In this document: positions 1 through 64,000 of the stretch, one piece after another
How positions within the stretch are numbered: the stretch's first letter is position 1
Layout of the letters: the number at the start of each line of letters is the position of its first letter
Assembly: GCF_017052585.1 (NCBI RefSeq)
Contig: NZ_JAFFHZ010000001.1
Location: 1,302,001-1,366,000, forward strand
DNA from: Paenibacillus apiarius
GTDB lineage: Bacteria; Bacillota; Bacilli; Paenibacillales; Paenibacillaceae
DNA length: 64,000 nt
Direction of reading: 5' to 3'
Translations under genes and position numbers: made by a program
Notes under the pieces: model-generated
What the model was told of the DNA's origin: nothing
Seen by the model: the letters and a program-made list of their open reading frames with translations, nothing else
The model's database searches: none

Positions 1-670
1 GCCATGTGTAATGCCCGTCGGCGACTCTTCCCGCACGCAAGGTGGCTTGAATTTCCCCGATCATTTTTTCGTCGCCGAACACGACACCCGGGAAATTCAT
101 CACTTCGCCCAGCGCAATCATATCGGGTCCCCAGGTGAAGGCTTCCGCCACTTCCTCTGGACCGATCGAGGCCCCGCTTGTCTCCAGCTCCGGCCCTGTC
201 GACGGCACGCAGGAAGCCACCTGCATATATGCCGCAAGCGGTGTTTCTCTCGCTTCGTCGAGCATGAGCCGGAGGCCGGGCAGCCCGAGCACATTCGTAA
301 TTTCATGGGCGTCAAAGAAGCCGCCGGTCGTCCCCTTGACGAGCACCGCTCTCGCGAATTGCGTCGGAGTGATCTGGCTGCTCTCGATATGGCAATGCCC
401 ATCCAGCAATCCCGGCGCTACATAACGTCCGCCCGCGTCGATTACCTTCGTGTCGTCTCCAATCATATGGCTTGCATCCTTGCCTACGAAAGCAATGCGT
501 GTTCCCTGCACACCGATGGAAATATCGTCCTGAATCTCTCCGGAACAAACATTGACCAATTTTGCATGTAGAATAACGAGTGTAGCCTTCATATCTCCGC
601 GCGCGGTTGCGACCAGATCAGGCACGCAATCAGCAAGATGCGGTCTGGCAAAACGTTGTGGTGATTCCAT
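1..670 (-). CDS. ade: Adenine deaminase, N-terminal part (cut by window edge)
   Basis: An open frame on the minus strand starts at an ATG (668-670) preceded by a GAGGAGG ribosome binding site and runs off the left edge, so about 223 residues are visible. They contain the amidohydrolase metal motif DGHCHIESS (about residue 95), then GTTGGFFDAHEITNVLG and VASCVPSTGPELET, as in adenine deaminases. That family hydrolyses adenine to hypoxanthine and ammonia in the cytoplasm for purine salvage. Classical Ade proteins read GTTTVVADPHEI at the second motif, so this is a divergent copy, perhaps closer to the YerA-like branch. It lies 84 bp downstream of the CAP/SLH gene on the same strand. Confidence 0.85.
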   Translation of the reverse strand, partial: MESPQRFARPHLADCVPDLVATARGDMKATLVILHAKLVNVCSGEIQDDISIGVQGTRIAFVGKDASHMIGDDTKVIDAGGRYVAPGLLDGHCHIESSQITPTQFARAVLVKGTTGGFFDAHEITNVLGLPGLRLMLDEARETPLAAYMQVASCVPSTGPELETSGASIGPEEVAEAFTWGPDMIALGEVMNFPGVVFGDEKMIGEIQATLRAGRVADGHYTW

Positions 671-754
671 GATAGTATAGTCCTCCTCGTTGTTGAGTAA
701 AGCGAACGTGAATATATTGCACGGGTGGGAAGTATGTGCGCAACAATACAATCT

Positions 755-2599
755 CTATTGTTCCACAAACATGTCGAACAGCTTCTGCAACAGCACAAAT
801 GTCTGCTCATATGTAAGCAATCCGTCTGGATCGAACTTCTGCTCCCCCACTCCAGTCAATAGCGATAGGCTAACTGCTTTATACACGTAGTCCTTCGCCC
901 ACGGGGCAATATTCGCATCGTCGGCAAAAGTCGCCTTTGCCGTATCTAAAACGGAGGCTCCGCTCCCGGTCCGCTCCGTTAATGTCGTATGCAAATGAAG
1001 GAGCAATGCCGCAGCCTGCTGGCGCGTGATGTTGTCAAATGGCGAAAACATATCGTTGGATGTCCCGCCGATGAGCCCATTGGCGTATGCCTTTGATATT
1101 TCTATGCTGCTTATATCTTTGAAGGGCGATTGGCCCTCGGCAAGTGATTCACCTAAAATATTTTCGCACAGGCGCACAGCCAACTCCGTAAAGCCGATCC
1201 TCGTAATGGGCGCCTGATACGATTGGTCATATTGATACGGGACGATGCCGTTGCTCTTCGCCCTCCGATAGTCGGGCAAGGCCCACGGACTGACCCTATC
1301 GCCGCTGCCAGGCTGCTCGACATCAATTAATATCGTGTCGTAGCTTTGAAAATAATTTTTGACGCCTAGCAGCGTTTGGCCGGGCTTCAGCCCCGTAATA
1401 TAGCCTTCGGCATCAACTAAGGCGACCTCTGGATCGGCCATTTCGAATTGAACATCCGCAGCCTGCAGATGAGTGGACGTCGTTCGAGTATTAAGCTTTA
1501 TTTTTTCTCCCTGCGCAAGGCGAAGCGATGACGCCCTTAACGTTACTTCCGGAATCATATCGAAAAAGACCGTGTCATATTCGATGTCCACAGCTTGGCC
1601 TGCTTTGTCGTATACACCGCTCACCTCTACATGAAAAACATCATCTTCATGGAACCGTTCTATGCCATCCGGTCTGAAGATGATGGTAAACGGCACCCCA
1701 TAAGGGCCTGTTTCTACATTAAAGTATTTCCCATTCTTATTCGTATCCTTGTTATCGAAAACCCATTGCTTCCCGTCACGCGTTCTCGTCAATGTGACTT
1801 GAATGCGATCCGTTCGGGTCCGATCATATCGCTCAACGTTAAGGGAGAAAGACCACGGATCGTCTGGCGCAAACATTTCTTCGGGAAACAAGCCTTGGGA
1901 AGGCCAGCTTATGTAATCGTATTTCACTTCTTCCGCACGGTCCTTATTGACCGCATACATCGAAGAATAAGGGACTCCTTCTGCAGAGAACACGATGCCG
2001 AACATCGTTTTTTGCATAGGCGGATTCAAAATCCAGCGTCGATGTCCAATCCGGTCAATATTGCCCGGCCCGCTGTCAGACATATAACCATGGATGATGC
2101 TGCTATAGAAGGTTGACCTGCCCATCGATAGATTGCTCGTTCGCGTTCCTTCGCTGCCGAGCTTGAACAATACATCCTCCATGCCGCTTGGGTGTGTCGG
2201 ATGATGAGTCAGGCGGTCATTGACGGCATTGACCAGCGCAGCGGCCTGCTGTTGGGTATGCAACCCCCACTCCGGCTCAACATCATCTGGCAGCCCGGCC
2301 AAGTAACGCACGAAATTCGTCGCGTTAACTCCATCCGTTACATATTCCGCCTTCAGCTTGCCCGGAGCATATGGTGCGCGTGTCTGTGGCTCCGCCTCGT
2401 AAATGTCCGCCGCCTTCATGTACTGAAAGCTCGTCTCCATAGGCTTGTACTGCAGCCATTTATTAATAATTTCTTGCTTCGTGCGATTGACCGTCTTCTC
2501 TTGCACACGGTGCGGGGCAGCAGAGGCGTCAGCAGCGCCGCTCCATAATAGAGATATAAAAACGGATATGACCAGCATTGCCTTTACATGCAACTTCAT
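755..2599 (-). CDS. Secreted CAP-domain protein with C-terminal S-layer homology repeats
   Basis: The 614-residue protein starts with a Sec signal peptide (MKLHVKAMLVISVFISLLW, cleavage near residues 25-28). Residues about 35-240 resemble a CAP/SCP-like extracellular domain, with the IDRIGHRRWILNPPMQ stretch typical of bacterial CAP proteins. A bacterial Ig-like (BIG2) segment follows at about 375-445 (VALVDAEGYITGLKPG). At least two S-layer homology repeats close the protein (about 500-610; ISKAYANGLIGGTSNDMFSP and APWAKDYVYKAVSLSLLTG). SLH repeats bind pyruvylated secondary cell-wall polymer, so the protein should sit on the cell surface. The substrate of the CAP domain is unknown. The start has a GGCGGGGG-type site upstream. 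Confidence 0.8.
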   Translation of the reverse strand: MKLHVKAMLVISVFISLLWSGAADASAAPHRVQEKTVNRTKQEIINKWLQYKPMETSFQYMKAADIYEAEPQTRAPYAPGKLKAEYVTDGVNATNFVRYLAGLPDDVEPEWGLHTQQQAAALVNAVNDRLTHHPTHPSGMEDVLFKLGSEGTRTSNLSMGRSTFYSSIIHGYMSDSGPGNIDRIGHRRWILNPPMQKTMFGIVFSAEGVPYSSMYAVNKDRAEEVKYDYISWPSQGLFPEEMFAPDDPWSFSLNVERYDRTRTDRIQVTLTRTRDGKQWVFDNKDTNKNGKYFNVETGPYGVPFTIIFRPDGIERFHEDDVFHVEVSGVYDKAGQAVDIEYDTVFFDMIPEVTLRASSLRLAQGEKIKLNTRTTSTHLQAADVQFEMADPEVALVDAEGYITGLKPGQTLLGVKNYFQSYDTILIDVEQPGSGDRVSPWALPDYRRAKSNGIVPYQYDQSYQAPITRIGFTELAVRLCENILGESLAEGQSPFKDISSIEISKAYANGLIGGTSNDMFSPFDNITRQQAAALLLHLHTTLTERTGSGASVLDTAKATFADDANIAPWAKDYVYKAVSLSLLTGVGEQKFDPDGLLTYEQTFVLLQKLFDMFVEQ

Positions 2600-2833
2600 A
2601 CGCTTAACCCCCGCCGCCTAGCCGAATAAGTATTCCATACAGATACATCAATTCGCCCCCATCCTGCATTTTCCTCTATTCTTCGGCAAAAACATCTGAA
2701 CAACCAGCTATTCATCCTTTTCTCTAATCTGCTTTTGCTTCCAATAGTGTGAGTCGATACTCTTTGCCCCTGAAAATCAGATGTTTTTATTGCACTATTG
2801 CATCTCCACTGTTCAAAAACTGCTATTTTATGT

Positions 2834-2861
2834 TTTATATTGTATGATTGCAGTTCCTCAA
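2834..2861 (-). promoter_or_regulatory. Possible sigma-A promoter of the CAP/SLH gene
   Basis: Read on the minus strand, TTGAGG and TATAAA are separated by 16 bp, about 235 nt upstream of the CAP/SLH start. The -35 match is weak. The rest of the 312-bp gap (2600-2911) contains no gene I can support; the open frame at 2596-2871 has no family features and no ribosome binding site. Confidence 0.3.
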
Positions 2862-2911
2862 GTCCAACCAACCTTCTGAATTATTCCAGTTCATTCAATA
2901 TGAAATATTAT

Positions 2912-3139
2912 CTACCATATGTATTCATCTAAGTGAGTGCGCACAAGCCCGTAGCGGAACACTTTAGTTCCTTTACCAATAGCAATCGGCTTCAGCCACC
3001 CTTGTTTGCAGAGGGATTGCAAATATCGAACTGCCGTCCGATGATTCATTCCCAACTGTACCACGACATCCTTCGGACGAATTTCTCCTGCCAACCGGAA
3101 GACAAGCAGCATGATCTCCCGCTCGGCAAGCCCCCCCAT
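2912..3139 (-). CDS. Small winged-helix DNA-binding protein
   Basis: This 75-residue frame reads like a single helix-turn-helix domain: MLLVFRLAGEIRPKDVVVQL, then GMNHRTAVRYLQSLCKQGWL as the recognition helix and turn, then a basic wing (IGKGTKVFRYGL). It probably acts as a transcription factor or a fragment of one; the target is unknown and I cannot assign it to a named family. The ribosome binding site ATGGAGGTG lies directly after the T-run of a strong intrinsic terminator, so the gene is either controlled by attenuation or depends on its own promoter inside that hairpin region. It is convergent with nothing; the flavin reductase gene lies upstream on the same strand. Confidence 0.6.
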   Translation of the reverse strand: MGGLAEREIMLLVFRLAGEIRPKDVVVQLGMNHRTAVRYLQSLCKQGWLKPIAIGKGTKVFRYGLVRTHLDEYIW

Positions 3140-3156
3140 TTTTCCTGCACCTCCAT

Positions 3157-3204
3157 AAAAAAAGAACGTCCCTGCTCCATCACGGGATGGACAGGGACGT
3201 TCTT
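3157..3204 (-). terminator. Intrinsic terminator between flavin reductase and small HTH gene
   Basis: On the minus strand a 13-bp perfect stem (AAGAACGTCCCTG with its complement) is extended by an inner TCCAT/ATGGA stem and followed by seven T residues. It ends 18 nt before the ATG of the HTH gene and touches its Shine-Dalgarno sequence. It could be the end of the flavin reductase transcript or an attenuator. Confidence 0.8.
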
Positions 3205-3328
3205 CGTCACTTTACCTTGATTATAGCCAAATAATGCTCAGCTCACCAGCTCACATTATAATTCTCATCAATGCTAAACCTTATGCTAATGCACGCCGCC
3301 ACAGCATAGCCACGGCTTTTCTCACTAT

Positions 3329-5191
<1,863 letters not shown>

Positions 5192-5221
5192 TTATAGTAG
5201 CATAGTTTTTTTTATTTAAAA

Positions 5222-5241
5222 GTGAAAGTTATCACTTTCAC
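5222..5241. promoter_or_regulatory. Perfect 8+8 palindrome upstream of the flavin reductase gene
   Basis: GTGAAAGT-TATC-ACTTTCAC lies about 97 bp upstream of the flavin reductase start, between it and the yitT terminator. Its size and place fit an operator for a dimeric repressor or redox regulator. The regulator is unknown, and no second copy was noticed in the window. Confidence 0.4.
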
Positions 5242-5263
5242 CAAGTTTAAAGCGGTTTTTCAT

Positions 5264-5288
5264 AAAAAAGAGGGTCACCTTGACCCCC
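5264..5288 (-). terminator. Intrinsic terminator downstream of yitT
   Basis: On the minus strand a GGGGGTCA-AGG-TGACCCTC hairpin (one mismatch) is followed by six T residues. It lies 19 bp after the YitT stop. Confidence 0.75.
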
Positions 5289-5306
5289 TTTCCCCTAGCT
5301 TGTTGC

Positions 5307-6149
5307 TCATGACACCTGGCTTGCTTTGTACCCTTTGCCAATGAACTCATGAACGCTATGAACGGTTACATAAGCATGCTCATCCAATTCGCATATAATT
5401 TTTTTCAGCTGCACGAGTTCCTGTTTGTTAATGACGATATACAGCAGTTCCTTGTTGGAACCCGTATATCCACCGCGCCCTTCCAGCACGGTCAATCCGC
5501 GCGACATCGCGGTCGTCACCTTTTGTAATATTTCATTAGGCTTTTCAGAGATGATGAGAACCGCTACCCGTTCATCCAAACCTTCAATCATGAAGTCAAT
5601 GACCTTCGCGCCCACATATACGGCGATCAAAGTGTACATCGCTTTTTCTTGGCCGATGATGAATATCGAGCCCGCAATCACGACGATGTCGATAATGAGC
5701 ATCCCTTTGCCGACACTCCAGCCCAAATACTCATTCGCAAGCCGGGCCAATATTGCGGAACCTCCCGAAGTGCCTCCCGCTCGAAATATGAGGCCCAGAC
5801 CGACGCCTACCAGCAATCCCGCGAACAAGGCTGCCAACAGCGTGTCATCGTTAATTTTCACCCCGATTTTTTCGGTGACATGCAAAAACAACGAGGTTAA
5901 CACAATGCTGACGACGGTATATAGGACCGTTTGCCTGTCAAAAAATCGATAGCCGATTGCAAGTAAAATACCGTTTAAAATAAAGTTAACGACTCCTGGC
6001 GACCAATCGAACAAATAGTGCGTCACCACTGTAATGCCGATGATCCCGCCCTCCGACAGCCGATTTGGAATGGCAAAATAATTAATGCCGAGCGCGAAAA
6101 TAAGTGAACCCAGCGCTACTAACGCTATGTCCCGAAGAAGTTTTTTCAT
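5307..6149 (-). CDS. YitT-family membrane protein
   Basis: ATG 6149 is preferred because GGGAGG lies 9 nt upstream; the frame extends 8 codons further without a good site. The 280-residue product has about five or six hydrophobic segments in the first 190 residues (for example ALVALGSLIFALGINYFAIP and LFAGLLVGVGLGLIFRAG, with the conserved GGTSGGSAILARL motif). A soluble C-terminal DUF2179-like domain follows (TVLEGRGGYTGSNKELLYIV). This is the standard YitT layout. Such proteins are common in Firmicutes in several copies, and their function is not established; transport has been suggested. Confidence 0.85.
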   Translation of the reverse strand: MKKLLRDIALVALGSLIFALGINYFAIPNRLSEGGIIGITVVTHYLFDWSPGVVNFILNGILLAIGYRFFDRQTVLYTVVSIVLTSLFLHVTEKIGVKINDDTLLAALFAGLLVGVGLGLIFRAGGTSGGSAILARLANEYLGWSVGKGMLIIDIVVIAGSIFIIGQEKAMYTLIAVYVGAKVIDFMIEGLDERVAVLIISEKPNEILQKVTTAMSRGLTVLEGRGGYTGSNKELLYIVINKQELVQLKKIICELDEHAYVTVHSVHEFIGKGYKASQVS

Positions 6150-6237
6150 CTTGATAAGCCTCCCACCTGCCATTGTACACGATATGAACCACTATAGGGA
6201 AGATTCGGCACTTATTTGGCGCGAGAGGTGTGAAGCT

Positions 6238-6771
6238 TTACCCGTTATATTCCGACTGGAGCAAACCCATATGAATAACATGATGCCATGCGCCGTTGCG
6301 GAACAAGAATTCTCTGGATATCCCTTCCTGCTTGAAGCCAAGCTTCTCATACAGCTTGATCGCCCTCGTATTGAAGTCAAATACCCTTAATGAGATGCGG
6401 TGCAAGTTCAATTCCATGAAGGCATAACGGAGCAAAAGCCCTAACGCTTCCTGTCCATATCCCTTCCCCCAATAATCCGGTTCGCCAATGTCGATAACCA
6501 GTTCGGCGTTCCTGTTCTTAACATCAATGGAGATGAGCGAAGTAAGACCGATTGGCTGATCGGAAGCGGAATCCGTTATGAGATACGTTTTGGAATTGGT
6601 TGTGCCAAGAATGACATGTTGAACAAAGCCCCCGGTTTCCTCCAGCGAGTAAATGTCCAAGGAAAGGCTGGTCGATTCCATCACGCCAATCGTGTTTCTC
6701 CACTTGTGATAAACGGCAATGTCTTGTTCTGTCATTTTTCTCAGTTTGATTCTGTTTGTTGCAAACATCAT
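6238..6771 (-). CDS. GNAT acetyltransferase, RimJ/RimL type
   Basis: The protein has about 177 residues and begins MMFATNRIKLRKMTEQD after an AGGAGGG site. It carries the GNAT acetyl-CoA loop (DYWGKGYGQEALGLLLRYAF) and the terminal LHRISLRVFDFNTRAIKLYE and LGFKQEGISRE motifs seen in ribosomal-protein or amino-sugar N-acetyltransferases. The acceptor cannot be named. It lies downstream of nothing obvious on its strand and is divergent from the SgrR-like gene; the two starts are 117 bp apart. Confidence 0.8.
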   Translation of the reverse strand: MMFATNRIKLRKMTEQDIAVYHKWRNTIGVMESTSLSLDIYSLEETGGFVQHVILGTTNSKTYLITDSASDQPIGLTSLISIDVKNRNAELVIDIGEPDYWGKGYGQEALGLLLRYAFMELNLHRISLRVFDFNTRAIKLYEKLGFKQEGISREFLFRNGAWHHVIHMGLLQSEYNG

Positions 6772-6824
6772 GCTCCCTCCTATCATCATTTTTGCCTAAG
6801 ATGCTGACAATCTCATTATCCGAT

Positions 6825-6852
6825 TTGCCAAAAGAGGAAAAAAGGGTATAAT
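6825..6852 (+). promoter_or_regulatory. Sigma-A promoter of the SgrR-like gene
   Basis: TTGCCA and a perfect TATAAT are spaced 16 bp apart, 36 bp upstream of the ATG. A GAGGAGG ribosome binding site follows. Confidence 0.65.
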
Positions 6853-6888
6853 CCTTGCTTAAGTGTCCCCTTTTGAGGAGGTGATTGC

Positions 6889-8625
6889 ATGATGCTGGAT
6901 TATTTAGAATTCCGCACCTATCTATATGAACGCGAGCAGGAGGAGCGCACCGCGTCGTTCCGGCTGCACGAACTGGAGATCATCTGGCGCTGCAGCGTCA
7001 AAAACGCAAAACGGAAATTAAAAAAACTGACAGAGCAGCGTTACTGTTCCTACATTCCCGGCCGTGGCAGGGGAAATCGATCGAAGGTTCAATTTTTTAC
7101 CGATTTTCGCGAGGAGCTGCATACCGTAATCCAGACATATCTAAAAAACAGAGATTTGGAGCGGCTCATGCATGTATTGCAGCTCCCTTTTCCTCAGCAA
7201 TGGATAGACGATTTGCGCAAGCCCATACAGGAGCAATTAGGGCTGCAGGCGTCCAATCCTGCCACTGATGTATTGCACGCCATCATAATCCAGCCTGTGA
7301 CAACCATCGATCCGGCGCATTCATCGATTACGTTCGATCAGATGCTCGTTTCCATGATTGGCGATACCCTTCTTCAATATGACGCGGACAAGGACGAACT
7401 TCTGCCTCACCTTGCCATCGCCTGGGAAGCGGATGAACGTTGTGAAATATGGACGATTTATTTGAGAAAACGAGTCCTGTTCCATCACCACCGCACATTG
7501 AGGAGCGACGATGTAAAATACAGCTTGGAACGGCTGCAGGAAGCATCGTGTGCCAACCGATGGCTTGCGGAGGATATCGCTTCGATCGACTGCTTGTCCC
7601 CGCTTATGGTCCGAATCAATCTGCGTCAGTCCAATCCCTTATTCGGGCGTTACTTGGCGTCAGCGCCGATGACGATTGTACCAGCGGATGCTCCAATACA
7701 AGACAAGCATTTCATTGGTACGGGCGCTTACAAACTAACGGAATGCACAGACAACAAAGCGGTATTGGAGGCATTCGACGATTACTTTCAAGAAAGGCCT
7801 TATATCGATGCCGTCCAATTTTGGCGGGTACCGCCGGAAAAAGCGCACCTGATTGCGTATCGCATCAATAAAGATGACGAGCAGCCTGAACTGGCGATAC
7901 AGGAAGATCTCATTGAGAATGGCTTTCGGTTTGTCATGTTCAATACGAAGCAGGTCCCCTTGATGAGAGATAAGAAGTTGCGGCTGGCTATCAACGACCT
8001 GTTTGCGATGGATGAGATGTGGCAGGATTTGAACAGAACCGGACTGGTCCATGCCTCTCACTTCTTCCCTTGGAAGAGCAAGCCGATAAAACGAAGCTTA
8101 GCGATGGCGAAGCAATGGCTGGAGAATAGCTCCTACAGCGGGGAAATGCTGCATGTATACACGTTGGATTTGCCGGAAGGAAGGGAGGAGGCAGACTGGT
8201 TGCAGCGCCGCGCCGCACAAATCGGTTTAAACATGATGCTCCATCCCTACTCTTTCGCTGAGCTGTATGACCGCTCTAAGGATGAGGACATTCATATGAT
8301 CTTTTCCGGAGAGGTGTCCACGCTTGATCCGCACCTTTCGTTTTTGGGGGCCTTTTACAATGATGCGCTCGCTTTCAGGCGATTCATTGCCGACAATCAT
8401 ATGACCATCATCAATAACAACCTGAAAAGATTGAAGCATGCCCCATTCACCGGGCGAGAGCGGCTTATCGACGAAGTCGTCCAATACATGCACAAGGAAA
8501 TGCTGATCGTGTTTATGCACCACCCCCTTCAGCAGCGCATGTTCGATCCGATGCTTGAGCATATCCAGTACGATTCCTTCACATTCATCGACCTAAAAAA
8601 GCTGTGGGTGCGCCCGCCTTGCTGA
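6889..8625 (+). CDS. SgrR-like transcriptional regulator with solute-binding domain
   Basis: The 578-residue protein joins an N-terminal winged-helix SgrR-type DNA-binding region (about 1-110; LHELEIIWRCSVKNAKRKLK and IPGRGRGNRSKVQF) to a periplasmic-binding-protein family 5-like domain (about 150-570; DKDELLPHLAIAWEADE, IYLRKRVLFHHHRTLRSDDV, FIGTGAYKLTECTDNKAVLE). There is no signal peptide, so it acts in the cytoplasm as a ligand-sensing regulator. In enterobacteria SgrR activates the sugar-phosphate stress RNA sgrS; Firmicute homologues often control neighbouring transporters. No transporter is adjacent here, so the target is open. Confidence 0.8.
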   Translation: MMLDYLEFRTYLYEREQEERTASFRLHELEIIWRCSVKNAKRKLKKLTEQRYCSYIPGRGRGNRSKVQFFTDFREELHTVIQTYLKNRDLERLMHVLQLPFPQQWIDDLRKPIQEQLGLQASNPATDVLHAIIIQPVTTIDPAHSSITFDQMLVSMIGDTLLQYDADKDELLPHLAIAWEADERCEIWTIYLRKRVLFHHHRTLRSDDVKYSLERLQEASCANRWLAEDIASIDCLSPLMVRINLRQSNPLFGRYLASAPMTIVPADAPIQDKHFIGTGAYKLTECTDNKAVLEAFDDYFQERPYIDAVQFWRVPPEKAHLIAYRINKDDEQPELAIQEDLIENGFRFVMFNTKQVPLMRDKKLRLAINDLFAMDEMWQDLNRTGLVHASHFFPWKSKPIKRSLAMAKQWLENSSYSGEMLHVYTLDLPEGREEADWLQRRAAQIGLNMMLHPYSFAELYDRSKDEDIHMIFSGEVSTLDPHLSFLGAFYNDALAFRRFIADNHMTIINNNLKRLKHAPFTGRERLIDEVVQYMHKEMLIVFMHHPLQQRMFDPMLEHIQYDSFTFIDLKKLWVRPPC

Positions 8626-8656
8626 AAAAAGTGCACAGTCCCAAGACCGTGCACTT
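8625..8656 (-). terminator. Terminator of the alpha/beta hydrolase gene
   Basis: A GTGCAC(A)GTC-CCAA-GAC(C)GTGCAC hairpin is followed by six T on the minus strand. It lies in the 82-bp gap between the convergent regulator and hydrolase genes and may also stop plus-strand transcription. Confidence 0.7.
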
Positions 8657-8707
8657 CCCCAGCTTATTATTTTAGCTGTATCGATTCATATTCCTTCTTC
8701 CGTCACC

Positions 8708-10393
8708 TTAATGGGATTTGACCCATTTTGCCACGTCGTTGATGACATCAAGCGGCACGTTGCCCGGAACAAAGTATTCTTCTCCGGTGGAAGGCTTATC
8801 TGACGGTACGAAGATATGGTTCAGCTTCGGATACAGCTTGGTTTCTACATCTTTCCGGTTCTCCAATGCTTCCTTCCAACCTTCAAGATGTTCTTTGCCG
8901 ACCTGGACGTCATTGTCACCTTGAATGATGAAGAGCGGAATTTTCTGGTTCTTGGCGATTTCTCCGCCATAATGGTTGCGGAAATCGAACCACCAGGATG
9001 CCATAGCCAGCGGCAAATCTTGCGGATAATGATCTGCCGTATATTTCTCGTCCTTAATCAGTTGCAGCTGTTGCTTCCACATATTCACCTGCGCTTCAAG
9101 CTGGGCAATGGCCTGCTCCGGCTGTCCCGCTTCCTTCGCGCGGTTCAGTTGTCCTTCCATCTGGGTCAGCATCAAGTCCTCAAGCGGGCCGGATGGACCG
9201 GCCGCAATAATAGCGCCGCGCACTGTCTTCGCACTGTCTTGCGCAAGCAGGCGAGGCACGAGCATGCCGCCTTGGCTGTGGCCCAATACATATACATGCT
9301 CCTTGTTCAAACGCTTATCTTGTCCCGCCCATTTGACTGCTGCGAACGCATCGTCAATCGTCTCTTCCTTGACCGTAAACTTCGGCACAGCGGTCGCTTG
9401 GAACGGATATTCGCGCGTACGCTTCTCATAGCGGAGCGTCGCTATGCCCTGCTGTGCCAAACCTACAGCCATATCCCGGAACATCTTGCCAGCGCCGATC
9501 GATTCGTCACGGTCATTCTGGCCGGATCCGTGCACCAATATGACTACCGGGAACGGGCTCTCGCCTTGTGCAGGCACCGTCAATGTGCCGGGAAGCTTGA
9601 ATTTGCCGTCGCCGATGACGATGTTTTCTTCTTTATATGCATTCGCATCGTCATATGCCGGAGCTTGATATCCGCCTGACCCGATCATAGCGAAGAACAG
9701 CTCGTCGACAAGACCTTGATCATTGTAGCGGATTTCAAGCGGCAGCATCTGCCCTTTATCCGTCTTGAACACAATGCTTACATTTTGGTGCACCCCGTTA
9801 TCGTCCATGACCGCATTCACGAATTGGGTCGGGAGACCGAACATTCCGGTAAGCAGCTTCGTATGTGAGAGCAGTGTCGTCTTCTTTGTCGCTTCCCGGA
9901 GCTCCGGCGTAATCCATTTTTGCAAGTCGGCTTCCGCTTGCGGCTGTGCGGCCAATTTACTCCACTCTGCGACGAACTGGGAGGCACGCGTTTTCCAATC
10001 CGAAGCATCTGGAACGACCGAACCGTTAACCCACGAGGCATTCACATGAAGGCCTTGCTTGACCGCTTCCCATGGCACAACCAGAGCGCCCTGCTTGCTG
10101 AATTCAGCTTTCGCGGCCAGCTTCAATTGTTCTCCGTTCACATCTGACCGATCGTCATTGAGACGAACTGTCCATACCCGATCACCATAGGCGACTTTGG
10201 CAGTTTGATCCTCTGAATTCCATTTCACGTAGGCGCCGACGGATTCAACAGCTTCTCTTAACGGTACCATCGTCAGATTTTCTTGCTCTCCCAATTCAAT
10301 GGCCGGAGTCTCTTCCGCCGCCAACGCAACGGGTCCCATGCTGCCGAACAACAAGCAAGCGCTCATCATCCATTTCCATGCCGATTTGTTCAT
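8708..10393 (-). CDS. Secreted alpha/beta hydrolase with copper-amine-oxidase-type N-terminal domain
   Basis: The 561-residue protein begins with a Sec signal peptide (WMMSACLLFGSMGPVALAAE). Residues about 30-120 resemble the N-terminal 'stalk' domain of copper amine oxidases (MVPLREAVESVGAYVKWN), a cell-wall associated module common in Paenibacillus. A DUF3887-like segment (about 130-230) leads to an alpha/beta hydrolase domain (about 255-560) with PVVILVHGSGQNDRDE (oxyanion loop), the nucleophile elbow GHSQGG, an acid in IIQGDNDVQVG and the final His in LNHIFVP. All three catalytic residues are present. Ester or peptide substrates are possible; the specificity is unknown. Confidence 0.85.
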   Translation of the reverse strand: MNKSAWKWMMSACLLFGSMGPVALAAEETPAIELGEQENLTMVPLREAVESVGAYVKWNSEDQTAKVAYGDRVWTVRLNDDRSDVNGEQLKLAAKAEFSKQGALVVPWEAVKQGLHVNASWVNGSVVPDASDWKTRASQFVAEWSKLAAQPQAEADLQKWITPELREATKKTTLLSHTKLLTGMFGLPTQFVNAVMDDNGVHQNVSIVFKTDKGQMLPLEIRYNDQGLVDELFFAMIGSGGYQAPAYDDANAYKEENIVIGDGKFKLPGTLTVPAQGESPFPVVILVHGSGQNDRDESIGAGKMFRDMAVGLAQQGIATLRYEKRTREYPFQATAVPKFTVKEETIDDAFAAVKWAGQDKRLNKEHVYVLGHSQGGMLVPRLLAQDSAKTVRGAIIAAGPSGPLEDLMLTQMEGQLNRAKEAGQPEQAIAQLEAQVNMWKQQLQLIKDEKYTADHYPQDLPLAMASWWFDFRNHYGGEIAKNQKIPLFIIQGDNDVQVGKEHLEGWKEALENRKDVETKLYPKLNHIFVPSDKPSTGEEYFVPGNVPLDVINDVAKWVKSH

Positions 10394-10447
10394 ATCTACA
10401 TCCCCTTAACAGATTAAATCAATAACCCAGCTTTCTATATTACGTTT

Positions 10448-10720
10448 TCAACCCAATATTCGTTCAAGCTCTGCTAATTCTTCTTCCGAAAATGCGAGAT
10501 TGTCTAAGGCTTTAACATTTAAAGCTTTTCCTTGACGAACAATTAAATCTAAAGCAGCCATCGTTTCTTCCAAAGGCGTATTTGGATCCGGCCGATGAGA
10601 GTAAAAAATATCGACATAATCCAGTCCCATCCGCTTCAAGCTCTGATCCAAACTGGCTACGAGATATTTTTTGGAACCCCACTCTCCTTTCCCATCAAAA
10701 CGCACGATAGCGAAAATCAA
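10448..10720 (-). pseudogene. Aldo/keto reductase relic (both the start and the middle are lost)
   Basis: The 90-residue frame contains [20 protein letters not shown] and [20 protein letters not shown], the central part of an L-glyceraldehyde 3-phosphate reductase-type aldo/keto reductase. After RQGKAL it jumps directly to [20 protein letters not shown], which is the C-terminus of the same family. The first 100 or so residues and roughly 130 internal residues are missing, while the frame stays open. The catalytic Tyr and Lys region is not present, so it cannot work as a reductase. Confidence 0.8.
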
Positions 10721-10992
10721 TATGTATTCCTATTTATTATAATCTATTGGAGACTTTGCTTGTTACTGTTTGTGCGAGAATCGTTGGAAGGGGTTATTCT
10801 CCACTCCATTGGCCTTTCACACCTGACTTTGGCGGGAATAGGCGCGCTTCGTACAGACCATATTAATGACACGCTCCATTGAAGCTTGGCGATGCGCCGG
10901 AAGCAAGAGCATGTCTGGCAAAACGCCGTCTGTATCGCCACAGACTTTAGCGGAACGGAAAAATAACGTATTCTATTAAGGAGGCAGCAATC

Positions 10993-11100
10993 ATGTCCAT
11001 TCCTAAACACCGCCGAGTAAATGCCAATAAAATTCGAAAACAGACTCCTCATCCGCCGCATGGCAAAGTAAAGTCCTTCAAAGAACTTGTAGAAGAGTAA
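10993..11100 (+). CDS. Small basic protein of 35 residues
   Basis: The ATG at 10993 follows a perfect AAGGAGG site with 8 nt spacing, and the frame ends at TAA 11098-11100. A hairpin follows 9 bp later. The product begins MSIPKHRRVNANKIRKQTPH and is rich in Lys, Arg and His with an acidic end (FKELVEE). It has no membrane segment. I do not recognise a family. The good site, short well-bounded frame and following hairpin argue that it is real. Confidence 0.55.
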   Translation: MSIPKHRRVNANKIRKQTPHPPHGKVKSFKELVEE

Positions 11101-11108
11101 CTAAATTC

Positions 11109-11149
11109 GAGGCGCTTGAGCATCGATAAATGATACGCTCAAACGCCTC
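11109..11149 (+). terminator. Hairpin after the 35-residue gene
   Basis: GAGGCG(C)TTGAGC pairs with GCTCAA(A)CGCCTC across a 15-nt loop. The T-run is poor (CTATTACG), so termination efficiency is uncertain. Confidence 0.5.
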
Positions 11150-11207
11150 TATTACGTTACGGATAAAAACGGAAAGTAAAGAGGGGCTTTCATTTCCGTC
11201 GTTACAT

Positions 11208-11405
11208 TTATGATTCCCGATCAGCTCCTTTATATCGCAAATAACGCTGCTGCAAATCATGCCAATTGTTGATTCCTGCGCCCGGCATCCAATGCTTTTC
11301 GTCTTGACCGTCATAATCAGAGATATGTACGGCTATAATATGGGGAGCGAGCTGGTCAATGAATGCTTCCGGCGTCTCAAACAGCAAATGGTTCACATCT
11401 TTACC
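11208..11405 (-). pseudogene. Sugar phosphate isomerase/epimerase (TIM barrel) 3' relic
   Basis: About 65 codons after the end of the polysaccharide lyase read KDVNHLLFETPEAFIDQLAP and HIIAVHISDYDGQDEKHWMP then GAGINNW. This matches the C-terminal third of xylose-isomerase-like TIM barrel enzymes, with the metal-binding His of HISDYDG. There is no start or ribosome binding site of its own; the frame enters from inside the lyase gene. The rest of the gene is absent, so it is a relic, perhaps of a sugar-use gene that once followed the lyase. Confidence 0.6.
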
Positions 11406-14400
11406 GCAATTGAAAGCGTATCGCATGGCTCTTGCCGCGAGAGCCTTCCGCACGAACGACGATTTTCCATCCTTTATCCGCCCGAAAGGCTTGGATGGAG
11501 GGATCAGATGACGCAACTTCAAGCTGATCATCCGCATTATCCCAATATAAGGTCAGCTGTTTCCTTGTCTGAGTCGGATCGGATATAGCTATGGCGACAC
11601 CAGTATCCGTCTCCTTCATCATCAAGGCCAGCGGAGCTTCCGCGCGCAGCCCTTTCACCTCTGCAGGAGCAAAGAAATGAACCCCGGTTAGCCCGCTCTT
11701 GCTGGCGGACACGGCATGCACTTGACTATCTTGGCGGAGGATGCGAATATCGGGATTCCTGCTGTACGCTGCCGTCCCTTCTGGAGAAGCGTTTGGCAGC
11801 AGCACATAATGGTATGAATCCGCGTTCGGTTCCCCCCCGTGCGGAATGGCCAAGCTGCCGTAATGTCTCGTCAGCAGATCGTCTTGCACATTTGGACTTC
11901 GGTTTACTTCACGCCATGAATGGGTCCGCGTTTCCCTTATGATACGGAGCGGCTGAAGATCTAAAAATACGACACCCAAGTCTGAGTTCGCCGCATTCCC
12001 TTCCATGTGCGCCCACGAAGCACGCTTGAGCATCTCTTCGCCATTCCGCTGCGTCAGCATGTCGTTCCCGTCTGCAATAATCCGATTGGAGCCTTGTCCG
12101 TTCAGCTTGCGGTTCTCGACAATCGTTTCCATCGCGCCGTTGCCGCTGCTTCGAATGTCAGTGCCAAGCGCCACGATTTCGTTATCAAACATGAACCATG
12201 ACTTCTTGCCCTCCAAACTCGTTTTTGTGCTGCCGCTCAATGCGAATTCCATGCCGGCTGTGCCATACATGCCGTCAAGCGATGCTCCTCCTACCCACGG
12301 CTTCCGGTTATAATAGGACGCCCAATCTTTTGGTTCCGGCAGCACATGGTCCGTCGTTGTGCCGGGCAGGCGTCCCATATCGATGGTAGCCCAATATCCG
12401 TTGCTGAATTGAGACAGATCACCGTTATACAGCGACGTCATGCCGATACCCGTGTACCACCCCTTCACATTCTCGCCGTTCCCGTACTCGAAGGCGGAAA
12501 TACGCGGGGAAAACATGCTGATGCCGAGAGCAAACCGCTCACGCAGATGAACGGACCTGTCCATTGCGGCAAACAACTGATGTTTAACCAACTCGCCTCT
12601 TGGAACGACGCCGTCGTCGGACATCAGATTTTTCACCAAGCTCATTTCATATATATTCAGACCGGCAAAATATGGCTGGAGCGACGTATCGGACAAAGCC
12701 CACTCCTTAATCATGGCACGGATGCGCTGGCGTGTCTCTGCCGGGGCCCCTTCCGCCAAGCGCAGCAGCGATATCGCAACCGCACGCCCGGACACATGGT
12801 CTTCCGCTGCCGCTCTTGAAATGGCGCGGCCGCGAACCATATCCATCATCGCGCCTTTATAGATAAGCGGCTCGAAGGAGTCGAACACCCACTCGTACAC
12901 AATGCCCGCATTCGCGTGCTCAATTGGCCAGGCCGATCCGTTGAACAAGTAGAATACGTCAGCCATACCCGATATGAGGACCGCGCCGTAGCTTCCAGTA
13001 TAGGCAATATTGGCATGCTGGATAATCGAGCCGTCGTCATAGACGCCATCCCCCGATACGGCATATTGATATTCCGAATCCAGCGCATCCCTCGCCTGAA
13101 GCAGCTTAGCACTGTTGTCATCCGCCATGCTGCGCAGCGTGACGACCATTGCCTTATCAAGCAGATTCGCGCCATTCTCCACAATATCCGGGTTTACGGT
13201 AAACCTGATTTTCGGATCCGGAACAAACCTGTCGATGGCGGCAACGTATTGGCGAAGCTGCTCTGGTGTCAAATCATCATGCATGAGGACGATCAAATCT
13301 CCCAGCATGCGGGCAGAGCCGATTTCCCAATCCCACCAATTGCCGAACGTCTTCGTGCGCTCGTTATATTGATGCATGTAGACGAAGTCTATTCCAGAGA
13401 CTATCGCCCGCCTTAGCTCGTCGCTCTGATAGAAGCGTGATGCCTCCGTTCGATATGCGACAGCCATCGTTCTCAGCTTATCCATGTTGCTGGAAGGCGC
13501 CCAAGATACATGCTCCGGCGGCCCTTCTCCCCACAAATTCAACCTTTCCGGCTCCAAGTTCATTGTATCCAGTAATCCGGTATGGCTCTCATTACGAATT
13601 TTCGCATCCAGCTCCGCTATTTTGCCGTTCAAATCGAGATCTCCGGGATGATGCAACGCGTTGCCTGTCAAACGGTCAACCCATTTGTCCCGCATGCTCC
13701 GGAAGTCCTGCTTCCGATCAACCGTGTCTACATGGACCCGGGACACGGCTTCCACCTTGCCATTCGGCGTTTCCACTCGAATCACGGCAATTCCCTCCTT
13801 TTTTCCAATGACAACACCGTCTTGGGTCACTTCAGCCACCTCCGGGTCAAGCGAAGACCACTTGAATAGAATTTCTTCCGTGCCTCCCGGGAATCGGATG
13901 GGGGTCAAGCGAATCGATTCTCCCGTTCGCACAGAGGCCGGATTCGGCTGCAGCATTAGAGCGTTGATGACCGGTTCATTGGTCCGACTCAGCTGTGCTT
14001 CATCAAAAAAAGCGCTGCCCGTGGCTGATTCAAGAAACAGCTCAATCCGCAGCCGTGCCGCATTGCCGGGAGTTTGTATCGCCAACGTATGCAGCTCCCA
14101 TCCGGTATTGCCCTTGAGCTTGACGGTGGACGGGCCATCACCTGCTTTTGCGCCGTTCGGCCCGAAGAACTGCGTCCGCACGTAGACACCGCCGTGGCCC
14201 GCTTCCGTCCGTACCCGCTCGGCCTTCATCGCCAGCGACAGCACGTAGCTGCTGTCCGGCTCGACGGCCACGTCCTGCAGCACGGCTGCGCGGCTGACCA
14301 CGTCAGCGTCCACACGGATGGCCCGTTCCCCCTTGTAAACCATGTCCGTCACAGATAGGACAGGTGAACCCGAAGGTGTCCATTCGCTCCAGTGAAGCGG

Positions 14401-14652
14401 CTCGATATTGTCCTTCCATCGATTCCGGGATGTAGTGCGCACTTCTTCAAAGCTTGAATTTTTCAGTAAATTGGGATAGTTGTTTACGGAGGCTAGCACA
14501 AATGAAGCGGCAGCGGGCTCTGCGATTACGGCAGAATCGGCGGCGGTCTGCGAGTGAGCGGTAACAGGGATATAAGGGAACAACAATCCGAAGGCGAATA
14601 AGCCGCAGGCAATACGTCTGCGCCCGTTGGTGTAACGATTGTGCAAGAACAC
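11401..14652 (-). CDS. Secreted polysaccharide lyase family 8 (hyaluronate/chondroitin/xanthan lyase type)
   Basis: The 1083-residue protein starts at GTG 14652 (AAAGGA just upstream) with a Sec signal peptide. Residues about 55-225 form a carbohydrate-binding beta-sandwich (NLLKNSSFEEVRTTSRNRWK), about 228-310 a BIG2 domain (DPEVAEVTQDGVVIGKKEG) and 315-1083 the PL8 lyase. The lyase shows the aromatic patch and catalytic Asn in NWWDWEIG, the catalytic His and Tyr in QHANIAYTGSYG, and the Arg motif RGRAISR. PL8 enzymes cleave uronic-acid polymers (hyaluronan, chondroitin, xanthan) by beta-elimination outside the cell. The exact polymer cannot be told from sequence. No sugar transporter is adjacent. 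Confidence 0.9.
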   Translation of the reverse strand: MFLHNRYTNGRRRIACGLFAFGLLFPYIPVTAHSQTAADSAVIAEPAAASFVLASVNNYPNLLKNSSFEEVRTTSRNRWKDNIEPLHWSEWTPSGSPVLSVTDMVYKGERAIRVDADVVSRAAVLQDVAVEPDSSYVLSLAMKAERVRTEAGHGGVYVRTQFFGPNGAKAGDGPSTVKLKGNTGWELHTLAIQTPGNAARLRIELFLESATGSAFFDEAQLSRTNEPVINALMLQPNPASVRTGESIRLTPIRFPGGTEEILFKWSSLDPEVAEVTQDGVVIGKKEGIAVIRVETPNGKVEAVSRVHVDTVDRKQDFRSMRDKWVDRLTGNALHHPGDLDLNGKIAELDAKIRNESHTGLLDTMNLEPERLNLWGEGPPEHVSWAPSSNMDKLRTMAVAYRTEASRFYQSDELRRAIVSGIDFVYMHQYNERTKTFGNWWDWEIGSARMLGDLIVLMHDDLTPEQLRQYVAAIDRFVPDPKIRFTVNPDIVENGANLLDKAMVVTLRSMADDNSAKLLQARDALDSEYQYAVSGDGVYDDGSIIQHANIAYTGSYGAVLISGMADVFYLFNGSAWPIEHANAGIVYEWVFDSFEPLIYKGAMMDMVRGRAISRAAAEDHVSGRAVAISLLRLAEGAPAETRQRIRAMIKEWALSDTSLQPYFAGLNIYEMSLVKNLMSDDGVVPRGELVKHQLFAAMDRSVHLRERFALGISMFSPRISAFEYGNGENVKGWYTGIGMTSLYNGDLSQFSNGYWATIDMGRLPGTTTDHVLPEPKDWASYYNRKPWVGGASLDGMYGTAGMEFALSGSTKTSLEGKKSWFMFDNEIVALGTDIRSSGNGAMETIVENRKLNGQGSNRIIADGNDMLTQRNGEEMLKRASWAHMEGNAANSDLGVVFLDLQPLRIIRETRTHSWREVNRSPNVQDDLLTRHYGSLAIPHGGEPNADSYHYVLLPNASPEGTAAYSRNPDIRILRQDSQVHAVSASKSGLTGVHFFAPAEVKGLRAEAPLALMMKETDTGVAIAISDPTQTRKQLTLYWDNADDQLEVASSDPSIQAFRADKGWKIVVRAEGSRGKSHAIRFQLR

Positions 14653-14705
14653 TCATCCTTTCCGTTTTTGGAATAGTCAGAAAGTTAGCGCTTACATTCG
14701 TTTTA

Positions 14706-14733
14706 ATTATACGGCAGAATATCGGAATGACAA
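14706..14733 (-). promoter_or_regulatory. Sigma-A promoter of the polysaccharide lyase gene
   Basis: On the minus strand TTGTCA and a perfect TATAAT are 16 bp apart, about 55 bp upstream of the GTG start. Confidence 0.6.
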
Positions 14734-15044
14734 TAGTCCAAACCATTATTTCGCAACATTTTTTACGGTGTTGGATAGTGACATCCTCAATAAAGTTTAC
14801 ATATAACAATGGAGAATGGGATGACGAGTATAAAATAATCGTATATTCGGACAACGTGCTGCGGGAGAATGAAACAAAAGCTGTTTCGCAAATATCTGTC
14901 ATGATTGGTTAGTGTGGGCTCATTATTGGGATGCTGGGGCAGGTCGTGAAGATTACTGCGCTTGCCCTGCAGCTTATTTGGATTCCGAATCTGCTTCAAC
15001 GTCCAATTTCCTTCCTATTGCACTGCTCGCTTATCCATTTACAA

Positions 15045-15060
15045 ATCTATAAAAATAGAT
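15045..15060. promoter_or_regulatory. ArsR-family operator 1 (ATCTA-N6-TAGAT)
   Basis: ATCTA-TAAAAA-TAGAT ends 12 bp before the arsR-type ATG, where a bound repressor would block its own promoter or start. The same pattern recurs twice downstream. Confidence 0.6.
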
Positions 15061-15072
15061 ATAATAAACATT

Positions 15073-15384
15073 ATGGAACCTTTATTGATTTATAAAGCAT
15101 TGTCAAATGAGACACGTCTTCTAATTATGCGTTGGTTAAAGAATCCGGAAGATTTCTTTGATGAAAAACTCTATTTACAGCAAGGCCTCAGCTTTAAAAT
15201 TGGTGTATGTGTAGGAGATATTCAGGCTAAAGCGGGACTTGCGCAATCTGTCATCTCTAGTTATCTGTTAACGATGCAAAAAGCCGGGTTGTTGGATTCC
15301 GAGCGAATCGGGAAGTGGACGTATTATCGCCGGAATGAAAAAATGATCAAACAATTTTCCGAGTATGTCCAGAAGGAACTATAA
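15073..15384 (+). CDS. ArsR-family winged-helix repressor
   Basis: I chose the ATG at 15073 (MEPLLIYKALSNETRLLIMR); the frame extends upstream but without a ribosome binding site and through operator 1. The 103-residue product has the ArsR pattern: LSNETRLLIM helix, GDIQAKAGLAQSVISSYLLT recognition helix-turn-helix and a wing at IGKWTYYRRNE. It lacks the classic ELCVCDL metal-binding motif, having IGVCVGDIQ with one Cys instead, so the signal may be a small molecule rather than a metal. The MFS efflux gene follows 212 bp later, and the two intergenic palindromes suggest that it represses both. The whole module is more AT-rich than its neighbours, suggesting transfer. Confidence 0.85.
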   Translation: MEPLLIYKALSNETRLLIMRWLKNPEDFFDEKLYLQQGLSFKIGVCVGDIQAKAGLAQSVISSYLLTMQKAGLLDSERIGKWTYYRRNEKMIKQFSEYVQKEL

Positions 15385-15409
15385 ACAGAAAGGAGGTCTT
15401 TTATTTTAT

Positions 15410-15425
15410 ATCTACATATATAGAT
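15410..15425. promoter_or_regulatory. ArsR-family operator 2 (ATCTA-N6-TAGAT)
   Basis: ATCTA-CATATA-TAGAT, flanked by a further AT on each side of the palindrome, lies 26 bp after the repressor gene stop and 172 bp before the MFS start. Confidence 0.55.
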
Positions 15426-15538
15426 ATGAGGTTTCGTATAGAATAAAGCTTTTTGGTATGGATCTTACATCTGAGTCATGTCGCTTGAAGTTCTGCTGGT
15501 ATATTTTCGACGGTCAGGCTCTTCTAGCGATTTATCAA

Positions 15539-15554
15539 ATCTAATTATATAGAT
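15539..15554. promoter_or_regulatory. ArsR-family operator 3 (ATCTA-N6-TAGAT)
   Basis: ATCTA-ATTATA-TAGAT lies 43 bp before the MFS start. An extra ATCTA half-site follows directly (15555-15559). This is the expected place to block the transporter promoter. Confidence 0.55.
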
Positions 15555-15596
15555 ATCTATATATAAAATTCATTCTAGAAATGGAGACTTTTTAAA

Positions 15597-16784
15597 ATGA
15601 ACAAGATTAACCCTCTGCTTATCATTGTGCTGGCTTTAGGCGTATTCGGCATTATTACGACTGAAATGGGTATTGTAGGAGTTCTGCCCCAGATAACTCA
15701 AAAATTTAATATATCAGCTTCACAAGCAGGATGGCTTGTGAGCATATTTGCTTTAGTCGTTGCCATTTCAGGTCCATTCCTTATCTTGCTCGTATCCGGT
15801 ATAAATCGCAAAGTCATTCTATTAACCTCTGTGTTTGTTTTCACGATTTCAAATATTGTGTATGCCTATACAACGCAGTTTGATGTTATGCTGGTCTTCC
15901 GTATTCTTCCTGCTATCTTTCATCCCGTCTTTTTTTCGGTAGCCCTTGTGACTGCAGCCAAGCTTGCCCCTCGTGAAAAAAGCTCCAAAGCAGTCACCAA
16001 GGTTTTTGCCGGCATCACGGTCGGGTTTGCTTTAGGCGTGCCTTTGACTTCTTTTCTCGCGGAACAGATTTCGTTAGAAGCAGCTTTCCTGTTCGGAGCT
16101 GTGGTAAGCGCCATTGCCTTTGCAGGAATGCTGGCTTGGCTTCCTTCCCTGCCTGTTAAGGAAAAAATGTCTTATGGCAAGCAGCTTGGGATACTGCGCA
16201 AACCTCAATTATGGTTAAATATCGCGGCAGTCATATTTATTTTTGCAGCTATGTTTTCTGTGTACAGCTACTTTGCTGGATATCTTGGACAAGTAACGCA
16301 TATGAATGGTTCCTGGATTAGCGTCATGTTGATGGCATTCGGTCTAATCATGATTTTGGGAAATTTTCTCTTTGGGGGCTTATTGCAAAAAAGCATAACC
16401 AAAACCGTAATCCTATATCCCCTCCTAATTACGGCCGTTTACTTATTCGTTTATTATGGGGGTTCGTATTTCATTCCGATGGTTGCTATCGTGTTCGTGT
16501 GGGGAGTCGTGCATTCTGGCGGGCTTATTGTCAGTCAGACATGGCTAACCGCGGAGGCGCAAGAAGCTCCTGAATTCGGCAACAGCTTGTTTGTCTCCTT
16601 TTCCAATCTTGGCATTACTGTAGGAGCATTTGTCGGTGGTTGGTTTATTTCCCGATTGGGAGTCCATCAACTTATCTGGAGCGGAATGATGTTTGCCCTG
16701 CTTGCTTTCTTGTTGATTATTATAAAAATAAAAGTTTTCAGTTCGAGCGCAGAGGCAGCTGAACATAATTATCATCGGGTATAG
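15597..16784 (+). CDS. MFS drug/sugar efflux transporter (AraJ/YdhP-like)
   Basis: The 395-residue protein has about twelve hydrophobic segments. The start region (ALGVFGIITTEMGIVGVLPQ) and QAGWLVSIFALVVAISGPFL are typical of the AraJ/PbuE/YdhP type of DHA1 exporters (family 'MFS, sugar efflux or purine efflux'). The ATG at 15597 has GGAG 9-10 nt upstream. It would export a small toxic compound by proton antiport; the compound is unknown. The ArsR-type gene upstream and two palindromes in the gap suggest derepression by that compound. Confidence 0.85.
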   Translation: MNKINPLLIIVLALGVFGIITTEMGIVGVLPQITQKFNISASQAGWLVSIFALVVAISGPFLILLVSGINRKVILLTSVFVFTISNIVYAYTTQFDVMLVFRILPAIFHPVFFSVALVTAAKLAPREKSSKAVTKVFAGITVGFALGVPLTSFLAEQISLEAAFLFGAVVSAIAFAGMLAWLPSLPVKEKMSYGKQLGILRKPQLWLNIAAVIFIFAAMFSVYSYFAGYLGQVTHMNGSWISVMLMAFGLIMILGNFLFGGLLQKSITKTVILYPLLITAVYLFVYYGGSYFIPMVAIVFVWGVVHSGGLIVSQTWLTAEAQEAPEFGNSLFVSFSNLGITVGAFVGGWFISRLGVHQLIWSGMMFALLAFLLIIIKIKVFSSSAEAAEHNYHRV

Positions 16785-17097
16785 AGCCTTAAGGGAAAAA
16801 TGGAGATTCGCGTTATTGACGTCTGTCGTAACGCTGCTGATATTCCTGCACAAAAAAACTTTCCTTACGGCTTTGGGGGGTGCAGGCCTGTGATGGGAGT
16901 GTCGGACTTCTCCGTTGCCAATCGTTTATCTCAATGCTAGGCAATATAGCCACTTCCATGTTGAACGTGTACTTGCAGGAAAGAGTGTCCGACTGTCCCG
17001 CCAGATTTCATATAATGGCATTGCGGGCAAGGGTTTAGGCCTCTGATAAGATATGTCGAGCCTTGCGACAGCGTCCAGGAGAAGAGGAGCCGATGCG

Positions 17098-17115
17098 AAC
17101 TGCATTAGTGCAGTT
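17098..17115. repeat. Palindrome AACTGCA-TTAG-TGCAGTT
   Basis: Perfect 7-bp arms and a 4-base loop, followed by TTTTCGC. It belongs to a set of three ACTGCA-N4-TGCAGT palindromes in 120 bp. Confidence 0.7.
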
Positions 17116-17149
17116 GTTTTCGCAAAATACCGCCCTCTTCGGTGTCTGG

Positions 17150-17165
17150 ACTGCAAATGTGCAGT
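17150..17165. repeat. Palindrome ACTGCA-AATG-TGCAGT
   Basis: Perfect 6-bp arms with a 4-base loop, 34 bp after the first copy. Confidence 0.7.
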
Positions 17166-17222
17166 TCAAAACAAGAGAATTACCATTATTTGTGCGAATA
17201 TGTGAAAACGAACTGCACTTTT

Positions 17223-18790
17223 CAGACTGTTGAAAAATCGGTTTAAGCGGCAGAATTTAGAGCTAAAGGTTTCGATAAGTTCCTTAATTTGGTTAAAAGA
17301 ACAGGTGGAGTCTTTTGCTTCTGCCCACCTCCGACCTTTTGGGCCAGGTACCTGGCAATCTTTTTTACATTCTGGGCTATTGCGGTCATGAAAGCTTGTT
17401 CCTGCGTTTTAGCTCTCCCGCGGAACTTGCAGCGACGATATCCATGAAGCTCTTTTGCATCTGCAAAGCTTCGTTCTATCGTTTGAGGACGCAACTTATA
17501 GGCCGCCTCTCCGGAATGGGTTTTCCGGTACTGAGCGACCTTCTCTTTACTCTCTTCCCATATATGTCGTTCGATCTTACGTTGGTGGTTGGCCGATTTC
17601 GTACACTGATTGAGCAAGGGGCAGTTTGCACACTCCTCGGCATTTGACGTGTATTCCCGATACCCTTGTCGATTGGTAGTCGTATACATTAGCATTTTTC
17701 CTGCGGGACACAGGTAGCCATTTTCTTCTGCATGGTAGATAAACTGTTTCTTCGGAAAAATGTCAGGGGGCGTTGGAGCATTGCGTTCCGCGATAGCCGC
17801 AGCGATCTCTAGCTTTAGCGTCTGATCGCATATGTAAGGCGTCATGTACCCCGAATCCAGCGCCACGGCTTCCAGCGTTGATTGAAATGCAAAGGTTTGG
17901 ATTTGTCGTTTGAGGCGTTCCACGTAGACGGCAGCGTCATTAACATGGCCAGGTGTCACATGGACATCGGTGATAATGTTATATTTATGGTCGACGGTGC
18001 GATGGTCGAGATAACAGAATGCCTCCGGTTTACCGCTTCGTTTCATCAGTCCGCACTCGGGATCGGTTTGACTTACTTTACGTGGTTTTTCCTCCCCGGA
18101 AGGCTTCCGGGGAGGAAGGGGCTTTTTTCCGTGGCTCTCTCGATCCTCGTTGATGGCCTTCTCTAATTCTTTTAGATAGTCATGAGGGGTCTCTTCGAGA
18201 ACCTGCATCGTGTAGCGATTATTGTTAGCGTTGGCTCGAATATGAGTCGAATCGGTCACCAAGAGACGACCATCCACCATCTTATGGTTGATCGCTAGAT
18301 GTACCATTTCATCAAAAATCTCTTGAAAGAGATTCGTATCTTTAAACCGATTATTCCGGTTCCAACTGATCGTCGAGTGATCGGGGACGCGATCGGAGAA
18401 ACGCAGGCCAAGGAACCAGCGATAAGCAGCATTCGGAATGATTTCTTGCTCCAATTGACGTTCAGAGCGTATGCCGTACAAATATCCGATGAGCATCATT
18501 TTAAATAATACAACGGGGTCTAAGGCCGGTCGTCCCTTGGTTTCGCTATAGTAAGGCCGAACTTTCTCCCTGATAAAAGAGAAATCCACATGTTTGTCGA
18601 TAAGGCGTAGCAGGTGATCTTGAGGTACCAATAAATCCATGCAAATAAGTTCCATTTCATTATGAGCTTTGTTTTCGGACTGCTTGCTATTCAACAAGAT
18701 CACCACACGCCTCTCATCAGATTAATTACTGATATTGTATCATACTAATGCGTTAATGCACCGGAAAACACGGCTTTTTTCAACAGTCTG
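17223..18790 (-). mobile_element. Complete IS1182-family insertion sequence
   Basis: The 1568-bp element is bounded by 15-bp perfect terminal inverted repeats CAGACTGTTGAAAAA (17223-17237 and the complement at 18776-18790). It is flanked by the direct repeat ACTTTT (17217-17222 and 18791-18796), the likely target duplication. Removing the element and one ACTTTT restores ACTGCA-CTTT-TGCAGT, a third member of the adjacent palindrome set. The single transposase gene is intact, so the copy may still be active. Confidence 0.9.
17243..18706 (-). CDS. IS1182-family transposase
   Basis: The 487-residue protein has the DUF772-type N-terminal domain (KGRPALDPVVLFKMMLIGYL, YGIRSERQLEQEI, RWFLGLRFSDRVPDHSTISW). 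The DDE catalytic residues lie in VTDSTHIRANAN, VALDSGYMTPYIC and IERSFADAKELHGYRR. A Cys pair region (EECANCPLLNQC) is also typical of this family. Its length matches full transposases, and no frameshift is visible. It lies wholly within the terminal repeats and is read towards the left end. Confidence 0.92.
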   Translation of the reverse strand: MVILLNSKQSENKAHNEMELICMDLLVPQDHLLRLIDKHVDFSFIREKVRPYYSETKGRPALDPVVLFKMMLIGYLYGIRSERQLEQEIIPNAAYRWFLGLRFSDRVPDHSTISWNRNNRFKDTNLFQEIFDEMVHLAINHKMVDGRLLVTDSTHIRANANNNRYTMQVLEETPHDYLKELEKAINEDRESHGKKPLPPRKPSGEEKPRKVSQTDPECGLMKRSGKPEAFCYLDHRTVDHKYNIITDVHVTPGHVNDAAVYVERLKRQIQTFAFQSTLEAVALDSGYMTPYICDQTLKLEIAAAIAERNAPTPPDIFPKKQFIYHAEENGYLCPAGKMLMYTTTNRQGYREYTSNAEECANCPLLNQCTKSANHQRKIERHIWEESKEKVAQYRKTHSGEAAYKLRPQTIERSFADAKELHGYRRCKFRGRAKTQEQAFMTAIAQNVKKIARYLAQKVGGGQKQKTPPVLLTKLRNLSKPLALNSAA

Positions 18791-19003
18791 ACTTTTGCAG
18801 TACGTGATGACAAAACCCTTCAGAAGGAAATTTTCAACGGTACAATTGCAGTTGGAGACACCTTTCCTACAAAAAGTCCCTATAAACCGCCCGAAGCCAG
18901 CCGGTGGAACGAACTCTAGCTCCTGCAAAAAGGCTTATCAAAAGTGCGGTGAACGATTTAAGAAACCTCTAACATAACGTGACCCATATATGTCTTTTCC
19001 ATA

Positions 19004-19027
19004 GAAAAAGGCCCCTTTCGGGGCCTT
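19004..19027 (-). terminator. groESL terminator
   Basis: On the minus strand AAAGGCCCC-GAAA-GGGGCCTTTTT forms a compact GC stem with a U-run, 35 bp after the groEL stop. Confidence 0.9.
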
Positions 19028-19062
19028 TCTTTCTTGCTATATCAAGCCTTGGGGCTGATGGA

Positions 19063-20730
<1,668 letters not shown>

Positions 20731-20816
20731 TCATGTATGATTGGTGCGTGCGATCTGACATTAAATCAGATCCATATGTTTTAACTATTCAGCAAACTTG
20801 GCGCAGATGCGGCTAT

Positions 20817-21113
<297 letters not shown>

Positions 21114-21198
21114 TTAAAGAAGAAGTTATAAGGTGAAGAATCCAACCGCCGCTTACGGGCGACGGACCGGATTCCCAAAAACAAATGGATATCCAGTG

Positions 21199-21225
21199 TT
21201 AGCACTCAAGCACCTCTAGTGCTAA
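21199..21225. promoter_or_regulatory. CIRCE operator (HrcA binding site)
   Basis: TTAGCACTC-N9-TAGTGCTAA matches the consensus TTAGCACTC-N9-GAGTGCTAA except for one base in the right arm. It lies about 100 bp upstream of groES, just downstream of the -10 box, so HrcA would repress the operon until heat stress. Confidence 0.93.
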
Positions 21226-21237
21226 TAACCAATTTCT

Positions 21238-21266
21238 ATGATACTGATTTTAGGTTTCGATTGCAA
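21238..21266 (-). promoter_or_regulatory. Sigma-A promoter of groESL
   Basis: On the minus strand TTGCAA and TATCAT are separated by 17 bp, with CIRCE beginning 12 bp downstream of the -10 box. Confidence 0.8.
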
Positions 21267-21353
21267 GAGGGTAGCGGGTTAAAAATTTTTAAGATTATAA
21301 CCAGGAGCCAAGTTCTTGGAATTCCCGCTATCCTTTTTACATGAAAAATAAAA

Positions 21354-21398
21354 ATGCAGGTGCAAAAGAATGCTCTCTGCATCCCTTCAAACCTGCAT
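21354..21398 (-). terminator. Terminator of the tatA-tatC unit
   Basis: On the minus strand ATGCAGGT and ACCTGCAT pair around a 29-nt loop that carries inner pairing, followed by TTTTTATTTTTC. It lies 33 bp after the tatC stop. Confidence 0.65.
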
Positions 21399-21431
21399 CA
21401 TTTCACGATATAACGTTCGGCTCTGGAGTCA

Positions 21432-22223
21432 TCAAGCCGTTGTCGCATCCGACGAACCGTCGAATTCTTCTTCCCATGCCTGCTGCTCGGCCAGCTGTTT
21501 GCGGTACACAATCGAAGAAGTGAATACGCTCACCTCATACAAAATCAACAGCGGGATCGACACGAGGATATCGGAGATGATATCCGGCGGCGACAGCATC
21601 GTCCCGAGCACGATTAAGCCAAAATAGGCGAACCGGCGCATCTTCCGCAAACGCAGGGGGTTCAAGATCCGAATCCGCGTGAGAAACATGATGACGACGG
21701 GAAGCTCGAATAGCAGCGACATTGGCAGCAGGATGTTGAACATAAACGTAAAATACTGCGTAATGCCATACGTCTCCGCCAGCTCCATATGTTTGTTGAT
21801 TTTTGACGTAAACTCAAACGCCATCGGAAATACGACAAAATACGCAAACGACAGGCCAAGCAAAAAGAGGACAAACACAAACGGCACATACCGAAGCGCA
21901 GCGCGCCGTTCTTCCGATTTAAGCCCTGGGCTGACGAATGCCCACAGCTGGTACATAATAAACGGAAGTGTAATGGCTAGAGCCACGATGAAGGCAAATT
22001 TCATGTAAATGCCGATACCGTCCCATAACGAAAATCCGTGCAAATTGAATTGGTTCGCCGGTTCCGTATTGCGCAAATAATTGTATATCGGGTCAGCGAG
22101 CAGAAATCCGCCAATGAGTCCGACGACCAGCATAATGACAACATAAATAATCCGTTTGCGCAGCTCCGTAATATGCTCAACAATCGTCATTTGATCTTCT
22201 GTCTCTTCAGTCATTTGCGACAT
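21432..22223 (-). CDS. tatC: Twin-arginine translocase subunit TatC
   Basis: ATG 22223 gives a 263-residue protein (MSQMTEETEDQMTIVEHITE); the frame runs 21 codons further upstream without a site. It has six membrane segments and the conserved TatC features: the EHITELRKR N-terminus, LWAFVSPGLKSEERR in the first periplasmic loop region, FTFMFNILLPMSLLFELP and the terminal MLSPPDIISDILVSIPLLIL. TatC recognises the twin-arginine signal peptide and starts folded-protein export. It follows tatA on the same strand; a likely local client is the beta-helix protein at 46070-47476. Confidence 0.95.
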   Translation of the reverse strand: MSQMTEETEDQMTIVEHITELRKRIIYVVIMLVVGLIGGFLLADPIYNYLRNTEPANQFNLHGFSLWDGIGIYMKFAFIVALAITLPFIMYQLWAFVSPGLKSEERRAALRYVPFVFVLFLLGLSFAYFVVFPMAFEFTSKINKHMELAETYGITQYFTFMFNILLPMSLLFELPVVIMFLTRIRILNPLRLRKMRRFAYFGLIVLGTMLSPPDIISDILVSIPLLILYEVSVFTSSIVYRKQLAEQQAWEEEFDGSSDATTA

Positions 22224-22318
22224 ACTCACACCAACCTGTTCATGACGTTGTAGCGTGTGCAGCACTTTATGAAGGAAAGCCTGCACATAGTAATAAATAA
22301 TAGCGCCTCAAGCCGCTA

Positions 22319-22594
22319 TTATTCAGGCAAACGACGTTGCTGTTCAGCACTGGCGGCAGGTTGAGAAGCCGATGCAGCCGGGGCCGGCGCTTGGTTCACG
22401 TCAACGGATTGCACTTCCTTGCGTGCAGGCTTCACATCTTCATCGTCACCCATAATATCCCGCGCGCCCGCCTTGAATTCACGCAGCGTGCGTCCGAACG
22501 CTCGTCCGAGCTCCGGCAGTTTATTGGGTCCGAATAACAATAATGCGATGATTAAAAGCAAAAGAACACCTGATACTCCAATACCATTAAACAC
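22319..22594 (-). CDS. tatA: Twin-arginine translocase pore subunit TatA
   Basis: I chose GTG 22594 because AAAGGAGAA precedes it by 7 nt; the frame extends 19 codons upstream without support. The 91-residue protein has one N-terminal membrane helix (GVSGVLLLLIIALLLFGPNK), the FGPNKLPELGRAFGR hinge and amphipathic helix, and a charged, Ala/Pro-rich tail ending QQRRLPE. It oligomerises with TatC to form the Tat pore. It lies 95 bp upstream of tatC. Confidence 0.93.
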   Translation of the reverse strand: MFNGIGVSGVLLLLIIALLLFGPNKLPELGRAFGRTLREFKAGARDIMGDDEDVKPARKEVQSVDVNQAPAPAASASQPAASAEQQRRLPE

Positions 22595-22763
22595 AGCGTA
22601 TTCTCCTTTCGTCGCTTTCTTAATAAAATATGTGTCCAAAAAACAATCCACTGTTTCGGCTTTTTGAACAACTTCTAAAAAAACTTCCTGTGATCTATAT
22701 CATATCATAGCTGCCAGCCGTAAAATACCAAGAATTGTAACAGTATTTTGAAGGATAGCAAGA

Positions 22764-23255
22764 TTACTCGTGATCGCCGTAATTGCCGCTAATAATTTCG
22801 AGGGCATGAGGCAATTGATCCATAATAGCCATCAAATTGTCGTGAACTCCCTTCGGGCTGCCCGGCAAATTAATAATCAATGTATTGCCGCGAATACCGC
22901 ATACGGAGCGTGACAACATGGCCCGGCGCGTCTTCTGCATGGAAGCAAGCCGCATCGCTTCGGCAAGTCCCGGAACTTCTCTCTCCACGACCTTCAATGT
23001 TGCTTCCGGGGTTACATCCCGCGGCGCCAGCCCCGTCCCCCCCGTTGTAATGATTAAGTCCGCTTGAAAGTAATCGGCCATCTCAATGAGGGAAGCCGAA
23101 ATATCATTCATTTCATCGGGTACGATACGGTATTCGACAATTTCTCCATGCAGCTCTTCTTCTACCAGCTCGCGAATGACCTGCGCACTCGTATCCTCGC
23201 GTTCCCCACGCGATCCTTTGTCACTTGCCGTTAGAATCGCCACTTTCCAGCGCAT
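22764..23255 (-). CDS. mogA: Molybdenum cofactor protein MogA/MoaB
   Basis: ATG 23255 (MRWKVAILTASDKGSRGERE) follows GGAGGAA by 8 nt. The 163-residue protein has the molybdopterin-binding fold motifs TTGGTGLAPRDVTPEA and GIRGNTLIINLPGSPKGV. It adenylates molybdopterin or assists metal insertion in cofactor synthesis. Its neighbour moaC is broken, and no other moa gene is in the window, so the pathway state in this strain is unclear. Confidence 0.9.
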   Translation of the reverse strand: MRWKVAILTASDKGSRGEREDTSAQVIRELVEEELHGEIVEYRIVPDEMNDISASLIEMADYFQADLIITTGGTGLAPRDVTPEATLKVVEREVPGLAEAMRLASMQKTRRAMLSRSVCGIRGNTLIINLPGSPKGVHDNLMAIMDQLPHALEIISGNYGDHE

Positions 23256-23323
23256 GCCCGTTCCTCCTTCCACGAATTCCCCTTATCGGGTCGTCCTTTG
23301 TCGGTTCTATGTATTTCTGTATG

Positions 23324-23524
23324 TTAAGCTTGATTCGCTTGGTAATCTCCATGTTTGCCGCCGCTCTTCGCGAGCATCGTATGGCAGATGACGATATCTT
23401 GCTGCATCGCTTTGCACATGTCATATACCGTGAGTGCAGCTGCCGATACGGCCGTCAGCGCTTCCATTTCCACGTCCGCCATCTTGCCGCGTCCCTCATC
23501 ATTAAAATGAGTCAAGTGATCCAT
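23324..23524 (-). pseudogene. moaC: moaC with internal in-frame deletion
   Basis: The frame keeps the MoaC start ([18 protein letters not shown]) and end ([20 protein letters not shown], then [11 protein letters not shown]) but joins them directly. Full MoaC has about 160 residues; this has 66, so about 90 are missing, including the PMCHP motif and one of the catalytic lysines. The DMCKA segment with the catalytic Asp and Lys remains. MoaC makes cyclic pyranopterin monophosphate with MoaA; this product should be inactive. An ATG 12 bp further upstream is also in frame. It overlaps the end of the folate gene by 23 bp. Confidence 0.85.
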
Positions 23525-24212
23525 GTTCGTGTTCATTCCTCAAATTCCTGCTCTCTGCGCAAAAAATTACGCCGTCTTCCGTAAATAACCGCTCGACTGT
23601 CATATCATGGGACTCCATAGGCACCCGTTCGATCACTTGCCAAGCGTAAACACAGCTGATGCGAACCGGCAGCGGTATATCAGATGCAGGCTTCCCTTCG
23701 CCCCCCGGGACCAAGGTTAACCGACTCGCGGCAATCAACCGGTCCCAAAATCGATCATAATAGCCAGCCCCCAAACCCATGCGCCCTCCTTGACGATCAA
23801 AAGCAATGCCTGGAACAACAATAACGTCTAGCAGCGGCCAGTCCGCAGCGGCCAGCTGTTCCGTCTCCGGCACAGGCTCCTGCAGCCCGAAGCATCCGGT
23901 AGTATACCGCGTCCGCTCATCCCACCGATGCAGCGTCATCGAGTGGTCGGCCGCTTCCGTCCGGGGAATATAGATGTCATCTCCTGCCGATCGGCATGCC
24001 GCCAGCAACGCTTTAATATCCAGCTCCTTGCCGAAAGGGAGATAGGCGAAAATACGCAACGGACGGCCGAGCTGCTCGCGCAGCTCCGCGACGTGGGCAG
24101 CAGCTCTGCGGCAGGCCGCCAAGCTGGCTGAACGATATTGTTCATTGGTGACATCACGACGCCGCTGCTTGAACCGTTGGCGCATTTGTCGTTTCTGTTC
24201 AGCTGCCGTCAC
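23502..24212 (-). CDS. 5-formyltetrahydrofolate cyclo-ligase
   Basis: The 236-residue protein starts at GTG 24212 after AGGGGGA. It has the family pattern of an N-terminal basic helix ([15 protein letters not shown]), [28 protein letters not shown] and the C-terminal active-site motif [18 protein letters not shown]. It converts 5-formyl-THF to 5,10-methenyl-THF with ATP in the cytoplasm. It is about 40 residues longer than many homologues, the extra lying at the C-terminus where it overlaps the moaC relic. Confidence 0.92.
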
Positions 24213-24524
24213 AGAAAATCCCCCTTCACGTTATCCATTAACGAGAATTTGCTCCATACTCTCATCTATGTGCGATTACACTTGTTTTCATTGTTTTTCA
24301 CGATTTTCAACCTTAGTTTACCATCCTTATTTCGTTTCCGCCACCATTCCCCTTTTTTCTTCCGCTCCAAACCCTTCTTACGTCCGTTCCCCTCTAAATT
24401 ATGCACGAAAGAAAGGCTTATCGCACTTTTCCACTTTTTTTAGTACACTTAAGGAGATTGTTTGATTGGGGAAAGCTTCAATTCATCATTTACGTTAACT
24501 TGTCCAAAACGGAGGAGATATAAA
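24213..24524. other. 312-bp divergent intergenic region
   Basis: The gap lies between the folate gene (leftwards) and the ABC-F gene (rightwards). It is pyrimidine-rich on the plus strand. I see no convincing promoter, hairpin or small gene beyond the two ribosome binding sites at its ends. Confidence 0.5.
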
Positions 24525-26498
24525 GTGCTGCTTCAAGTGAACGGCATGAGCAAAAATTACGGGATTACCCCCGTATTGACGAACATTACAATGCAAATTC
24601 TTGAACGGGAGCGGATCGGCTTGGTAGGCGTCAACGGTGCCGGCAAGTCTACGCTCCTTCAATTGATAGCAGGCGAATTGACGCCAGACGGCGGCACCAT
24701 TTTCAAGTCCAAAGAAACGCGCATCGGTTATCTTGCGCAAAATAGCGGCCTGCAATCCGAGCGTTCCATCTGGGACGAGATGATGCACGTCTTCGAGCAT
24801 CTAATGGAAGCGGAGCAAGAGCTGAGAGACTTGGAGCATCAGATTGCAGATCCGAAGCTGGCCGAAGACGAAGCTAAATATGAAGACATACTGCACCGTT
24901 ATGCGGAGCGTTCGGAATGGTTCCGCCAGCAAGGCGGCTACGAGATGGAGACGCGCGTCCGCAGCGTTCTGCATGGGATGGGCTTCGCACAGATGGATCC
25001 AAAAACTCCGATTCATACGTTAAGCGGAGGCCAGAAGACGAGACTCGCGCTGGCGCGCATTTTGCTGCAGCAGCCGGACCTTCTCCTGCTCGATGAACCG
25101 ACGAACCACCTTGACATTCATACGCTTACTTGGCTTGAGTCATATTTGCGTTCTTATCCCGGCGCGGTTCTGGTCGTATCACATGACCGTTATTTCCTTG
25201 ATGCCATGGTAACGACCATTATTGAAATCGAGCGTCACCAAGCCAAAAGATACACCGGTAATTACACGAAGTACATGGAATTGAAGGCAGCCGAATATGA
25301 GCAGCAGTTAAAGCTGTATGAGAAGCAGCAGGATGAGATCGCGCGGATGGAGGATTTCGTGCAACGGAACCTTGTCCGGGCATCGACGACCAAGCGCGCC
25401 CAAAGCCGCCGCAAAGCGCTAGACCGTATGGAACGAATCGACAAACCGCTCGGCGATTTGAAAAAGGCGAATTTCAGCTTCGAAATTACCCGCCAAAGCG
25501 GCAAAGATGTGCTTTACGTTCAGGATGCGGCTGTCGGCTATGATAACCACCCGCCTCTCTTTGAACACGCAAGCTTCGAATTGAAGCGTGGAGAAATGGT
25601 CGCCTTAATCGGACCGAACGGAATCGGCAAATCAACACTGCTAAAGACGCTGATTGGAAAGCACCCGCTGCAAGCGGGGCAGTTCCATTGGGGCACGAAC
25701 GTCTCGATCGGTTACTATGATCAGGAGCAGACTACGCTCAATAACAGCAATACCGTGCTGGAGGAAGTATGGAGCGCTTATCCCCACCTTGAAGAAGTGC
25801 GGATTCGCACCGTTCTTGGCAGCTTCCTGTTCAGCGGAGAAGACGTGCTGAAGAAAATCGGATCCTTGAGCGGGGGAGAAAAAGCCCGGGTCGCGTTGGC
25901 AAAACTAATGCTTGAGCAAGCCAATATGCTCATACTGGATGAGCCGACGAACCATTTGGACTTATTCAGCAAAGAAGTATTGGAATCCGCACTCATGGAT
26001 TATGAAGGAACCGTGCTGTTCATTTCACATGACCGCTACTTTTTGAACAAAATGGCAGAGCGCATCGTCGAGTTGAGTCCAACCGGAACCTGTCATTTCC
26101 TGGGAAATTATGACGATTATCAAGCTAAAAAACAGGAGCTGGCTGAAGACGAGGCGATACGCGCCTCCTTGCAGCCGACCGGCGGCACGAGCAAGCCCTC
26201 GACGTTTCAAGGCGGAAAAACGGCTGATGATTCAGACGATTCGAAGAGCGGAGCCGCGGCATTCGAAGCGGACAAGCTGGCCAAACGCGAAGAACGGGCG
26301 CGTCAGCGGAAGCTGGAGCAATTGGAGAAGCAGATTGCAGAGCTTGAAGCGGAAATTGCGGAACGTGAATTGGAACTAGCCGAGCCTGAAGTATACAACG
26401 ACTATGTGCGTGTTCAATCGATACAAGAGCAGCTGGACGCGGACAAAACGGCGCTTAACGCCGTGTATGCGCAATGGGAGCAATTGATGGAAGAGTAG
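24525..26498 (+). CDS. ABC-F ATPase, YdiF-like
   Basis: GTG 24525 follows GGAGGAGA; upstream in-frame codons lack a site. The 657-residue protein has two ABC domains without membrane segments. The first has GVNGAGKS, LSGGQKTRLALARILL and LLLLDEPTNHLD; the second has GPNGIGKS, LSGGEKARVALAKLML and LILDEPTNHLD. They are joined by the basic P-site tRNA-interaction linker (VQRNLVRASTTKRAQSRRKA). A charged C-terminal coiled coil follows (about 560-657). ABC-F proteins act on the ribosome. In Bacillus ydiF occupies the same position beside tsaD and moaC, supporting orthology and a housekeeping translation role rather than drug resistance. Confidence 0.92.
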   Translation: MLLQVNGMSKNYGITPVLTNITMQILERERIGLVGVNGAGKSTLLQLIAGELTPDGGTIFKSKETRIGYLAQNSGLQSERSIWDEMMHVFEHLMEAEQELRDLEHQIADPKLAEDEAKYEDILHRYAERSEWFRQQGGYEMETRVRSVLHGMGFAQMDPKTPIHTLSGGQKTRLALARILLQQPDLLLLDEPTNHLDIHTLTWLESYLRSYPGAVLVVSHDRYFLDAMVTTIIEIERHQAKRYTGNYTKYMELKAAEYEQQLKLYEKQQDEIARMEDFVQRNLVRASTTKRAQSRRKALDRMERIDKPLGDLKKANFSFEITRQSGKDVLYVQDAAVGYDNHPPLFEHASFELKRGEMVALIGPNGIGKSTLLKTLIGKHPLQAGQFHWGTNVSIGYYDQEQTTLNNSNTVLEEVWSAYPHLEEVRIRTVLGSFLFSGEDVLKKIGSLSGGEKARVALAKLMLEQANMLILDEPTNHLDLFSKEVLESALMDYEGTVLFISHDRYFLNKMAERIVELSPTGTCHFLGNYDDYQAKKQELAEDEAIRASLQPTGGTSKPSTFQGGKTADDSDDSKSGAAAFEADKLAKREERARQRKLEQLEKQIAELEAEIAERELELAEPEVYNDYVRVQSIQEQLDADKTALNAVYAQWEQLMEE

Positions 26499-26513
26499 GA
26501 CACAAGTCTGGGT

Positions 26514-26548
26514 GATGAGAGGGACAGTTCCCCACTGTCTCTCTCATC
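26514..26548 (+). terminator. Hairpin after the ABC-F gene
   Basis: GATGAGAGGGACAG pairs with CTGTCTCTCTCATC (one G-T pair) with a 7-nt loop. It lies 15 bp after the stop. The trailing T-run is poor. Confidence 0.6.
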
Positions 26549-26660
26549 CATTGGATGTTGTGCAATGAAACACCAACGTATATGACGATAGGTCTCATTG
26601 GAAATCAATCAGTGGTTTGGCACGCTTTCCGCAGCAGTCCTTGAAAAGCGGCCCAGACCA

Positions 26661-27137
26661 TTACTGCACGCAAATGACTTGTCCCTTCGTCATTTTTACG
26701 AGTTCTTCCGGTGTTAGTTGAAAAACTGCTTTCGGATGTCCTGCGGCAGCCCATATCTCTTCAAATTGCAAGAGGTCCTCATCAATAAAAGTCATAATAG
26801 ACTCCTTATGTCATAAAGGCGGCACTCCCCCGATAACAAATCCTGTATGTTCACGCACAAAATCCGCATCGGCTTTTCCTAGCTTCTCATTGAGCATTTT
26901 GCTAATTTTCTTTTCATCAATTCTGTTTATTCCGCTTGCGACAACCAATAAAGGTTTTCCCGAAGCTTTAATCCGAAAGATGATTGACTTCGCAATTTGT
27001 GCGACCTGACAGCCTATTGCATCTGCTGCTTCTTGAGCGGTGCGCGTGCTGTCTGGAAGTTCTGCCACCTTATTGCTATATCCCAACTCCAAAAGTTTAT
27101 TTTGCACCGCTTTGGCGCTGTCCTTTATTTCTTCCAT
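26661..27137 (-). pseudogene. YbaK/EbsC-type aminoacyl-tRNA deacylase interrupted by one in-frame TGA
   Basis: The frame begins at ATG 27137 (GGAGGGC upstream) and codes for the YbaK/EbsC fold: VAELPDSTRTAQEAADAIGC, IAKSIIFRIK and the terminal GFVIGGVPPL. A TGA at 26811-26813 follows. The same frame then continues for 50 more sense codons (HKESIMTFIDEDLLQFEEIW, PEELVKMTKGQVICVQ) to TAA at 26661-26663, giving the normal family length of about 158. The stop sits where the family has Gly in GGVPPxGH, so one GGA to TGA change explains it. It may be a pseudogene, a natural readthrough site or a sequencing error. Confidence 0.85.
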
Positions 27138-27195
27138 GGCTTAGGCCCTCCGACAATTGTGCATTTTTGCGCCTCACACTACATCTTCTACCTTA

Positions 27196-28236
27196 TTAAC
27201 AAAATGACATCGTTATCTTCCCTCTCCCGGCAAGCGAGGATACCTCCGCCAACGCTCCATTGACCAAAGTCAATTGCGGGGGAACATGGCCAATGTCGGC
27301 GTCATAGATGACTGGAATCTGTATATCATCGAAGATGTGGCGCAGCGCATCCTGAAGTTCGAAATTTTGGGTTGGCGCATAACCATTCGGTCTCCCAAAA
27401 AGAAACCCGTTCGCATGTTCAAACCACCCGCATTGCTTCATCTGCCATAAATGCCTGTATATATCGGCCGCATTCATTTCGCTGCTTTCCATGTACCATA
27501 TGATCCCGTCCTGTTTGCAATACTTGTGGGAGAACTCATTGATAGGCGCAAAAGGCGTCCCGACAAGGATAGATAAAGTATCCAGACAACCGCCCAGCAG
27601 TCTCCCTGTAAAATGAAGCCCGCTATCAGAATCCTCTTCCTGGCCGAGCGTCTTCCACCTTGTAGGGGTATCCAATTGATACCCGGGAGTGGAAAAGTCC
27701 CAGAAAGACTGAAAGAAAGCCGAGGAGGTCTGAACAACGGTTTGGTTATGTTCTGTGCTCAAAACGTCCTCCCAACGGGCAGTAGTTTCATCCCAATTGC
27801 CGGAACCGAGCTCGATATAATTCACTCCATGCGCTGTAGCGCATCCTGTTCGCAACGTATAGGCGAAGTTGAATGTGCTGATATCCGAGTATCCCAGAAT
27901 CCATTTAGGCTGCTGATTTTTCAATGAATCCCAATCCAAGAGAGGCAATATTTCGATAAGGAATTCGCCGCCCCAAGGCGGAATAACAGCGTTCACTCTT
28001 TCATCTGACAGAAAGTCTTGAAGTTCGCGCGCCCTTTGCTCCTTGCCAGAACTAACGCATTTATCATTCGTCCAAATCGTCTTTCCTTCCATCACCTCGT
28101 ACCCCGAATCCTCGAACTCGATTTTTGACCGTGTCAGTAAATGGTGCAAGTGCTCTTCAACCCCGCTGGAAGGGGCGGTAATGGCAATGCAATCTCCTTT
28201 TCTTAGCGGTGCGGGATATTTGATTGTATCGCGCAA
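27196..28236 (-). CDS. Peptidase S66 (LD-carboxypeptidase / MccF-like)
   Basis: The 346-residue protein starts at TTG 28236, 8 nt after AGGAGG. It has S66 motifs: IAITAPSSGV near the start, the nucleophile Ser in ILGYSDIS (about residue 115), GRLLGGCLDTLSILVGTPF and the terminal His in DIGHVPPQLTLVNGA. The MccF branch cleaves acyl-sulfamoyl antibiotics of the microcin C type; the LdcA branch trims muropeptide tetrapeptides. The length (346, longer than about 300 for LdcA) favours the MccF-like branch. It stands alone with no obvious partner gene. Confidence 0.88.
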   Translation of the reverse strand: MRDTIKYPAPLRKGDCIAITAPSSGVEEHLHHLLTRSKIEFEDSGYEVMEGKTIWTNDKCVSSGKEQRARELQDFLSDERVNAVIPPWGGEFLIEILPLLDWDSLKNQQPKWILGYSDISTFNFAYTLRTGCATAHGVNYIELGSGNWDETTARWEDVLSTEHNQTVVQTSSAFFQSFWDFSTPGYQLDTPTRWKTLGQEEDSDSGLHFTGRLLGGCLDTLSILVGTPFAPINEFSHKYCKQDGIIWYMESSEMNAADIYRHLWQMKQCGWFEHANGFLFGRPNGYAPTQNFELQDALRHIFDDIQIPVIYDADIGHVPPQLTLVNGALAEVSSLAGRGKITMSFC

Positions 28237-28325
28237 AGATTTCTCCTCCTTTCATGAAACATGGCGCGGATGCTGATTTTCATGCTTGCTTCTCACGAGA
28301 AATCTGTGCTCATGAAAGTCACAGG

Positions 28326-28573
28326 TTATGCACAAAATCAATCCATGCAAATGAGAACATATTTGCAACCCAACTTCGTTTTTTTATTGGTGCACCAGTA
28401 TTATTTTTTTGTAAACCAACATTATCCACTGATTTATCCACATTATCCACAGAAAAGATGCTTTTGTATGCAAAACCTATCCCCTTTTTCATAGAAAATA
28501 GACCGTAAGTCCCGAAAGGCTGTAAGCGTTATATCCACATTTTCAACAGGATATGTGGATAACTTTGTCCACA
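28326..28573. promoter_or_regulatory. DnaA-box cluster in the intergenic region beside leuA
   Basis: The 342-bp gap 28237-28578 holds no gene but seven DnaA-box-like 9-mers: TTATGCACA (28326), TTATCCACT (28422), TTATCCACA (28434), TTATCCACA (28443), TATATCCACA (ends 28539), TGTGGATAA on the other strand (28554-28562) and TTGTCCACA (28565). Three match TTATCCACA exactly and the first matches TTATNCACA. The surrounding sequence is AT-rich. In B. subtilis, DnaA-box clusters outside oriC titrate DnaA, and one lies near tsaD (gcp), the same neighbourhood. The cluster ends 5 bp from the leuA stop. Confidence 0.75.
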
Positions 28574-28578
28574 TATGA

Positions 28579-30192
28579 TTAGGATATCTCTTTGGACTGT
28601 GCAGGAACAGCTGCCTGAACGGCTTCAGCGCCGTTATCGCCGTCATTCTCTTGAGCGCGCAGCGCTTGATTGCATGCCGCGATATAGGCTTGCGCAGCAG
28701 CCAGCACAATATCTTGATTCATGGCGCTTCCTTGGTACGTATGATTGTATAGCGACACGGTAACAACGGCCTCGCCCGACGCTGCTTCTCCGGAAGACAG
28801 GGAATGCAGCTCCAAGTCTTCAAATTGGACCGGCGCCTGCACAGATTGCGCGATTGCCCGGATAACCGCTTCTATCGGACCGCCCCCGACTCCCGCGTAA
28901 GTCGCTTCCTGTCCAGTCGCTTGATTCTTGACCGTAACGGAAGCGACGCTAGCGCGAGAACTGCCCGCGATCACCTGCACATCGAGCAATTGAATGGGCT
29001 CCAGCTGCTGATGCAGCGTCTCCCCGATGCATTGCAGCAACTGATCGTCCGTGACGACCTTTTGCTTATCCGCTATTTCCTTAAAGCGATCGTAGACCTC
29101 ATCCAACTGAACCGTGTCCAACTGCACTCCGTATTGAGCGGCACGATGCTTCAGCGCATGTCTGCCTGAATGCTTGCCAAAAATAATCATATGATGCGGG
29201 ATGCCCAGCTTAACCGGGTCCATAATTTCATAGGTGCTGCGATGCTTGAGCAATCCGTCTTGATGAATGCCTGATTCATGCTGGAAAGCGTTGCGACCGA
29301 CGATCGGCTTGTTGAAGGCAATCGGAAAATGCATCATGCGGCTGACCATGCGCGACGTCTCGTACAAGTGCTCGGGCCGGATGTTCGTGTCAGCCTGCAA
29401 AGCCTCGCCCCTCGTGTCAAGTGCCATAATGAGCTCCTCCAACGCGCAATTCCCCGTGCGTTCTCCGACTCCATTCACGGTCACTTCAATCTGCGTGGCG
29501 CCAGCCTGGATCGCGGCAAGACTATTCGCCACCGCCAAGCCGAGATCGTTATGACAATGGGCGCTGAAGGCTACGTGCTCCGCTCCGCGCGCTCCTTGAC
29601 GCACCTTCCGGAACAATGCGCCGTATTCTTCAGGCAATGCATATCCGACCGTGTCGGGTAGATTGATGATGGTCGCCCCTTCTTCGATGGCCGCTTCCAC
29701 CAGTTCGATGATGAAGTCCACATCCGCGCGCGTCGCATCCATGGCCGTGAATTCGATCGGATCGACGAATTGCTTCGCATAAGCGACCGTCTCCCGCGCC
29801 ATCTGCTTGACCTCGGCCCGCGATTTGCGCAGCTGGTGCTTCAAGTGTATATCCGAAGCCGAGACAAAGACATGAATGCGGCGTAAAGCGGCGTCTTCAG
29901 TTGCGCGCACTGCCGCATCGATATCACCGCGAACCGCCCGCGCGAAGCCGCAAATTTCCACCTCCGGCAGCATGCGCGAGATGCGCTGCACCGCTTCGAA
30001 CTCGCCTGGACTGGACACCGGGAAACCCGGCTCCATCACATCTACTCCAAGCTGCGCCAATCGAGATGCCAGCGCCAGCTTCTGTTCAAGCCTCAAAGCG
30101 GCACCGGGCGCTTGCTCTCCATCGCGCAGCGTCGTATCGAAAATGTGGATTCTGTTTCCGTTCATGCTATGAAAGCGGCGTTCGTTATTCAT
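28579..30192 (-). CDS. leuA: 2-isopropylmalate synthase
   Basis: ATG 30192 (MNNERRFHSM) is placed 9 nt after GGAGG; an ATG 9 bp further upstream abuts that site. The 537-residue protein has the DRE-TIM catalytic domain (IFDTTLRDGEQAPGAALRLE, VAFSAHCHNDLGLAVANSLA with the metal-binding HxH, VNGVGERTGNCALEELIMAL) and the C-terminal leucine-sensing LeuA dimer domain (about 380-520). It condenses 2-oxoisovalerate with acetyl-CoA, the first step to leucine. No ilv or leuBCD genes follow. Expression is controlled by two tandem leucine T-boxes. Confidence 0.95.
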   Translation of the reverse strand: MNNERRFHSMNGNRIHIFDTTLRDGEQAPGAALRLEQKLALASRLAQLGVDVMEPGFPVSSPGEFEAVQRISRMLPEVEICGFARAVRGDIDAAVRATEDAALRRIHVFVSASDIHLKHQLRKSRAEVKQMARETVAYAKQFVDPIEFTAMDATRADVDFIIELVEAAIEEGATIINLPDTVGYALPEEYGALFRKVRQGARGAEHVAFSAHCHNDLGLAVANSLAAIQAGATQIEVTVNGVGERTGNCALEELIMALDTRGEALQADTNIRPEHLYETSRMVSRMMHFPIAFNKPIVGRNAFQHESGIHQDGLLKHRSTYEIMDPVKLGIPHHMIIFGKHSGRHALKHRAAQYGVQLDTVQLDEVYDRFKEIADKQKVVTDDQLLQCIGETLHQQLEPIQLLDVQVIAGSSRASVASVTVKNQATGQEATYAGVGGGPIEAVIRAIAQSVQAPVQFEDLELHSLSSGEAASGEAVVTVSLYNHTYQGSAMNQDIVLAAAQAYIAACNQALRAQENDGDNGAEAVQAAVPAQSKEIS

Positions 30193-30227
30193 TGATTTCA
30201 TCCTCCGTATCTTTTAAGTTATGGAAC

Positions 30228-30505
30228 AAAAAAACCTGTCGTCTCCATGTTAGAGACGACAGGTTCTGCCGCGGTACCACTCCAATTGAGGCATGGGGAA
30301 CGTATTGTTGCCATGCTTCCGCTTGAGCCTTGTAACGGGAGGGACCGTAGCGGCCTAGCACTTCGCTGCCTACCGATTTCAATCGGCTAGGCAGCAATGC
30401 ATTTCAGCTGCTCCACTTCGAGGCGAGTTCAGACCGTTCCGCCGCTGCGTCGCACCAACCCGCAGCTCTCTGCTCAAGGCATCCACCGTCTTACTGCTCC
30501 TGTTC
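30228..30505 (-). ncRNA. T-box leader 1 (leucine), next to leuA
   Basis: On the minus strand the leader has AGGAGCAGTAAG, the Stem I parts AGAGAGCTGCGGGTTGGTGC, the specifier region TGAACTCGCC with CTC (Leu) at 30425-30427, and the T-box AGTGGTACCGCGG at 30269-30281. It ends in a terminator (ACCTGTCGTCTC stem plus seven T). The T in GTGGTACC fits pairing with A73 of tRNA-Leu. Uncharged tRNA-Leu should favour the antiterminator and allow leuA transcription. Confidence 0.92.
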
Positions 30506-30563
30506 ATCGTGTTATCTTATTCTTATCTATACGCAGGTTGCTCCAAATGTTGTCTTTAAAAAT

Positions 30564-30855
30564 AAAAAAACCTGTCGTCTCGATTAGAGACGACAGGTGT
30601 TCTGCCGTGGTACCACTCTACTTGATGGGCCTTCATCCTCGCGAAAGATGAAGCAGCCATCCGCTTCATGCGCACAACGCCGGGCCTATATCCGGACATT
30701 CGCCGTTATGCGCGCCCGATGACGGGGGCTCCGTAATGGCGTACTGCATAGTCGATTCCGCCATTCCGCTCACAGGCGAGTTCAGGCCGACTGCCGCTGT
30801 GTCGCACCAACCCACAGCTCTCTGAGACAAGTCTAAACCTTACTGCTCCTGATCT
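30564..30855 (-). ncRNA. T-box leader 2 (leucine), upstream copy
   Basis: A second complete T-box precedes the first by about 60 bp. It shows AGGAGCAGTAAG, AGAGAGCTGTGGGTTGGTGC, the same TGAACTCGCC specifier with CTC at 30778-30780, AGTGGTACCACGG and its own terminator (ACCTGTCGTCTC stem, seven T at 30564-30570). The middle region (30640-30740) differs from copy 1 in length and sequence, so the duplication is not recent. Confidence 0.92.
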
Positions 30856-30905
30856 TAGCGTTTAACCGATATTCCCATTCCATGGAAGGATTAGGTTTGT
30901 TGAAT

Positions 30906-30934
30906 ATTATATTGTTCGTTGCTGGCATAGTCAA
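30906..30934 (-). promoter_or_regulatory. Sigma-A promoter of the leuA T-box leader
   Basis: On the minus strand TTGACT and TATAAT are 17 bp apart, close to consensus. It starts 31 bp after the tsaD stop, so leuA is a separate unit. Confidence 0.85.
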
Positions 30935-30964
30935 TACCTTTTGAGCAAATAATTAAAAGCCTTT

Positions 30965-32014
30965 TTAGTTTCCGACGGACCAGCCTTCAAGAGAGAACAG
31001 CGGGCCTGCTTGGAAGTCAAGCGGAGTGAATTGTCCGCTCTTCCATTTCAAATAGGCGGCAGCGCCAATCATCGCCGCATTATCGGTGCAATATTCGAAC
31101 GGCGGCACCAGCAGCGGCACGCCTTCCGCCTTGCAGCGCTCGCCTAGAGCCGCGCGAAGACCGCGATTAGCCGCCACGCCGCCGCAAAGCAATAGCTGCT
31201 TCGCGTGGTACTCCTTCACGGCGCGCATCGCTTTGCCCGTAAGCACGTCGATTACCGATTCCTGAAATCCGCGGGCGACTGCAGCATACACCGGCGGCTC
31301 ACCGCGCATTTTCGCTTGATTGATCACATTCAGAACCGCTGACTTCAAGCCGCTGAAGCTGAAATCATAGGAATCCGGCTCAAGCCAAGCGCGCGGCAGC
31401 TCGATTACTTCCTCTGCCTCCCCGGCCAAGCGATCGATATGCGGGCCTCCAGGATAAGGAAATCCGACGGCTCGCGCCACTTTATCGTAAGCCTCGCCCA
31501 CAGCGTCATCTCTAGTCTTCCCAATAACGCGAAATTGACCCTCGCTCTCCAAATGGACAAGCTCCGTATGTCCGCCGGACACGACAAGCGCCATGCACGG
31601 GTATTCCATTTGTTCCGTAAGCTGATTGGCATAAATATGTCCTGCGATATGGTGCGTGCCGATAAGCGGGATATCCAATGCCATGGCAAGCCCCTTCGCC
31701 GCGACAATGCCAACGAGCAGCGAGCCTACAAGACCGGGACCTTGCGTCACCGCAATCGCGTCCACATCGGACAACGCGATGCCAGCTTCGGCAACCGCTT
31801 GTTCCAGCATGACCGTAATCGTCTCCACATGCTTGCGCGAGGCGATCTCCGGCACGACGCCGCCAAAACGGCGGTGAACGTCGATTTGACTCGATACCAT
31901 ATTGGACAGCACTTCGCGTCCGTTGCGCACGATGGCGACCGACGTCTCGTCACAGCTCGTTTCCACGGCTAAAATAGTGCATGATTTCGATGGTTCAGAA
32001 CTACAATTTATCAA
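30965..32014 (-). CDS. tsaD: tRNA N6-adenosine threonylcarbamoyltransferase TsaD
   Basis: TTG 32014 is preferred because AGGTG lies 6 nt upstream; a GTG 9 bp earlier in frame lacks room for a site. The protein (about 349 residues) has the ASKHA kinase-like fold: LAVETSCDETSVAIV, the metal-binding HHIAGHIYANQL, VVSGGHTEL, YPGGPHID and the final CTDNAAMIGAAAYLKW. It transfers the threonylcarbamoyl group to A37 of ANN-decoding tRNAs, working with TsaB and TsaE, which are encoded just upstream in the same operon. Confidence 0.95.
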   Translation of the reverse strand: MINCSSEPSKSCTILAVETSCDETSVAIVRNGREVLSNMVSSQIDVHRRFGGVVPEIASRKHVETITVMLEQAVAEAGIALSDVDAIAVTQGPGLVGSLLVGIVAAKGLAMALDIPLIGTHHIAGHIYANQLTEQMEYPCMALVVSGGHTELVHLESEGQFRVIGKTRDDAVGEAYDKVARAVGFPYPGGPHIDRLAGEAEEVIELPRAWLEPDSYDFSFSGLKSAVLNVINQAKMRGEPPVYAAVARGFQESVIDVLTGKAMRAVKEYHAKQLLLCGGVAANRGLRAALGERCKAEGVPLLVPPFEYCTDNAAMIGAAAYLKWKSGQFTPLDFQAGPLFSLEGWSVGN

Positions 32015-32028
32015 TGAATTCACCTGCT

Positions 32029-32589
32029 TTAGTCATTCGACGCCAGATCCGTCCACATAATCAACGCGTCTTCTTGATTGTCTGAATAGTAGCCTTTCCG
32101 AATGCCGCAGCCCGTAAAGCCGAACTTGGCGTATAGACGCTGTGCCACCTGATTGGATACACGAACCTCCAATGTCATCTTCTGCATCTGCAGCGCCATG
32201 GCGCGCACCACCAGCTCCAATAGCAGACGCTCGCCCAGTCCATGACCGCGAAAATCGGGATGAACGGCAATATTGGTAATGTGCGCCTCATCAATGACCG
32301 TCCACATGCCGGCATAACCGATAATGCGCTCCTCGAAAATCATGACAACATATTTGGCAAAATGATTTTGCGTCAGCTCGTTGCGAAAAGCGTCTTGCGT
32401 CCAGGGCATCGTAAAAGAAGCATGCTCCACCGTCATGACGCCGGGAATATCCTCAATCGTCATCCAACGCAAATCGACGGGAATCTCTTCTTTTCCTTCA
32501 TGACGTCCTTTTCCCGTTCCGCCTTTTTTATTCAATTCCATAGGTTCTTCAGACGCCGCTTGCCCATATCTCCGTTCAGCTTCTCCCAT
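32029..32589 (-). CDS. rimI: Ribosomal protein alanine acetyltransferase RimI
   Basis: ATG 32589 follows AAGGAG. The 186-residue protein has an extra charged N-terminal stretch of about 38 residues before the GNAT domain (MTIEDIPGVMTVEHASFTMP, ITNIAVHPDFRGHGLGERLL, LEVRVSNQVAQRLYAKFGF, the acetyl-CoA loop being RGHGLGE). RimI acetylates the N-terminal Ala of ribosomal protein S18. It lies between tsaB and tsaD, its normal operon place, with short gaps on both sides. Confidence 0.92.
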   Translation of the reverse strand: MGEAERRYGQAASEEPMELNKKGGTGKGRHEGKEEIPVDLRWMTIEDIPGVMTVEHASFTMPWTQDAFRNELTQNHFAKYVVMIFEERIIGYAGMWTVIDEAHITNIAVHPDFRGHGLGERLLLELVVRAMALQMQKMTLEVRVSNQVAQRLYAKFGFTGCGIRKGYYSDNQEDALIMWTDLASND

Positions 32590-32610
32590 CCGGCCTGCGC
32601 TCCTTTACGG

Positions 32611-33468
32611 TTACTTGTTCGCCCTCGCGGCGGCTTGTTCCTTGGCCAACAGCTTCGCTTCCGCTTCAGCCAATTGCGTGTAATTCGGCTCCAGGCGATG
32701 TGTGTCTGTCCGCTCTCCGCTGCGCCATGCCTCCAGCCCCAATCTGCCGATCCAATGCGACTTCATCGTGCAAGGCACCGCTTGAATCCGTCCGCCGAAC
32801 TGTGCTTGCAGCGCCTCAATCCTATCTCGCTGCTGCTCCATCTCACCTACAAACCATACGCGCTTCACGGAGCGATCCGCATGTTCCCCCTGCACGCCAT
32901 TTTCCCGCAAAGCCTGCTCGATCTCTTCTGCAATTTGACTGAACAGACGGATGCCGTCTTCCTGTTCACGCCGCACATAAGGATATCCGTCTTCAGTTGT
33001 CCCGTCATCCACGGCAAAGCGCGCCGTATAGACCTGTCCACGCCGGGCATCCATAAGCGGGAATATCCAGTCTCCCGTCATTCCTTCCCCCGAATCGCAT
33101 GGCTGCGATGATTCGTTCAGGCACAGCTCCATTCCGCTTAATGCGAGCGCATGCAGGCTGGATACGCCTATTACCGGCTTTTGCCACGCCCAGGCCACCG
33201 TCTTGGCTGCCGTGACGGCAATGCGAACGCCCGTATACGATCCCGGCCCTACGCCGACCGTGACCAGATCCATCTCATTCCCTGCCCAGCCTTGCTCCTT
33301 CATCATGGATTGAATGGCCGGCACCAGCATGATGGAATGATTGCGCTCCGCTTGCGATTCATGCTCACTGACGACTTGCTTCTGCCGAAGCAGCGCAACG
33401 GTCATCATCGCCGTAGACGTGTCCAGAGCCAGTACCTGTTCGTTGTGAATGCCTTGTTGTTCCGCCAT
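32611..33468 (-). CDS. tsaB: tRNA threonylcarbamoyladenosine protein TsaB
   Basis: The 285-residue protein starts at ATG 33468 (GGGAG upstream), 2 bp after the tsaE stop. It shows LALDTSTAMMTVALL, ERNHSIMLVPAIQ and VTVGVGPGSYTGVRIAVTAA, a degenerate ASKHA fold without the metal site. It dimerises with TsaD in t6A synthesis. It is longer than many TsaB proteins (about 230-240); the added part includes a Glu-rich loop around residues 165-200. Confidence 0.93.
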   Translation of the reverse strand: MAEQQGIHNEQVLALDTSTAMMTVALLRQKQVVSEHESQAERNHSIMLVPAIQSMMKEQGWAGNEMDLVTVGVGPGSYTGVRIAVTAAKTVAWAWQKPVIGVSSLHALALSGMELCLNESSQPCDSGEGMTGDWIFPLMDARRGQVYTARFAVDDGTTEDGYPYVRREQEDGIRLFSQIAEEIEQALRENGVQGEHADRSVKRVWFVGEMEQQRDRIEALQAQFGGRIQAVPCTMKSHWIGRLGLEAWRSGERTDTHRLEPNYTQLAEAEAKLLAKEQAAARANK

Positions 33469-33470
33469 GA

Positions 33471-33950
33471 TTAGACTCCCATCCGTTTAAGTTCGTTCAC
33501 CCACGTCACATACGGTTCGCCGTAGGCTGTGAGCCTCATAACGCGCTGGTGCTCGCCGTCCGACTGAATGAATAAGTGAAGATACTTCGGGGGCAAGATC
33601 GGAGTAATAATGCTGGACCACTCCACAAGCGATACCCCATCACCGTAGAAATAATCGTCCAGCCCCAGCTCGTCCGCCTCCGCCATCGATATTCGGTATA
33701 CATCCATATGATATAAAGGCAGGTCGGCGCCTTCGTATTCTTTAATAATGGTAAACGTCGGACTGTTTACGACTTCCGTGATGCCGAGCGCCTTGGCCAC
33801 CGCCTGGGAGAATCGGGTCTTGCCCGCTCCCAAGTCTCCATCAAGCGCAATGACGGTACCCGGTTGAAACTGTGCGGCAAGCCGTTCTGCTAACCGCTCC
33901 GTATCCGCTTCACTCGTGGATCGGAAGGCAAATTCAACTGATTGATTCAT
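33471..33950 (-). CDS. tsaE: tRNA threonylcarbamoyladenosine ATPase TsaE
   Basis: ATG 33950 (MNQSVEFAFRSTSEADTERL) is chosen because GGAGGGAATT precedes it; the frame extends 57 codons upstream without family similarity. The 159-residue protein has a Walker A motif in ALDGDLGAGKTRFSQAVAKA, then NSPTFTIIKEYEG and the YHMDVYRI strand. It hydrolyses ATP for turnover of the TsaB-TsaD complex. It is the first gene of the tsaE-tsaB-rimI-tsaD operon. Confidence 0.94.
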   Translation of the reverse strand: MNQSVEFAFRSTSEADTERLAERLAAQFQPGTVIALDGDLGAGKTRFSQAVAKALGITEVVNSPTFTIIKEYEGADLPLYHMDVYRISMAEADELGLDDYFYGDGVSLVEWSSIITPILPPKYLHLFIQSDGEHQRVMRLTAYGEPYVTWVNELKRMGV

Positions 33951-34125
33951 AATTCCCTCCATACAAAAAGCCACATTAAACCTATGAGCCGCAGCCTCTG
34001 GTAACTGATTCATTATTATATCACAAATCCCATGCTGCCAACCGCTTTGTCCTCCAGCTTCCGCATGTTTCTCCCCGCAAAAATGACGCCTGCAAGCTGC
34101 AGACGCCATCATGCGTTTCAATCAC

Positions 34126-34317
34126 TCACTTCTTCTTCTCTTCCACCAGACGCCCCACGGATACAGTATGGGTATTCATTGGATTGGTTCCCACTTGAAC
34201 CGTTGCCATCTCGTTAGCTTCGTCCACACTCTCTATCCAGACCGGATGATCGTTGTCAAGGCGGACAGGCACTGTATCCGTCATTTCGAGAATTTGCTTC
34301 GCACGACTGACATCCAT
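34126..34317 (-). CDS. sspH: H-type small acid-soluble spore protein
   Basis: ATG 34317 (MDVSRAKQILEMTDTVPVRL) follows AAGGAGGAAG; the longer upstream frame has no support. The 63-residue protein matches the SspH family, with the central PVWIESVDEANEMATVQV and the ending VSVGRLVEEKKK. SspH proteins are made in the forespore under sigma-G or sigma-F and accumulate in spores. Its gene is divergent from ku, with 190 bp between the starts, and a sigma-G-like promoter lies about 30 bp upstream. Confidence 0.92.
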   Translation of the reverse strand: MDVSRAKQILEMTDTVPVRLDNDHPVWIESVDEANEMATVQVGTNPMNTHTVSVGRLVEEKKK

Positions 34318-34346
34318 CGTTATCTTCCTCCTTACGGTGTCGCTGT

Positions 34347-34376
34347 TAACGTGACTCAAAGCTGCCTTTTTCATGC
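34347..34376 (-). promoter_or_regulatory. Candidate sigma-G promoter of sspH
   Basis: On the minus strand GCATG, an 18-bp spacer and CACGTTA resemble the forespore consensus GHATR-N18-CATNHTA with one mismatch at the -10 element. It is well placed for sspH. Confidence 0.5.
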
Positions 34377-34507
34377 ATGGGTAGTTCCAAGAAAACGGTC
34401 GCATACTGAAAAGAAAGCAAAGGCAAAGCACGTAAATGAACGAAAAACACGCATACGCCGCAAGAGGCAAGGATGCACTAAGCCTATATAACAAAGGAGG
34501 GACCTTC

Positions 34508-35545
34508 ATGCATACGGTATGGAAAGGCGCCATCAGCTTCGGACTCGTTCACGTCCCCGTCAAAATGCATACCGCCACTGAAGACAAAGACATTTCCATG
34601 CGCATGATTCATAAAGAGTGCGGAAGCCCGCTCTCCTACGTTCGCAGCTGCCCAGTCTGCGACAAGGAAGTCGCTTGGGATGAAATCATAAAAGGATACG
34701 AATATGAGAAGGGCAAATTCGTATTATTCGAAAAGGACGAGCTGGAGAAATTGCAGGAAGATGCGAACCGCGCCATTACCATATTGGATTTCGTCGATTT
34801 AAAGGAAATCGATCCGGTTTATTTTCAGAAAACGTACTATTTGTCCCCGGATCAGGCCGGTTCGAATGCGTATCAGCTGCTGCGGGAAGCGCTGAAGGAC
34901 ACCGCCAAAATCGGCATTGCCAAAGTAACGATTCGCGCCAAGAGCAGTCTGGCGGCGATTCGGGTCATCGACAACTGCCTTGTGATGGAGACGATGTTCT
35001 ATCCGGATGAAATACGTGCCGTCTCTCAGGTTCCGAACGTTCCGGACCATGTCGAGGTGAATCCGAAGGAGCTCGACATGGCCAAGCTTCTCATTAGCCA
35101 GCTCTCCACCGAATTCGAACCGGATAAGTATACGGATGAATATCGGGCACGGCTGCTGGAACAAATTCAACGGAAGATAGCCGGTCAAGAGGTAAGCGCC
35201 GCGCCTTCCGTACAGCCTGCGGACAACATCGTCGACTTGATGGCCGCCTTGCAGGCGAGCATCGATGCGATGAAGCAGCCGATCGGCACCGATCCGGGCA
35301 CTGAGCGAGCGCCGGCGGCGCGCAAGCCGCGGAAGAAGGCCGCAGCCGGGGCGGCAGCGATAGCGGACCCGGCGCCTGACGAAGCGGCGCCAACGACGCG
35401 CCGGCGGACATCCCGCAAGGCGGCGGAGCCTCCGGCGGCAGCGGGCGGCACGGCGCAGCCAGATCCAGAGCCGGAAGCGAAGCCAGCCACGCGCCGCACC
35501 CGGCGCAAGACTGCGAAGACGCCAGCTGATGAAGCGGTACAATAA
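34508..35545 (+). CDS. ku: Ku protein (bacterial non-homologous end joining)
   Basis: ATG 34508 (MHTVWKGAISFGLVHVPVKM) follows AAAGGAGGG; the upstream frame overlaps the divergent promoter region. Residues 1 to about 250 are the Ku core (CGSPLSYVRSCPVCDKEV with a Cys pair, LPYLSPD-like KTYYLSPDQAGSNAYQLLRE, LISQLSTEFEPDKYTDEYRA). The last 90 or so residues are a low-complexity Ala, Pro, Lys and Arg tail (ARKPRKKAAAGAAA). Ku homodimers bind broken DNA ends and recruit LigD; basic tails help DNA binding. Ligase and polymerase genes follow on the same strand. Confidence 0.93.
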   Translation: MHTVWKGAISFGLVHVPVKMHTATEDKDISMRMIHKECGSPLSYVRSCPVCDKEVAWDEIIKGYEYEKGKFVLFEKDELEKLQEDANRAITILDFVDLKEIDPVYFQKTYYLSPDQAGSNAYQLLREALKDTAKIGIAKVTIRAKSSLAAIRVIDNCLVMETMFYPDEIRAVSQVPNVPDHVEVNPKELDMAKLLISQLSTEFEPDKYTDEYRARLLEQIQRKIAGQEVSAAPSVQPADNIVDLMAALQASIDAMKQPIGTDPGTERAPAARKPRKKAAAGAAAIADPAPDEAAPTTRRRTSRKAAEPPAAAGGTAQPDPEPEAKPATRRTRRKTAKTPADEAVQ

Positions 35546-35548
35546 GCG

Positions 35549-36535
35549 ATGATTAACGCCGGATCAGACGAATCCGTCCGCCATTCGGAAGAAGCGCCGC
35601 CGCTTCCCGCTTCGCTTGCGCTTCCGTCGCCGCCGATGTCGCCGCTGCTCGTCGACCGCATCCCGGAAGGCGCCGACTGGCTTCACCAGCTGAAATGGGA
35701 CGGTGTCCGCATCATGGCGCAGTGTCATCGCGGCCAAGTGCGCTTGTTCTCCAAACGATTGTTGGAGAAAACCGCGATCTTTGGCGAAGTGACCGCCACA
35801 TTGGAACGATGCGCCGCGCTTGCAAAACAATCGGTGCTGCTCGACGGCGAAGTCGTCGTCTTCGACCCGATGTTGAACCGGCCATCGTTCCCGCTCGTGC
35901 TGCAGCGCGAGCGGACGCGCAGCCTCAATCCGCGCCATGCCGGACTGCATGCGACGTACGTCGTTTTTGACGTGCTGGGCATCGGCGAGCAGGACTTGAG
36001 GCCGCTTCCGTACGAAGAGCGGCATCATATGCTGACCGGGCTGCTTCCAGAGAAAAGCGATCATTGCTTCGTCGCAGATGCCTTCTCCGATGGAGCTTCC
36101 CTGTGGGAATGGGTCCAGCAGCATGAATGGGAAGGCGTCGTCAGCAAGCGCAAAGCCTCCCCCTATGTGTCAGGCAAGCAGCACCGCGATTGGTATAAAA
36201 ATAAGAAGGACGTGCAGCTTGATGGCTGGGCCGTCGGCTTCATGCTGAACGGCAAGCGGCCGGCAAGCGTCGTGCTGGCGGACGAGCAACTGCAATATAT
36301 CGGCAAAGCCTCCATCGGCTTGGACGAGACTCACCGGAAGCTGCTGCTCGCTTGGGCCGCCCAGTATGAAGCCCCTGCAGCCGGATCGATTCCGGCCTCC
36401 TTAAAACGGGAACCTATCGTCTGGTTCCGGCAGCCGATTCCCATTCGGGTATCCGCGCTCGAATATACGCCGGGAGGACAGCTGCGGCATCCGCGAGTTC
36501 TACTCTTTCCGTTGCTGGAACGGCCATTGCAATAG
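35549..36535 (+). CDS. ligD: ATP-dependent DNA ligase (LigD ligase domain)
   Basis: The 328-residue protein starts 3 bp after the ku stop; the ribosome binding site is weak, so it may rely on translational coupling. The nucleotidyltransferase motif I is LKWDGVRIMAQ (lysine for AMP), with LLDGEVVVFD (motif III), WEGVVSKRKASPY (motif IV) and DWYKNKK (motif V). The C-terminal OB fold covers about 220-320. It seals double-strand breaks with Ku. In B. subtilis LigD ligase and polymerase are fused in one protein; here they are separate genes. Confidence 0.9.
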   Translation: MINAGSDESVRHSEEAPPLPASLALPSPPMSPLLVDRIPEGADWLHQLKWDGVRIMAQCHRGQVRLFSKRLLEKTAIFGEVTATLERCAALAKQSVLLDGEVVVFDPMLNRPSFPLVLQRERTRSLNPRHAGLHATYVVFDVLGIGEQDLRPLPYEERHHMLTGLLPEKSDHCFVADAFSDGASLWEWVQQHEWEGVVSKRKASPYVSGKQHRDWYKNKKDVQLDGWAVGFMLNGKRPASVVLADEQLQYIGKASIGLDETHRKLLLAWAAQYEAPAAGSIPASLKREPIVWFRQPIPIRVSALEYTPGGQLRHPRVLLFPLLERPLQ

Positions 36536-36628
36536 CGCTTGTTCAAATAAAGAACCAGCTTTGCAGAGCCTGGATGAACGAGTTTGTCATAACTGTCTCT
36601 AATCGATAAACGGGAGGGCCTTCATCTT

Positions 36629-37537
36629 ATGGGAAAACAAACGGCAACAGCATTAATGGTGGACGGCCACGAGCTTGTCATTACGAATCCGAACAAGATG
36701 CTCTGGCCCGAGATGGGGATTACGAAAGCCCGGTTCATTCAGGAGCTCATTCGCTTGAGCCCCTTTCTGCTGCCTGCCTGCCAAGATCGCTTTTTGACGA
36801 CGATTCGTTATCCGGACGGCGTGGACGGCCATTTTTTTTATCAAAAAAATGTGCCGGTCCCGACACCGGCCTTCGTGCACACCGCTGTTCAGGAAAAAAT
36901 CGAGTATGTCATGCTTCAGCACGTGCCAACGCTTATTTGGCTCGGCAATCTGGCCTGCATCGAATACCACCCTTCCCTGCATCGGGTGCAGGATCCGCTC
37001 CCTTCCGAGTGGATTATCGATTTGGATCCTTCCGTGCCGGAAGAAGATCGGATTATGGAGGCGGCTGCTATTGTCGGACATCTCCTTCAGCAGCTCGGCA
37101 TTCGTTCCATTCCGAAAACATCCGGCGCCACGGGAGTGCAGCTGGTCATACCGATTAAAAAAGGCCCCTCCTTCACACAGTTAAAGGAGCTGGGGCTATT
37201 GCTCGCGAGCTATCTGTGCGAACGGCACCCGAAGCTGTTCACGATCGAACGCTTCAAAAAGAACCGGGGCAGTCTCATCTACATTGACTATATGCAGCAT
37301 GATGCCGGAAGAACGATTGCCGCGCCATATACGCCCCGGGCGACACGCTATGCGTCTGTATCGATGCCGCTTACTTGGGACGAGGTGAATCGCAATCCGA
37401 AGCCGCGTGAGTTCAATCTGCTGAATGCGGCGGACCGGTTGCAAGCAATCGGCGATCTGATTCAACAGGCCAAGCCCCAGCCCATTGAACCGGTTTTGCG
37501 GGCCCTTTCCGCGCAAAAACAGACGAAGCCATTCTAG
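36629..37537 (+). CDS. DNA polymerase/primase LigD (PolDom)
   Basis: The 302-residue protein begins MGKQTATALMVDGHELVITN after GGGAGGG. It has the archaeo-eukaryotic primase fold of LigD: NPNKMLWPEMGITKARFIQE, TTIRYPDGVDGHFFYQKN, SEWIIDLDPS with the metal-binding DxD, KTSGATGVQLVIPI and DYMQHDAGRTIAAPYTPRAT. It fills gaps or adds ribonucleotides at broken ends. It follows the ligase gene after 93 bp and completes the end-joining set. Confidence 0.93.
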   Translation: MGKQTATALMVDGHELVITNPNKMLWPEMGITKARFIQELIRLSPFLLPACQDRFLTTIRYPDGVDGHFFYQKNVPVPTPAFVHTAVQEKIEYVMLQHVPTLIWLGNLACIEYHPSLHRVQDPLPSEWIIDLDPSVPEEDRIMEAAAIVGHLLQQLGIRSIPKTSGATGVQLVIPIKKGPSFTQLKELGLLLASYLCERHPKLFTIERFKKNRGSLIYIDYMQHDAGRTIAAPYTPRATRYASVSMPLTWDEVNRNPKPREFNLLNAADRLQAIGDLIQQAKPQPIEPVLRALSAQKQTKPF

Positions 37538-37590
37538 ATTTCAGATAGAGATTGTCCCAAAAAAACGTCTTGTTTTAAACACCATACTTA

Positions 37591-37606
37591 ACGTACGCGT
37601 TAAAAT
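37591..37606. repeat. Short palindrome between ligD polymerase and cls genes
   Basis: TTAACG-TACG-CGTTAA lies in the gap between the convergent genes, nested inside a wider TGTCCC...GGGACA pair. It may act as a weak bidirectional terminator. Confidence 0.4.
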
Positions 37607-37633
37607 GGCCACAGGGACATATTGAACCACCTC

Positions 37634-39061
37634 TTAAAGAAGCGGCGACAACAACCGGGCAAAAGCCTCAGCTGTCCGCTGCCAGCGCGATCGTCTTGCG
37701 AACACATGATAATCAATCTCTACGCTATCCGCAAAATCTTGATGGAAGTCCTCCTCCAAGCGTGCGATCGCGTCTTCATCAAACAGCACGGCATTCAGCT
37801 CGAAATTGCTGAAGAAGCTTCGCATATCCAGATTGGCCGTACCGACCGAAGCGAGCGTATGGTCCATGATGAACGTCTTTGCATGGGCAAAGCCTTTTTG
37901 ATATTGATAGAAGGTAACGCCCGCCTGCATCAGCTCCTCGACATAGGATAAGGAAGCCCAATCCACAATCTTAGAATCTGACTTGCCCGGTATGATGATG
38001 CGCACGTCGATACCGCTAACCGCAGCCGTTTTCAACGCCAATTGAATGCTGGAATCGGGTATGAAATACGGCGTTATAATCCATACTCTTTTCTTCGCCA
38101 TGCTCAATGCCCCGAAGAAGAGCTCTTGAATGGCGTCCCAATTCGTATCCGGTCCGCTCGAGATCATTTTCACCTGCTCACGCCCCGTGCATTGGTGATC
38201 CGGGAACATATCCGAACGGTTCAATATCTCTTCTTTTACGAACGACCAATCATGCAGAAATACCGCCTGCAACGCGAATACCCCATCCCCTTCCACCCGG
38301 AGATGCGTATCCCGCCAGAAGCCAAGCTTGCGGTTCAGTCCCAAGTAATCGTCTCCGATATTAATGCCGCCCACAAAGCCTGTCTTTCCGTCCACGACTA
38401 GAATTTTGCGATGATTGCGGTAATTCAAGCGGCGGCGGAAGAAGGAAACCGTCAACGGCAAAAACCAATGAAACTCTATGCCTGCTTCCCGAAATTTACG
38501 CAAAAATTTGTGCCGCAGCTCAATGCTCCCCACTCCATCCGCAATGATGCGCACCTTTACGCCTTCTCTCGCCTTGGCAATGAGCGCGTCTTGAAACATC
38601 GTTCCGATGCCGTCATCCCGCAAAATGTAAAATTCCATATGGATATGGCGCTCCGCCGCACGAATCGCCTCAAGCATGGATTCGAAGGTGGCATGGCCGT
38701 TCGTCAGCACCTTCGTGCGGTTGCAGCCGGTTATCGGGCTCGCGGATAACGAAGAAATCAAGGAGAACAGCCGCTCTTGCCTTTGCATTTCACGGTTATT
38801 CAATTCAGATACATTTCGTATCTCCTTTAACCGCACTTGTTCGCGCTTGCTCATATCATCCGCCCATAGCTCCCGCTTCCTTACCCGGCGGCGGGCCGTA
38901 TATTCCTGGGCCAGAAAATAGTACATTACAAATCCAATGAGCGGAAAACAGAATAGAATGAGCAGCCATGCCACGGCCTTCGAAGGATGCTTATATTCTA
39001 AAAGCACAATCGTAACGATTTGAAAAATATAAGTGAGCAGAACCACTACGATCCATATCAT
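37634..39061 (-). CDS. cls: Cardiolipin synthase
   Basis: The 475-residue protein has two N-terminal membrane segments (IWIVVVLLTYIFQIVTIVLL and AVAWLLILFCFPLIGFVMYY) and two phospholipase D HKD motifs: HRKILVVDGKTGFVGGINIG (about 215) and HAKTFIMDHTLASVGTANLD (about 395). It makes cardiolipin from two phosphatidylglycerol molecules in the membrane. It is convergent with the ligD polymerase gene. GGAGG lies upstream of the ATG with a rather long spacer of about 14 nt. Confidence 0.95.
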   Translation of the reverse strand: MIWIVVVLLTYIFQIVTIVLLEYKHPSKAVAWLLILFCFPLIGFVMYYFLAQEYTARRRVRKRELWADDMSKREQVRLKEIRNVSELNNREMQRQERLFSLISSLSASPITGCNRTKVLTNGHATFESMLEAIRAAERHIHMEFYILRDDGIGTMFQDALIAKAREGVKVRIIADGVGSIELRHKFLRKFREAGIEFHWFLPLTVSFFRRRLNYRNHRKILVVDGKTGFVGGINIGDDYLGLNRKLGFWRDTHLRVEGDGVFALQAVFLHDWSFVKEEILNRSDMFPDHQCTGREQVKMISSGPDTNWDAIQELFFGALSMAKKRVWIITPYFIPDSSIQLALKTAAVSGIDVRIIIPGKSDSKIVDWASLSYVEELMQAGVTFYQYQKGFAHAKTFIMDHTLASVGTANLDMRSFFSNFELNAVLFDEDAIARLEEDFHQDFADSVEIDYHVFARRSRWQRTAEAFARLLSPLL

Positions 39062-39261
39062 AAATAAGGTTAACCTCCGAACTCGTGAAAGAAATTACAT
39101 ATTTTATCTATATCATAATTTGGAGCAGGGCGAAACGGAATTCCGCGCATGTCTGAACCAATCGTCATCGGCATCGGCGGCGCCTCTCATGCCTTGCGCT
39201 GCAATAACAATCAATGTAGAGTAAATATTACCATTCGAATCAGGCGAGGAGGATTTTACCA

Positions 39262-41460
39262 ATGAATCAGAGGATACGATTGCGTGTCATCGTTCTCGGT
39301 ATGCTCATGGTATGCGTCTTTATCGTATTAATCATACGCACATTCTGGATTCAGGTCGTAAGCTATGACTTTTACATGGAAAGCAACCTGCGAACCTGGG
39401 CCCGCAGCGAGGTGCTTCAAGCGAAACGAGGCACGATCTATGACCGCAATCACAAGCCTCTGGCACTGGAAGCCTCCGCATACAACCTCGTGCTGTTTCC
39501 GAAGGAGATTGCAGAGCTTAAGCAGGAAGACAAGGTGGCCAGCGGCTTGCATGCTCTCATCGGCAAACCTCGATCCGAACTGGAGGATCTCATCGGGAGA
39601 ACGAAGCAGCAGCAAGTGGAAGTGCGCACGCAAGGCTGGAATATGGATTATACCCAGCTGGAGCGCTTCAAGGAGCAATTCGGCGATTATAATGATTTCG
39701 GCGAATGGCTGCATTTCCCGGACTACGGCATTGGCCTGCTGAAGGCGACGAAGCGTTACTATCCTTATAATGAACTTGCCTCTCATGTTGTCGGCTACAT
39801 GAACAAGGAAGGCGAAGCGATCTCGGGGATTGAAGCGAAATACGACGAGCTTCTCCAAGGTCATGACGGCAGGGTGGAGTTCCTGAAAGACAATCGGGGC
39901 AACCCTGTCCCAAGCGGCAAGGAGACGATCCGTTACCCGACGGATGGGGAATCGGTAACGTTGACGATAGATATAGAAATCCAGCGTTTTCTGAATGATG
40001 CGATGAGGCAAGTGATGGCGGAATGGCGCCCGCTCAAAGCGATGGGCATCGTCATGGATCCGAACACGATGGAGGTGCTCGCCATGAATTCCATGCCGGA
40101 TTTCAATCCAAACAGCTATTGGAAAATTCCAGACATCGGCGCTTTGACGAATCATACAATCCACTTCGGGTACGAGCCCGGCTCCACCTTCAAATTAGTC
40201 ACGCTGGCCGCGGCCATCGAGGAAGGCGTCTTCCGGGCGGAGGATCATTTCAAATCGGGACAAATCAAGGTGCCGGGAAGCCGCCCCATTCACGATGTCA
40301 AAAGGGAAGGATGGGGCTACATCAGTTACCAGGAAGGGCTGGAGAAATCAAGCAATGTCGCCTTTATCAAGCTCGGACTCGAACAGCTCGGGCCGGACAA
40401 GCTTAAAGATTACATAGCCCGCTTCGGCTTCACCCAGCAGACAGGCATCGAATTAAGCAGCGAATCCAAGCCAATCATTGCCTTCGAGCGTCCTTCCGAA
40501 ATCGCCACGGCAACCTTCGGTCAAGGCGGGATCATCGTCAATTCGCTTCAACTCGCCAACGCCTATGCAGCGATTGCAAATGGCGGAACGTGGAAACAGC
40601 CGAGCATCGTCCACGCCCCTGCCACGGCTCGGAACAACGAGCGGCGCATCGTGTCCGCAGCTACGGCCAAAGAAGTAACCGAGCGTTTGGAGAAGGTCAT
40701 TCTCAATGGCACAGGCAAGCCTGCCTACATCGAAGGCTATCGTGTCGCCGGCAAGACGGGGACGGCCCAGATTCCGCAAAAAAAAGGCTATAGCGAGAAA
40801 ACATGGCTCATCTCCTTCGTCGGTTATGCGCCCGCAGACAATCCGAAGGCAGTCGTCGCGATTGTCGTGGATCAGCCGCAAATGAACGGCGACTATACCC
40901 TTGGAGGCCGCGTGGCGATGCCAGCCTTCCGCGATACGATGCTGCGCACGCTGCAGTATATGGGCGTCAAGCCGGACAAGAACGTTGCAGACGGGGCGCA
41001 CACAGCCGATTTTGCCGGGGCCGCGGAGAGCCGGGGCGGGCCGAAGCCGCAAGCAATCGCGGGGAATTACATCTCGCAGGAAGTCAAGGCCGCTATCGCA
41101 TCCATTAGGCAGGAACAGCTCGAGGCGGTCGTCCTTGGCAACGGTTCGAAGGTGCTTGAGCAATATCCGTCAGAGGGGACGTGGCTGTTCATCGAACAAC
41201 CGATCTACTTGGTGACGGACAAGCGCGATCAGGTCAAGCTCCCCTCCCTATCAGGATTGCCATTGCGGGATGCGCTTGCTATCTGTCAATTGCTCGAATG
41301 GAAGGTAGACATCGAGGGAGAAGGCTACGTCGTCAAGCAAGAGGAACAGAATCAGGACGGAAATCGACGTGTAAAGCTGTTTTTGGCATCCGGACACTCG
41401 ATTTATAAGCAACAAAACGCTGAGCGGGCCGCCGCAGAGACAACCGATGTAAAAGAGTGA
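39262..41460 (+). CDS. Class B penicillin-binding protein with PASTA domain
   Basis: The 732-residue protein starts at ATG 39262 after GAGGAGG. It has one N-terminal membrane anchor (VIVLGMLMVCVFIVLIIRTF), a PBP dimerisation region (about 50-230) and the transpeptidase domain with STFK in EPGSTFKLVTLA, the second motif in EKSSNVAF and KTGTAQ in GKTGTAQIPQKK. A C-terminal PASTA domain (LPSLSGLPLRDALAICQLLE) closes it. This is the PbpB/SpoVD type, which cross-links septal or spore peptidoglycan. Neighbouring division genes are absent here, so it is probably a paralogue rather than the dcw-cluster pbpB. Confidence 0.9.
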   Translation: MNQRIRLRVIVLGMLMVCVFIVLIIRTFWIQVVSYDFYMESNLRTWARSEVLQAKRGTIYDRNHKPLALEASAYNLVLFPKEIAELKQEDKVASGLHALIGKPRSELEDLIGRTKQQQVEVRTQGWNMDYTQLERFKEQFGDYNDFGEWLHFPDYGIGLLKATKRYYPYNELASHVVGYMNKEGEAISGIEAKYDELLQGHDGRVEFLKDNRGNPVPSGKETIRYPTDGESVTLTIDIEIQRFLNDAMRQVMAEWRPLKAMGIVMDPNTMEVLAMNSMPDFNPNSYWKIPDIGALTNHTIHFGYEPGSTFKLVTLAAAIEEGVFRAEDHFKSGQIKVPGSRPIHDVKREGWGYISYQEGLEKSSNVAFIKLGLEQLGPDKLKDYIARFGFTQQTGIELSSESKPIIAFERPSEIATATFGQGGIIVNSLQLANAYAAIANGGTWKQPSIVHAPATARNNERRIVSAATAKEVTERLEKVILNGTGKPAYIEGYRVAGKTGTAQIPQKKGYSEKTWLISFVGYAPADNPKAVVAIVVDQPQMNGDYTLGGRVAMPAFRDTMLRTLQYMGVKPDKNVADGAHTADFAGAAESRGGPKPQAIAGNYISQEVKAAIASIRQEQLEAVVLGNGSKVLEQYPSEGTWLFIEQPIYLVTDKRDQVKLPSLSGLPLRDALAICQLLEWKVDIEGEGYVVKQEEQNQDGNRRVKLFLASGHSIYKQQNAERAAAETTDVKE

Positions 41461-41546
41461 CGAAATATAAAAGGTATGTTTGGAGAGATAATTGAATAGA
41501 GTGCAATAGAGAGTAAACTTGCAGTTGACGCTAAAGCCGAGGTGAT

Positions 41547-42650
41547 ATGATGAAACGGCGTTGGTGGAAGGGAAGAATGACGTTGCTTGTCATCCGCGAC
41601 GCGGAACAGACGGTCAGACAATTGAACATGTCGAAAATGCTGATCGTCTCCGTTCCGATTGCCGCTGTATTGTCCATATCCGGTCTTATTTTAAGCATGC
41701 AGTGGAAATCTGCCGCTCATATTCGCGATTTGGAAGGCCAGCTCTCCAATCAATCAGCAGCGCTGGATATTACCGTAAAGGACAAAGATGAAGCGATTCG
41801 CCTGCTTCAGAACGAGATCGTGCGCCTATCCTCGGAGACTCAATCCGTCAAGGCCCGCGTCAAGCAGATGAGCGAGCTGGAACTGCAGATGCAGCAGTTC
41901 GTCGAAGGCTATATCAACGTCCCCGAGGATACGAACAGCCCGTCAACCTACACGGCTCAGCACACCGCCTGGAACGAACGCGTTCAAGTCGGCGGCGAGG
42001 CGCGCAAGGTGCGATCCGAGCAAATCATCGATCTTGCCCATCGTTCCAGCTTCGATCTGGAACAGGTTCGCCGCATGCTCGCAACCGTACAGAGAAGCGC
42101 TCCCGCCACACTGAAGCAGGCGCTGACGAAGCAAACGACGATTGCCGGAACGCCGTCCATCTGGCCGACGACGTCACGCCGCATCACATCCAGCTTCGGA
42201 TACCGGCAGGACCCGCTTAATGGGCGGGCCGCCTTCCATGCAGGCATCGACATCGGCGGCGAGATGGGCGACCCGGTGTATGCCGCCGCCGATGGCGAGG
42301 TCACTGAAGCCGGATTCAATTCAGGCCGCGGCAACTATATTATCGTCCGCCACGTGAATCAGCTGGAAACTTGGTATATGCATTTGCAGCGTATCGATGT
42401 CAAGGCGGGAGAGCGCGTGGCGAAAGGGGATGAAATCGCAAAGGTCGGCACTACGGGGCGCAGCACCGGCCCTCACCTTCACTTCCAGATTGTGCAGAAA
42501 AGCGAGCCGATTGATCCGCTTCCGTTCGTAGGGAACGCCCCGTCCGTCAAATCCGCTGCTTCTTCCCCCCTCCAGCCATCACCGTCACACCGCCGGCCTC
42601 TCCTGCCGAAGAATCCGCAGCTGGCGTCAGGCAGCAGAGAGAAATATTAA
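41547..42650 (+). CDS. M23 family peptidase with membrane anchor and coiled coil
   Basis: The 367-residue protein has a membrane segment near residues 30-50 (LIVSVPIAAVLSISGLILSM) and a coiled coil (about 55-115; LEGQLSNQSAALDI). A C-terminal M23 endopeptidase domain (about 225-335) carries HAGIDIGGEMGDPV and GPHLHFQI, the zinc and catalytic residues. It should cut peptide cross-bridges or regulate wall remodelling. It begins at the ATG pair 41547/41550 after GAGGTGAT. The bactofilin gene follows after 28 bp, a common pairing in which a bactofilin scaffold localises an M23 enzyme. Confidence 0.92.
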   Translation: MMKRRWWKGRMTLLVIRDAEQTVRQLNMSKMLIVSVPIAAVLSISGLILSMQWKSAAHIRDLEGQLSNQSAALDITVKDKDEAIRLLQNEIVRLSSETQSVKARVKQMSELELQMQQFVEGYINVPEDTNSPSTYTAQHTAWNERVQVGGEARKVRSEQIIDLAHRSSFDLEQVRRMLATVQRSAPATLKQALTKQTTIAGTPSIWPTTSRRITSSFGYRQDPLNGRAAFHAGIDIGGEMGDPVYAAADGEVTEAGFNSGRGNYIIVRHVNQLETWYMHLQRIDVKAGERVAKGDEIAKVGTTGRSTGPHLHFQIVQKSEPIDPLPFVGNAPSVKSAASSPLQPSPSHRRPLLPKNPQLASGSREKY

Positions 42651-42678
42651 CTGCGCTTTATAAGGAGGTTGTACACGC

Positions 42679-43131
42679 ATGTTCCGTCGTCGCGCAAAGT
42701 ATCAGCCGCAACAAACCGATACTTTTATCGGGCATGGTGCAGAATTCGAGGGTAACATCTGCTGTGAATCCAATATCCGTATTGACGGGAAATTCAAAGG
42801 AGAAATCATAAGCAGCGGCTCCATCACGATCGGCGATCGCGGTGAAGCGCATTCCACGCTATCTGCCGGCTTGATTGTCATTGCCGGCACCGTCGTCGGC
42901 GACATACATGCTTCTGGCAAGCTGCTTATTACGTCAACCGGTAAAGTATGCGGCAATTGCGAATCCGCGGTGCTCGTCATCGAAGAAGGCGGTATATTGA
43001 ACGGAACCAGCCTCGTAGAGCAGCCGGCCCCTGCTGAAGGTCATTCGGGTGCTCACAAAGAAAAACCAAAGGAGAAAGGGAGCGATTCGGAAAGCGAAGA
43101 GAAAAAGGTGAACGAGAAGCAAGCGGGGTAG
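42679..43131 (+). CDS. Bactofilin
   Basis: The 150-residue protein follows AAGGAGG. It has the bactofilin beta-helix core (about 20-105): TFIGHGAEFEGNICCESNIR, IDGKFKGEIISSGSITIGDR and GLIVIAGTVVGDIHASGKLL. A charged tail ends NEKQAG. Bactofilins polymerise without nucleotide into scaffolds at the membrane and often localise cell-wall enzymes, here the M23 peptidase upstream. The stop codon lies in the loop of a 15-bp hairpin. Confidence 0.93.
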   Translation: MFRRRAKYQPQQTDTFIGHGAEFEGNICCESNIRIDGKFKGEIISSGSITIGDRGEAHSTLSAGLIVIAGTVVGDIHASGKLLITSTGKVCGNCESAVLVIEEGGILNGTSLVEQPAPAEGHSGAHKEKPKEKGSDSESEEKKVNEKQAG

Positions 43132-43147
43132 CGCTTGCTTCTCGTTC
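43110..43147 (-). terminator. 15-bp perfect hairpin spanning the bactofilin stop codon
   Basis: GAACGAGAAGCAAGC and its complement pair around an 8-nt loop containing the bactofilin TAG. On the minus strand the stem is followed by ACCTTTTTC, so it can terminate the small zinc-ribbon-like gene on that strand. On the plus strand no T-run follows. Confidence 0.65.
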
Positions 43148-43167
43148 CATATATAGAGGAAGGAGAA

Positions 43168-43401
43168 TTACCGATTGGAAGCTGCATAGTTCGGACAGCC
43201 GTATGACCTTTCCGTCATAACCGCCCTCCATAGCATTTGTAACGGTGTATAGGCTCCTATGCAGGGTTGGCACGCGCCTAAAGGTGTGCGTCCGTAATAA
43301 AATCCTGTGCGAAAATGCAGCATGGAAGGTTCCTCAGCGAGCATTTGCCCACACCCGATACAATATATCGCTTGCTCCGTTTGCCGCACGTCCGTCTTCA
43401 T
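43168..43401 (-). CDS. Small Cys-rich protein of 77 residues
   Basis: ATG 43401 (MKTDVRQTEQAIYCIGCGQM) follows GGGGAG by 8 nt; the frame continues upstream without a site. The protein has two Cys pairs, CIGC and CQPC, spaced about 30 residues apart, as in zinc-binding ribbons. The rest is RTGFYYGRTPLGA between them and a C-terminal part ending YAASNR. I do not recognise the family. It is convergent with the bactofilin gene. Confidence 0.5.
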   Translation of the reverse strand: MKTDVRQTEQAIYCIGCGQMLAEEPSMLHFRTGFYYGRTPLGACQPCIGAYTPLQMLWRAVMTERSYGCPNYAASNR

Positions 43402-43482
43402 TAGGCACTCCCCTTTACATCGATTGTCCGCTTTCAACGTTACAATTCGTATCACAAATGTAAGGTATTGCGAATACATTTG

Positions 43483-44241
43483 TCAAGATGTATCATCCAA
43501 ATTTTTATAATTTTTTTGTCTCACCCACTGCTTCTCCCGCTCATCGACAAGCAAATAATAAATTCCGCCAATTTTCGCGCCCTGTCCTTGCAATGTGTCA
43601 TGCTCCACATTATCAATCTCTGAATGCGTTCGCTACATCCACGCCATCGAGCTCGTCGATGATGGCCGTAAAGCCTTCCATATTCGTCTTTACATAATAG
43701 TGGACGGGCGCCTGAAGCAGCTGCTCCACGGTCGCGGCGGTCATCGGCACGCCCCGAAGGCATAAGCGTGATTGATTTTATCCACTGTGCCTGTCCCCTC
43801 AATCCGCGTGCGCGTCTCCCGCGGAATGCTCAGAATGGATGCCGCTCCCCGCTTCGGTTGAACGGTAACGAACGCAAGCGTGTCCGCGCGGCCGCGATCG
43901 CCTTCCCGTTCATCGACCCCGATGATGAGCAGCGTGAACGGATCCTGGGCGGATAAATCGGGCATACCGCCGTCATGCACGGGTAACGGCGCTTGGCTGC
44001 GGCCGGCATCCGTACCTGCGGACGGCTTCGGGCTGACCGTCCGACCGGAATTTACCCCAGCGGATGCCGGAAACGACGGCCTCTCGCGGGAAGGAAGCGG
44101 CTCATACATGGAATCGGCCGTCTCTTTGAGCGCGTTCCACACCGTAATGCACCCTGCCGCCCCGGCAATGAGAAGGCTGCCGAGCAACACAAAGGCGGCC
44201 TTATGCCAAGGCCGCCAACGCTTCCATATTTGCTTCATCAT
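43483..44241 (-). pseudogene. LytR-CpsA-Psr (LCP) protein gene, frameshifted and internally deleted
   Basis: ATG 44241 follows GGAGGGTTT. The first part is a normal LCP start: membrane segment (AAFVLLGSLLIAGAAGCITV), then DPFTLLIIGVDEREGDRGRA and IPRETRTRIEGTGTVDKINH. At AYAFG a single base is missing in a G-run, so the frame ends 3 codons later. In the next frame VPMTAATVEQLLQAPVHYYV and TNMEGFTAIIDELDGVDV continue. After a loss of the central region, the original frame returns with the LCP C-terminus (LQGQGAKIGGIYYLLVDERE). LCP enzymes attach glycopolymers to peptidoglycan, so its loss beside an exopolysaccharide locus is notable. Confidence 0.85.
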
Positions 44242-44266
44242 AAACCCTCCGGGCACAGATATGTTT

Positions 44267-45160
44267 TTACGCCTTCCCGTTGCGATCCCCGAGCGTCTGC
44301 TCCAAGCACTCCTCCACGAAATGCCGCAGCGCCTCCGACCAATGCCGCAGCAAGGGAAATCCATTCAACCGCAGCGCCATTGGCTCGAGCACCGAATATT
44401 CCGGACGGCGCGCCGGACGCGGGTATTGCGATGTTCCGACAGGGCGCACCATCGTGGCCAAGCCTGCTTCCGACACTATGGCGGAAGCGAACGTATGCCA
44501 TGAGCACCTGCCGCTATTCGTTATATGATAGGTACCGTACTTATCGGTCGCGAGCAGCCGCAAGATCGCCTCTGACAAATCAAGCGTATAGGTAGGACAG
44601 CCGACTTGATCGTGAACGACCTGCAGCTCTGATTCGGTCTGCGCCTTGCGGATTATCGCCTTTACAAAGTTCTCCCCATAAGCCCCGAACACCCACGAGG
44701 TGCGGACGATAAATGCACGGGAATGATGCTGGCGCACGAATTGCTCCCCTTCCCACTTGGAGCGCCCATACCTGTTTATCGGACGCACTGGGTCGAACTC
44801 GTTGTACGGCCGCGACGCCCGTCCGTCAAATACATAATCGGTGCTAATATACACGAGCCGCGCCCCGGCTTGCGCCGCGGCTGCCGCGACATTGCGGGTG
44901 CCATACGCATTTATCCGGTAAGCGGTATCCGGATCTCCTTCCGCATCATCTACCTTCGTGTAAGCTCCGGCGTGAATGACATGCGCCGGGCGCTCCCGCA
45001 GCATCACGTCCATCACTTGCTCCGCATCCGTAATGTCGAGTTCATCCCGTCCGTATCCAATCGCCTCGATCCCCTTCCGCTGAAGGAGAGCCATCATTTC
45101 AGCGCCGAGTTGTCCTTTGGCGCCAGTCACAAGTATCGAACCGGCAGCACAATTCATCAT
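44267..45160 (-). CDS. rfbD: dTDP-4-dehydrorhamnose reductase
   Basis: The 297-residue extended short-chain dehydrogenase begins with the NADPH-binding motif LVTGAKGQLGAEMMALL. It has YISTDYVFDG, the catalytic YGRSKWEGE (Tyr and Lys) and the family stretch RTSWVFGAYGENFVKAII. It makes dTDP-L-rhamnose, the last step of the pathway. Its ATG overlaps the rfbC stop (ATGATGA), so the two are translationally coupled. rfbA and rfbB are not in the window. Confidence 0.93.
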   Translation of the reverse strand: MMNCAAGSILVTGAKGQLGAEMMALLQRKGIEAIGYGRDELDITDAEQVMDVMLRERPAHVIHAGAYTKVDDAEGDPDTAYRINAYGTRNVAAAAAQAGARLVYISTDYVFDGRASRPYNEFDPVRPINRYGRSKWEGEQFVRQHHSRAFIVRTSWVFGAYGENFVKAIIRKAQTESELQVVHDQVGCPTYTLDLSEAILRLLATDKYGTYHITNSGRCSWHTFASAIVSEAGLATMVRPVGTSQYPRPARRPEYSVLEPMALRLNGFPLLRHWSEALRHFVEECLEQTLGDRNGKA

Positions 45161-45756
45161 CGGCGATCGCCTTCAGTTCCAGCTTCCGTGGACGCATGGC
45201 TCGCGCTTAGTACGTTCGGCAGCTCGGCGTCGCATAGCAAGGGATGCTTCCGATCCTTCTCTGACATCATCGGATTCCGGACTGGCCAAGCAATGCCGAT
45301 GGCCGGATCATTCCATATAATGCCTCGATCCAGCTCTGGAGCGTAATACGCGTCTACTTTATAGAGAACCTCCGTATCGGGCGCCAACGTGCAGAACCCA
45401 TGGGCAAAGCCATGCGGAATGAGCAGCTGCCGCTTGTTGGAGGCGCTCAGCTCCACCCCAACCCATTGTCTGAACGTCGCCGAACCCGGGCGAATGTCCA
45501 CCGCGACGTCGTAGATGGCTCCCGCCGCCACCCGTATCAATTTGGCTTGAGCTTGCGGAGGCAATTGATAATGCAGTCCGCGCAGCGTTCCCGTCTGAAC
45601 GGACAATGAATGATTATCCTGCACGAACGAATGCGCGATGCCGAATGGCTCCAATTTCAACGCGTGGTAGCTTTCCATAAAGAAGCCTCGATCATCCTGG
45701 AACACGTCCGGTTCTATAATGAGTACCTCTTTCAATTTCGTACGAGTAACTTTCAT
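45157..45756 (-). CDS. rfbC: dTDP-4-dehydrorhamnose 3,5-epimerase
   Basis: ATG 45756 (MKVTRTKLKEVLIIEPDVFQ) follows AGAGGTG. The 199-residue cupin protein has the catalytic His in LRGLHYQLPPQAQAK, then VGVELSASNKRQLLIPHGFA and HGFCTLAPDTEVLYKV with the Tyr region. It epimerises dTDP-4-keto-6-deoxyglucose before RfbD reduces it. It has an extra C-terminal tail of about 20 residues with Ser, Ala and Glu. A duplicated repeat element lies directly upstream. Confidence 0.93.
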   Translation of the reverse strand: MKVTRTKLKEVLIIEPDVFQDDRGFFMESYHALKLEPFGIAHSFVQDNHSLSVQTGTLRGLHYQLPPQAQAKLIRVAAGAIYDVAVDIRPGSATFRQWVGVELSASNKRQLLIPHGFAHGFCTLAPDTEVLYKVDAYYAPELDRGIIWNDPAIGIAWPVRNPMMSEKDRKHPLLCDAELPNVLSASHASTEAGTEGDRR

Positions 45757-45817
45757 TCTTTCACCTCTTTGCGGTAACTCACAATATTGATTATCATATG
45801 CTTGCACCACAAAAAGG

Positions 45818-46065
45818 TGTTCTTTAAGAGGTTGTTCAAAGTCCCCTTTTGATCACGAGGCATCCCAAGATGTTACTCTGCATCGAATCCTGCATTCACC
45901 CTCGAAGTCCGGTGCTCATGTAGTCTCGCCTACACTCCGCTCCTCCTTCTTCGGGTTCTTGCAACCTTCTCGGTGCTGAAAAGTGGTATTTTTGAACATG
46001 TTCTCTAAGAGTTGTTCAAAGTCCCCTTTTGATCACGAGGCATCCCAAGAAGCTATTCGGCATCT
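45818..46065. repeat. Direct repeat and MITE-like element, one full and one partial copy
   Basis: A 52-53 bp stretch (TGTTCTTTAAGAGGTTGTTC... CATCCCAAGA) at 45818-45870 recurs almost unchanged at 45999-46050, about 180 bp apart. The first copy forms a unit with imperfect terminal inverted repeats: TGTTCAAAGTCCCCTTTTGA on the left, and the complement of the right end (45969-45998) reads TGTTCAAAAATACCACTTTT. The second copy has lost its right end and stops within 5 bp of the next gene's stop codon. There is no coding capacity, which suggests a non-autonomous element. Confidence 0.7.
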
Positions 46066-46069
46066 GGCT

Positions 46070-47476
46070 CTATACGTTTTCGATGGGGATCACCACATTC
46101 GATTCTTCATTTCCAGCCCGAGTAATGACCGTCCCTTCATTTCCTAGATGCTGCAGCCAACCGGTGGACAGCGGCTTGCGCAGCGCCACTTGATTGTGGC
46201 GTATCCATATTTGCGCATTGTCCTTAAGCTCTCTGACTTGAACGGCAATTTGCGCCGTTTCGCTCCATGCGTTCGTAATCGAGTTATGCTCCACAAATAT
46301 ATGATTGAGAGGCTCGCCAAGACCGTTAATATCGATCCCTGTCAGTTGCGTGGAATTTTTAGTCAAGTCGTTCAATCCGAAATCCATGATGGCATTTTGC
46401 TTAAAATACAACCTTTTCTGCGTCCCCAGTATACGAATCCCGGTGTGACACTGCATAATTACATTGTTAGTGAAGCTCACGTCGTAATTTCCCCGCTGGT
46501 TAGGCGCATAGGCTTCAATGCCCACTACATTGTTTTGCACGACATTTTCGGACACGATACCGTTGTTCGCATAATTGAACAGCATAATTCCCGCATTTTG
46601 TCCGCCGCCTTTGCATTGATTATTGGAGACCAGGAACCGCTCGGCGCGATGCGACACGTCTTGACCGTCCCCGAACCCCTGAATCGAGATGTCCGATTGA
46701 TTGTTGTACGACAGCGTATTGCAGCTTACAGTAGCTCGCTTTGCCCCGCAAATACGGATCCCGTGCTGCGCGCATTCGGCAACCGTACAACCTAACACAA
46801 CAGCGCCATCGGCACGAATGACTTCGATGCCCGAGCCTTCGACTACTTGCGACACCTCGCAAAAAAGCGCCTTGCAGTCTTCCGTTACGCCTTTATGATC
46901 GAATCCGATTCGTATCCCGGTATTATCGCAGTTGAAGGCCTGACAGTGCTCCAACACGACGTGTTTGCCTGACATGACGTTGATCCCGTGACTTTCCCCT
47001 TCTCCGGGATTGAGCACATCGCGGATTTGAATGTGCCCTACGTAAGCCTGATTCGCATCGATAATGCGAATGCCGTCTTTCCCCCGCGCCTTCATCCGAA
47101 TTATAGACAGCGCCTTCCCGTCTCCAATAAGTGACGTGTTTCCTTTTAGCTGCAGCGTGTTGGAGATGACATATGTGCCTTTCGGCACATATACGACACT
47201 GCCTTCGGCTTGTTTCAGCGCCTTTTGAAAGGCTGCGGTATCATCTGTTTTATTGTTTCCTTTGGCTCCGAACGATTTTACATTCAGCCAATTGGTCTTT
47301 GCACCGGAAGCTGCCGCCGCGGCAGCGCTCGCCACCTCACCGTCCCCATGGCCGATGTCCAGCTCCCTCGACAGCCAGTTGCCGCCTGCCATTCCGATCC
47401 CGAACGTGCCCAATGCAGCGAGCAGCGCCCTCCGATCCATTTTCCGATTCCAGCCGTTTGGGTTGCGGTTATTCAT
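46070..47476 (-). CDS. Tat-exported right-handed beta-helix protein (pectate lyase 3-like)
   Basis: The 468-residue protein has a twin-arginine type signal: KMDRRALLAALGTFGIGMAG, with RR before a hydrophobic stretch and a basic n-region. The mature part starts LNVKSFGAKGNNKTDDTAAF, the usual start of pectate-lyase-superfamily-3 beta-helix enzymes, followed by VVYVPKGTYVISNTLQLKGN and many beta-helix coils (FNCDNTGIRIGF, YNNQSDISIQG, VSENVVQNNVVGIEAY). It is probably a surface polysaccharide lyase or epimerase acting on the uronate polymer of this locus. The C-terminus ends just inside the repeat element. Confidence 0.8.
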   Translation of the reverse strand: MNNRNPNGWNRKMDRRALLAALGTFGIGMAGGNWLSRELDIGHGDGEVASAAAAAASGAKTNWLNVKSFGAKGNNKTDDTAAFQKALKQAEGSVVYVPKGTYVISNTLQLKGNTSLIGDGKALSIIRMKARGKDGIRIIDANQAYVGHIQIRDVLNPGEGESHGINVMSGKHVVLEHCQAFNCDNTGIRIGFDHKGVTEDCKALFCEVSQVVEGSGIEVIRADGAVVLGCTVAECAQHGIRICGAKRATVSCNTLSYNNQSDISIQGFGDGQDVSHRAERFLVSNNQCKGGGQNAGIMLFNYANNGIVSENVVQNNVVGIEAYAPNQRGNYDVSFTNNVIMQCHTGIRILGTQKRLYFKQNAIMDFGLNDLTKNSTQLTGIDINGLGEPLNHIFVEHNSITNAWSETAQIAVQVRELKDNAQIWIRHNQVALRKPLSTGWLQHLGNEGTVITRAGNEESNVVIPIENV

Positions 47477-47532
47477 CTGCGATCTCCTTTGTATCTATAT
47501 AAGTTGAACGATTCACACAGGTTGGAAATGTG

Positions 47533-48861
47533 TCAGGCAAGCACCTTCTCCGCAGTCACGACCTTCCGTCCGATGCTTGCGTAATAATAGCCCAAGCCCT
47601 GCATGCTCTCTAATGAAAAACAATTCCGCCCATCGATCAAAATCGGTTGTTTCATCAGCCGCATCACTTTATGTAAATCCATCCACTTGATTTCTTCCCA
47701 TTCCGTAAGGATGATGGCCGCATCGCTGTCAGTCACCGCCTCGTAAACGTCATTGACATACTCTACTCCGGCAGGCAGCCACTTGAGCGCTTCATATTGA
47801 GCAATCGGATCGTAGGCGGCAATGCATGCACCGCGCTTCATCAGCTCCGGAATTATCGTCAAGGAAGGCGCATAGCGCATATCATCCGTATTCGGCTTAA
47901 ACGCCAATCCGAGAATAGCGATTTTGTAGCCGGAAATGTCGCCGAGCCCCTCTATCAATTTGTCGACAACGACCATGCGCTGCTTATCGTTCGTCTCGAT
48001 GGCGGCTTGAATTAATCGCGCTTCGATTCCATTCTGTTCCGCAATGAATTTCAACGCCTCCGTATCTTTCGGGAAGCAGGAGCCTCCATACCCGATGCCC
48101 GCTTGCAGGAACTTGTCGCCGATGCGGCTGTCCAAGCCGATGCCGATTGCGATATCCGTCACATCGGCCCCCACGCGCTCGCAAATGTTGGCGATCTCGT
48201 TAATAAACGAAATTTTGATGGCCAAAAACGAATTCGCCGCATACTTAATCATTTCCGCACTCTCGATATCCGTAATGAATATTTTAGTATGCAACGGTTC
48301 ATGCAGCCGCGCAATGGCCAACGCCGCTTCCGGATTGGAAGCTCCGATTACCGCCCGCTCCATCGACAGGCAGTCCTCGATTGCAGTGCCTTCCCGCAAA
48401 AACTCCGGATTGGAGACGACGTCATACTTCATGCTTTTATCTATCATATGTTCCCGGATTTCACGCGCTATCTTTTTGCCCGTTCCTACCGGAACCGTGC
48501 TTTTCGTCACGATGATTTTGTACCCGTTCAGCTGCTGTCCGATCGTTCGCGCCACCGCCATTACATAGGTCAGATCCGCTTCCCCGGTATCAGACATCGG
48601 CGTGCCGACCGCGATGTATATGATGTCCGCTTCACGGATCGCCTGAGCAATATCGGTTGTGAAGCGCAGCCTCCCTGACTTCACATTCGATTGCACCATG
48701 TCTGCCAAGCCAGGCTCGTAGATCGGGATCTCGCCGCGCTGAAGCTTGGCGATCTTGTTGCCGTCCACATCGCAGCAGATGACGTTATGCCCGATCTCGG
48801 CAAAGCAGGTTCCCGACACCAAGCCCACGTAGCCGGTCCCCAGCACACAAATGTTATTCAT
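47533..48861 (-). CDS. UDP-glucose 6-dehydrogenase
   Basis: The 442-residue protein has the NAD-binding start ICVLGTGYVGLVSGTCFAEI, KSTVPVGTGKK, GASNPEAALAIARL and the catalytic Cys in GIGYGGSCFPKDTEALKFIA. It oxidises UDP-glucose to UDP-glucuronate, the uronic acid donor for the polymer and substrate of the epimerase at 50961-51983. It lies 5 bp after galU, so the two likely act together. The order galU then dehydrogenase is common in Bacillales. Confidence 0.95.
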   Translation of the reverse strand: MNNICVLGTGYVGLVSGTCFAEIGHNVICCDVDGNKIAKLQRGEIPIYEPGLADMVQSNVKSGRLRFTTDIAQAIREADIIYIAVGTPMSDTGEADLTYVMAVARTIGQQLNGYKIIVTKSTVPVGTGKKIAREIREHMIDKSMKYDVVSNPEFLREGTAIEDCLSMERAVIGASNPEAALAIARLHEPLHTKIFITDIESAEMIKYAANSFLAIKISFINEIANICERVGADVTDIAIGIGLDSRIGDKFLQAGIGYGGSCFPKDTEALKFIAEQNGIEARLIQAAIETNDKQRMVVVDKLIEGLGDISGYKIAILGLAFKPNTDDMRYAPSLTIIPELMKRGACIAAYDPIAQYEALKWLPAGVEYVNDVYEAVTDSDAAIILTEWEEIKWMDLHKVMRLMKQPILIDGRNCFSLESMQGLGYYYASIGRKVVTAEKVLA

Positions 48862-48866
48862 ACGGA

Positions 48867-49760
48867 TTACCTCCCGCTCCCGACGAGTTCTCTTTCATAC
48901 AGCTCTTGCAAATAATGGAGCACATCCGCCCGCAAATCATCCCGCTGCAAAGCAAAATCAACAGTCGCTTTGATGAAGCCGAATTTGTCGCCGACGTCGT
49001 ACCGAATCCCTTGAAAATTAAAGGCGAGCACGGCCTGCTCATAATTCAACGTTGAAATCGCATCGGTCAGTTGTATTTCTCCTCCGGTCGTCGGCTGCTG
49101 CTGTTCGAGAATATTGAAAATGTCAGGCGTCAAAATGTAACGTCCCATAATGGCAAAGGAAGAAGGGGCATGCTCGCGCAATGGTTTTTCCACAAAATGC
49201 GACACTCTCATTACATTAGGCTCCAGAGCTATGCCGCTGGGCGCTACGATTCCATACTTCGAAATATGCTGCTCCGGCACTTGCTGAACGCCGACAATCG
49301 GTTGTTCATACTTGTCATATATGCCGATGAGTTGTTTCAGGCAAGGCTTTTCAGACTGCACAATATCGTCGCCCAGTAAGACGGCAAACGGTTCATCGCC
49401 AATAAACTTCCGGGCGCACCAAATGGCGTGGCCCAATCCTTTCGGCTCGCCCTGGCGCACATAATGAATATGAGCGAGCTTGCAGATTTGCCTGATTTCA
49501 CTCAGTTCCTTCCGCTTCTCTTTCTTCTCCAGCGTCTCTTCCAATTCAATGGCGCGGTCAAAATGATCCTCGATAGCGCGTTTTCCTCTGCCTGTCACAA
49601 TCAAGATATCTTCGATCCCGGATTCGACGGCTTCTTCGATAATGTATTGAATGGTCGGTTTGTCTACGATGGGGAGCATTTCCTTCGGCTGCGCCTTCGT
49701 AGCCGGCAAAAAACGGGTTCCTAGTCCTGCCGCGGGAATGATTGCTTTCTTCAGTTTCAT
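48867..49760 (-). CDS. galU: UTP-glucose-1-phosphate uridylyltransferase
   Basis: ATG 49760 (MKLKKAIIPAAGLGTRFLPA) lies 9 nt after GGAGG; an earlier ATG touches the site. The 297-residue protein has the nucleotide-binding start GLGTRFLPATKAQPKEMLP, IVDKPTIQYIIEEAVESGIE, GLGHAIWCARKFIGDEPFAV and LGDD. It forms UDP-glucose from UTP and glucose-1-phosphate. Confidence 0.95.
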   Translation of the reverse strand: MKLKKAIIPAAGLGTRFLPATKAQPKEMLPIVDKPTIQYIIEEAVESGIEDILIVTGRGKRAIEDHFDRAIELEETLEKKEKRKELSEIRQICKLAHIHYVRQGEPKGLGHAIWCARKFIGDEPFAVLLGDDIVQSEKPCLKQLIGIYDKYEQPIVGVQQVPEQHISKYGIVAPSGIALEPNVMRVSHFVEKPLREHAPSSFAIMGRYILTPDIFNILEQQQPTTGGEIQLTDAISTLNYEQAVLAFNFQGIRYDVGDKFGFIKATVDFALQRDDLRADVLHYLQELYERELVGSGR

Positions 49761-49781
49761 GTATGGCATCCTCCTTTTTCT

Positions 49782-50954
49782 TTACACCGATACCGAAGTA
49801 GATTGGGGCCTGTTCGTACGGGACTGCAGATCGCGGTAATAAGCATGAATGCGTCGTGTAACGATATCCTCGTTGAATTCCAGCTCGATGGATGCGCGGG
49901 CCATGCGGCCTATCCGCGCCCGCTGCGCATCATCGTTCAGGAGCAGCCCTAATTGCTGCGCAAGCAATTTCACATCTTTGTACGGAACGAGGACACCTGT
50001 CTCGTTATGACGAATCAGCTCCCGTGTTCCCAGCACATCAGTCGCCAGCACCGCCTTTTCAAACGACATGGCCTCCATCAATATTCTCGGGATTCCCTCT
50101 TTTTCCGAAGTCAGAACGACAGTATCCGCCATTTGAATGTATGGATAGATATCTGTGTGATAACCGATCCGCTGCACATAACGTTCCAATCCGAGCAGCT
50201 TGATTCTTGCTTCCACCTCTTGCTCCAATCCGCCCTTGCCGGCCAACAGACAGGCAAAATCAACTTGAAGCTCATCCTTGAGCCTCTTTAACCCGTCCAA
50301 TAAAAAAAAGTGATTTTTAACCGGCTCGAAACGAGCTCCGACTAAAATCACTTTTTGATGCGGCCCGATATGATGCTGCAGCCTTAATTGTTCGATATCG
50401 GCGGCGCTGATCTTGCTGCGGCGGTTGTCAAGCAGCTCCAAATCGACTCCGTTGCCTTCATACAGTATTTTTTTTCTGGGCGCGTATTTTTTGATTTTGC
50501 TCATATCCTCCCGGTTTTGGGACGCAATCGCGTCACAGAACCAGGCCCCGATCCGTTCCATTTCGCGATACATCGTATTTTTCAGACGGCCCTGCCCTTC
50601 GTAGAATGGAAGGCCATGTGTCGTATGGACAATTAACGGCACACCGGCCAGCCAAGCGGCGATTCTGCCAATGACTCCGGCTTTGGCGTTATGGGTATGA
50701 ACAATATCGTAACGTTCGCTTCGCAACAAGTGAACGAGGCGAGCAATTGCAACCATGTCGTTCCAAGGCGCTACCGTCTCTTTCATCGGGACAAAATGCA
50801 AGGTCATCGTATGCCGGCTCATCAAATCCGCATCATAGCCTTCCCTGGACGAAATCAGATGCAAATCGTAGCCTTTCTTTTGAATCAGCGCCAGTTTGTC
50901 GACCAATATACGATGACTTTTGGCATTCGTGCAGATGTGCGCCACTTTCTTCAC
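49782..50954 (-). CDS. Family 4 glycosyltransferase
   Basis: The 390-residue protein starts at GTG 50954 after AGGAG. It has the GT-B fold: HTHNAKAGVIGRIAAWLAGV, the sugar-donor binding IILVGARFEPVKNHFFLLDG-type strand (KVILVGARFEPVKNHFFLLD) and the EKEGIPRILMEAMSFEKAVL motif with the EX7E residues. It is a retaining transferase that adds one sugar during assembly of the lipid-linked repeat unit. Donor and acceptor are not deducible. Confidence 0.9.
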   Translation of the reverse strand: MKKVAHICTNAKSHRILVDKLALIQKKGYDLHLISSREGYDADLMSRHTMTLHFVPMKETVAPWNDMVAIARLVHLLRSERYDIVHTHNAKAGVIGRIAAWLAGVPLIVHTTHGLPFYEGQGRLKNTMYREMERIGAWFCDAIASQNREDMSKIKKYAPRKKILYEGNGVDLELLDNRRSKISAADIEQLRLQHHIGPHQKVILVGARFEPVKNHFFLLDGLKRLKDELQVDFACLLAGKGGLEQEVEARIKLLGLERYVQRIGYHTDIYPYIQMADTVVLTSEKEGIPRILMEAMSFEKAVLATDVLGTRELIRHNETGVLVPYKDVKLLAQQLGLLLNDDAQRARIGRMARASIELEFNEDIVTRRIHAYYRDLQSRTNRPQSTSVSV

Positions 50955-50960
50955 TTGCGA

Positions 50961-51983
50961 TCACGCTCCTGTTTTTTGCTTGGCTTCATAATGGACGAAC
51001 CATTCGACAAATCGCTTCAAACCTTCATCTAGCGCAATCTCCGGCTCGAACTGAATGACGCGGCTCAATTCCGCAACATCGGCAAAGGTCTCGCAAACAT
51101 CGCCATCCTGCATCGGCAGCAGGTTCAAGTCTGGCGTGCGGTGCAAATAGTCTCCGAGCAGCTGAATCATCCGCATCAATTCGACAGGCTGATGATTCCC
51201 TATATTGTATACACGGTATGGCGCATAACTGCTGCCCGGATCAGGGATTGCCCGATCCCAGTCTGGATTGGCTGCCGGGATATGCCCCATCAAGCGGAAG
51301 ATCGATTCAACAATATCATCAACGTACGTAAAATCACGTTTCATGCGGCCATAATTATATACCGGTATCGGCTCCCCTGCCAAAATGAGTTTGGCAAATT
51401 TATAGTACGCCATATCCGGTCTTCCCCACGGTCCGTATACGGTGAAAAAACGAAGTCCCGTCGTCGGCAGAGCATATAAATGACTGTAGGTGTGCGCCAT
51501 CAATTCATTCGCCTTTTTCGTCGCGGCATACAAGCTGACCGGGTGATTCACCGGATGCTGCACCGAGAACGGCATGGTTACGTTGGCCCCGTAGACAGAG
51601 CTCGAAGATGCATAGATAAGGTGGGAAATGCGATGATGGCGGCATGCTTCCAAGATGTGAATGAAGCCGACGATATTGGCGTCCACATACGCCTTCGGAT
51701 TGTCAATACTGTAGCGCACTCCGGCCTGCGCGGCCAGATGAATGACGGTGTGAATCCGGCCGTTGCCCAAAAGCTTGAATAGCGCATCTCCGTCTTCCAG
51801 AGCAACCTGATGAAAATGAAAGTGGTCATACTGCTGCAGCAGCTCTAAACGGTCCCTCTTTAACTGCGGCGAATAGTAGTCATTCAAATTATCGATTCCC
51901 AATACTTCCTTTCCTTCATCAAGCAGTCTTTTGGCTGTATGAAAGCCGATAAAGCCTGCCGCTCCCGTAACTGCAATCACCAT
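50961..51983 (-). CDS. UDP-glucuronate 4-epimerase-like NAD-dependent epimerase
   Basis: The 340-residue short-chain dehydrogenase begins with the NAD motif TGAAGFIGFHTAKRLLDEGK. DNLNDYYSPQLKRDRLELLQ is characteristic of UDP-glucuronate 4-epimerases (GalE/Cap1J/LpsL type). It has AAQAGVRYSI, the catalytic SLYAATKKANELMAH (Tyr-x3-Lys) and the TVYGPWGRPDMAYYKF motif of the same group. It probably converts UDP-glucuronate to UDP-galacturonate, so the polymer may contain galacturonic acid. Confidence 0.88.
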   Translation of the reverse strand: MVIAVTGAAGFIGFHTAKRLLDEGKEVLGIDNLNDYYSPQLKRDRLELLQQYDHFHFHQVALEDGDALFKLLGNGRIHTVIHLAAQAGVRYSIDNPKAYVDANIVGFIHILEACRHHRISHLIYASSSSVYGANVTMPFSVQHPVNHPVSLYAATKKANELMAHTYSHLYALPTTGLRFFTVYGPWGRPDMAYYKFAKLILAGEPIPVYNYGRMKRDFTYVDDIVESIFRLMGHIPAANPDWDRAIPDPGSSYAPYRVYNIGNHQPVELMRMIQLLGDYLHRTPDLNLLPMQDGDVCETFADVAELSRVIQFEPEIALDEGLKRFVEWFVHYEAKQKTGA

Positions 51984-51992
51984 AGTTCCCTC

Positions 51993-53183
51993 CTATCTGT
52001 ATTCCAGCACTTTGTCTTTGTTAGGTTCAACCGATTCGGGAGCAGGCTTCGTATACGAAGCATATATGTCTTCATGACGCTGAACCATGCTTTCCAGATT
52101 AAACAGTCGAATCGCCCTCTCCCGTCCGCGGGCCCCCATAAGGTGTTGTTGTGCCGGAGAGAGTGAAGCGTATTGGATGATGCATCCAAATAAAGAGTCC
52201 GGTTCTTGGGGCGGGCACAAAAAACCTGTTTCATCAGGAATGACGAGCTCGGAGCTGCCTCCCACATCCGTGCATACGACCGGAGCCGAAGCGGCCATTG
52301 CTTCAATGACGACACCGGGCAGCCCCTCCCAATTCGAGGCGAGCACCATAAGGTCGGCCCCCCACAGCAAACGATGCACATCGTCGCGCAATCCCAGCAG
52401 ACAGAAACGGTCCTGTAATTGGTTGGCCTCAATCGCCGCCTCCAGCTCCTCCCTCATCTCCCCTTCCCCGGCGACAAGCCATTTGAAATCAAGTCCAGCC
52501 TTCCTTAATAAGGCGGCCGCTTCTATCGAGCACGTATGGCCCTTCTGTTCCTGCAGACGCCCTACCGATAAAATCATCAGCTGCCCGGATGCAATGCCCA
52601 GCTCCCGGCGAACGTCCGCTCTCGCGTCTTCATCCGGGCATACGAAAGGAGAGGCATCGATGCCATTGTAGATGACATGCAGTTTTTCGGGCGGAACAAT
52701 GCGCGCTTTAATCATTCGCTGCGCCGCCAAGCGGCATATAATGGTGGTGGCGTCTGAAAAGCGATCCGTCCATCTTAGCAAGGCATCGCGGATCTCGAAT
52801 CCGGCACGCCTTGTCTTCGCGGCCGAGCCGAAATAAGTGTTGCGTATGCTCGATATGATGGCAGGAACGCCGCACATGCGGCCGATAATGCGGCCGACAA
52901 TGTTGGCATGGAACATAAATGAATGCAGGATATCCGGTTTGAATGTCCGAATCAGCCGGATAAGACCAAGTAAGGCAAGCACGTCCTTCTTCGAGGACAT
53001 TTGCAACGACTCTACTTGCAGTCCGCTTTGCTTCATGATGTCCGCTACCGGTCCTCCCGGAAGCATAGAGACAATCACGATGTCATAACGTTCCTTCAGC
53101 GCATCGGTTAGACGATACAGCATCATTTCCGCTCCTCCGACATGAAGGCCGGAAATGAGAAACATAATTCTGGTTCTCCCCAC
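51993..53183 (-). CDS. Family 4 glycosyltransferase
   Basis: The 396-residue protein starts at GTG 53183 after GGAGGGG. It begins IMFLISGLHVGGAEMMLYRL (the GGAE loop of GT4 enzymes), with HSFMFHANIVGRIIGRMCGV, ILSVGRLQEQKGHTCSIEAA and NWEGLPGVVIEAMAASAPVV with the EX7E motif. It transfers a sugar from a nucleotide donor. It is the first gene after the intrinsic terminator at 53227-53245. Confidence 0.9.
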   Translation of the reverse strand: MGRTRIMFLISGLHVGGAEMMLYRLTDALKERYDIVIVSMLPGGPVADIMKQSGLQVESLQMSSKKDVLALLGLIRLIRTFKPDILHSFMFHANIVGRIIGRMCGVPAIISSIRNTYFGSAAKTRRAGFEIRDALLRWTDRFSDATTIICRLAAQRMIKARIVPPEKLHVIYNGIDASPFVCPDEDARADVRRELGIASGQLMILSVGRLQEQKGHTCSIEAAALLRKAGLDFKWLVAGEGEMREELEAAIEANQLQDRFCLLGLRDDVHRLLWGADLMVLASNWEGLPGVVIEAMAASAPVVCTDVGGSSELVIPDETGFLCPPQEPDSLFGCIIQYASLSPAQQHLMGARGRERAIRLFNLESMVQRHEDIYASYTKPAPESVEPNKDKVLEYR

Positions 53184-53226
53184 CGCGTATCCCCTCCATT
53201 TCTCTTTAGCATTTTTGCAAGAAAAA

Positions 53227-53245
53227 CCTGAGGCTGAGCCTCAGG
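53227..53245 (-). terminator. Intrinsic terminator inside the exopolysaccharide locus
   Basis: On the minus strand CCTGAGGC-TCA-GCCTCAGG is followed by TTTTTCTTGC. It lies 66 bp after the tailspike-like gene and 44 bp before the next glycosyltransferase. Unless read through, it would separate the locus into two transcripts. Confidence 0.85.
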
Positions 53246-53310
53246 CCCTTTTACGTGCGGCGGAATCGGCAGCGATATCTTAGGTTCAACTAGCTGCGAC
53301 CGACTATCCT

Positions 53311-55365
53311 TTATACGATCATTCCGTAAGCGCTGAATACGGCCACTACGTCAAGATACTGCCACGTTACCGTCCCGTCCGTTATGGCGCCCGACGTTTG
53401 GGTCGGTGCGGTAGTTCCCGAAGTGCCCGCTTTTGTGCATTTATACACTTTTCCATTGGCATTGACCATCGCATTCACGTTGTAAGCGGTGTTCGGCTGC
53501 CAGAGCGTGTTGCAAGCCCGGCCTGCGGCCACGCATACCCAACCAATATATTGGCCGCTGACCGCCGCCTTGTTGCGAACCGTGTCACTGACTTTCCAAG
53601 CCCCGCCCGCAGGCGGAGCCGTCCCTTCGATTTCCCGCGCGTTCCATGAGTTTCCCGTGTCGGTACAGCGCACGACATCGCCGTTCACGAGCAGCACGCG
53701 ATTGAACGACTCTTGCATCGCCTTGTTCATATTTCCCGTCATGATCAGGTTAACAATGGATTCGGAGTCGATATAGATGGCGGAGTTCACTTTCGCTCCG
53801 TCAGAGGATTGCATGACATTCCCCTCGATAATCAACTGTGTCATATGCAGCTTGATCAAGTTAATGCCGCCATAATATCTGTAATTGCGCAAAATGTTTC
53901 CTTTTACGCTGCCCTGCTCCCAATCCGTCCGGTAATCCGTTCCTTCCTTCGTCTGCGCCTCGCTCTCAATGAGTATGGAGCCTTTATTCGCGACGTTGCC
54001 GTTAATGGAGAAGGCATCGTTGCATGCGGCGCAAATGGCCACCAGATATGAATGATCGCCTGCAAAAAAAATATTGTTATTGGCGATGAGCGTCTGATCG
54101 AACCCGCGCACATCAATAGCCTCCGAAGGCGAAGGATGCGTGCTTTTCAATTCGTTGCCGACGATGGTGCATGTCTGCAATCCGTCTTCAAATGGAAGGG
54201 AGTTGGCCCCATACAAGGTAATAATATGCTTGGAACGAACCTGTATTGAATTGCCGGTGATGGCGATTTGACGATGTTTGCTGGTCGAAGCTCCTCGGGC
54301 CCCGTCTGGTTTGCATTCGAGGAACACATCGGGCTCACCGTCAATTTCGGCAACATTGTTCGCTATAACCACTTCCACCGCACCGTTAAACAGATCGATA
54401 ACCTGCTTTTGCTTGGGCTTCAGCGATCCCTTCATGATGTTGCCAGATATAACGACACGCCGGCTATACAACTCCTCGACAACCGGTGTCGAATCCGGAT
54501 TGGACGTACTAATCTTCAAGAAGCGGTGTGCGTTGACCACGTCAAACAGATTGTCAGTTATTTGAACATCGTAGCCACCATACATTTCAATCGATTGCGG
54601 ATCGACCTGAAACCCGTTATAGTCCCCCGTAAACGAACAGCGTTGGATTCGGATTTTGGAGACGGTCTTGCCGTTCTGTGGATCTCCGGCATAAATCCGG
54701 GTTTGGTCGAACAGGCAATTCTCGATCGTAATTCCAGTTCCCTCCGTGATCCACACGCCGGGATTCAAATACGTGCCGGAACTCGTCTTGCCGGCAAATT
54801 TGATTCCGCGAATGATCGTATTGCTGCTCAGACTCAATCCCCCGATGACTACCGCGTCTTCACCGTAAATCAAGACGCCTTCCGGCAGCTTCGGGAAGTT
54901 CACTTCATAGCTGCCCGGCGGAAAATAGATGTTGCGCCCGATTTGCAGCGCATCGGTCAAAGCCTTCGTGTAATCATTGTCGGTGTCTTGTTTGTACCAG
55001 GTTACGTTAATTCCCCGCTGGATAAATTCCTGCAGGGGAAACGTGCCGTCCAGCTCCAATTCGGCCACGTCGCGCTGCAGCTTGGTTACGTCGTTGCTCA
55101 TAGATGCCTGCTTGGCTCGAACTTCTTCCATGTGCTGTTGCACGGAAGCGATCCCGCTCCGGACCGTGCCGATGTGCCCATTCGCCGACGCGAGCCCGCA
55201 TCGCAGCGTGCCGATATGTTCGTTCACGCTGCCGAAATCTTGTTTGACCCTATCGATTTCGGCGCAGGCGATATCAATTTTAACTAAATTTTCATTATAT
55301 CTACAACGGTTTAAAAATAGACAGTTCCATAAATGCAGCTGGAGTTTATCCGTTTTCGGGCCCAT
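53311..55365 (-). CDS. Phage tailspike-like right-handed beta-helix protein
   Basis: The 684-residue protein follows GAGGGGG. It has no signal peptide. Residues about 30-115 form a coiled coil of repeated units (SVNEHIGTLRCGLASANGHI, GTVRSGIASVQQHMEEVRA, MSNDVTKLQRDVAELELDG). About 125-560 is a long right-handed beta-helix (YFPPGSYEVNFPKLPEGVLI, IYGEDAVVIGGLSLSSNTII, VVISGNIMKGS). The C-terminus has modules such as WQPNTAYNVNAMVNANGKVY and KCTKAGTSGTTAPTQTSGAI, found in phage tail fibres. It resembles a tailspike depolymerase or a surface beta-helix. It is framed by asnB and the terminator. Confidence 0.75.
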   Translation of the reverse strand: MGPKTDKLQLHLWNCLFLNRCRYNENLVKIDIACAEIDRVKQDFGSVNEHIGTLRCGLASANGHIGTVRSGIASVQQHMEEVRAKQASMSNDVTKLQRDVAELELDGTFPLQEFIQRGINVTWYKQDTDNDYTKALTDALQIGRNIYFPPGSYEVNFPKLPEGVLIYGEDAVVIGGLSLSSNTIIRGIKFAGKTSSGTYLNPGVWITEGTGITIENCLFDQTRIYAGDPQNGKTVSKIRIQRCSFTGDYNGFQVDPQSIEMYGGYDVQITDNLFDVVNAHRFLKISTSNPDSTPVVEELYSRRVVISGNIMKGSLKPKQKQVIDLFNGAVEVVIANNVAEIDGEPDVFLECKPDGARGASTSKHRQIAITGNSIQVRSKHIITLYGANSLPFEDGLQTCTIVGNELKSTHPSPSEAIDVRGFDQTLIANNNIFFAGDHSYLVAICAACNDAFSINGNVANKGSILIESEAQTKEGTDYRTDWEQGSVKGNILRNYRYYGGINLIKLHMTQLIIEGNVMQSSDGAKVNSAIYIDSESIVNLIMTGNMNKAMQESFNRVLLVNGDVVRCTDTGNSWNAREIEGTAPPAGGAWKVSDTVRNKAAVSGQYIGWVCVAAGRACNTLWQPNTAYNVNAMVNANGKVYKCTKAGTSGTTAPTQTSGAITDGTVTWQYLDVVAVFSAYGMIV

Positions 55366-55461
55366 ATTGATTCCCCCTCACACCCAAGCAGTCGGGCTTC
55401 CTGCTATAAAATATGAGAGAGGGGGCATAATGGTATAGTTATCACACTATGGGCTTCCAGC

Positions 55462-57432
55462 CTATTTCGTCTGTTCCTCCAACCACGCTTGAAACATCAA
55501 CACATCCCATAAATCGTATTGCCAATTCCGCTTGCCCTCCAGATGTTCCTTCCACCGCTGACGTATAGGTGCCGGATTCAAATATCCCTGCTGCCTCATC
55601 CTCGCTTCGCTCAGCAAATGCTCCGCCCATTCGCGCAGCGGTCCGCGCAGCCATGAACCGATGGGTACGCTGAAGCCCATCTTCGGCCGATTCATAATGC
55701 TTTCCGGCACATATTGATTCAATACTTGCCGCAACAGCCACTTTCCTTGACCGCCCTTAATCTTATATGTAACGGGTAACTGCCAAGCGAACTCCACAAT
55801 CCGGTGATCCAGAAAAGGAATGCGGGATTCCAAACTGACGGCCATGCCGGCCCGGTCGACCTTGACCAAAATATCATCCGGCAAGTAGCTGATCATATCC
55901 AAATACATCATCTCATGCGAAAAATCGGAAAAAAATTGCTGCGGCACCGTTTCAAAAACCGTATCCAAGGCACAGCTTCCGATAACGATGGAGTGATCCT
56001 TCCAGTGTGAAATCATGTACCGGTAAAATTGGCGGGAATTCAGGCTGCTGTCTTTGATCAGTTCCGCCAGACGGTACATTTTGTCCCCTGCCGTTCCCGG
56101 CACGGTAGCCCGTTTCTTGAGCGGAGACCACCAACGCGATAATTGATTCCATGTGGAGACCGGAATCGAGTGAATGATTTTGGAAGCGCCGATACGGCCG
56201 AATACCGGCACTTTGTTCAATTTGCTCCATATATCCTTCGTGATGAAATATCGCTTATATCCCCCGAACAGCTCATCCCCTCCATCTCCGGACAAACTGA
56301 CCGTTACATGCTTGCGGGCGAGCTCCGAGACCAGATAGGTCGGAATTTGCGAAGAATCCGAAAATGGCTCGTCATACAAACGGGGCAATTTAGGAATGAC
56401 GTTCATCGCTTCCTGCGGCGTGACATACAGCTCCGTATGATCGGTGCCAAGATGACGGGCTACTTCCTTGGCATGCACCGCCTCATTGTATCCTTCCTCG
56501 TGAAAGCCGATTGTAAAGGTCTTCACCTTTTGCGAGCTTTGCGCTTGCATGATGGAAACGATGGTCGAAGAGTCGATTCCTCCCGACAAAAAAGCGCCGA
56601 TCGGGACATCCGATACCATTTGCCCCCAGATTGACCGGCGCAGCAGCGCATCCAACTGCTTCACCGCCTCTTGCTCGCTTATGTCGATTTTGTGGCCTTG
56701 ACCATTCTGAACCGCTTGTTCCACCGTCCAATAAGACTGTATATCATGCGTTCCAGACCGCGTATCGTAAGTCAACATCGTTCCCGGCGGCAGCTTGCGG
56801 CAATTTTGAAAGATCGTATACGGCGCTGGAATATAGCAATGCTGCAAATACAAGCCGATGGCATCCCGGTCGATCTGATTCACAAATTGGGGATGCGCCT
56901 GCAGCGCCTTTAATTCCGAACCGAACAAAAACTCATTCTGTTGTCCAAAAGCATAATAGACCGGTTTTTCCCCCATCCGATCCCGGACCAGATGCAATTT
57001 CTTATCCTTGCGATCATACAGCGCAAATCCGAACATGCCCGTGAACCGGTGCACGGCACGGTATACCCCTAACTTTTCAATGGCTGCCAGCATCGTTTCC
57101 GTATCGGAATGACCGCGCAATTGGGAATATAGTTCAGGCGCGGTTGATTGCAGCCACGTCTGAATTTCCTTGTAGTTGTATATTTCGCCGTTAAACACGA
57201 TGACATAGCGGCCGCTGGGAGAAAGCATCGGTTGTCGTCCGTGTTCGGACAGATCGATAATGGACAGTCTGCGGTGGCCGAGCCCGATGGTTCCATCGCT
57301 ATCTTCCCCCCACCATCCGCAGGCATCCGGTCCGCGATGGACAATCCGATCCGTCATGGCTTTAATCGTTGCTTCCATCTTGGCCATAGTGAGCGGCGCA
57401 TTCCGAGCGACAAATCCGACAATTCCACACAT
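55462..57432 (-). CDS. asnB: Asparagine synthetase (glutamine-hydrolysing)
   Basis: The 656-residue protein starts MCGIVGFVARNAP, with the catalytic Cys2 of the class II glutaminase domain (about 1-200). The synthetase domain (about 245-600) has the ATP-binding PIGAFLSGGIDSSTIVSIMQ and SLSGDGGDELFGGYKRYF. In many polysaccharide loci an AsnB-like amidotransferase amidates uronic acids or other carboxyl groups rather than making asparagine. The flanking uronate genes fit that possibility, but sequence alone does not decide. Confidence 0.93.
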   Translation of the reverse strand: MCGIVGFVARNAPLTMAKMEATIKAMTDRIVHRGPDACGWWGEDSDGTIGLGHRRLSIIDLSEHGRQPMLSPSGRYVIVFNGEIYNYKEIQTWLQSTAPELYSQLRGHSDTETMLAAIEKLGVYRAVHRFTGMFGFALYDRKDKKLHLVRDRMGEKPVYYAFGQQNEFLFGSELKALQAHPQFVNQIDRDAIGLYLQHCYIPAPYTIFQNCRKLPPGTMLTYDTRSGTHDIQSYWTVEQAVQNGQGHKIDISEQEAVKQLDALLRRSIWGQMVSDVPIGAFLSGGIDSSTIVSIMQAQSSQKVKTFTIGFHEEGYNEAVHAKEVARHLGTDHTELYVTPQEAMNVIPKLPRLYDEPFSDSSQIPTYLVSELARKHVTVSLSGDGGDELFGGYKRYFITKDIWSKLNKVPVFGRIGASKIIHSIPVSTWNQLSRWWSPLKKRATVPGTAGDKMYRLAELIKDSSLNSRQFYRYMISHWKDHSIVIGSCALDTVFETVPQQFFSDFSHEMMYLDMISYLPDDILVKVDRAGMAVSLESRIPFLDHRIVEFAWQLPVTYKIKGGQGKWLLRQVLNQYVPESIMNRPKMGFSVPIGSWLRGPLREWAEHLLSEARMRQQGYLNPAPIRQRWKEHLEGKRNWQYDLWDVLMFQAWLEEQTK

Positions 57433-57477
57433 CCGATATAACTCCCCTTTAAGTGCGTATTCAACCTCTTTAATGGA

Positions 57478-58857
57478 TTAAATTAATCTTTCGGCTTTTT
57501 TTTCGGCTGCTTTGCTCCTGCCTATATTCATGAGCATGAGCGCGAGCCCTAATCCGATTGCGTATGTAAAGGCGGATTGAAAGGCCATCTGCGGATCGCT
57601 GTACATAATGCGGAACGCGAAATACAGTATCCAATGAACTCGGTAAATGACGATGAACCCGTTTTTATTTGCCGAAAACATCCGTTCCATCAAAACAAGC
57701 ACGCCGCCAAAAGCGAATCCGAGAATGGCGACACCCGCTATCCCTAGATTGAAATAACCGAAGGACACGAAATCGACAGGCGTCGTGCCTTTCGTCTGGA
57801 ACATCCACGTATTCAGCTCGGACACCGTCTCCGGGAGATTGAGCGGAATGAGCCGGGACGGCACCAGATGAAGCGCGCCGAGCGGAATATCCACGAAGAA
57901 CCGATACATATTCTCATATGGAAACGTCTGTATGGCATTCGCTAACGTCACATAGGGGAATGAGAACTCCAGCAGCACTTTGGAAATAATGTTGCCCGCT
58001 TCCGAGCCGATATTGGTCAGCTGGTTGCCAACACCTTCGGGATAAATAAAATAATTGAAAATTTGTTTTCCAAACAAGACGATGAGGACGAAAAAAAAAC
58101 CAAACCCGAAAATGAGTTTGATATTCCATGCTTTATTTCGGACGACATTGACCAGCGGGAACGTAATTAAATAGGAGACCATCTCCATTCTTCCTGCTTT
58201 ATGGAACAGCAGCACCATCGACAAGCCGAAGGTGAGCAAAAAGCATAAACGTGACCACGCGCGGATCCTGGAGCGCTCCGCTTCCTTGGCCAACGCAAAA
58301 AAACATAAGGAGGCTGCCATAATGAACGTCGACAGGTTTTTGAAAAAGAGCCATTTTGATTCAATAAAATCAGTGCCGGAACGAAGCAAAATAGCATATT
58401 CGAACAATTTGGACCATCCGCCGATGGAGGACGTATAAATGACAAAGCTGATGAGGCCGATACAGGCGATTAAAGCGGAAGCAGCGAATAGACCGCTCTC
58501 CTGTAATGGCTCCAGCCTATCGAGCCGCTCCCGCTGCATGCCGTCAGCCTGACCTTGGCGTAAGCGCGAGCACGTGAAATAACCGGCCGCGATAAACAGA
58601 TAACCGGCCAGACTGCACAATGATGCGTAGAAGTATGAGGTTGAAGAGAAGGAATTCTTCAGAATCCAGCTCCAGCTATCCAGTTCGTCAGGGAGTAAAA
58701 AAGCGCAATAAATCGGGATGACACTGAAGCATACAAAATAGATGCCGCTGACGGCAGCCAAAAAATCAAACGGGCCATTTCTTTTTTTTCTAACCTGTTC
58801 CATGACCAGGATGACTCCTCCGAGCAGCATCGCAACAGGTACGGCCAGCCACCCCAT
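57478..58857 (-). CDS. Oligosaccharide repeat-unit polymerase (Wzy-like)
   Basis: ATG 58857 (MGWLAVPVAMLLGGVILVME) follows GGGAGGAG; the upstream frame overlaps the glycosyltransferase gene. The 459-residue protein has about ten to twelve hydrophobic segments (for example PFDFLAAVSGIYFVCFSVIP, IIGFGFFFVLIVLFGK-type segments and FGYFNLGIAGVAILGFAFGG) and no soluble domain, as in Wzy polymerases. Wzy proteins are too diverse for a sequence-based assignment; the position between asnB and glycosyltransferase genes and next to wzx and the chain-length genes supports it. It links lipid-carried repeat units into polymer outside the membrane. Confidence 0.8.
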   Translation of the reverse strand: MGWLAVPVAMLLGGVILVMEQVRKKRNGPFDFLAAVSGIYFVCFSVIPIYCAFLLPDELDSWSWILKNSFSSTSYFYASLCSLAGYLFIAAGYFTCSRLRQGQADGMQRERLDRLEPLQESGLFAASALIACIGLISFVIYTSSIGGWSKLFEYAILLRSGTDFIESKWLFFKNLSTFIMAASLCFFALAKEAERSRIRAWSRLCFLLTFGLSMVLLFHKAGRMEMVSYLITFPLVNVVRNKAWNIKLIFGFGFFFVLIVLFGKQIFNYFIYPEGVGNQLTNIGSEAGNIISKVLLEFSFPYVTLANAIQTFPYENMYRFFVDIPLGALHLVPSRLIPLNLPETVSELNTWMFQTKGTTPVDFVSFGYFNLGIAGVAILGFAFGGVLVLMERMFSANKNGFIVIYRVHWILYFAFRIMYSDPQMAFQSAFTYAIGLGLALMLMNIGRSKAAEKKAERLI

Positions 58858-58873
58858 TTTTGTTCTCCTCCCC

Positions 58874-59968
58874 TCAGATCGCAACAAATAAATCCGTATA
58901 TCGGTCCACAATCCGTTCAATATCGAATTTTTCCGCGTGGGTTCGCAGCTTCATGAAGTCAGAGGGATCAGGGGAAGACAATTTGGCATAAATGCCATCA
59001 GCCAACTGCTCGGCATCTCCGATCGGCACCACTTTCCCGTACGTCCCTTCTTCCAGCACGTCCGGAACGCCTGCGCAATTGGTAGACACGATTGGAAGCC
59101 CTAGCGCCATTGCTTCGAGCAAGACGTTAGGCAAGCCTTCATATTTGGAAGACAATATAAATAAATCGGATTGTCTCATATACATATACGGATTCTCGAC
59201 AAAGCCCACAAAATCGATATGCTCCGAAATATGAAGCTGTTGCGCCAACGCAGTAAGCTTCTCGTATTGACTGCCGGTTCCCAAAATAATCATCCGGCAA
59301 TTCATTCTTTTGTGCACGAGCGCGAACGAATGAAGCAAGGTGATATGGTCTTTTTGCTCTTCCAGACGTCCCGCGCTTAAGATGACTGGCATTGTTTTAT
59401 CGGATAACCACCTATGGTTCACCTGTTCCTGCGCATGTTTCCGAATTTCATGCAGTACGACCGGATTGTGAATAATCGTAATTTGTCGCGCTTGGATCTG
59501 CTCATTGGATTGCAAAATATCGTTCTTCATATCATTCGACAGGGCGACGATCTGATCGGCCCTGGGATAATACCATTTGAATAATAACCGGTGCAGCTTG
59601 CTGCGGCGTTTCAACTCCTGGCTGGGCATATTGGCCTCGCGTACGATGACCTTCGGGTTCCCCTTCAAGAACGGCTTAATCGCCAGCAAAGCGATGTTCA
59701 GATGCATTAACGTAGACATAATGACATCCGGCTGAATGCGATTGATTTCATTGACGAGTTTAATCATGCTGTAACGCACTTGGGAAACGCCAAGATCGGT
59801 AACGGCTATATCCTCCGGCAAATGGGATACAAACGGCCCATGCAGAGACAGCGTCATAAAACAAGGGCTGACGCGCTCCCTATCGATATGCTTCAATAAA
59901 TTAACAACAACTCGCTCGGCACCGCCGCCATGCAAATTGGGCGTAATAAAAAGCACTTTTTTCTTCAT
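58874..59968 (-). CDS. Family 4 glycosyltransferase
   Basis: The 364-residue protein begins KVLFITPNLHGGGAERVVVN, the GGAE nucleotide-sugar loop. It has MSTLMHLNIALLAIKPFLKG, VILSAGRLEEQKDHITLLHS and SKYEGLPNVLLEAMALGLPI with the EX7E motif. It is the third GT4-type enzyme of the locus. Its stop lies 16 bp before the Wzy start. Confidence 0.92.
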   Translation of the reverse strand: MKKKVLFITPNLHGGGAERVVVNLLKHIDRERVSPCFMTLSLHGPFVSHLPEDIAVTDLGVSQVRYSMIKLVNEINRIQPDVIMSTLMHLNIALLAIKPFLKGNPKVIVREANMPSQELKRRSKLHRLLFKWYYPRADQIVALSNDMKNDILQSNEQIQARQITIIHNPVVLHEIRKHAQEQVNHRWLSDKTMPVILSAGRLEEQKDHITLLHSFALVHKRMNCRMIILGTGSQYEKLTALAQQLHISEHIDFVGFVENPYMYMRQSDLFILSSKYEGLPNVLLEAMALGLPIVSTNCAGVPDVLEEGTYGKVVPIGDAEQLADGIYAKLSSPDPSDFMKLRTHAEKFDIERIVDRYTDLFVAI

Positions 59969-59984
59969 ATCCAGCTCCTTTTGG

Positions 59985-61349
59985 TCATGCCGTCACATGG
60001 GAAATCAAGTAGCGATACTTCCCTGAAGCTTGCGGAGATATAACCTCAACGTGCTCATATGTAATATCGCAGCCTTCACCAAGCACAGCCTTGAATTGAT
60101 CGTTAATTTTCCGGATTTCGGCAGCATATCCGCTTAAACCGACCTCGGGATGCTTTAGCACGACGAAAACCTTCACTTGTTCGTACGCTTCCTGAATAAT
60201 CTGATATTGCTTAACCCAATCCTGATAAAAGAAGAGCTGGCTGAAATAGGTCCCTTGAATTTTCGTTCCGTTCGCATTGATGAAGGTATCGCTAATTCTG
60301 CCGGTCACTTCTTTCAGCAGCTTGAACGGCCGGCCGCACGTGCAGCTCTCATCAGACCAGACGCCCAGATCGCCGATTCGGTATCGTATCAGCGGCATCG
60401 ACAAGTTGCACAGAGGCGTTACGACAATCTCCCCGACTTCATGCGGAGCGGCCGGCGTCCCATCCTCGCGCAGCACTTCTACATAATGGGTTAGCCCCGA
60501 TACGTGCAATCCCTTATGATGCTCGCACTCGCAGGCAATGTCGCCCACCTCGCGCGAACCGTAACGGTTATAGACTTTCGTTTGAAAGACGCGTTCAATC
60601 GTTTGCCGCATATGGGGAAACAACACGCCAGCCGTCGTCATAATCGCATCGGGATGATGGATCGGGAGCTGATGGCGCTCGATATATTGGGCCAGCTCGT
60701 ATATGCTTTCCACATAGGCCAATATTTGCTTCGGTTTGTATTCATTAATGCTATCGACAGCCAATCTTACCCGTTCTTCATCCATGCGGTACGCATTGAT
60801 CCACCTTTCATTGCGCATCCATCTTCCAACATGAGTTCGCATCGTTTCTTTGCCTGCGAGCAGGTCGCGCATCGATCCCCATAACCGTATTTGCCGGTCT
60901 CCCGGCAGCCGCCCCGTCCACTGGTCATAGAGCAATTTCAACGATAGCATCCAAGACATCGTATCATCGTCTTGAATGAATCGGACCGGCTCGCCCGTCG
61001 ATCCTCCGGACGTTTCTTCAAACCATTTCCGCGCTTGTATATCTGTTGATATCAATTGCCCGTAATGCTCCCGCATAATATCTTTCGTAAGCAGCGGAAT
61101 TTGCATAAAGCGGGGCCAATCGATCATGTTGTTATGAATAAGTTCGTTTACACTGATTTTGTCGCGGTAAAAGGGAACCTGTTGGCAAGCATGCTGAAGC
61201 AAGGCGCTCAGCTTCTTATGCACGTATTGCTGGTATTGCTTAGGCTCGAGCCACTGATTCCGATGCAGCGTTTTATATTTACCGAACACATCCTTTTGTC
61301 TATACAACCGAATTCGAGTCAACCCTTTTTTCAGCGGATTCAATACCAT
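59985..61349 (-). CDS. CapK/PaaK-like adenylate-forming enzyme
   Basis: The 454-residue protein has the ATP-binding ETSGGSTGEPVRFIQDD, then RLWGSMRDLLAG, VYNRYGSREVGDIACECEHH and LIRYRIGDLGVW, the motifs of phenylacetate-CoA ligase-like enzymes. In capsule loci the CapK branch has an unknown but conserved role, perhaps activating an acyl or amino-acid substituent of the polymer. It overlaps the end of the flippase gene by 50 bp, so the two are coupled. Confidence 0.88.
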   Translation of the reverse strand: MVLNPLKKGLTRIRLYRQKDVFGKYKTLHRNQWLEPKQYQQYVHKKLSALLQHACQQVPFYRDKISVNELIHNNMIDWPRFMQIPLLTKDIMREHYGQLISTDIQARKWFEETSGGSTGEPVRFIQDDDTMSWMLSLKLLYDQWTGRLPGDRQIRLWGSMRDLLAGKETMRTHVGRWMRNERWINAYRMDEERVRLAVDSINEYKPKQILAYVESIYELAQYIERHQLPIHHPDAIMTTAGVLFPHMRQTIERVFQTKVYNRYGSREVGDIACECEHHKGLHVSGLTHYVEVLREDGTPAAPHEVGEIVVTPLCNLSMPLIRYRIGDLGVWSDESCTCGRPFKLLKEVTGRISDTFINANGTKIQGTYFSQLFFYQDWVKQYQIIQEAYEQVKVFVVLKHPEVGLSGYAAEIRKINDQFKAVLGEGCDITYEHVEVISPQASGKYRYLISHVTA

Positions 61350-62649
61350 TGCCTTCTTCTCTTCCTTTCTCTATTAATAAGCTGCGTTTGCGCGCGACGA
61401 TCATCATAGACGCAACCAAGCCCAGATTCATTACGACTCCCACCAAGCTATATAGCGCAATGCTCAGCAGCGGGCTGTTATATGCGTATCCGCTGAATAA
61501 AGCCGCTACCCGAAGCAGAAGCGAAATGATCTCATACACGAGCAAATGCTTTTGCAAATTAAAGAGCTGACCGGTTACAAAGGCAGGCGGCATAAAGAAA
61601 TTCACAAACCACCAGCACACCATCCACCGGGCATACTCTCCCGCTTCGTACCACGTTCCTCCGAGCGCGAATGCGAATAATTCCGGCGCGAACGCCACTG
61701 TGGCGAGCACAGGGACAATGCCGGCGCCAATCAGCGCCAAGGTCGTCTTTTTCAGCAGACCGAACAAAGGCATTCCTTGATTATGCAGTTCTGACGCCTG
61801 TTGAAAATAAACGTTGCGAACCGATTCGCTTATGACATAAATGGGCAGCTGCAGCATGCGAAGAGATAATCCGTACAGCCCGACGACAGCCGGTCCGAAG
61901 AACACGGCAAGCAAGAAGGGGGTCATATTTTGGGCGACCGAATTCACTATCGTCTGCGGCATGTTATACAACGGATACTGTTTAAATTTGCGGGCTTGCT
62001 CCTTCATCGCCGCCACGTTCGTTTCTGTAATGAACTTGGCCTTGTCCTCCTTCCACACCTGGAAGAAGAGCACTCCGGAAGCGAGCATTTGACCCGCGAA
62101 TTGCCCGAGAACGAGCCCGATCGAACCCAACCCGGTTATACCGCCCGTCAATTGCATGCCAGTAACACCCGTCGAGCGAAAGATTTGCGAGATGGACTGC
62201 CTTTTATATTTTTTGTTCCGCGTGCACCAATAACTAAAGCATTGATACCCTCCGATAGAAAATACAGTGAGCGGCAGCCATACCGTCCATACGGCATCCA
62301 TGCGCGGAACGCCAAACCAATTGCCGATATACGGCCCTATAATCAGCATCAGAAGCCCGGTGCCAAGCGTTGTAAGCAGCAGCGCGATCATCGATACATT
62401 AACGAGATTAACGCTATCTTTTTCCCGCTCGGGAACGACTATGGACATTTCATATTTCCAACACGCGGTCACAGAGAACAAACTGACGAATGCCGTATAT
62501 ATGGAGAAAACTCCGAATTGCTCCGGCGTATACAATCGGCTTAGCAATGGGGCCGCTGCAATCGCAATGCCTTGTGACAATGCGGTTCCTGACATGAGAA
62601 CGGCGGCATTTTTGAACAGCTTGCTTTTAGGAAGCGCCAAGATGGACAA
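61300..62649 (-). CDS. Polysaccharide flippase (Wzx-like)
   Basis: TTG 62649 (LSILALPKSKLFKNAAVLMS) is preferred: AGGTG lies 7 nt upstream and the family begins there. An ATG at 62715 is also in frame but has no site. The product of about 449 residues has 12-14 hydrophobic segments with the start LMSGTALSQGIAIAAAPLLS, RLYTPEQFGVFSIYTAFVSL and ACWKYEMSIVVPE typical of Wzx. It flips undecaprenyl-linked repeat units across the membrane. A 270-bp structured leader separates it from the kinase gene. Confidence 0.88.
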   Translation of the reverse strand: MSILALPKSKLFKNAAVLMSGTALSQGIAIAAAPLLSRLYTPEQFGVFSIYTAFVSLFSVTACWKYEMSIVVPEREKDSVNLVNVSMIALLLTTLGTGLLMLIIGPYIGNWFGVPRMDAVWTVWLPLTVFSIGGYQCFSYWCTRNKKYKRQSISQIFRSTGVTGMQLTGGITGLGSIGLVLGQFAGQMLASGVLFFQVWKEDKAKFITETNVAAMKEQARKFKQYPLYNMPQTIVNSVAQNMTPFLLAVFFGPAVVGLYGLSLRMLQLPIYVISESVRNVYFQQASELHNQGMPLFGLLKKTTLALIGAGIVPVLATVAFAPELFAFALGGTWYEAGEYARWMVCWWFVNFFMPPAFVTGQLFNLQKHLLVYEIISLLLRVAALFSGYAYNSPLLSIALYSLVGVVMNLGLVASMMIVARKRSLLIEKGREEGNGIESAEKRVDSNSVV

Positions 62650-62764
62650 TTTCCAACACCTACAATCCCGATATATTTGCATGAATCCGCAGAGCACTTG
62701 CAGCACAAGGCACATTGTTAAATCGCTTTAACTTCATACGTTGTCCGACAAGCCGTCATCATGC

Positions 62765-62905
62765 AAACTGGGGCATTTAACCCCTCCTCACGCCACACCC
62801 TCGACGATGAACGTCTAAGGCCCACGCTTGCCCACAGCATGGCCGAGTGCCTACAATGATAAAGGTATAGTAGGCATTACCTTATGATAGTCCGGCTAAT
62901 GGACT
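62765..62905 (-). ncRNA. Candidate structured leader RNA between kinase and flippase genes
   Basis: On the minus strand this 270-bp gap (62650-62926) has at least four short stems: AGTCC/GGACT (62889-62905), TGCCTAC/GTAGGCA (62848-62876), GACG/CGTC (62803-62815) and GGGG/CCCC with loop TTAAATG (62770-62784). Its place after a BY-kinase gene in an exopolysaccharide operon matches the EAR element of the B. subtilis eps operon, which sits between epsB and epsC and gives processive antitermination. I cannot match the EAR consensus by eye. Confidence 0.35.
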
Positions 62906-62926
62906 GACCCAATTAATCACGAAGCA

Positions 62927-63601
62927 TTAACAATAGTCGTACCACTCCGATTTATATATTTTCTCCTGCCCGTTCAAGACGGTGCCCAGCAGATTTGCTT
63001 TCACGATTTCGAATTGCTGCTTCGCCTTTTTTACCGCCTGCGCTTTCGTCTTGCCAGCCAGGACGACGAGCACGGCCCCGTCACATTTATTTGCTATAAT
63101 TTTGGAGTCGACTACGGGCAAGACCGGCGGGCAATCAACCAGCACGACATCGAAGCTCTGCTGCAATTGCCGCAGGCAATCCGTCATTGGCTGGCTGGAG
63201 AGCAATTCGGCCGGATTATCCGGGATTGCGCCTGCCGGAAGCGTCCATAAATGCTCGATTTCCGTTTCCCGCAGCACTTGATCCAGAACGGTCGTTTCAT
63301 TTAGAAGCGATGACAGCCCCAAGCTTTTGCCAACATTGAACACTTGATGGATGGCAGGCCGCCGCAAATCCGCATCTACAATGACGGTCCGTCTTCCTTC
63401 CATTGCAAAGGAGACCGCCAAATTGATGACAGTTGTCGTCTTGCCTTCTCCTTGATTCGCCGATGTGACAGCAAGACTTTTCAGATTCCCTTCATTCAGC
63501 AACTGCCCAATATTGGTCCTTAACTGACGGTAATGCTCGGATACGTAAGATTGGGGGTCGTCTCTAGTAATGAATGCCGGTTTACGCATTTGTCGAAACA
63601 T
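62927..63601 (-). CDS. BY-kinase (CapB/CpsD-type tyrosine kinase)
   Basis: ATG 63601 (MFRQMRKPAFITRDDPQSYV) is chosen; the frame extends 18 codons upstream inside the preceding gene, with which it overlaps by 20 bp. The 224-residue protein has Walker A in TSANQGEGKTTTVINLAVSF, Walker A' in VIVDADLRRPAIHQVF and Walker B in VVLVDCPPV. A C-terminal Tyr cluster (IYKSEWYDYC) is the autophosphorylation site. It works with the membrane activator CapA/Wzz encoded just upstream to control polymer length. Confidence 0.94.
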   Translation of the reverse strand: MFRQMRKPAFITRDDPQSYVSEHYRQLRTNIGQLLNEGNLKSLAVTSANQGEGKTTTVINLAVSFAMEGRRTVIVDADLRRPAIHQVFNVGKSLGLSSLLNETTVLDQVLRETEIEHLWTLPAGAIPDNPAELLSSQPMTDCLRQLQQSFDVVLVDCPPVLPVVDSKIIANKCDGAVLVVLAGKTKAQAVKKAKQQFEIVKANLLGTVLNGQEKIYKSEWYDYC

Positions 63602-64000
63602 TGGTACGCTCACCCGCCTTTTTGTGCGTGATGGAAGACTGACGATGTTTTGCAAAGTTGGAGGATTTTCCGTTTATTTTGGGAATGACGGCCAATGTCG
63701 GCAAAGACATCAGCTGCTGCAGCTCCTCTTCCTCGTGTATGGAATCATCAAAGCATCCTCGTACGAGGATGACCCCGATGCTTATCATGAACGAGAGTAT
63801 GAAGGCTATTAACGCATTGAGGATAACGTTCGGCTTCACCGGTCCTGGATCAAGCGCGGGATCGGCCGGATTTAATATCGTTACATTGTCCACATGCATC
63901 AAGCCGGGTATTTTTTTCATGAATTGCTCTGCAATGCCGTTGGCGATTTTACTGGCCAGCTCATAAGAAGAGGCTTCGGCGCTAATGGTCATCACTTGGG
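63582..64000 (-). CDS. Chain-length determinant Wzz/CapA-type protein, C-terminal part
   Basis: The frame is open to the right edge; about 138 residues are visible. It has a periplasmic end with Pro-rich DPALDPGPVKPNVILNALIA, then a membrane helix (ALIAFILSFMISIGVILV) and a cytoplasmic tail (HEEEELQQLMSLPTLAVIPK), as in CapA/YveK. The cytoplasmic tail activates the BY-kinase that follows. The end overlaps the kinase start. Confidence 0.9.
   Translation of the reverse strand, partial: QVMTISAEASSYELASKIANGIAEQFMKKIPGLMHVDNVTILNPADPALDPGPVKPNVILNALIAFILSFMISIGVILVRGCFDDSIHEEEELQQLMSLPTLAVIPKINGKSSNFAKHRQSSITHKKAGERTNVSTNA

Follow-up and report, generated by a model that had tools for sequence, protein, structure and literature searches.

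Several clusters of DnaA boxes are known to act on chromosome replication from outside oriC. In Bacillus subtilis, removal of all six non-oriC clusters results in early initiation, which a single relocated cluster partially cures. The gcp/ydiF cluster of this bacterium (region 4 in Table 1 of Smith and Grossman 2015) is among the eight regions most strongly bound by DnaA in vitro; it contains 10 sites, shows an apparent Kd of 0.15 uM with ATP-DnaA, and at 55 nM 16-fold more of its DNA is recovered by ATP-DnaA than by ADP-DnaA (PMC4447404). Neither gcp nor ydiF is listed among the direct regulatory targets of DnaA in B. subtilis (PMC8203912), so this cluster is probably not a promoter switch there. 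In Escherichia coli the datA locus, also an oriC-proximal, non-coding DnaA-box cluster outside oriC, restrains initiation; it requires IHF and drives hydrolysis of the ATP on DnaA, an activity that the Bacillus clusters are not known to have. According to the literature, B. subtilis has neither IHF nor datA nor DARS. E. coli DnaA additionally prefers boxes that are 2-3 bp apart (PMC11317965).

A DnaA-box array between leuA and a peptidase gene

The window analysed here comprises 64,000 nucleotides of Paenibacillus apiarius (contig 1 bases 1302001-1366000 of a 6.58-Mb genome). An earlier note on it had described seven DnaA-box-like 9-mers in about 250 bp, three of them exact and two of these back to back, in non-coding, AT-rich DNA beside leuA. 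All of this holds: each of the seven boxes lies where it had been placed, within 28326-28573 (248 bp), and exact copies of TTATCCACA begin at 28434, 28443 (abutting the former) and 28554. The components of the array, named after the modules A, E, B and C that recur in relatives, are the following:

28326..28573, no strand assigned: whole DnaA-box cluster, defined by box matches, shuffles and conservation (128 of 134 distinct intervals between tsaD and ydiF)
28326..28334, plus strand: box C1 of module C, TTATGCACA, 108 bp from B2
28422..28430, plus strand: box B3 of module B, TTATCCACT, 3 bp from B2
28434..28442, plus strand: box B2 of module B, TTATCCACA, directly abutting B1
28443..28451, plus strand: box B1 of module B, TTATCCACA, 111 bp from A+; identity 0.94
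28469..28491, minus strand: element E, TGAAAAAGGGGATAGGTTTTGCA, with conserved inverted arms flanking a weak box-like core; identity 0.57
28531..28539, plus strand: third box of module A, ATATCCACA, a box match
28554..28562, minus strand: box A+ of module A, TTATCCACA, nearly invariant (mean pairwise identity 0.94, against 0.38 for spacers)
28565..28573, plus strand: box A0 of module A, TTGTCCACA, inverted relative to A+ and 2 bp away

A further box, C2, which lies 12 bp beyond C1 in many relatives, is degenerate in this array. The genes around the array are:

24462..26498, plus strand: ydiF-type ABC-F ATPase gene, identified by ortholog matches; one flank of the conserved interval, convergent with tsaD
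27196..28236, minus strand: S66 LD-carboxypeptidase family gene, with the array 90-337 bp upstream of its start
28579..30201, minus strand: leuA (2-isopropylmalate synthase), with 5 bp between its 3' end and the array
30965..32023, minus strand: tsaD (gcp), the other flank of the conserved interval

The intergenic gap that holds the array (28237-28578, 342 bp) is 63% AT, against 49% for the window, and is downstream of leuA yet upstream of the S66 peptidase gene, a detail that the earlier note had not given. The array accounts for 7 of the 20 matches in the window with at most one mismatch and for all three exact ones. The box score of the gap is 11, compared to a maximum of 5 in 2000 dinucleotide-preserving shuffles. 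Genome-wide pattern searches recovered a perfect same-strand pair of boxes within 30 bp only at the array and at oriC, and the tandem TTATNCACATTATNCACA (at most one mismatch) at the array alone.

An Rfam search of the gap matched no RNA element, and no terminator was found between leuA and the array. Nested inverted repeats with 13-nt arms (92%) occur at 28233-28318, in the start region and leader of the S66 peptidase gene near its likely ribosome-binding site, and could form a leader hairpin. Elsewhere in the window, leuA is preceded by two tandem T-box leaders (30249-30516 and 30583-30865, minus strand), both well above the Rfam threshold, and an epsC RNA element (Rfam RF01735), usually linked to exopolysaccharide operons, is present at 62770-62882 on the minus strand.

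The array has the sequence and positional features of a Bacillus non-oriC cluster of the gcp/ydiF type, with several boxes in a short intergenic stretch, convergent tsaD and ydiF, and an origin-proximal position. It shares with the B. subtilis cluster the tsaD (gcp)-ydiF interval, many boxes matching TTATNCACA, and its share of the genome as distance from oriC (0.149 there, 0.155 here). Unlike the B. subtilis gap, which lies between two 3' ends, that of the window does not and is flanked by leuA and the S66 peptidase gene; furthermore, there are 10 sites in B. subtilis against 7 predicted boxes here. The 2-bp and 3-bp separations of A0/A+ and B2/B3 resemble the double boxes of E. coli; in contrast to these, B1 and B2 abut without a gap, and the pairs are joined into a single array at whole-turn distances.

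Conservation of the array in the tsaD-ydiF interval

The earlier note had also pointed to the B. subtilis cluster near tsaD, seen the same neighbourhood here with leuA and a peptidase gene inserted, and suggested a DnaA site that kept its place, to be checked for conserved boxes in relatives. That B. subtilis cluster is the gcp/ydiF region described above, and tsaD and ydiF are convergent in both organisms. We collected tsaD neighbourhoods from 80 named genomes, nearly all of Paenibacillaceae, added those of 79 others sampled across the family, order and class, and scored boxes in 300-bp windows, with a score of at least 7 defining a cluster. Among the loci of class Bacilli with both genes in the retrieved DNA, 130 of 136 (128 of 134 distinct ones) contain such a cluster inside the tsaD-ydiF interval, and none has one outside it. 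In 71 loci, no score above 4 occurs within 10 kb upstream of tsaD, while scores of at least 8 are reached in 67 within 10 kb downstream. A conserved DnaA site that has held its place is thus well supported. The array is dispensable in some lineages, because in six distinct loci with tsaD and ydiF retrieved (L100, L112, L125, L139, L149 and L156) no cluster was found. Two further candidate exceptions, G037 (box score 12) and G050 (6, weaker), were rejected, as their boxes lie beside or towards ydiF past a longer insertion, 15-19 kb from tsaD.

The genes next to the array are far less constant. A leuA gene is part of the interval at 52 of 85 Paenibacillaceae loci, compared to 1 of the 51 others, and lies on the tsaD side of the cluster in some Paenibacillus. 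The S66 peptidase gene is found on the ydiF side only in the window and in its nearest relative, P. profundus (L031), whose tsaD is the closest to that of the window (90%). In many Paenibacillus the order is tsaD-cluster-ydiF with no genes between, and the suggestion that genes were inserted next to a site that did not move is essentially correct. As leuA and the peptidase gene come and go while the cluster stays, the site predates its present neighbours. Over 51 non-redundant clusters the boxes show mean pairwise identities of 0.53-0.94, against 0.38 for the spacers.

The distance of the array to dnaA is 1017 kb on the same contig, or 0.155 of the genome, the chromosome length being approximate in this 3-contig assembly. 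We considered a constant relative distance from oriC, with values of 0.150-0.166 in the genus and 0.149 in B. subtilis, but do not claim it, since the class spans 0.05-0.35; the position relative to oriC is not tightly fixed over the class.

Other box-rich regions were encountered in the same genomes. A second non-oriC DnaA-box cluster (G000:C1:2454000-2454240; L193 1939-2240; L026) is found upstream of a tadA-like gene, some 104 kb away from dnaA, and has box-rich counterparts about 100-107 kb from dnaA in G001 (L191) and G004 (L192); it matches none of the six B. subtilis clusters in the literature compared. In the 5 kb before oriC (G000:C1:2344000-2349300, L171), the place of the B. subtilis jag-trmE cluster, no box cluster was found, and that cluster seems not to be kept at this position in the genome of the window. 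Another member of the genus carries a second, broken dnaA-like stretch (G012:C1:4066149-4066935).

Fixed module order and whole-turn spacing

With tsaD set as the plus strand, the order of the boxes in Paenibacillaceae is fixed as A0(-), A+(+), A(-), E, B1-B2-B3, C1 and often C2, with steps of 9 and 12 bp within B1-B2-B3. A homology-aware assignment of 84 clusters places B1 102-104 bp from A+ in 16 loci and 111-114 bp in 68, and C1 at 96-98, 105-109, 116-118, 124-127 or 136 bp from B2, with one weak outlier at 121 bp. When these distances are followed on the tsaD tree, they change by 1-2 bp, or by 8-11 and 18 bp; only two changes, of 3 and 5 bp, depart from this, and both fall in a single lineage of weak assignment that includes a Cohnella. 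Spacing between modules therefore changes almost exclusively by whole helical turns, in steps of about 10 bp. Element E, with the consensus TGAAAA-NN-GGGATA-NN-TTTTTCA, is a poor DnaA box; it could consist of two weak boxes, or else serve another protein as a binding site. Where recognisable, its distance from A+ is 70-74 or 81-82 bp and that from B1 mostly 29-32 or 39-42 bp; it shifts by about 10 bp yet keeps its phase to A and B in most of the 51 non-redundant clusters.

The same regularity extends beyond the order. In 35 clusters of other orders, same-strand distances between boxes (one-mismatch sites included, as in all phasing counts) peak at 9, 12, 21-22, 31, 42-43, 52-54, 63-64, 73 and 86 bp, and the 42-43 bp distance was observed 42 times against 10 expected. 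A per-family test, with one cluster from each of 28 families (449 pairs), gave an R of 0.455 at 10.8 bp, compared to a maximum of 0.255 in 1000 randomisations that left the tandem modules intact; this test is not fully independent, because related families may share inherited distances, and the whole-turn changes inside Paenibacillaceae are the more independent evidence. Simple Rayleigh p-values were set aside, as one inherited modal spacing suffices to shrink them, and the phasing rests on the count of changes on the tsaD tree together with the per-family randomisation. By itself, the array of the window has a modest periodicity (R 0.34, 13 pairs).

This geometry bears on how the array might handle DnaA. 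It could be a plain sink, in which the number and strength of the boxes alone count and no ordered complex is formed; we regard this as unlikely, since a sink needs neither the fixed module order nor the whole-turn spacing that are observed.

A proposed scaffold for DnaA

Rather less probable still is that the boxes serve chiefly to switch the S66 peptidase gene, in the manner of the DnaA-controlled promoters of ywlC, ywcI and sda in B. subtilis. The array does lie upstream of this gene, and two weak promoter-like matches (9 of 12) overlap the module B boxes, but such matches are near chance (2 found against 0.9 expected). Moreover, the array is class-wide, whereas only the window and its nearest relative have the peptidase gene in the interval; many relatives have the 3' end of a gene on either side of the array. 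The conserved downstream gene that marks a DnaA-regulated promoter is thus wanting, and its box-overlapped promoter is represented by these near-chance matches only. A second or relic replication origin would fit the abundance of DnaA boxes in non-coding DNA of high AT content, but is very improbable: an oriC of normal appearance surrounds dnaA (G000:C1:2349400-2351470), and the array, rather than adjoining dnaA/dnaN, is 1.02 Mb from dnaA, which has clusters of its own, and is apart from dnaA in every complete genome measured. A chance cluster of AT-rich 9-mers, for all the AT content of the gap, is refuted by the shuffles and by recurrence in the same interval in 28 families.

Based on these observations we propose that in Paenibacillus this array is probably orthologous to the gcp/ydiF cluster of B. 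subtilis and serves as a phased scaffold for cooperative binding of DnaA that delays initiation. DnaA, mainly in its ATP form, would bind cooperatively to module A, to the tandem boxes of B and to module C; as the bound molecules would be on a single face of the helix, those in A, B and C could meet and give a defined nucleoprotein complex. Early replication of the array would provide extra copies of the site, and the complexes formed there would keep DnaA off oriC, with the next initiation being delayed once the site has doubled. The boxes, their position, their conservation, the fixed modules and the whole-turn phasing are observed; binding of DnaA to the array in P. apiarius and its oligomerisation across the modules are predicted, and the presumed restraint on initiation is modelled on an effect seen only with the six B. 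subtilis clusters taken as a set. Somewhat doubtfully, the scaffold might do more over the whole class: with element E as an extra part, it could build a defined oligomer that acts on the state or assembly of DnaA beyond mass titration, as a functional counterpart of datA that works without IHF.

The class-wide hold of the array on its place and its whole-turn geometry are apparently undescribed, though its conservation may have been noted in part already (Okumura 2012, Ishikawa 2007). The array probably acts as a brake on chromosome replication, one that is old and organised, and not as a loose sponge. A B. subtilis cluster without a known target gene thereby becomes an old fixture of the class Bacilli, which stays while the neighbouring genes change, and the whole-turn spacing makes it simple to test whether such clusters act as sponges or as ordered complexes.
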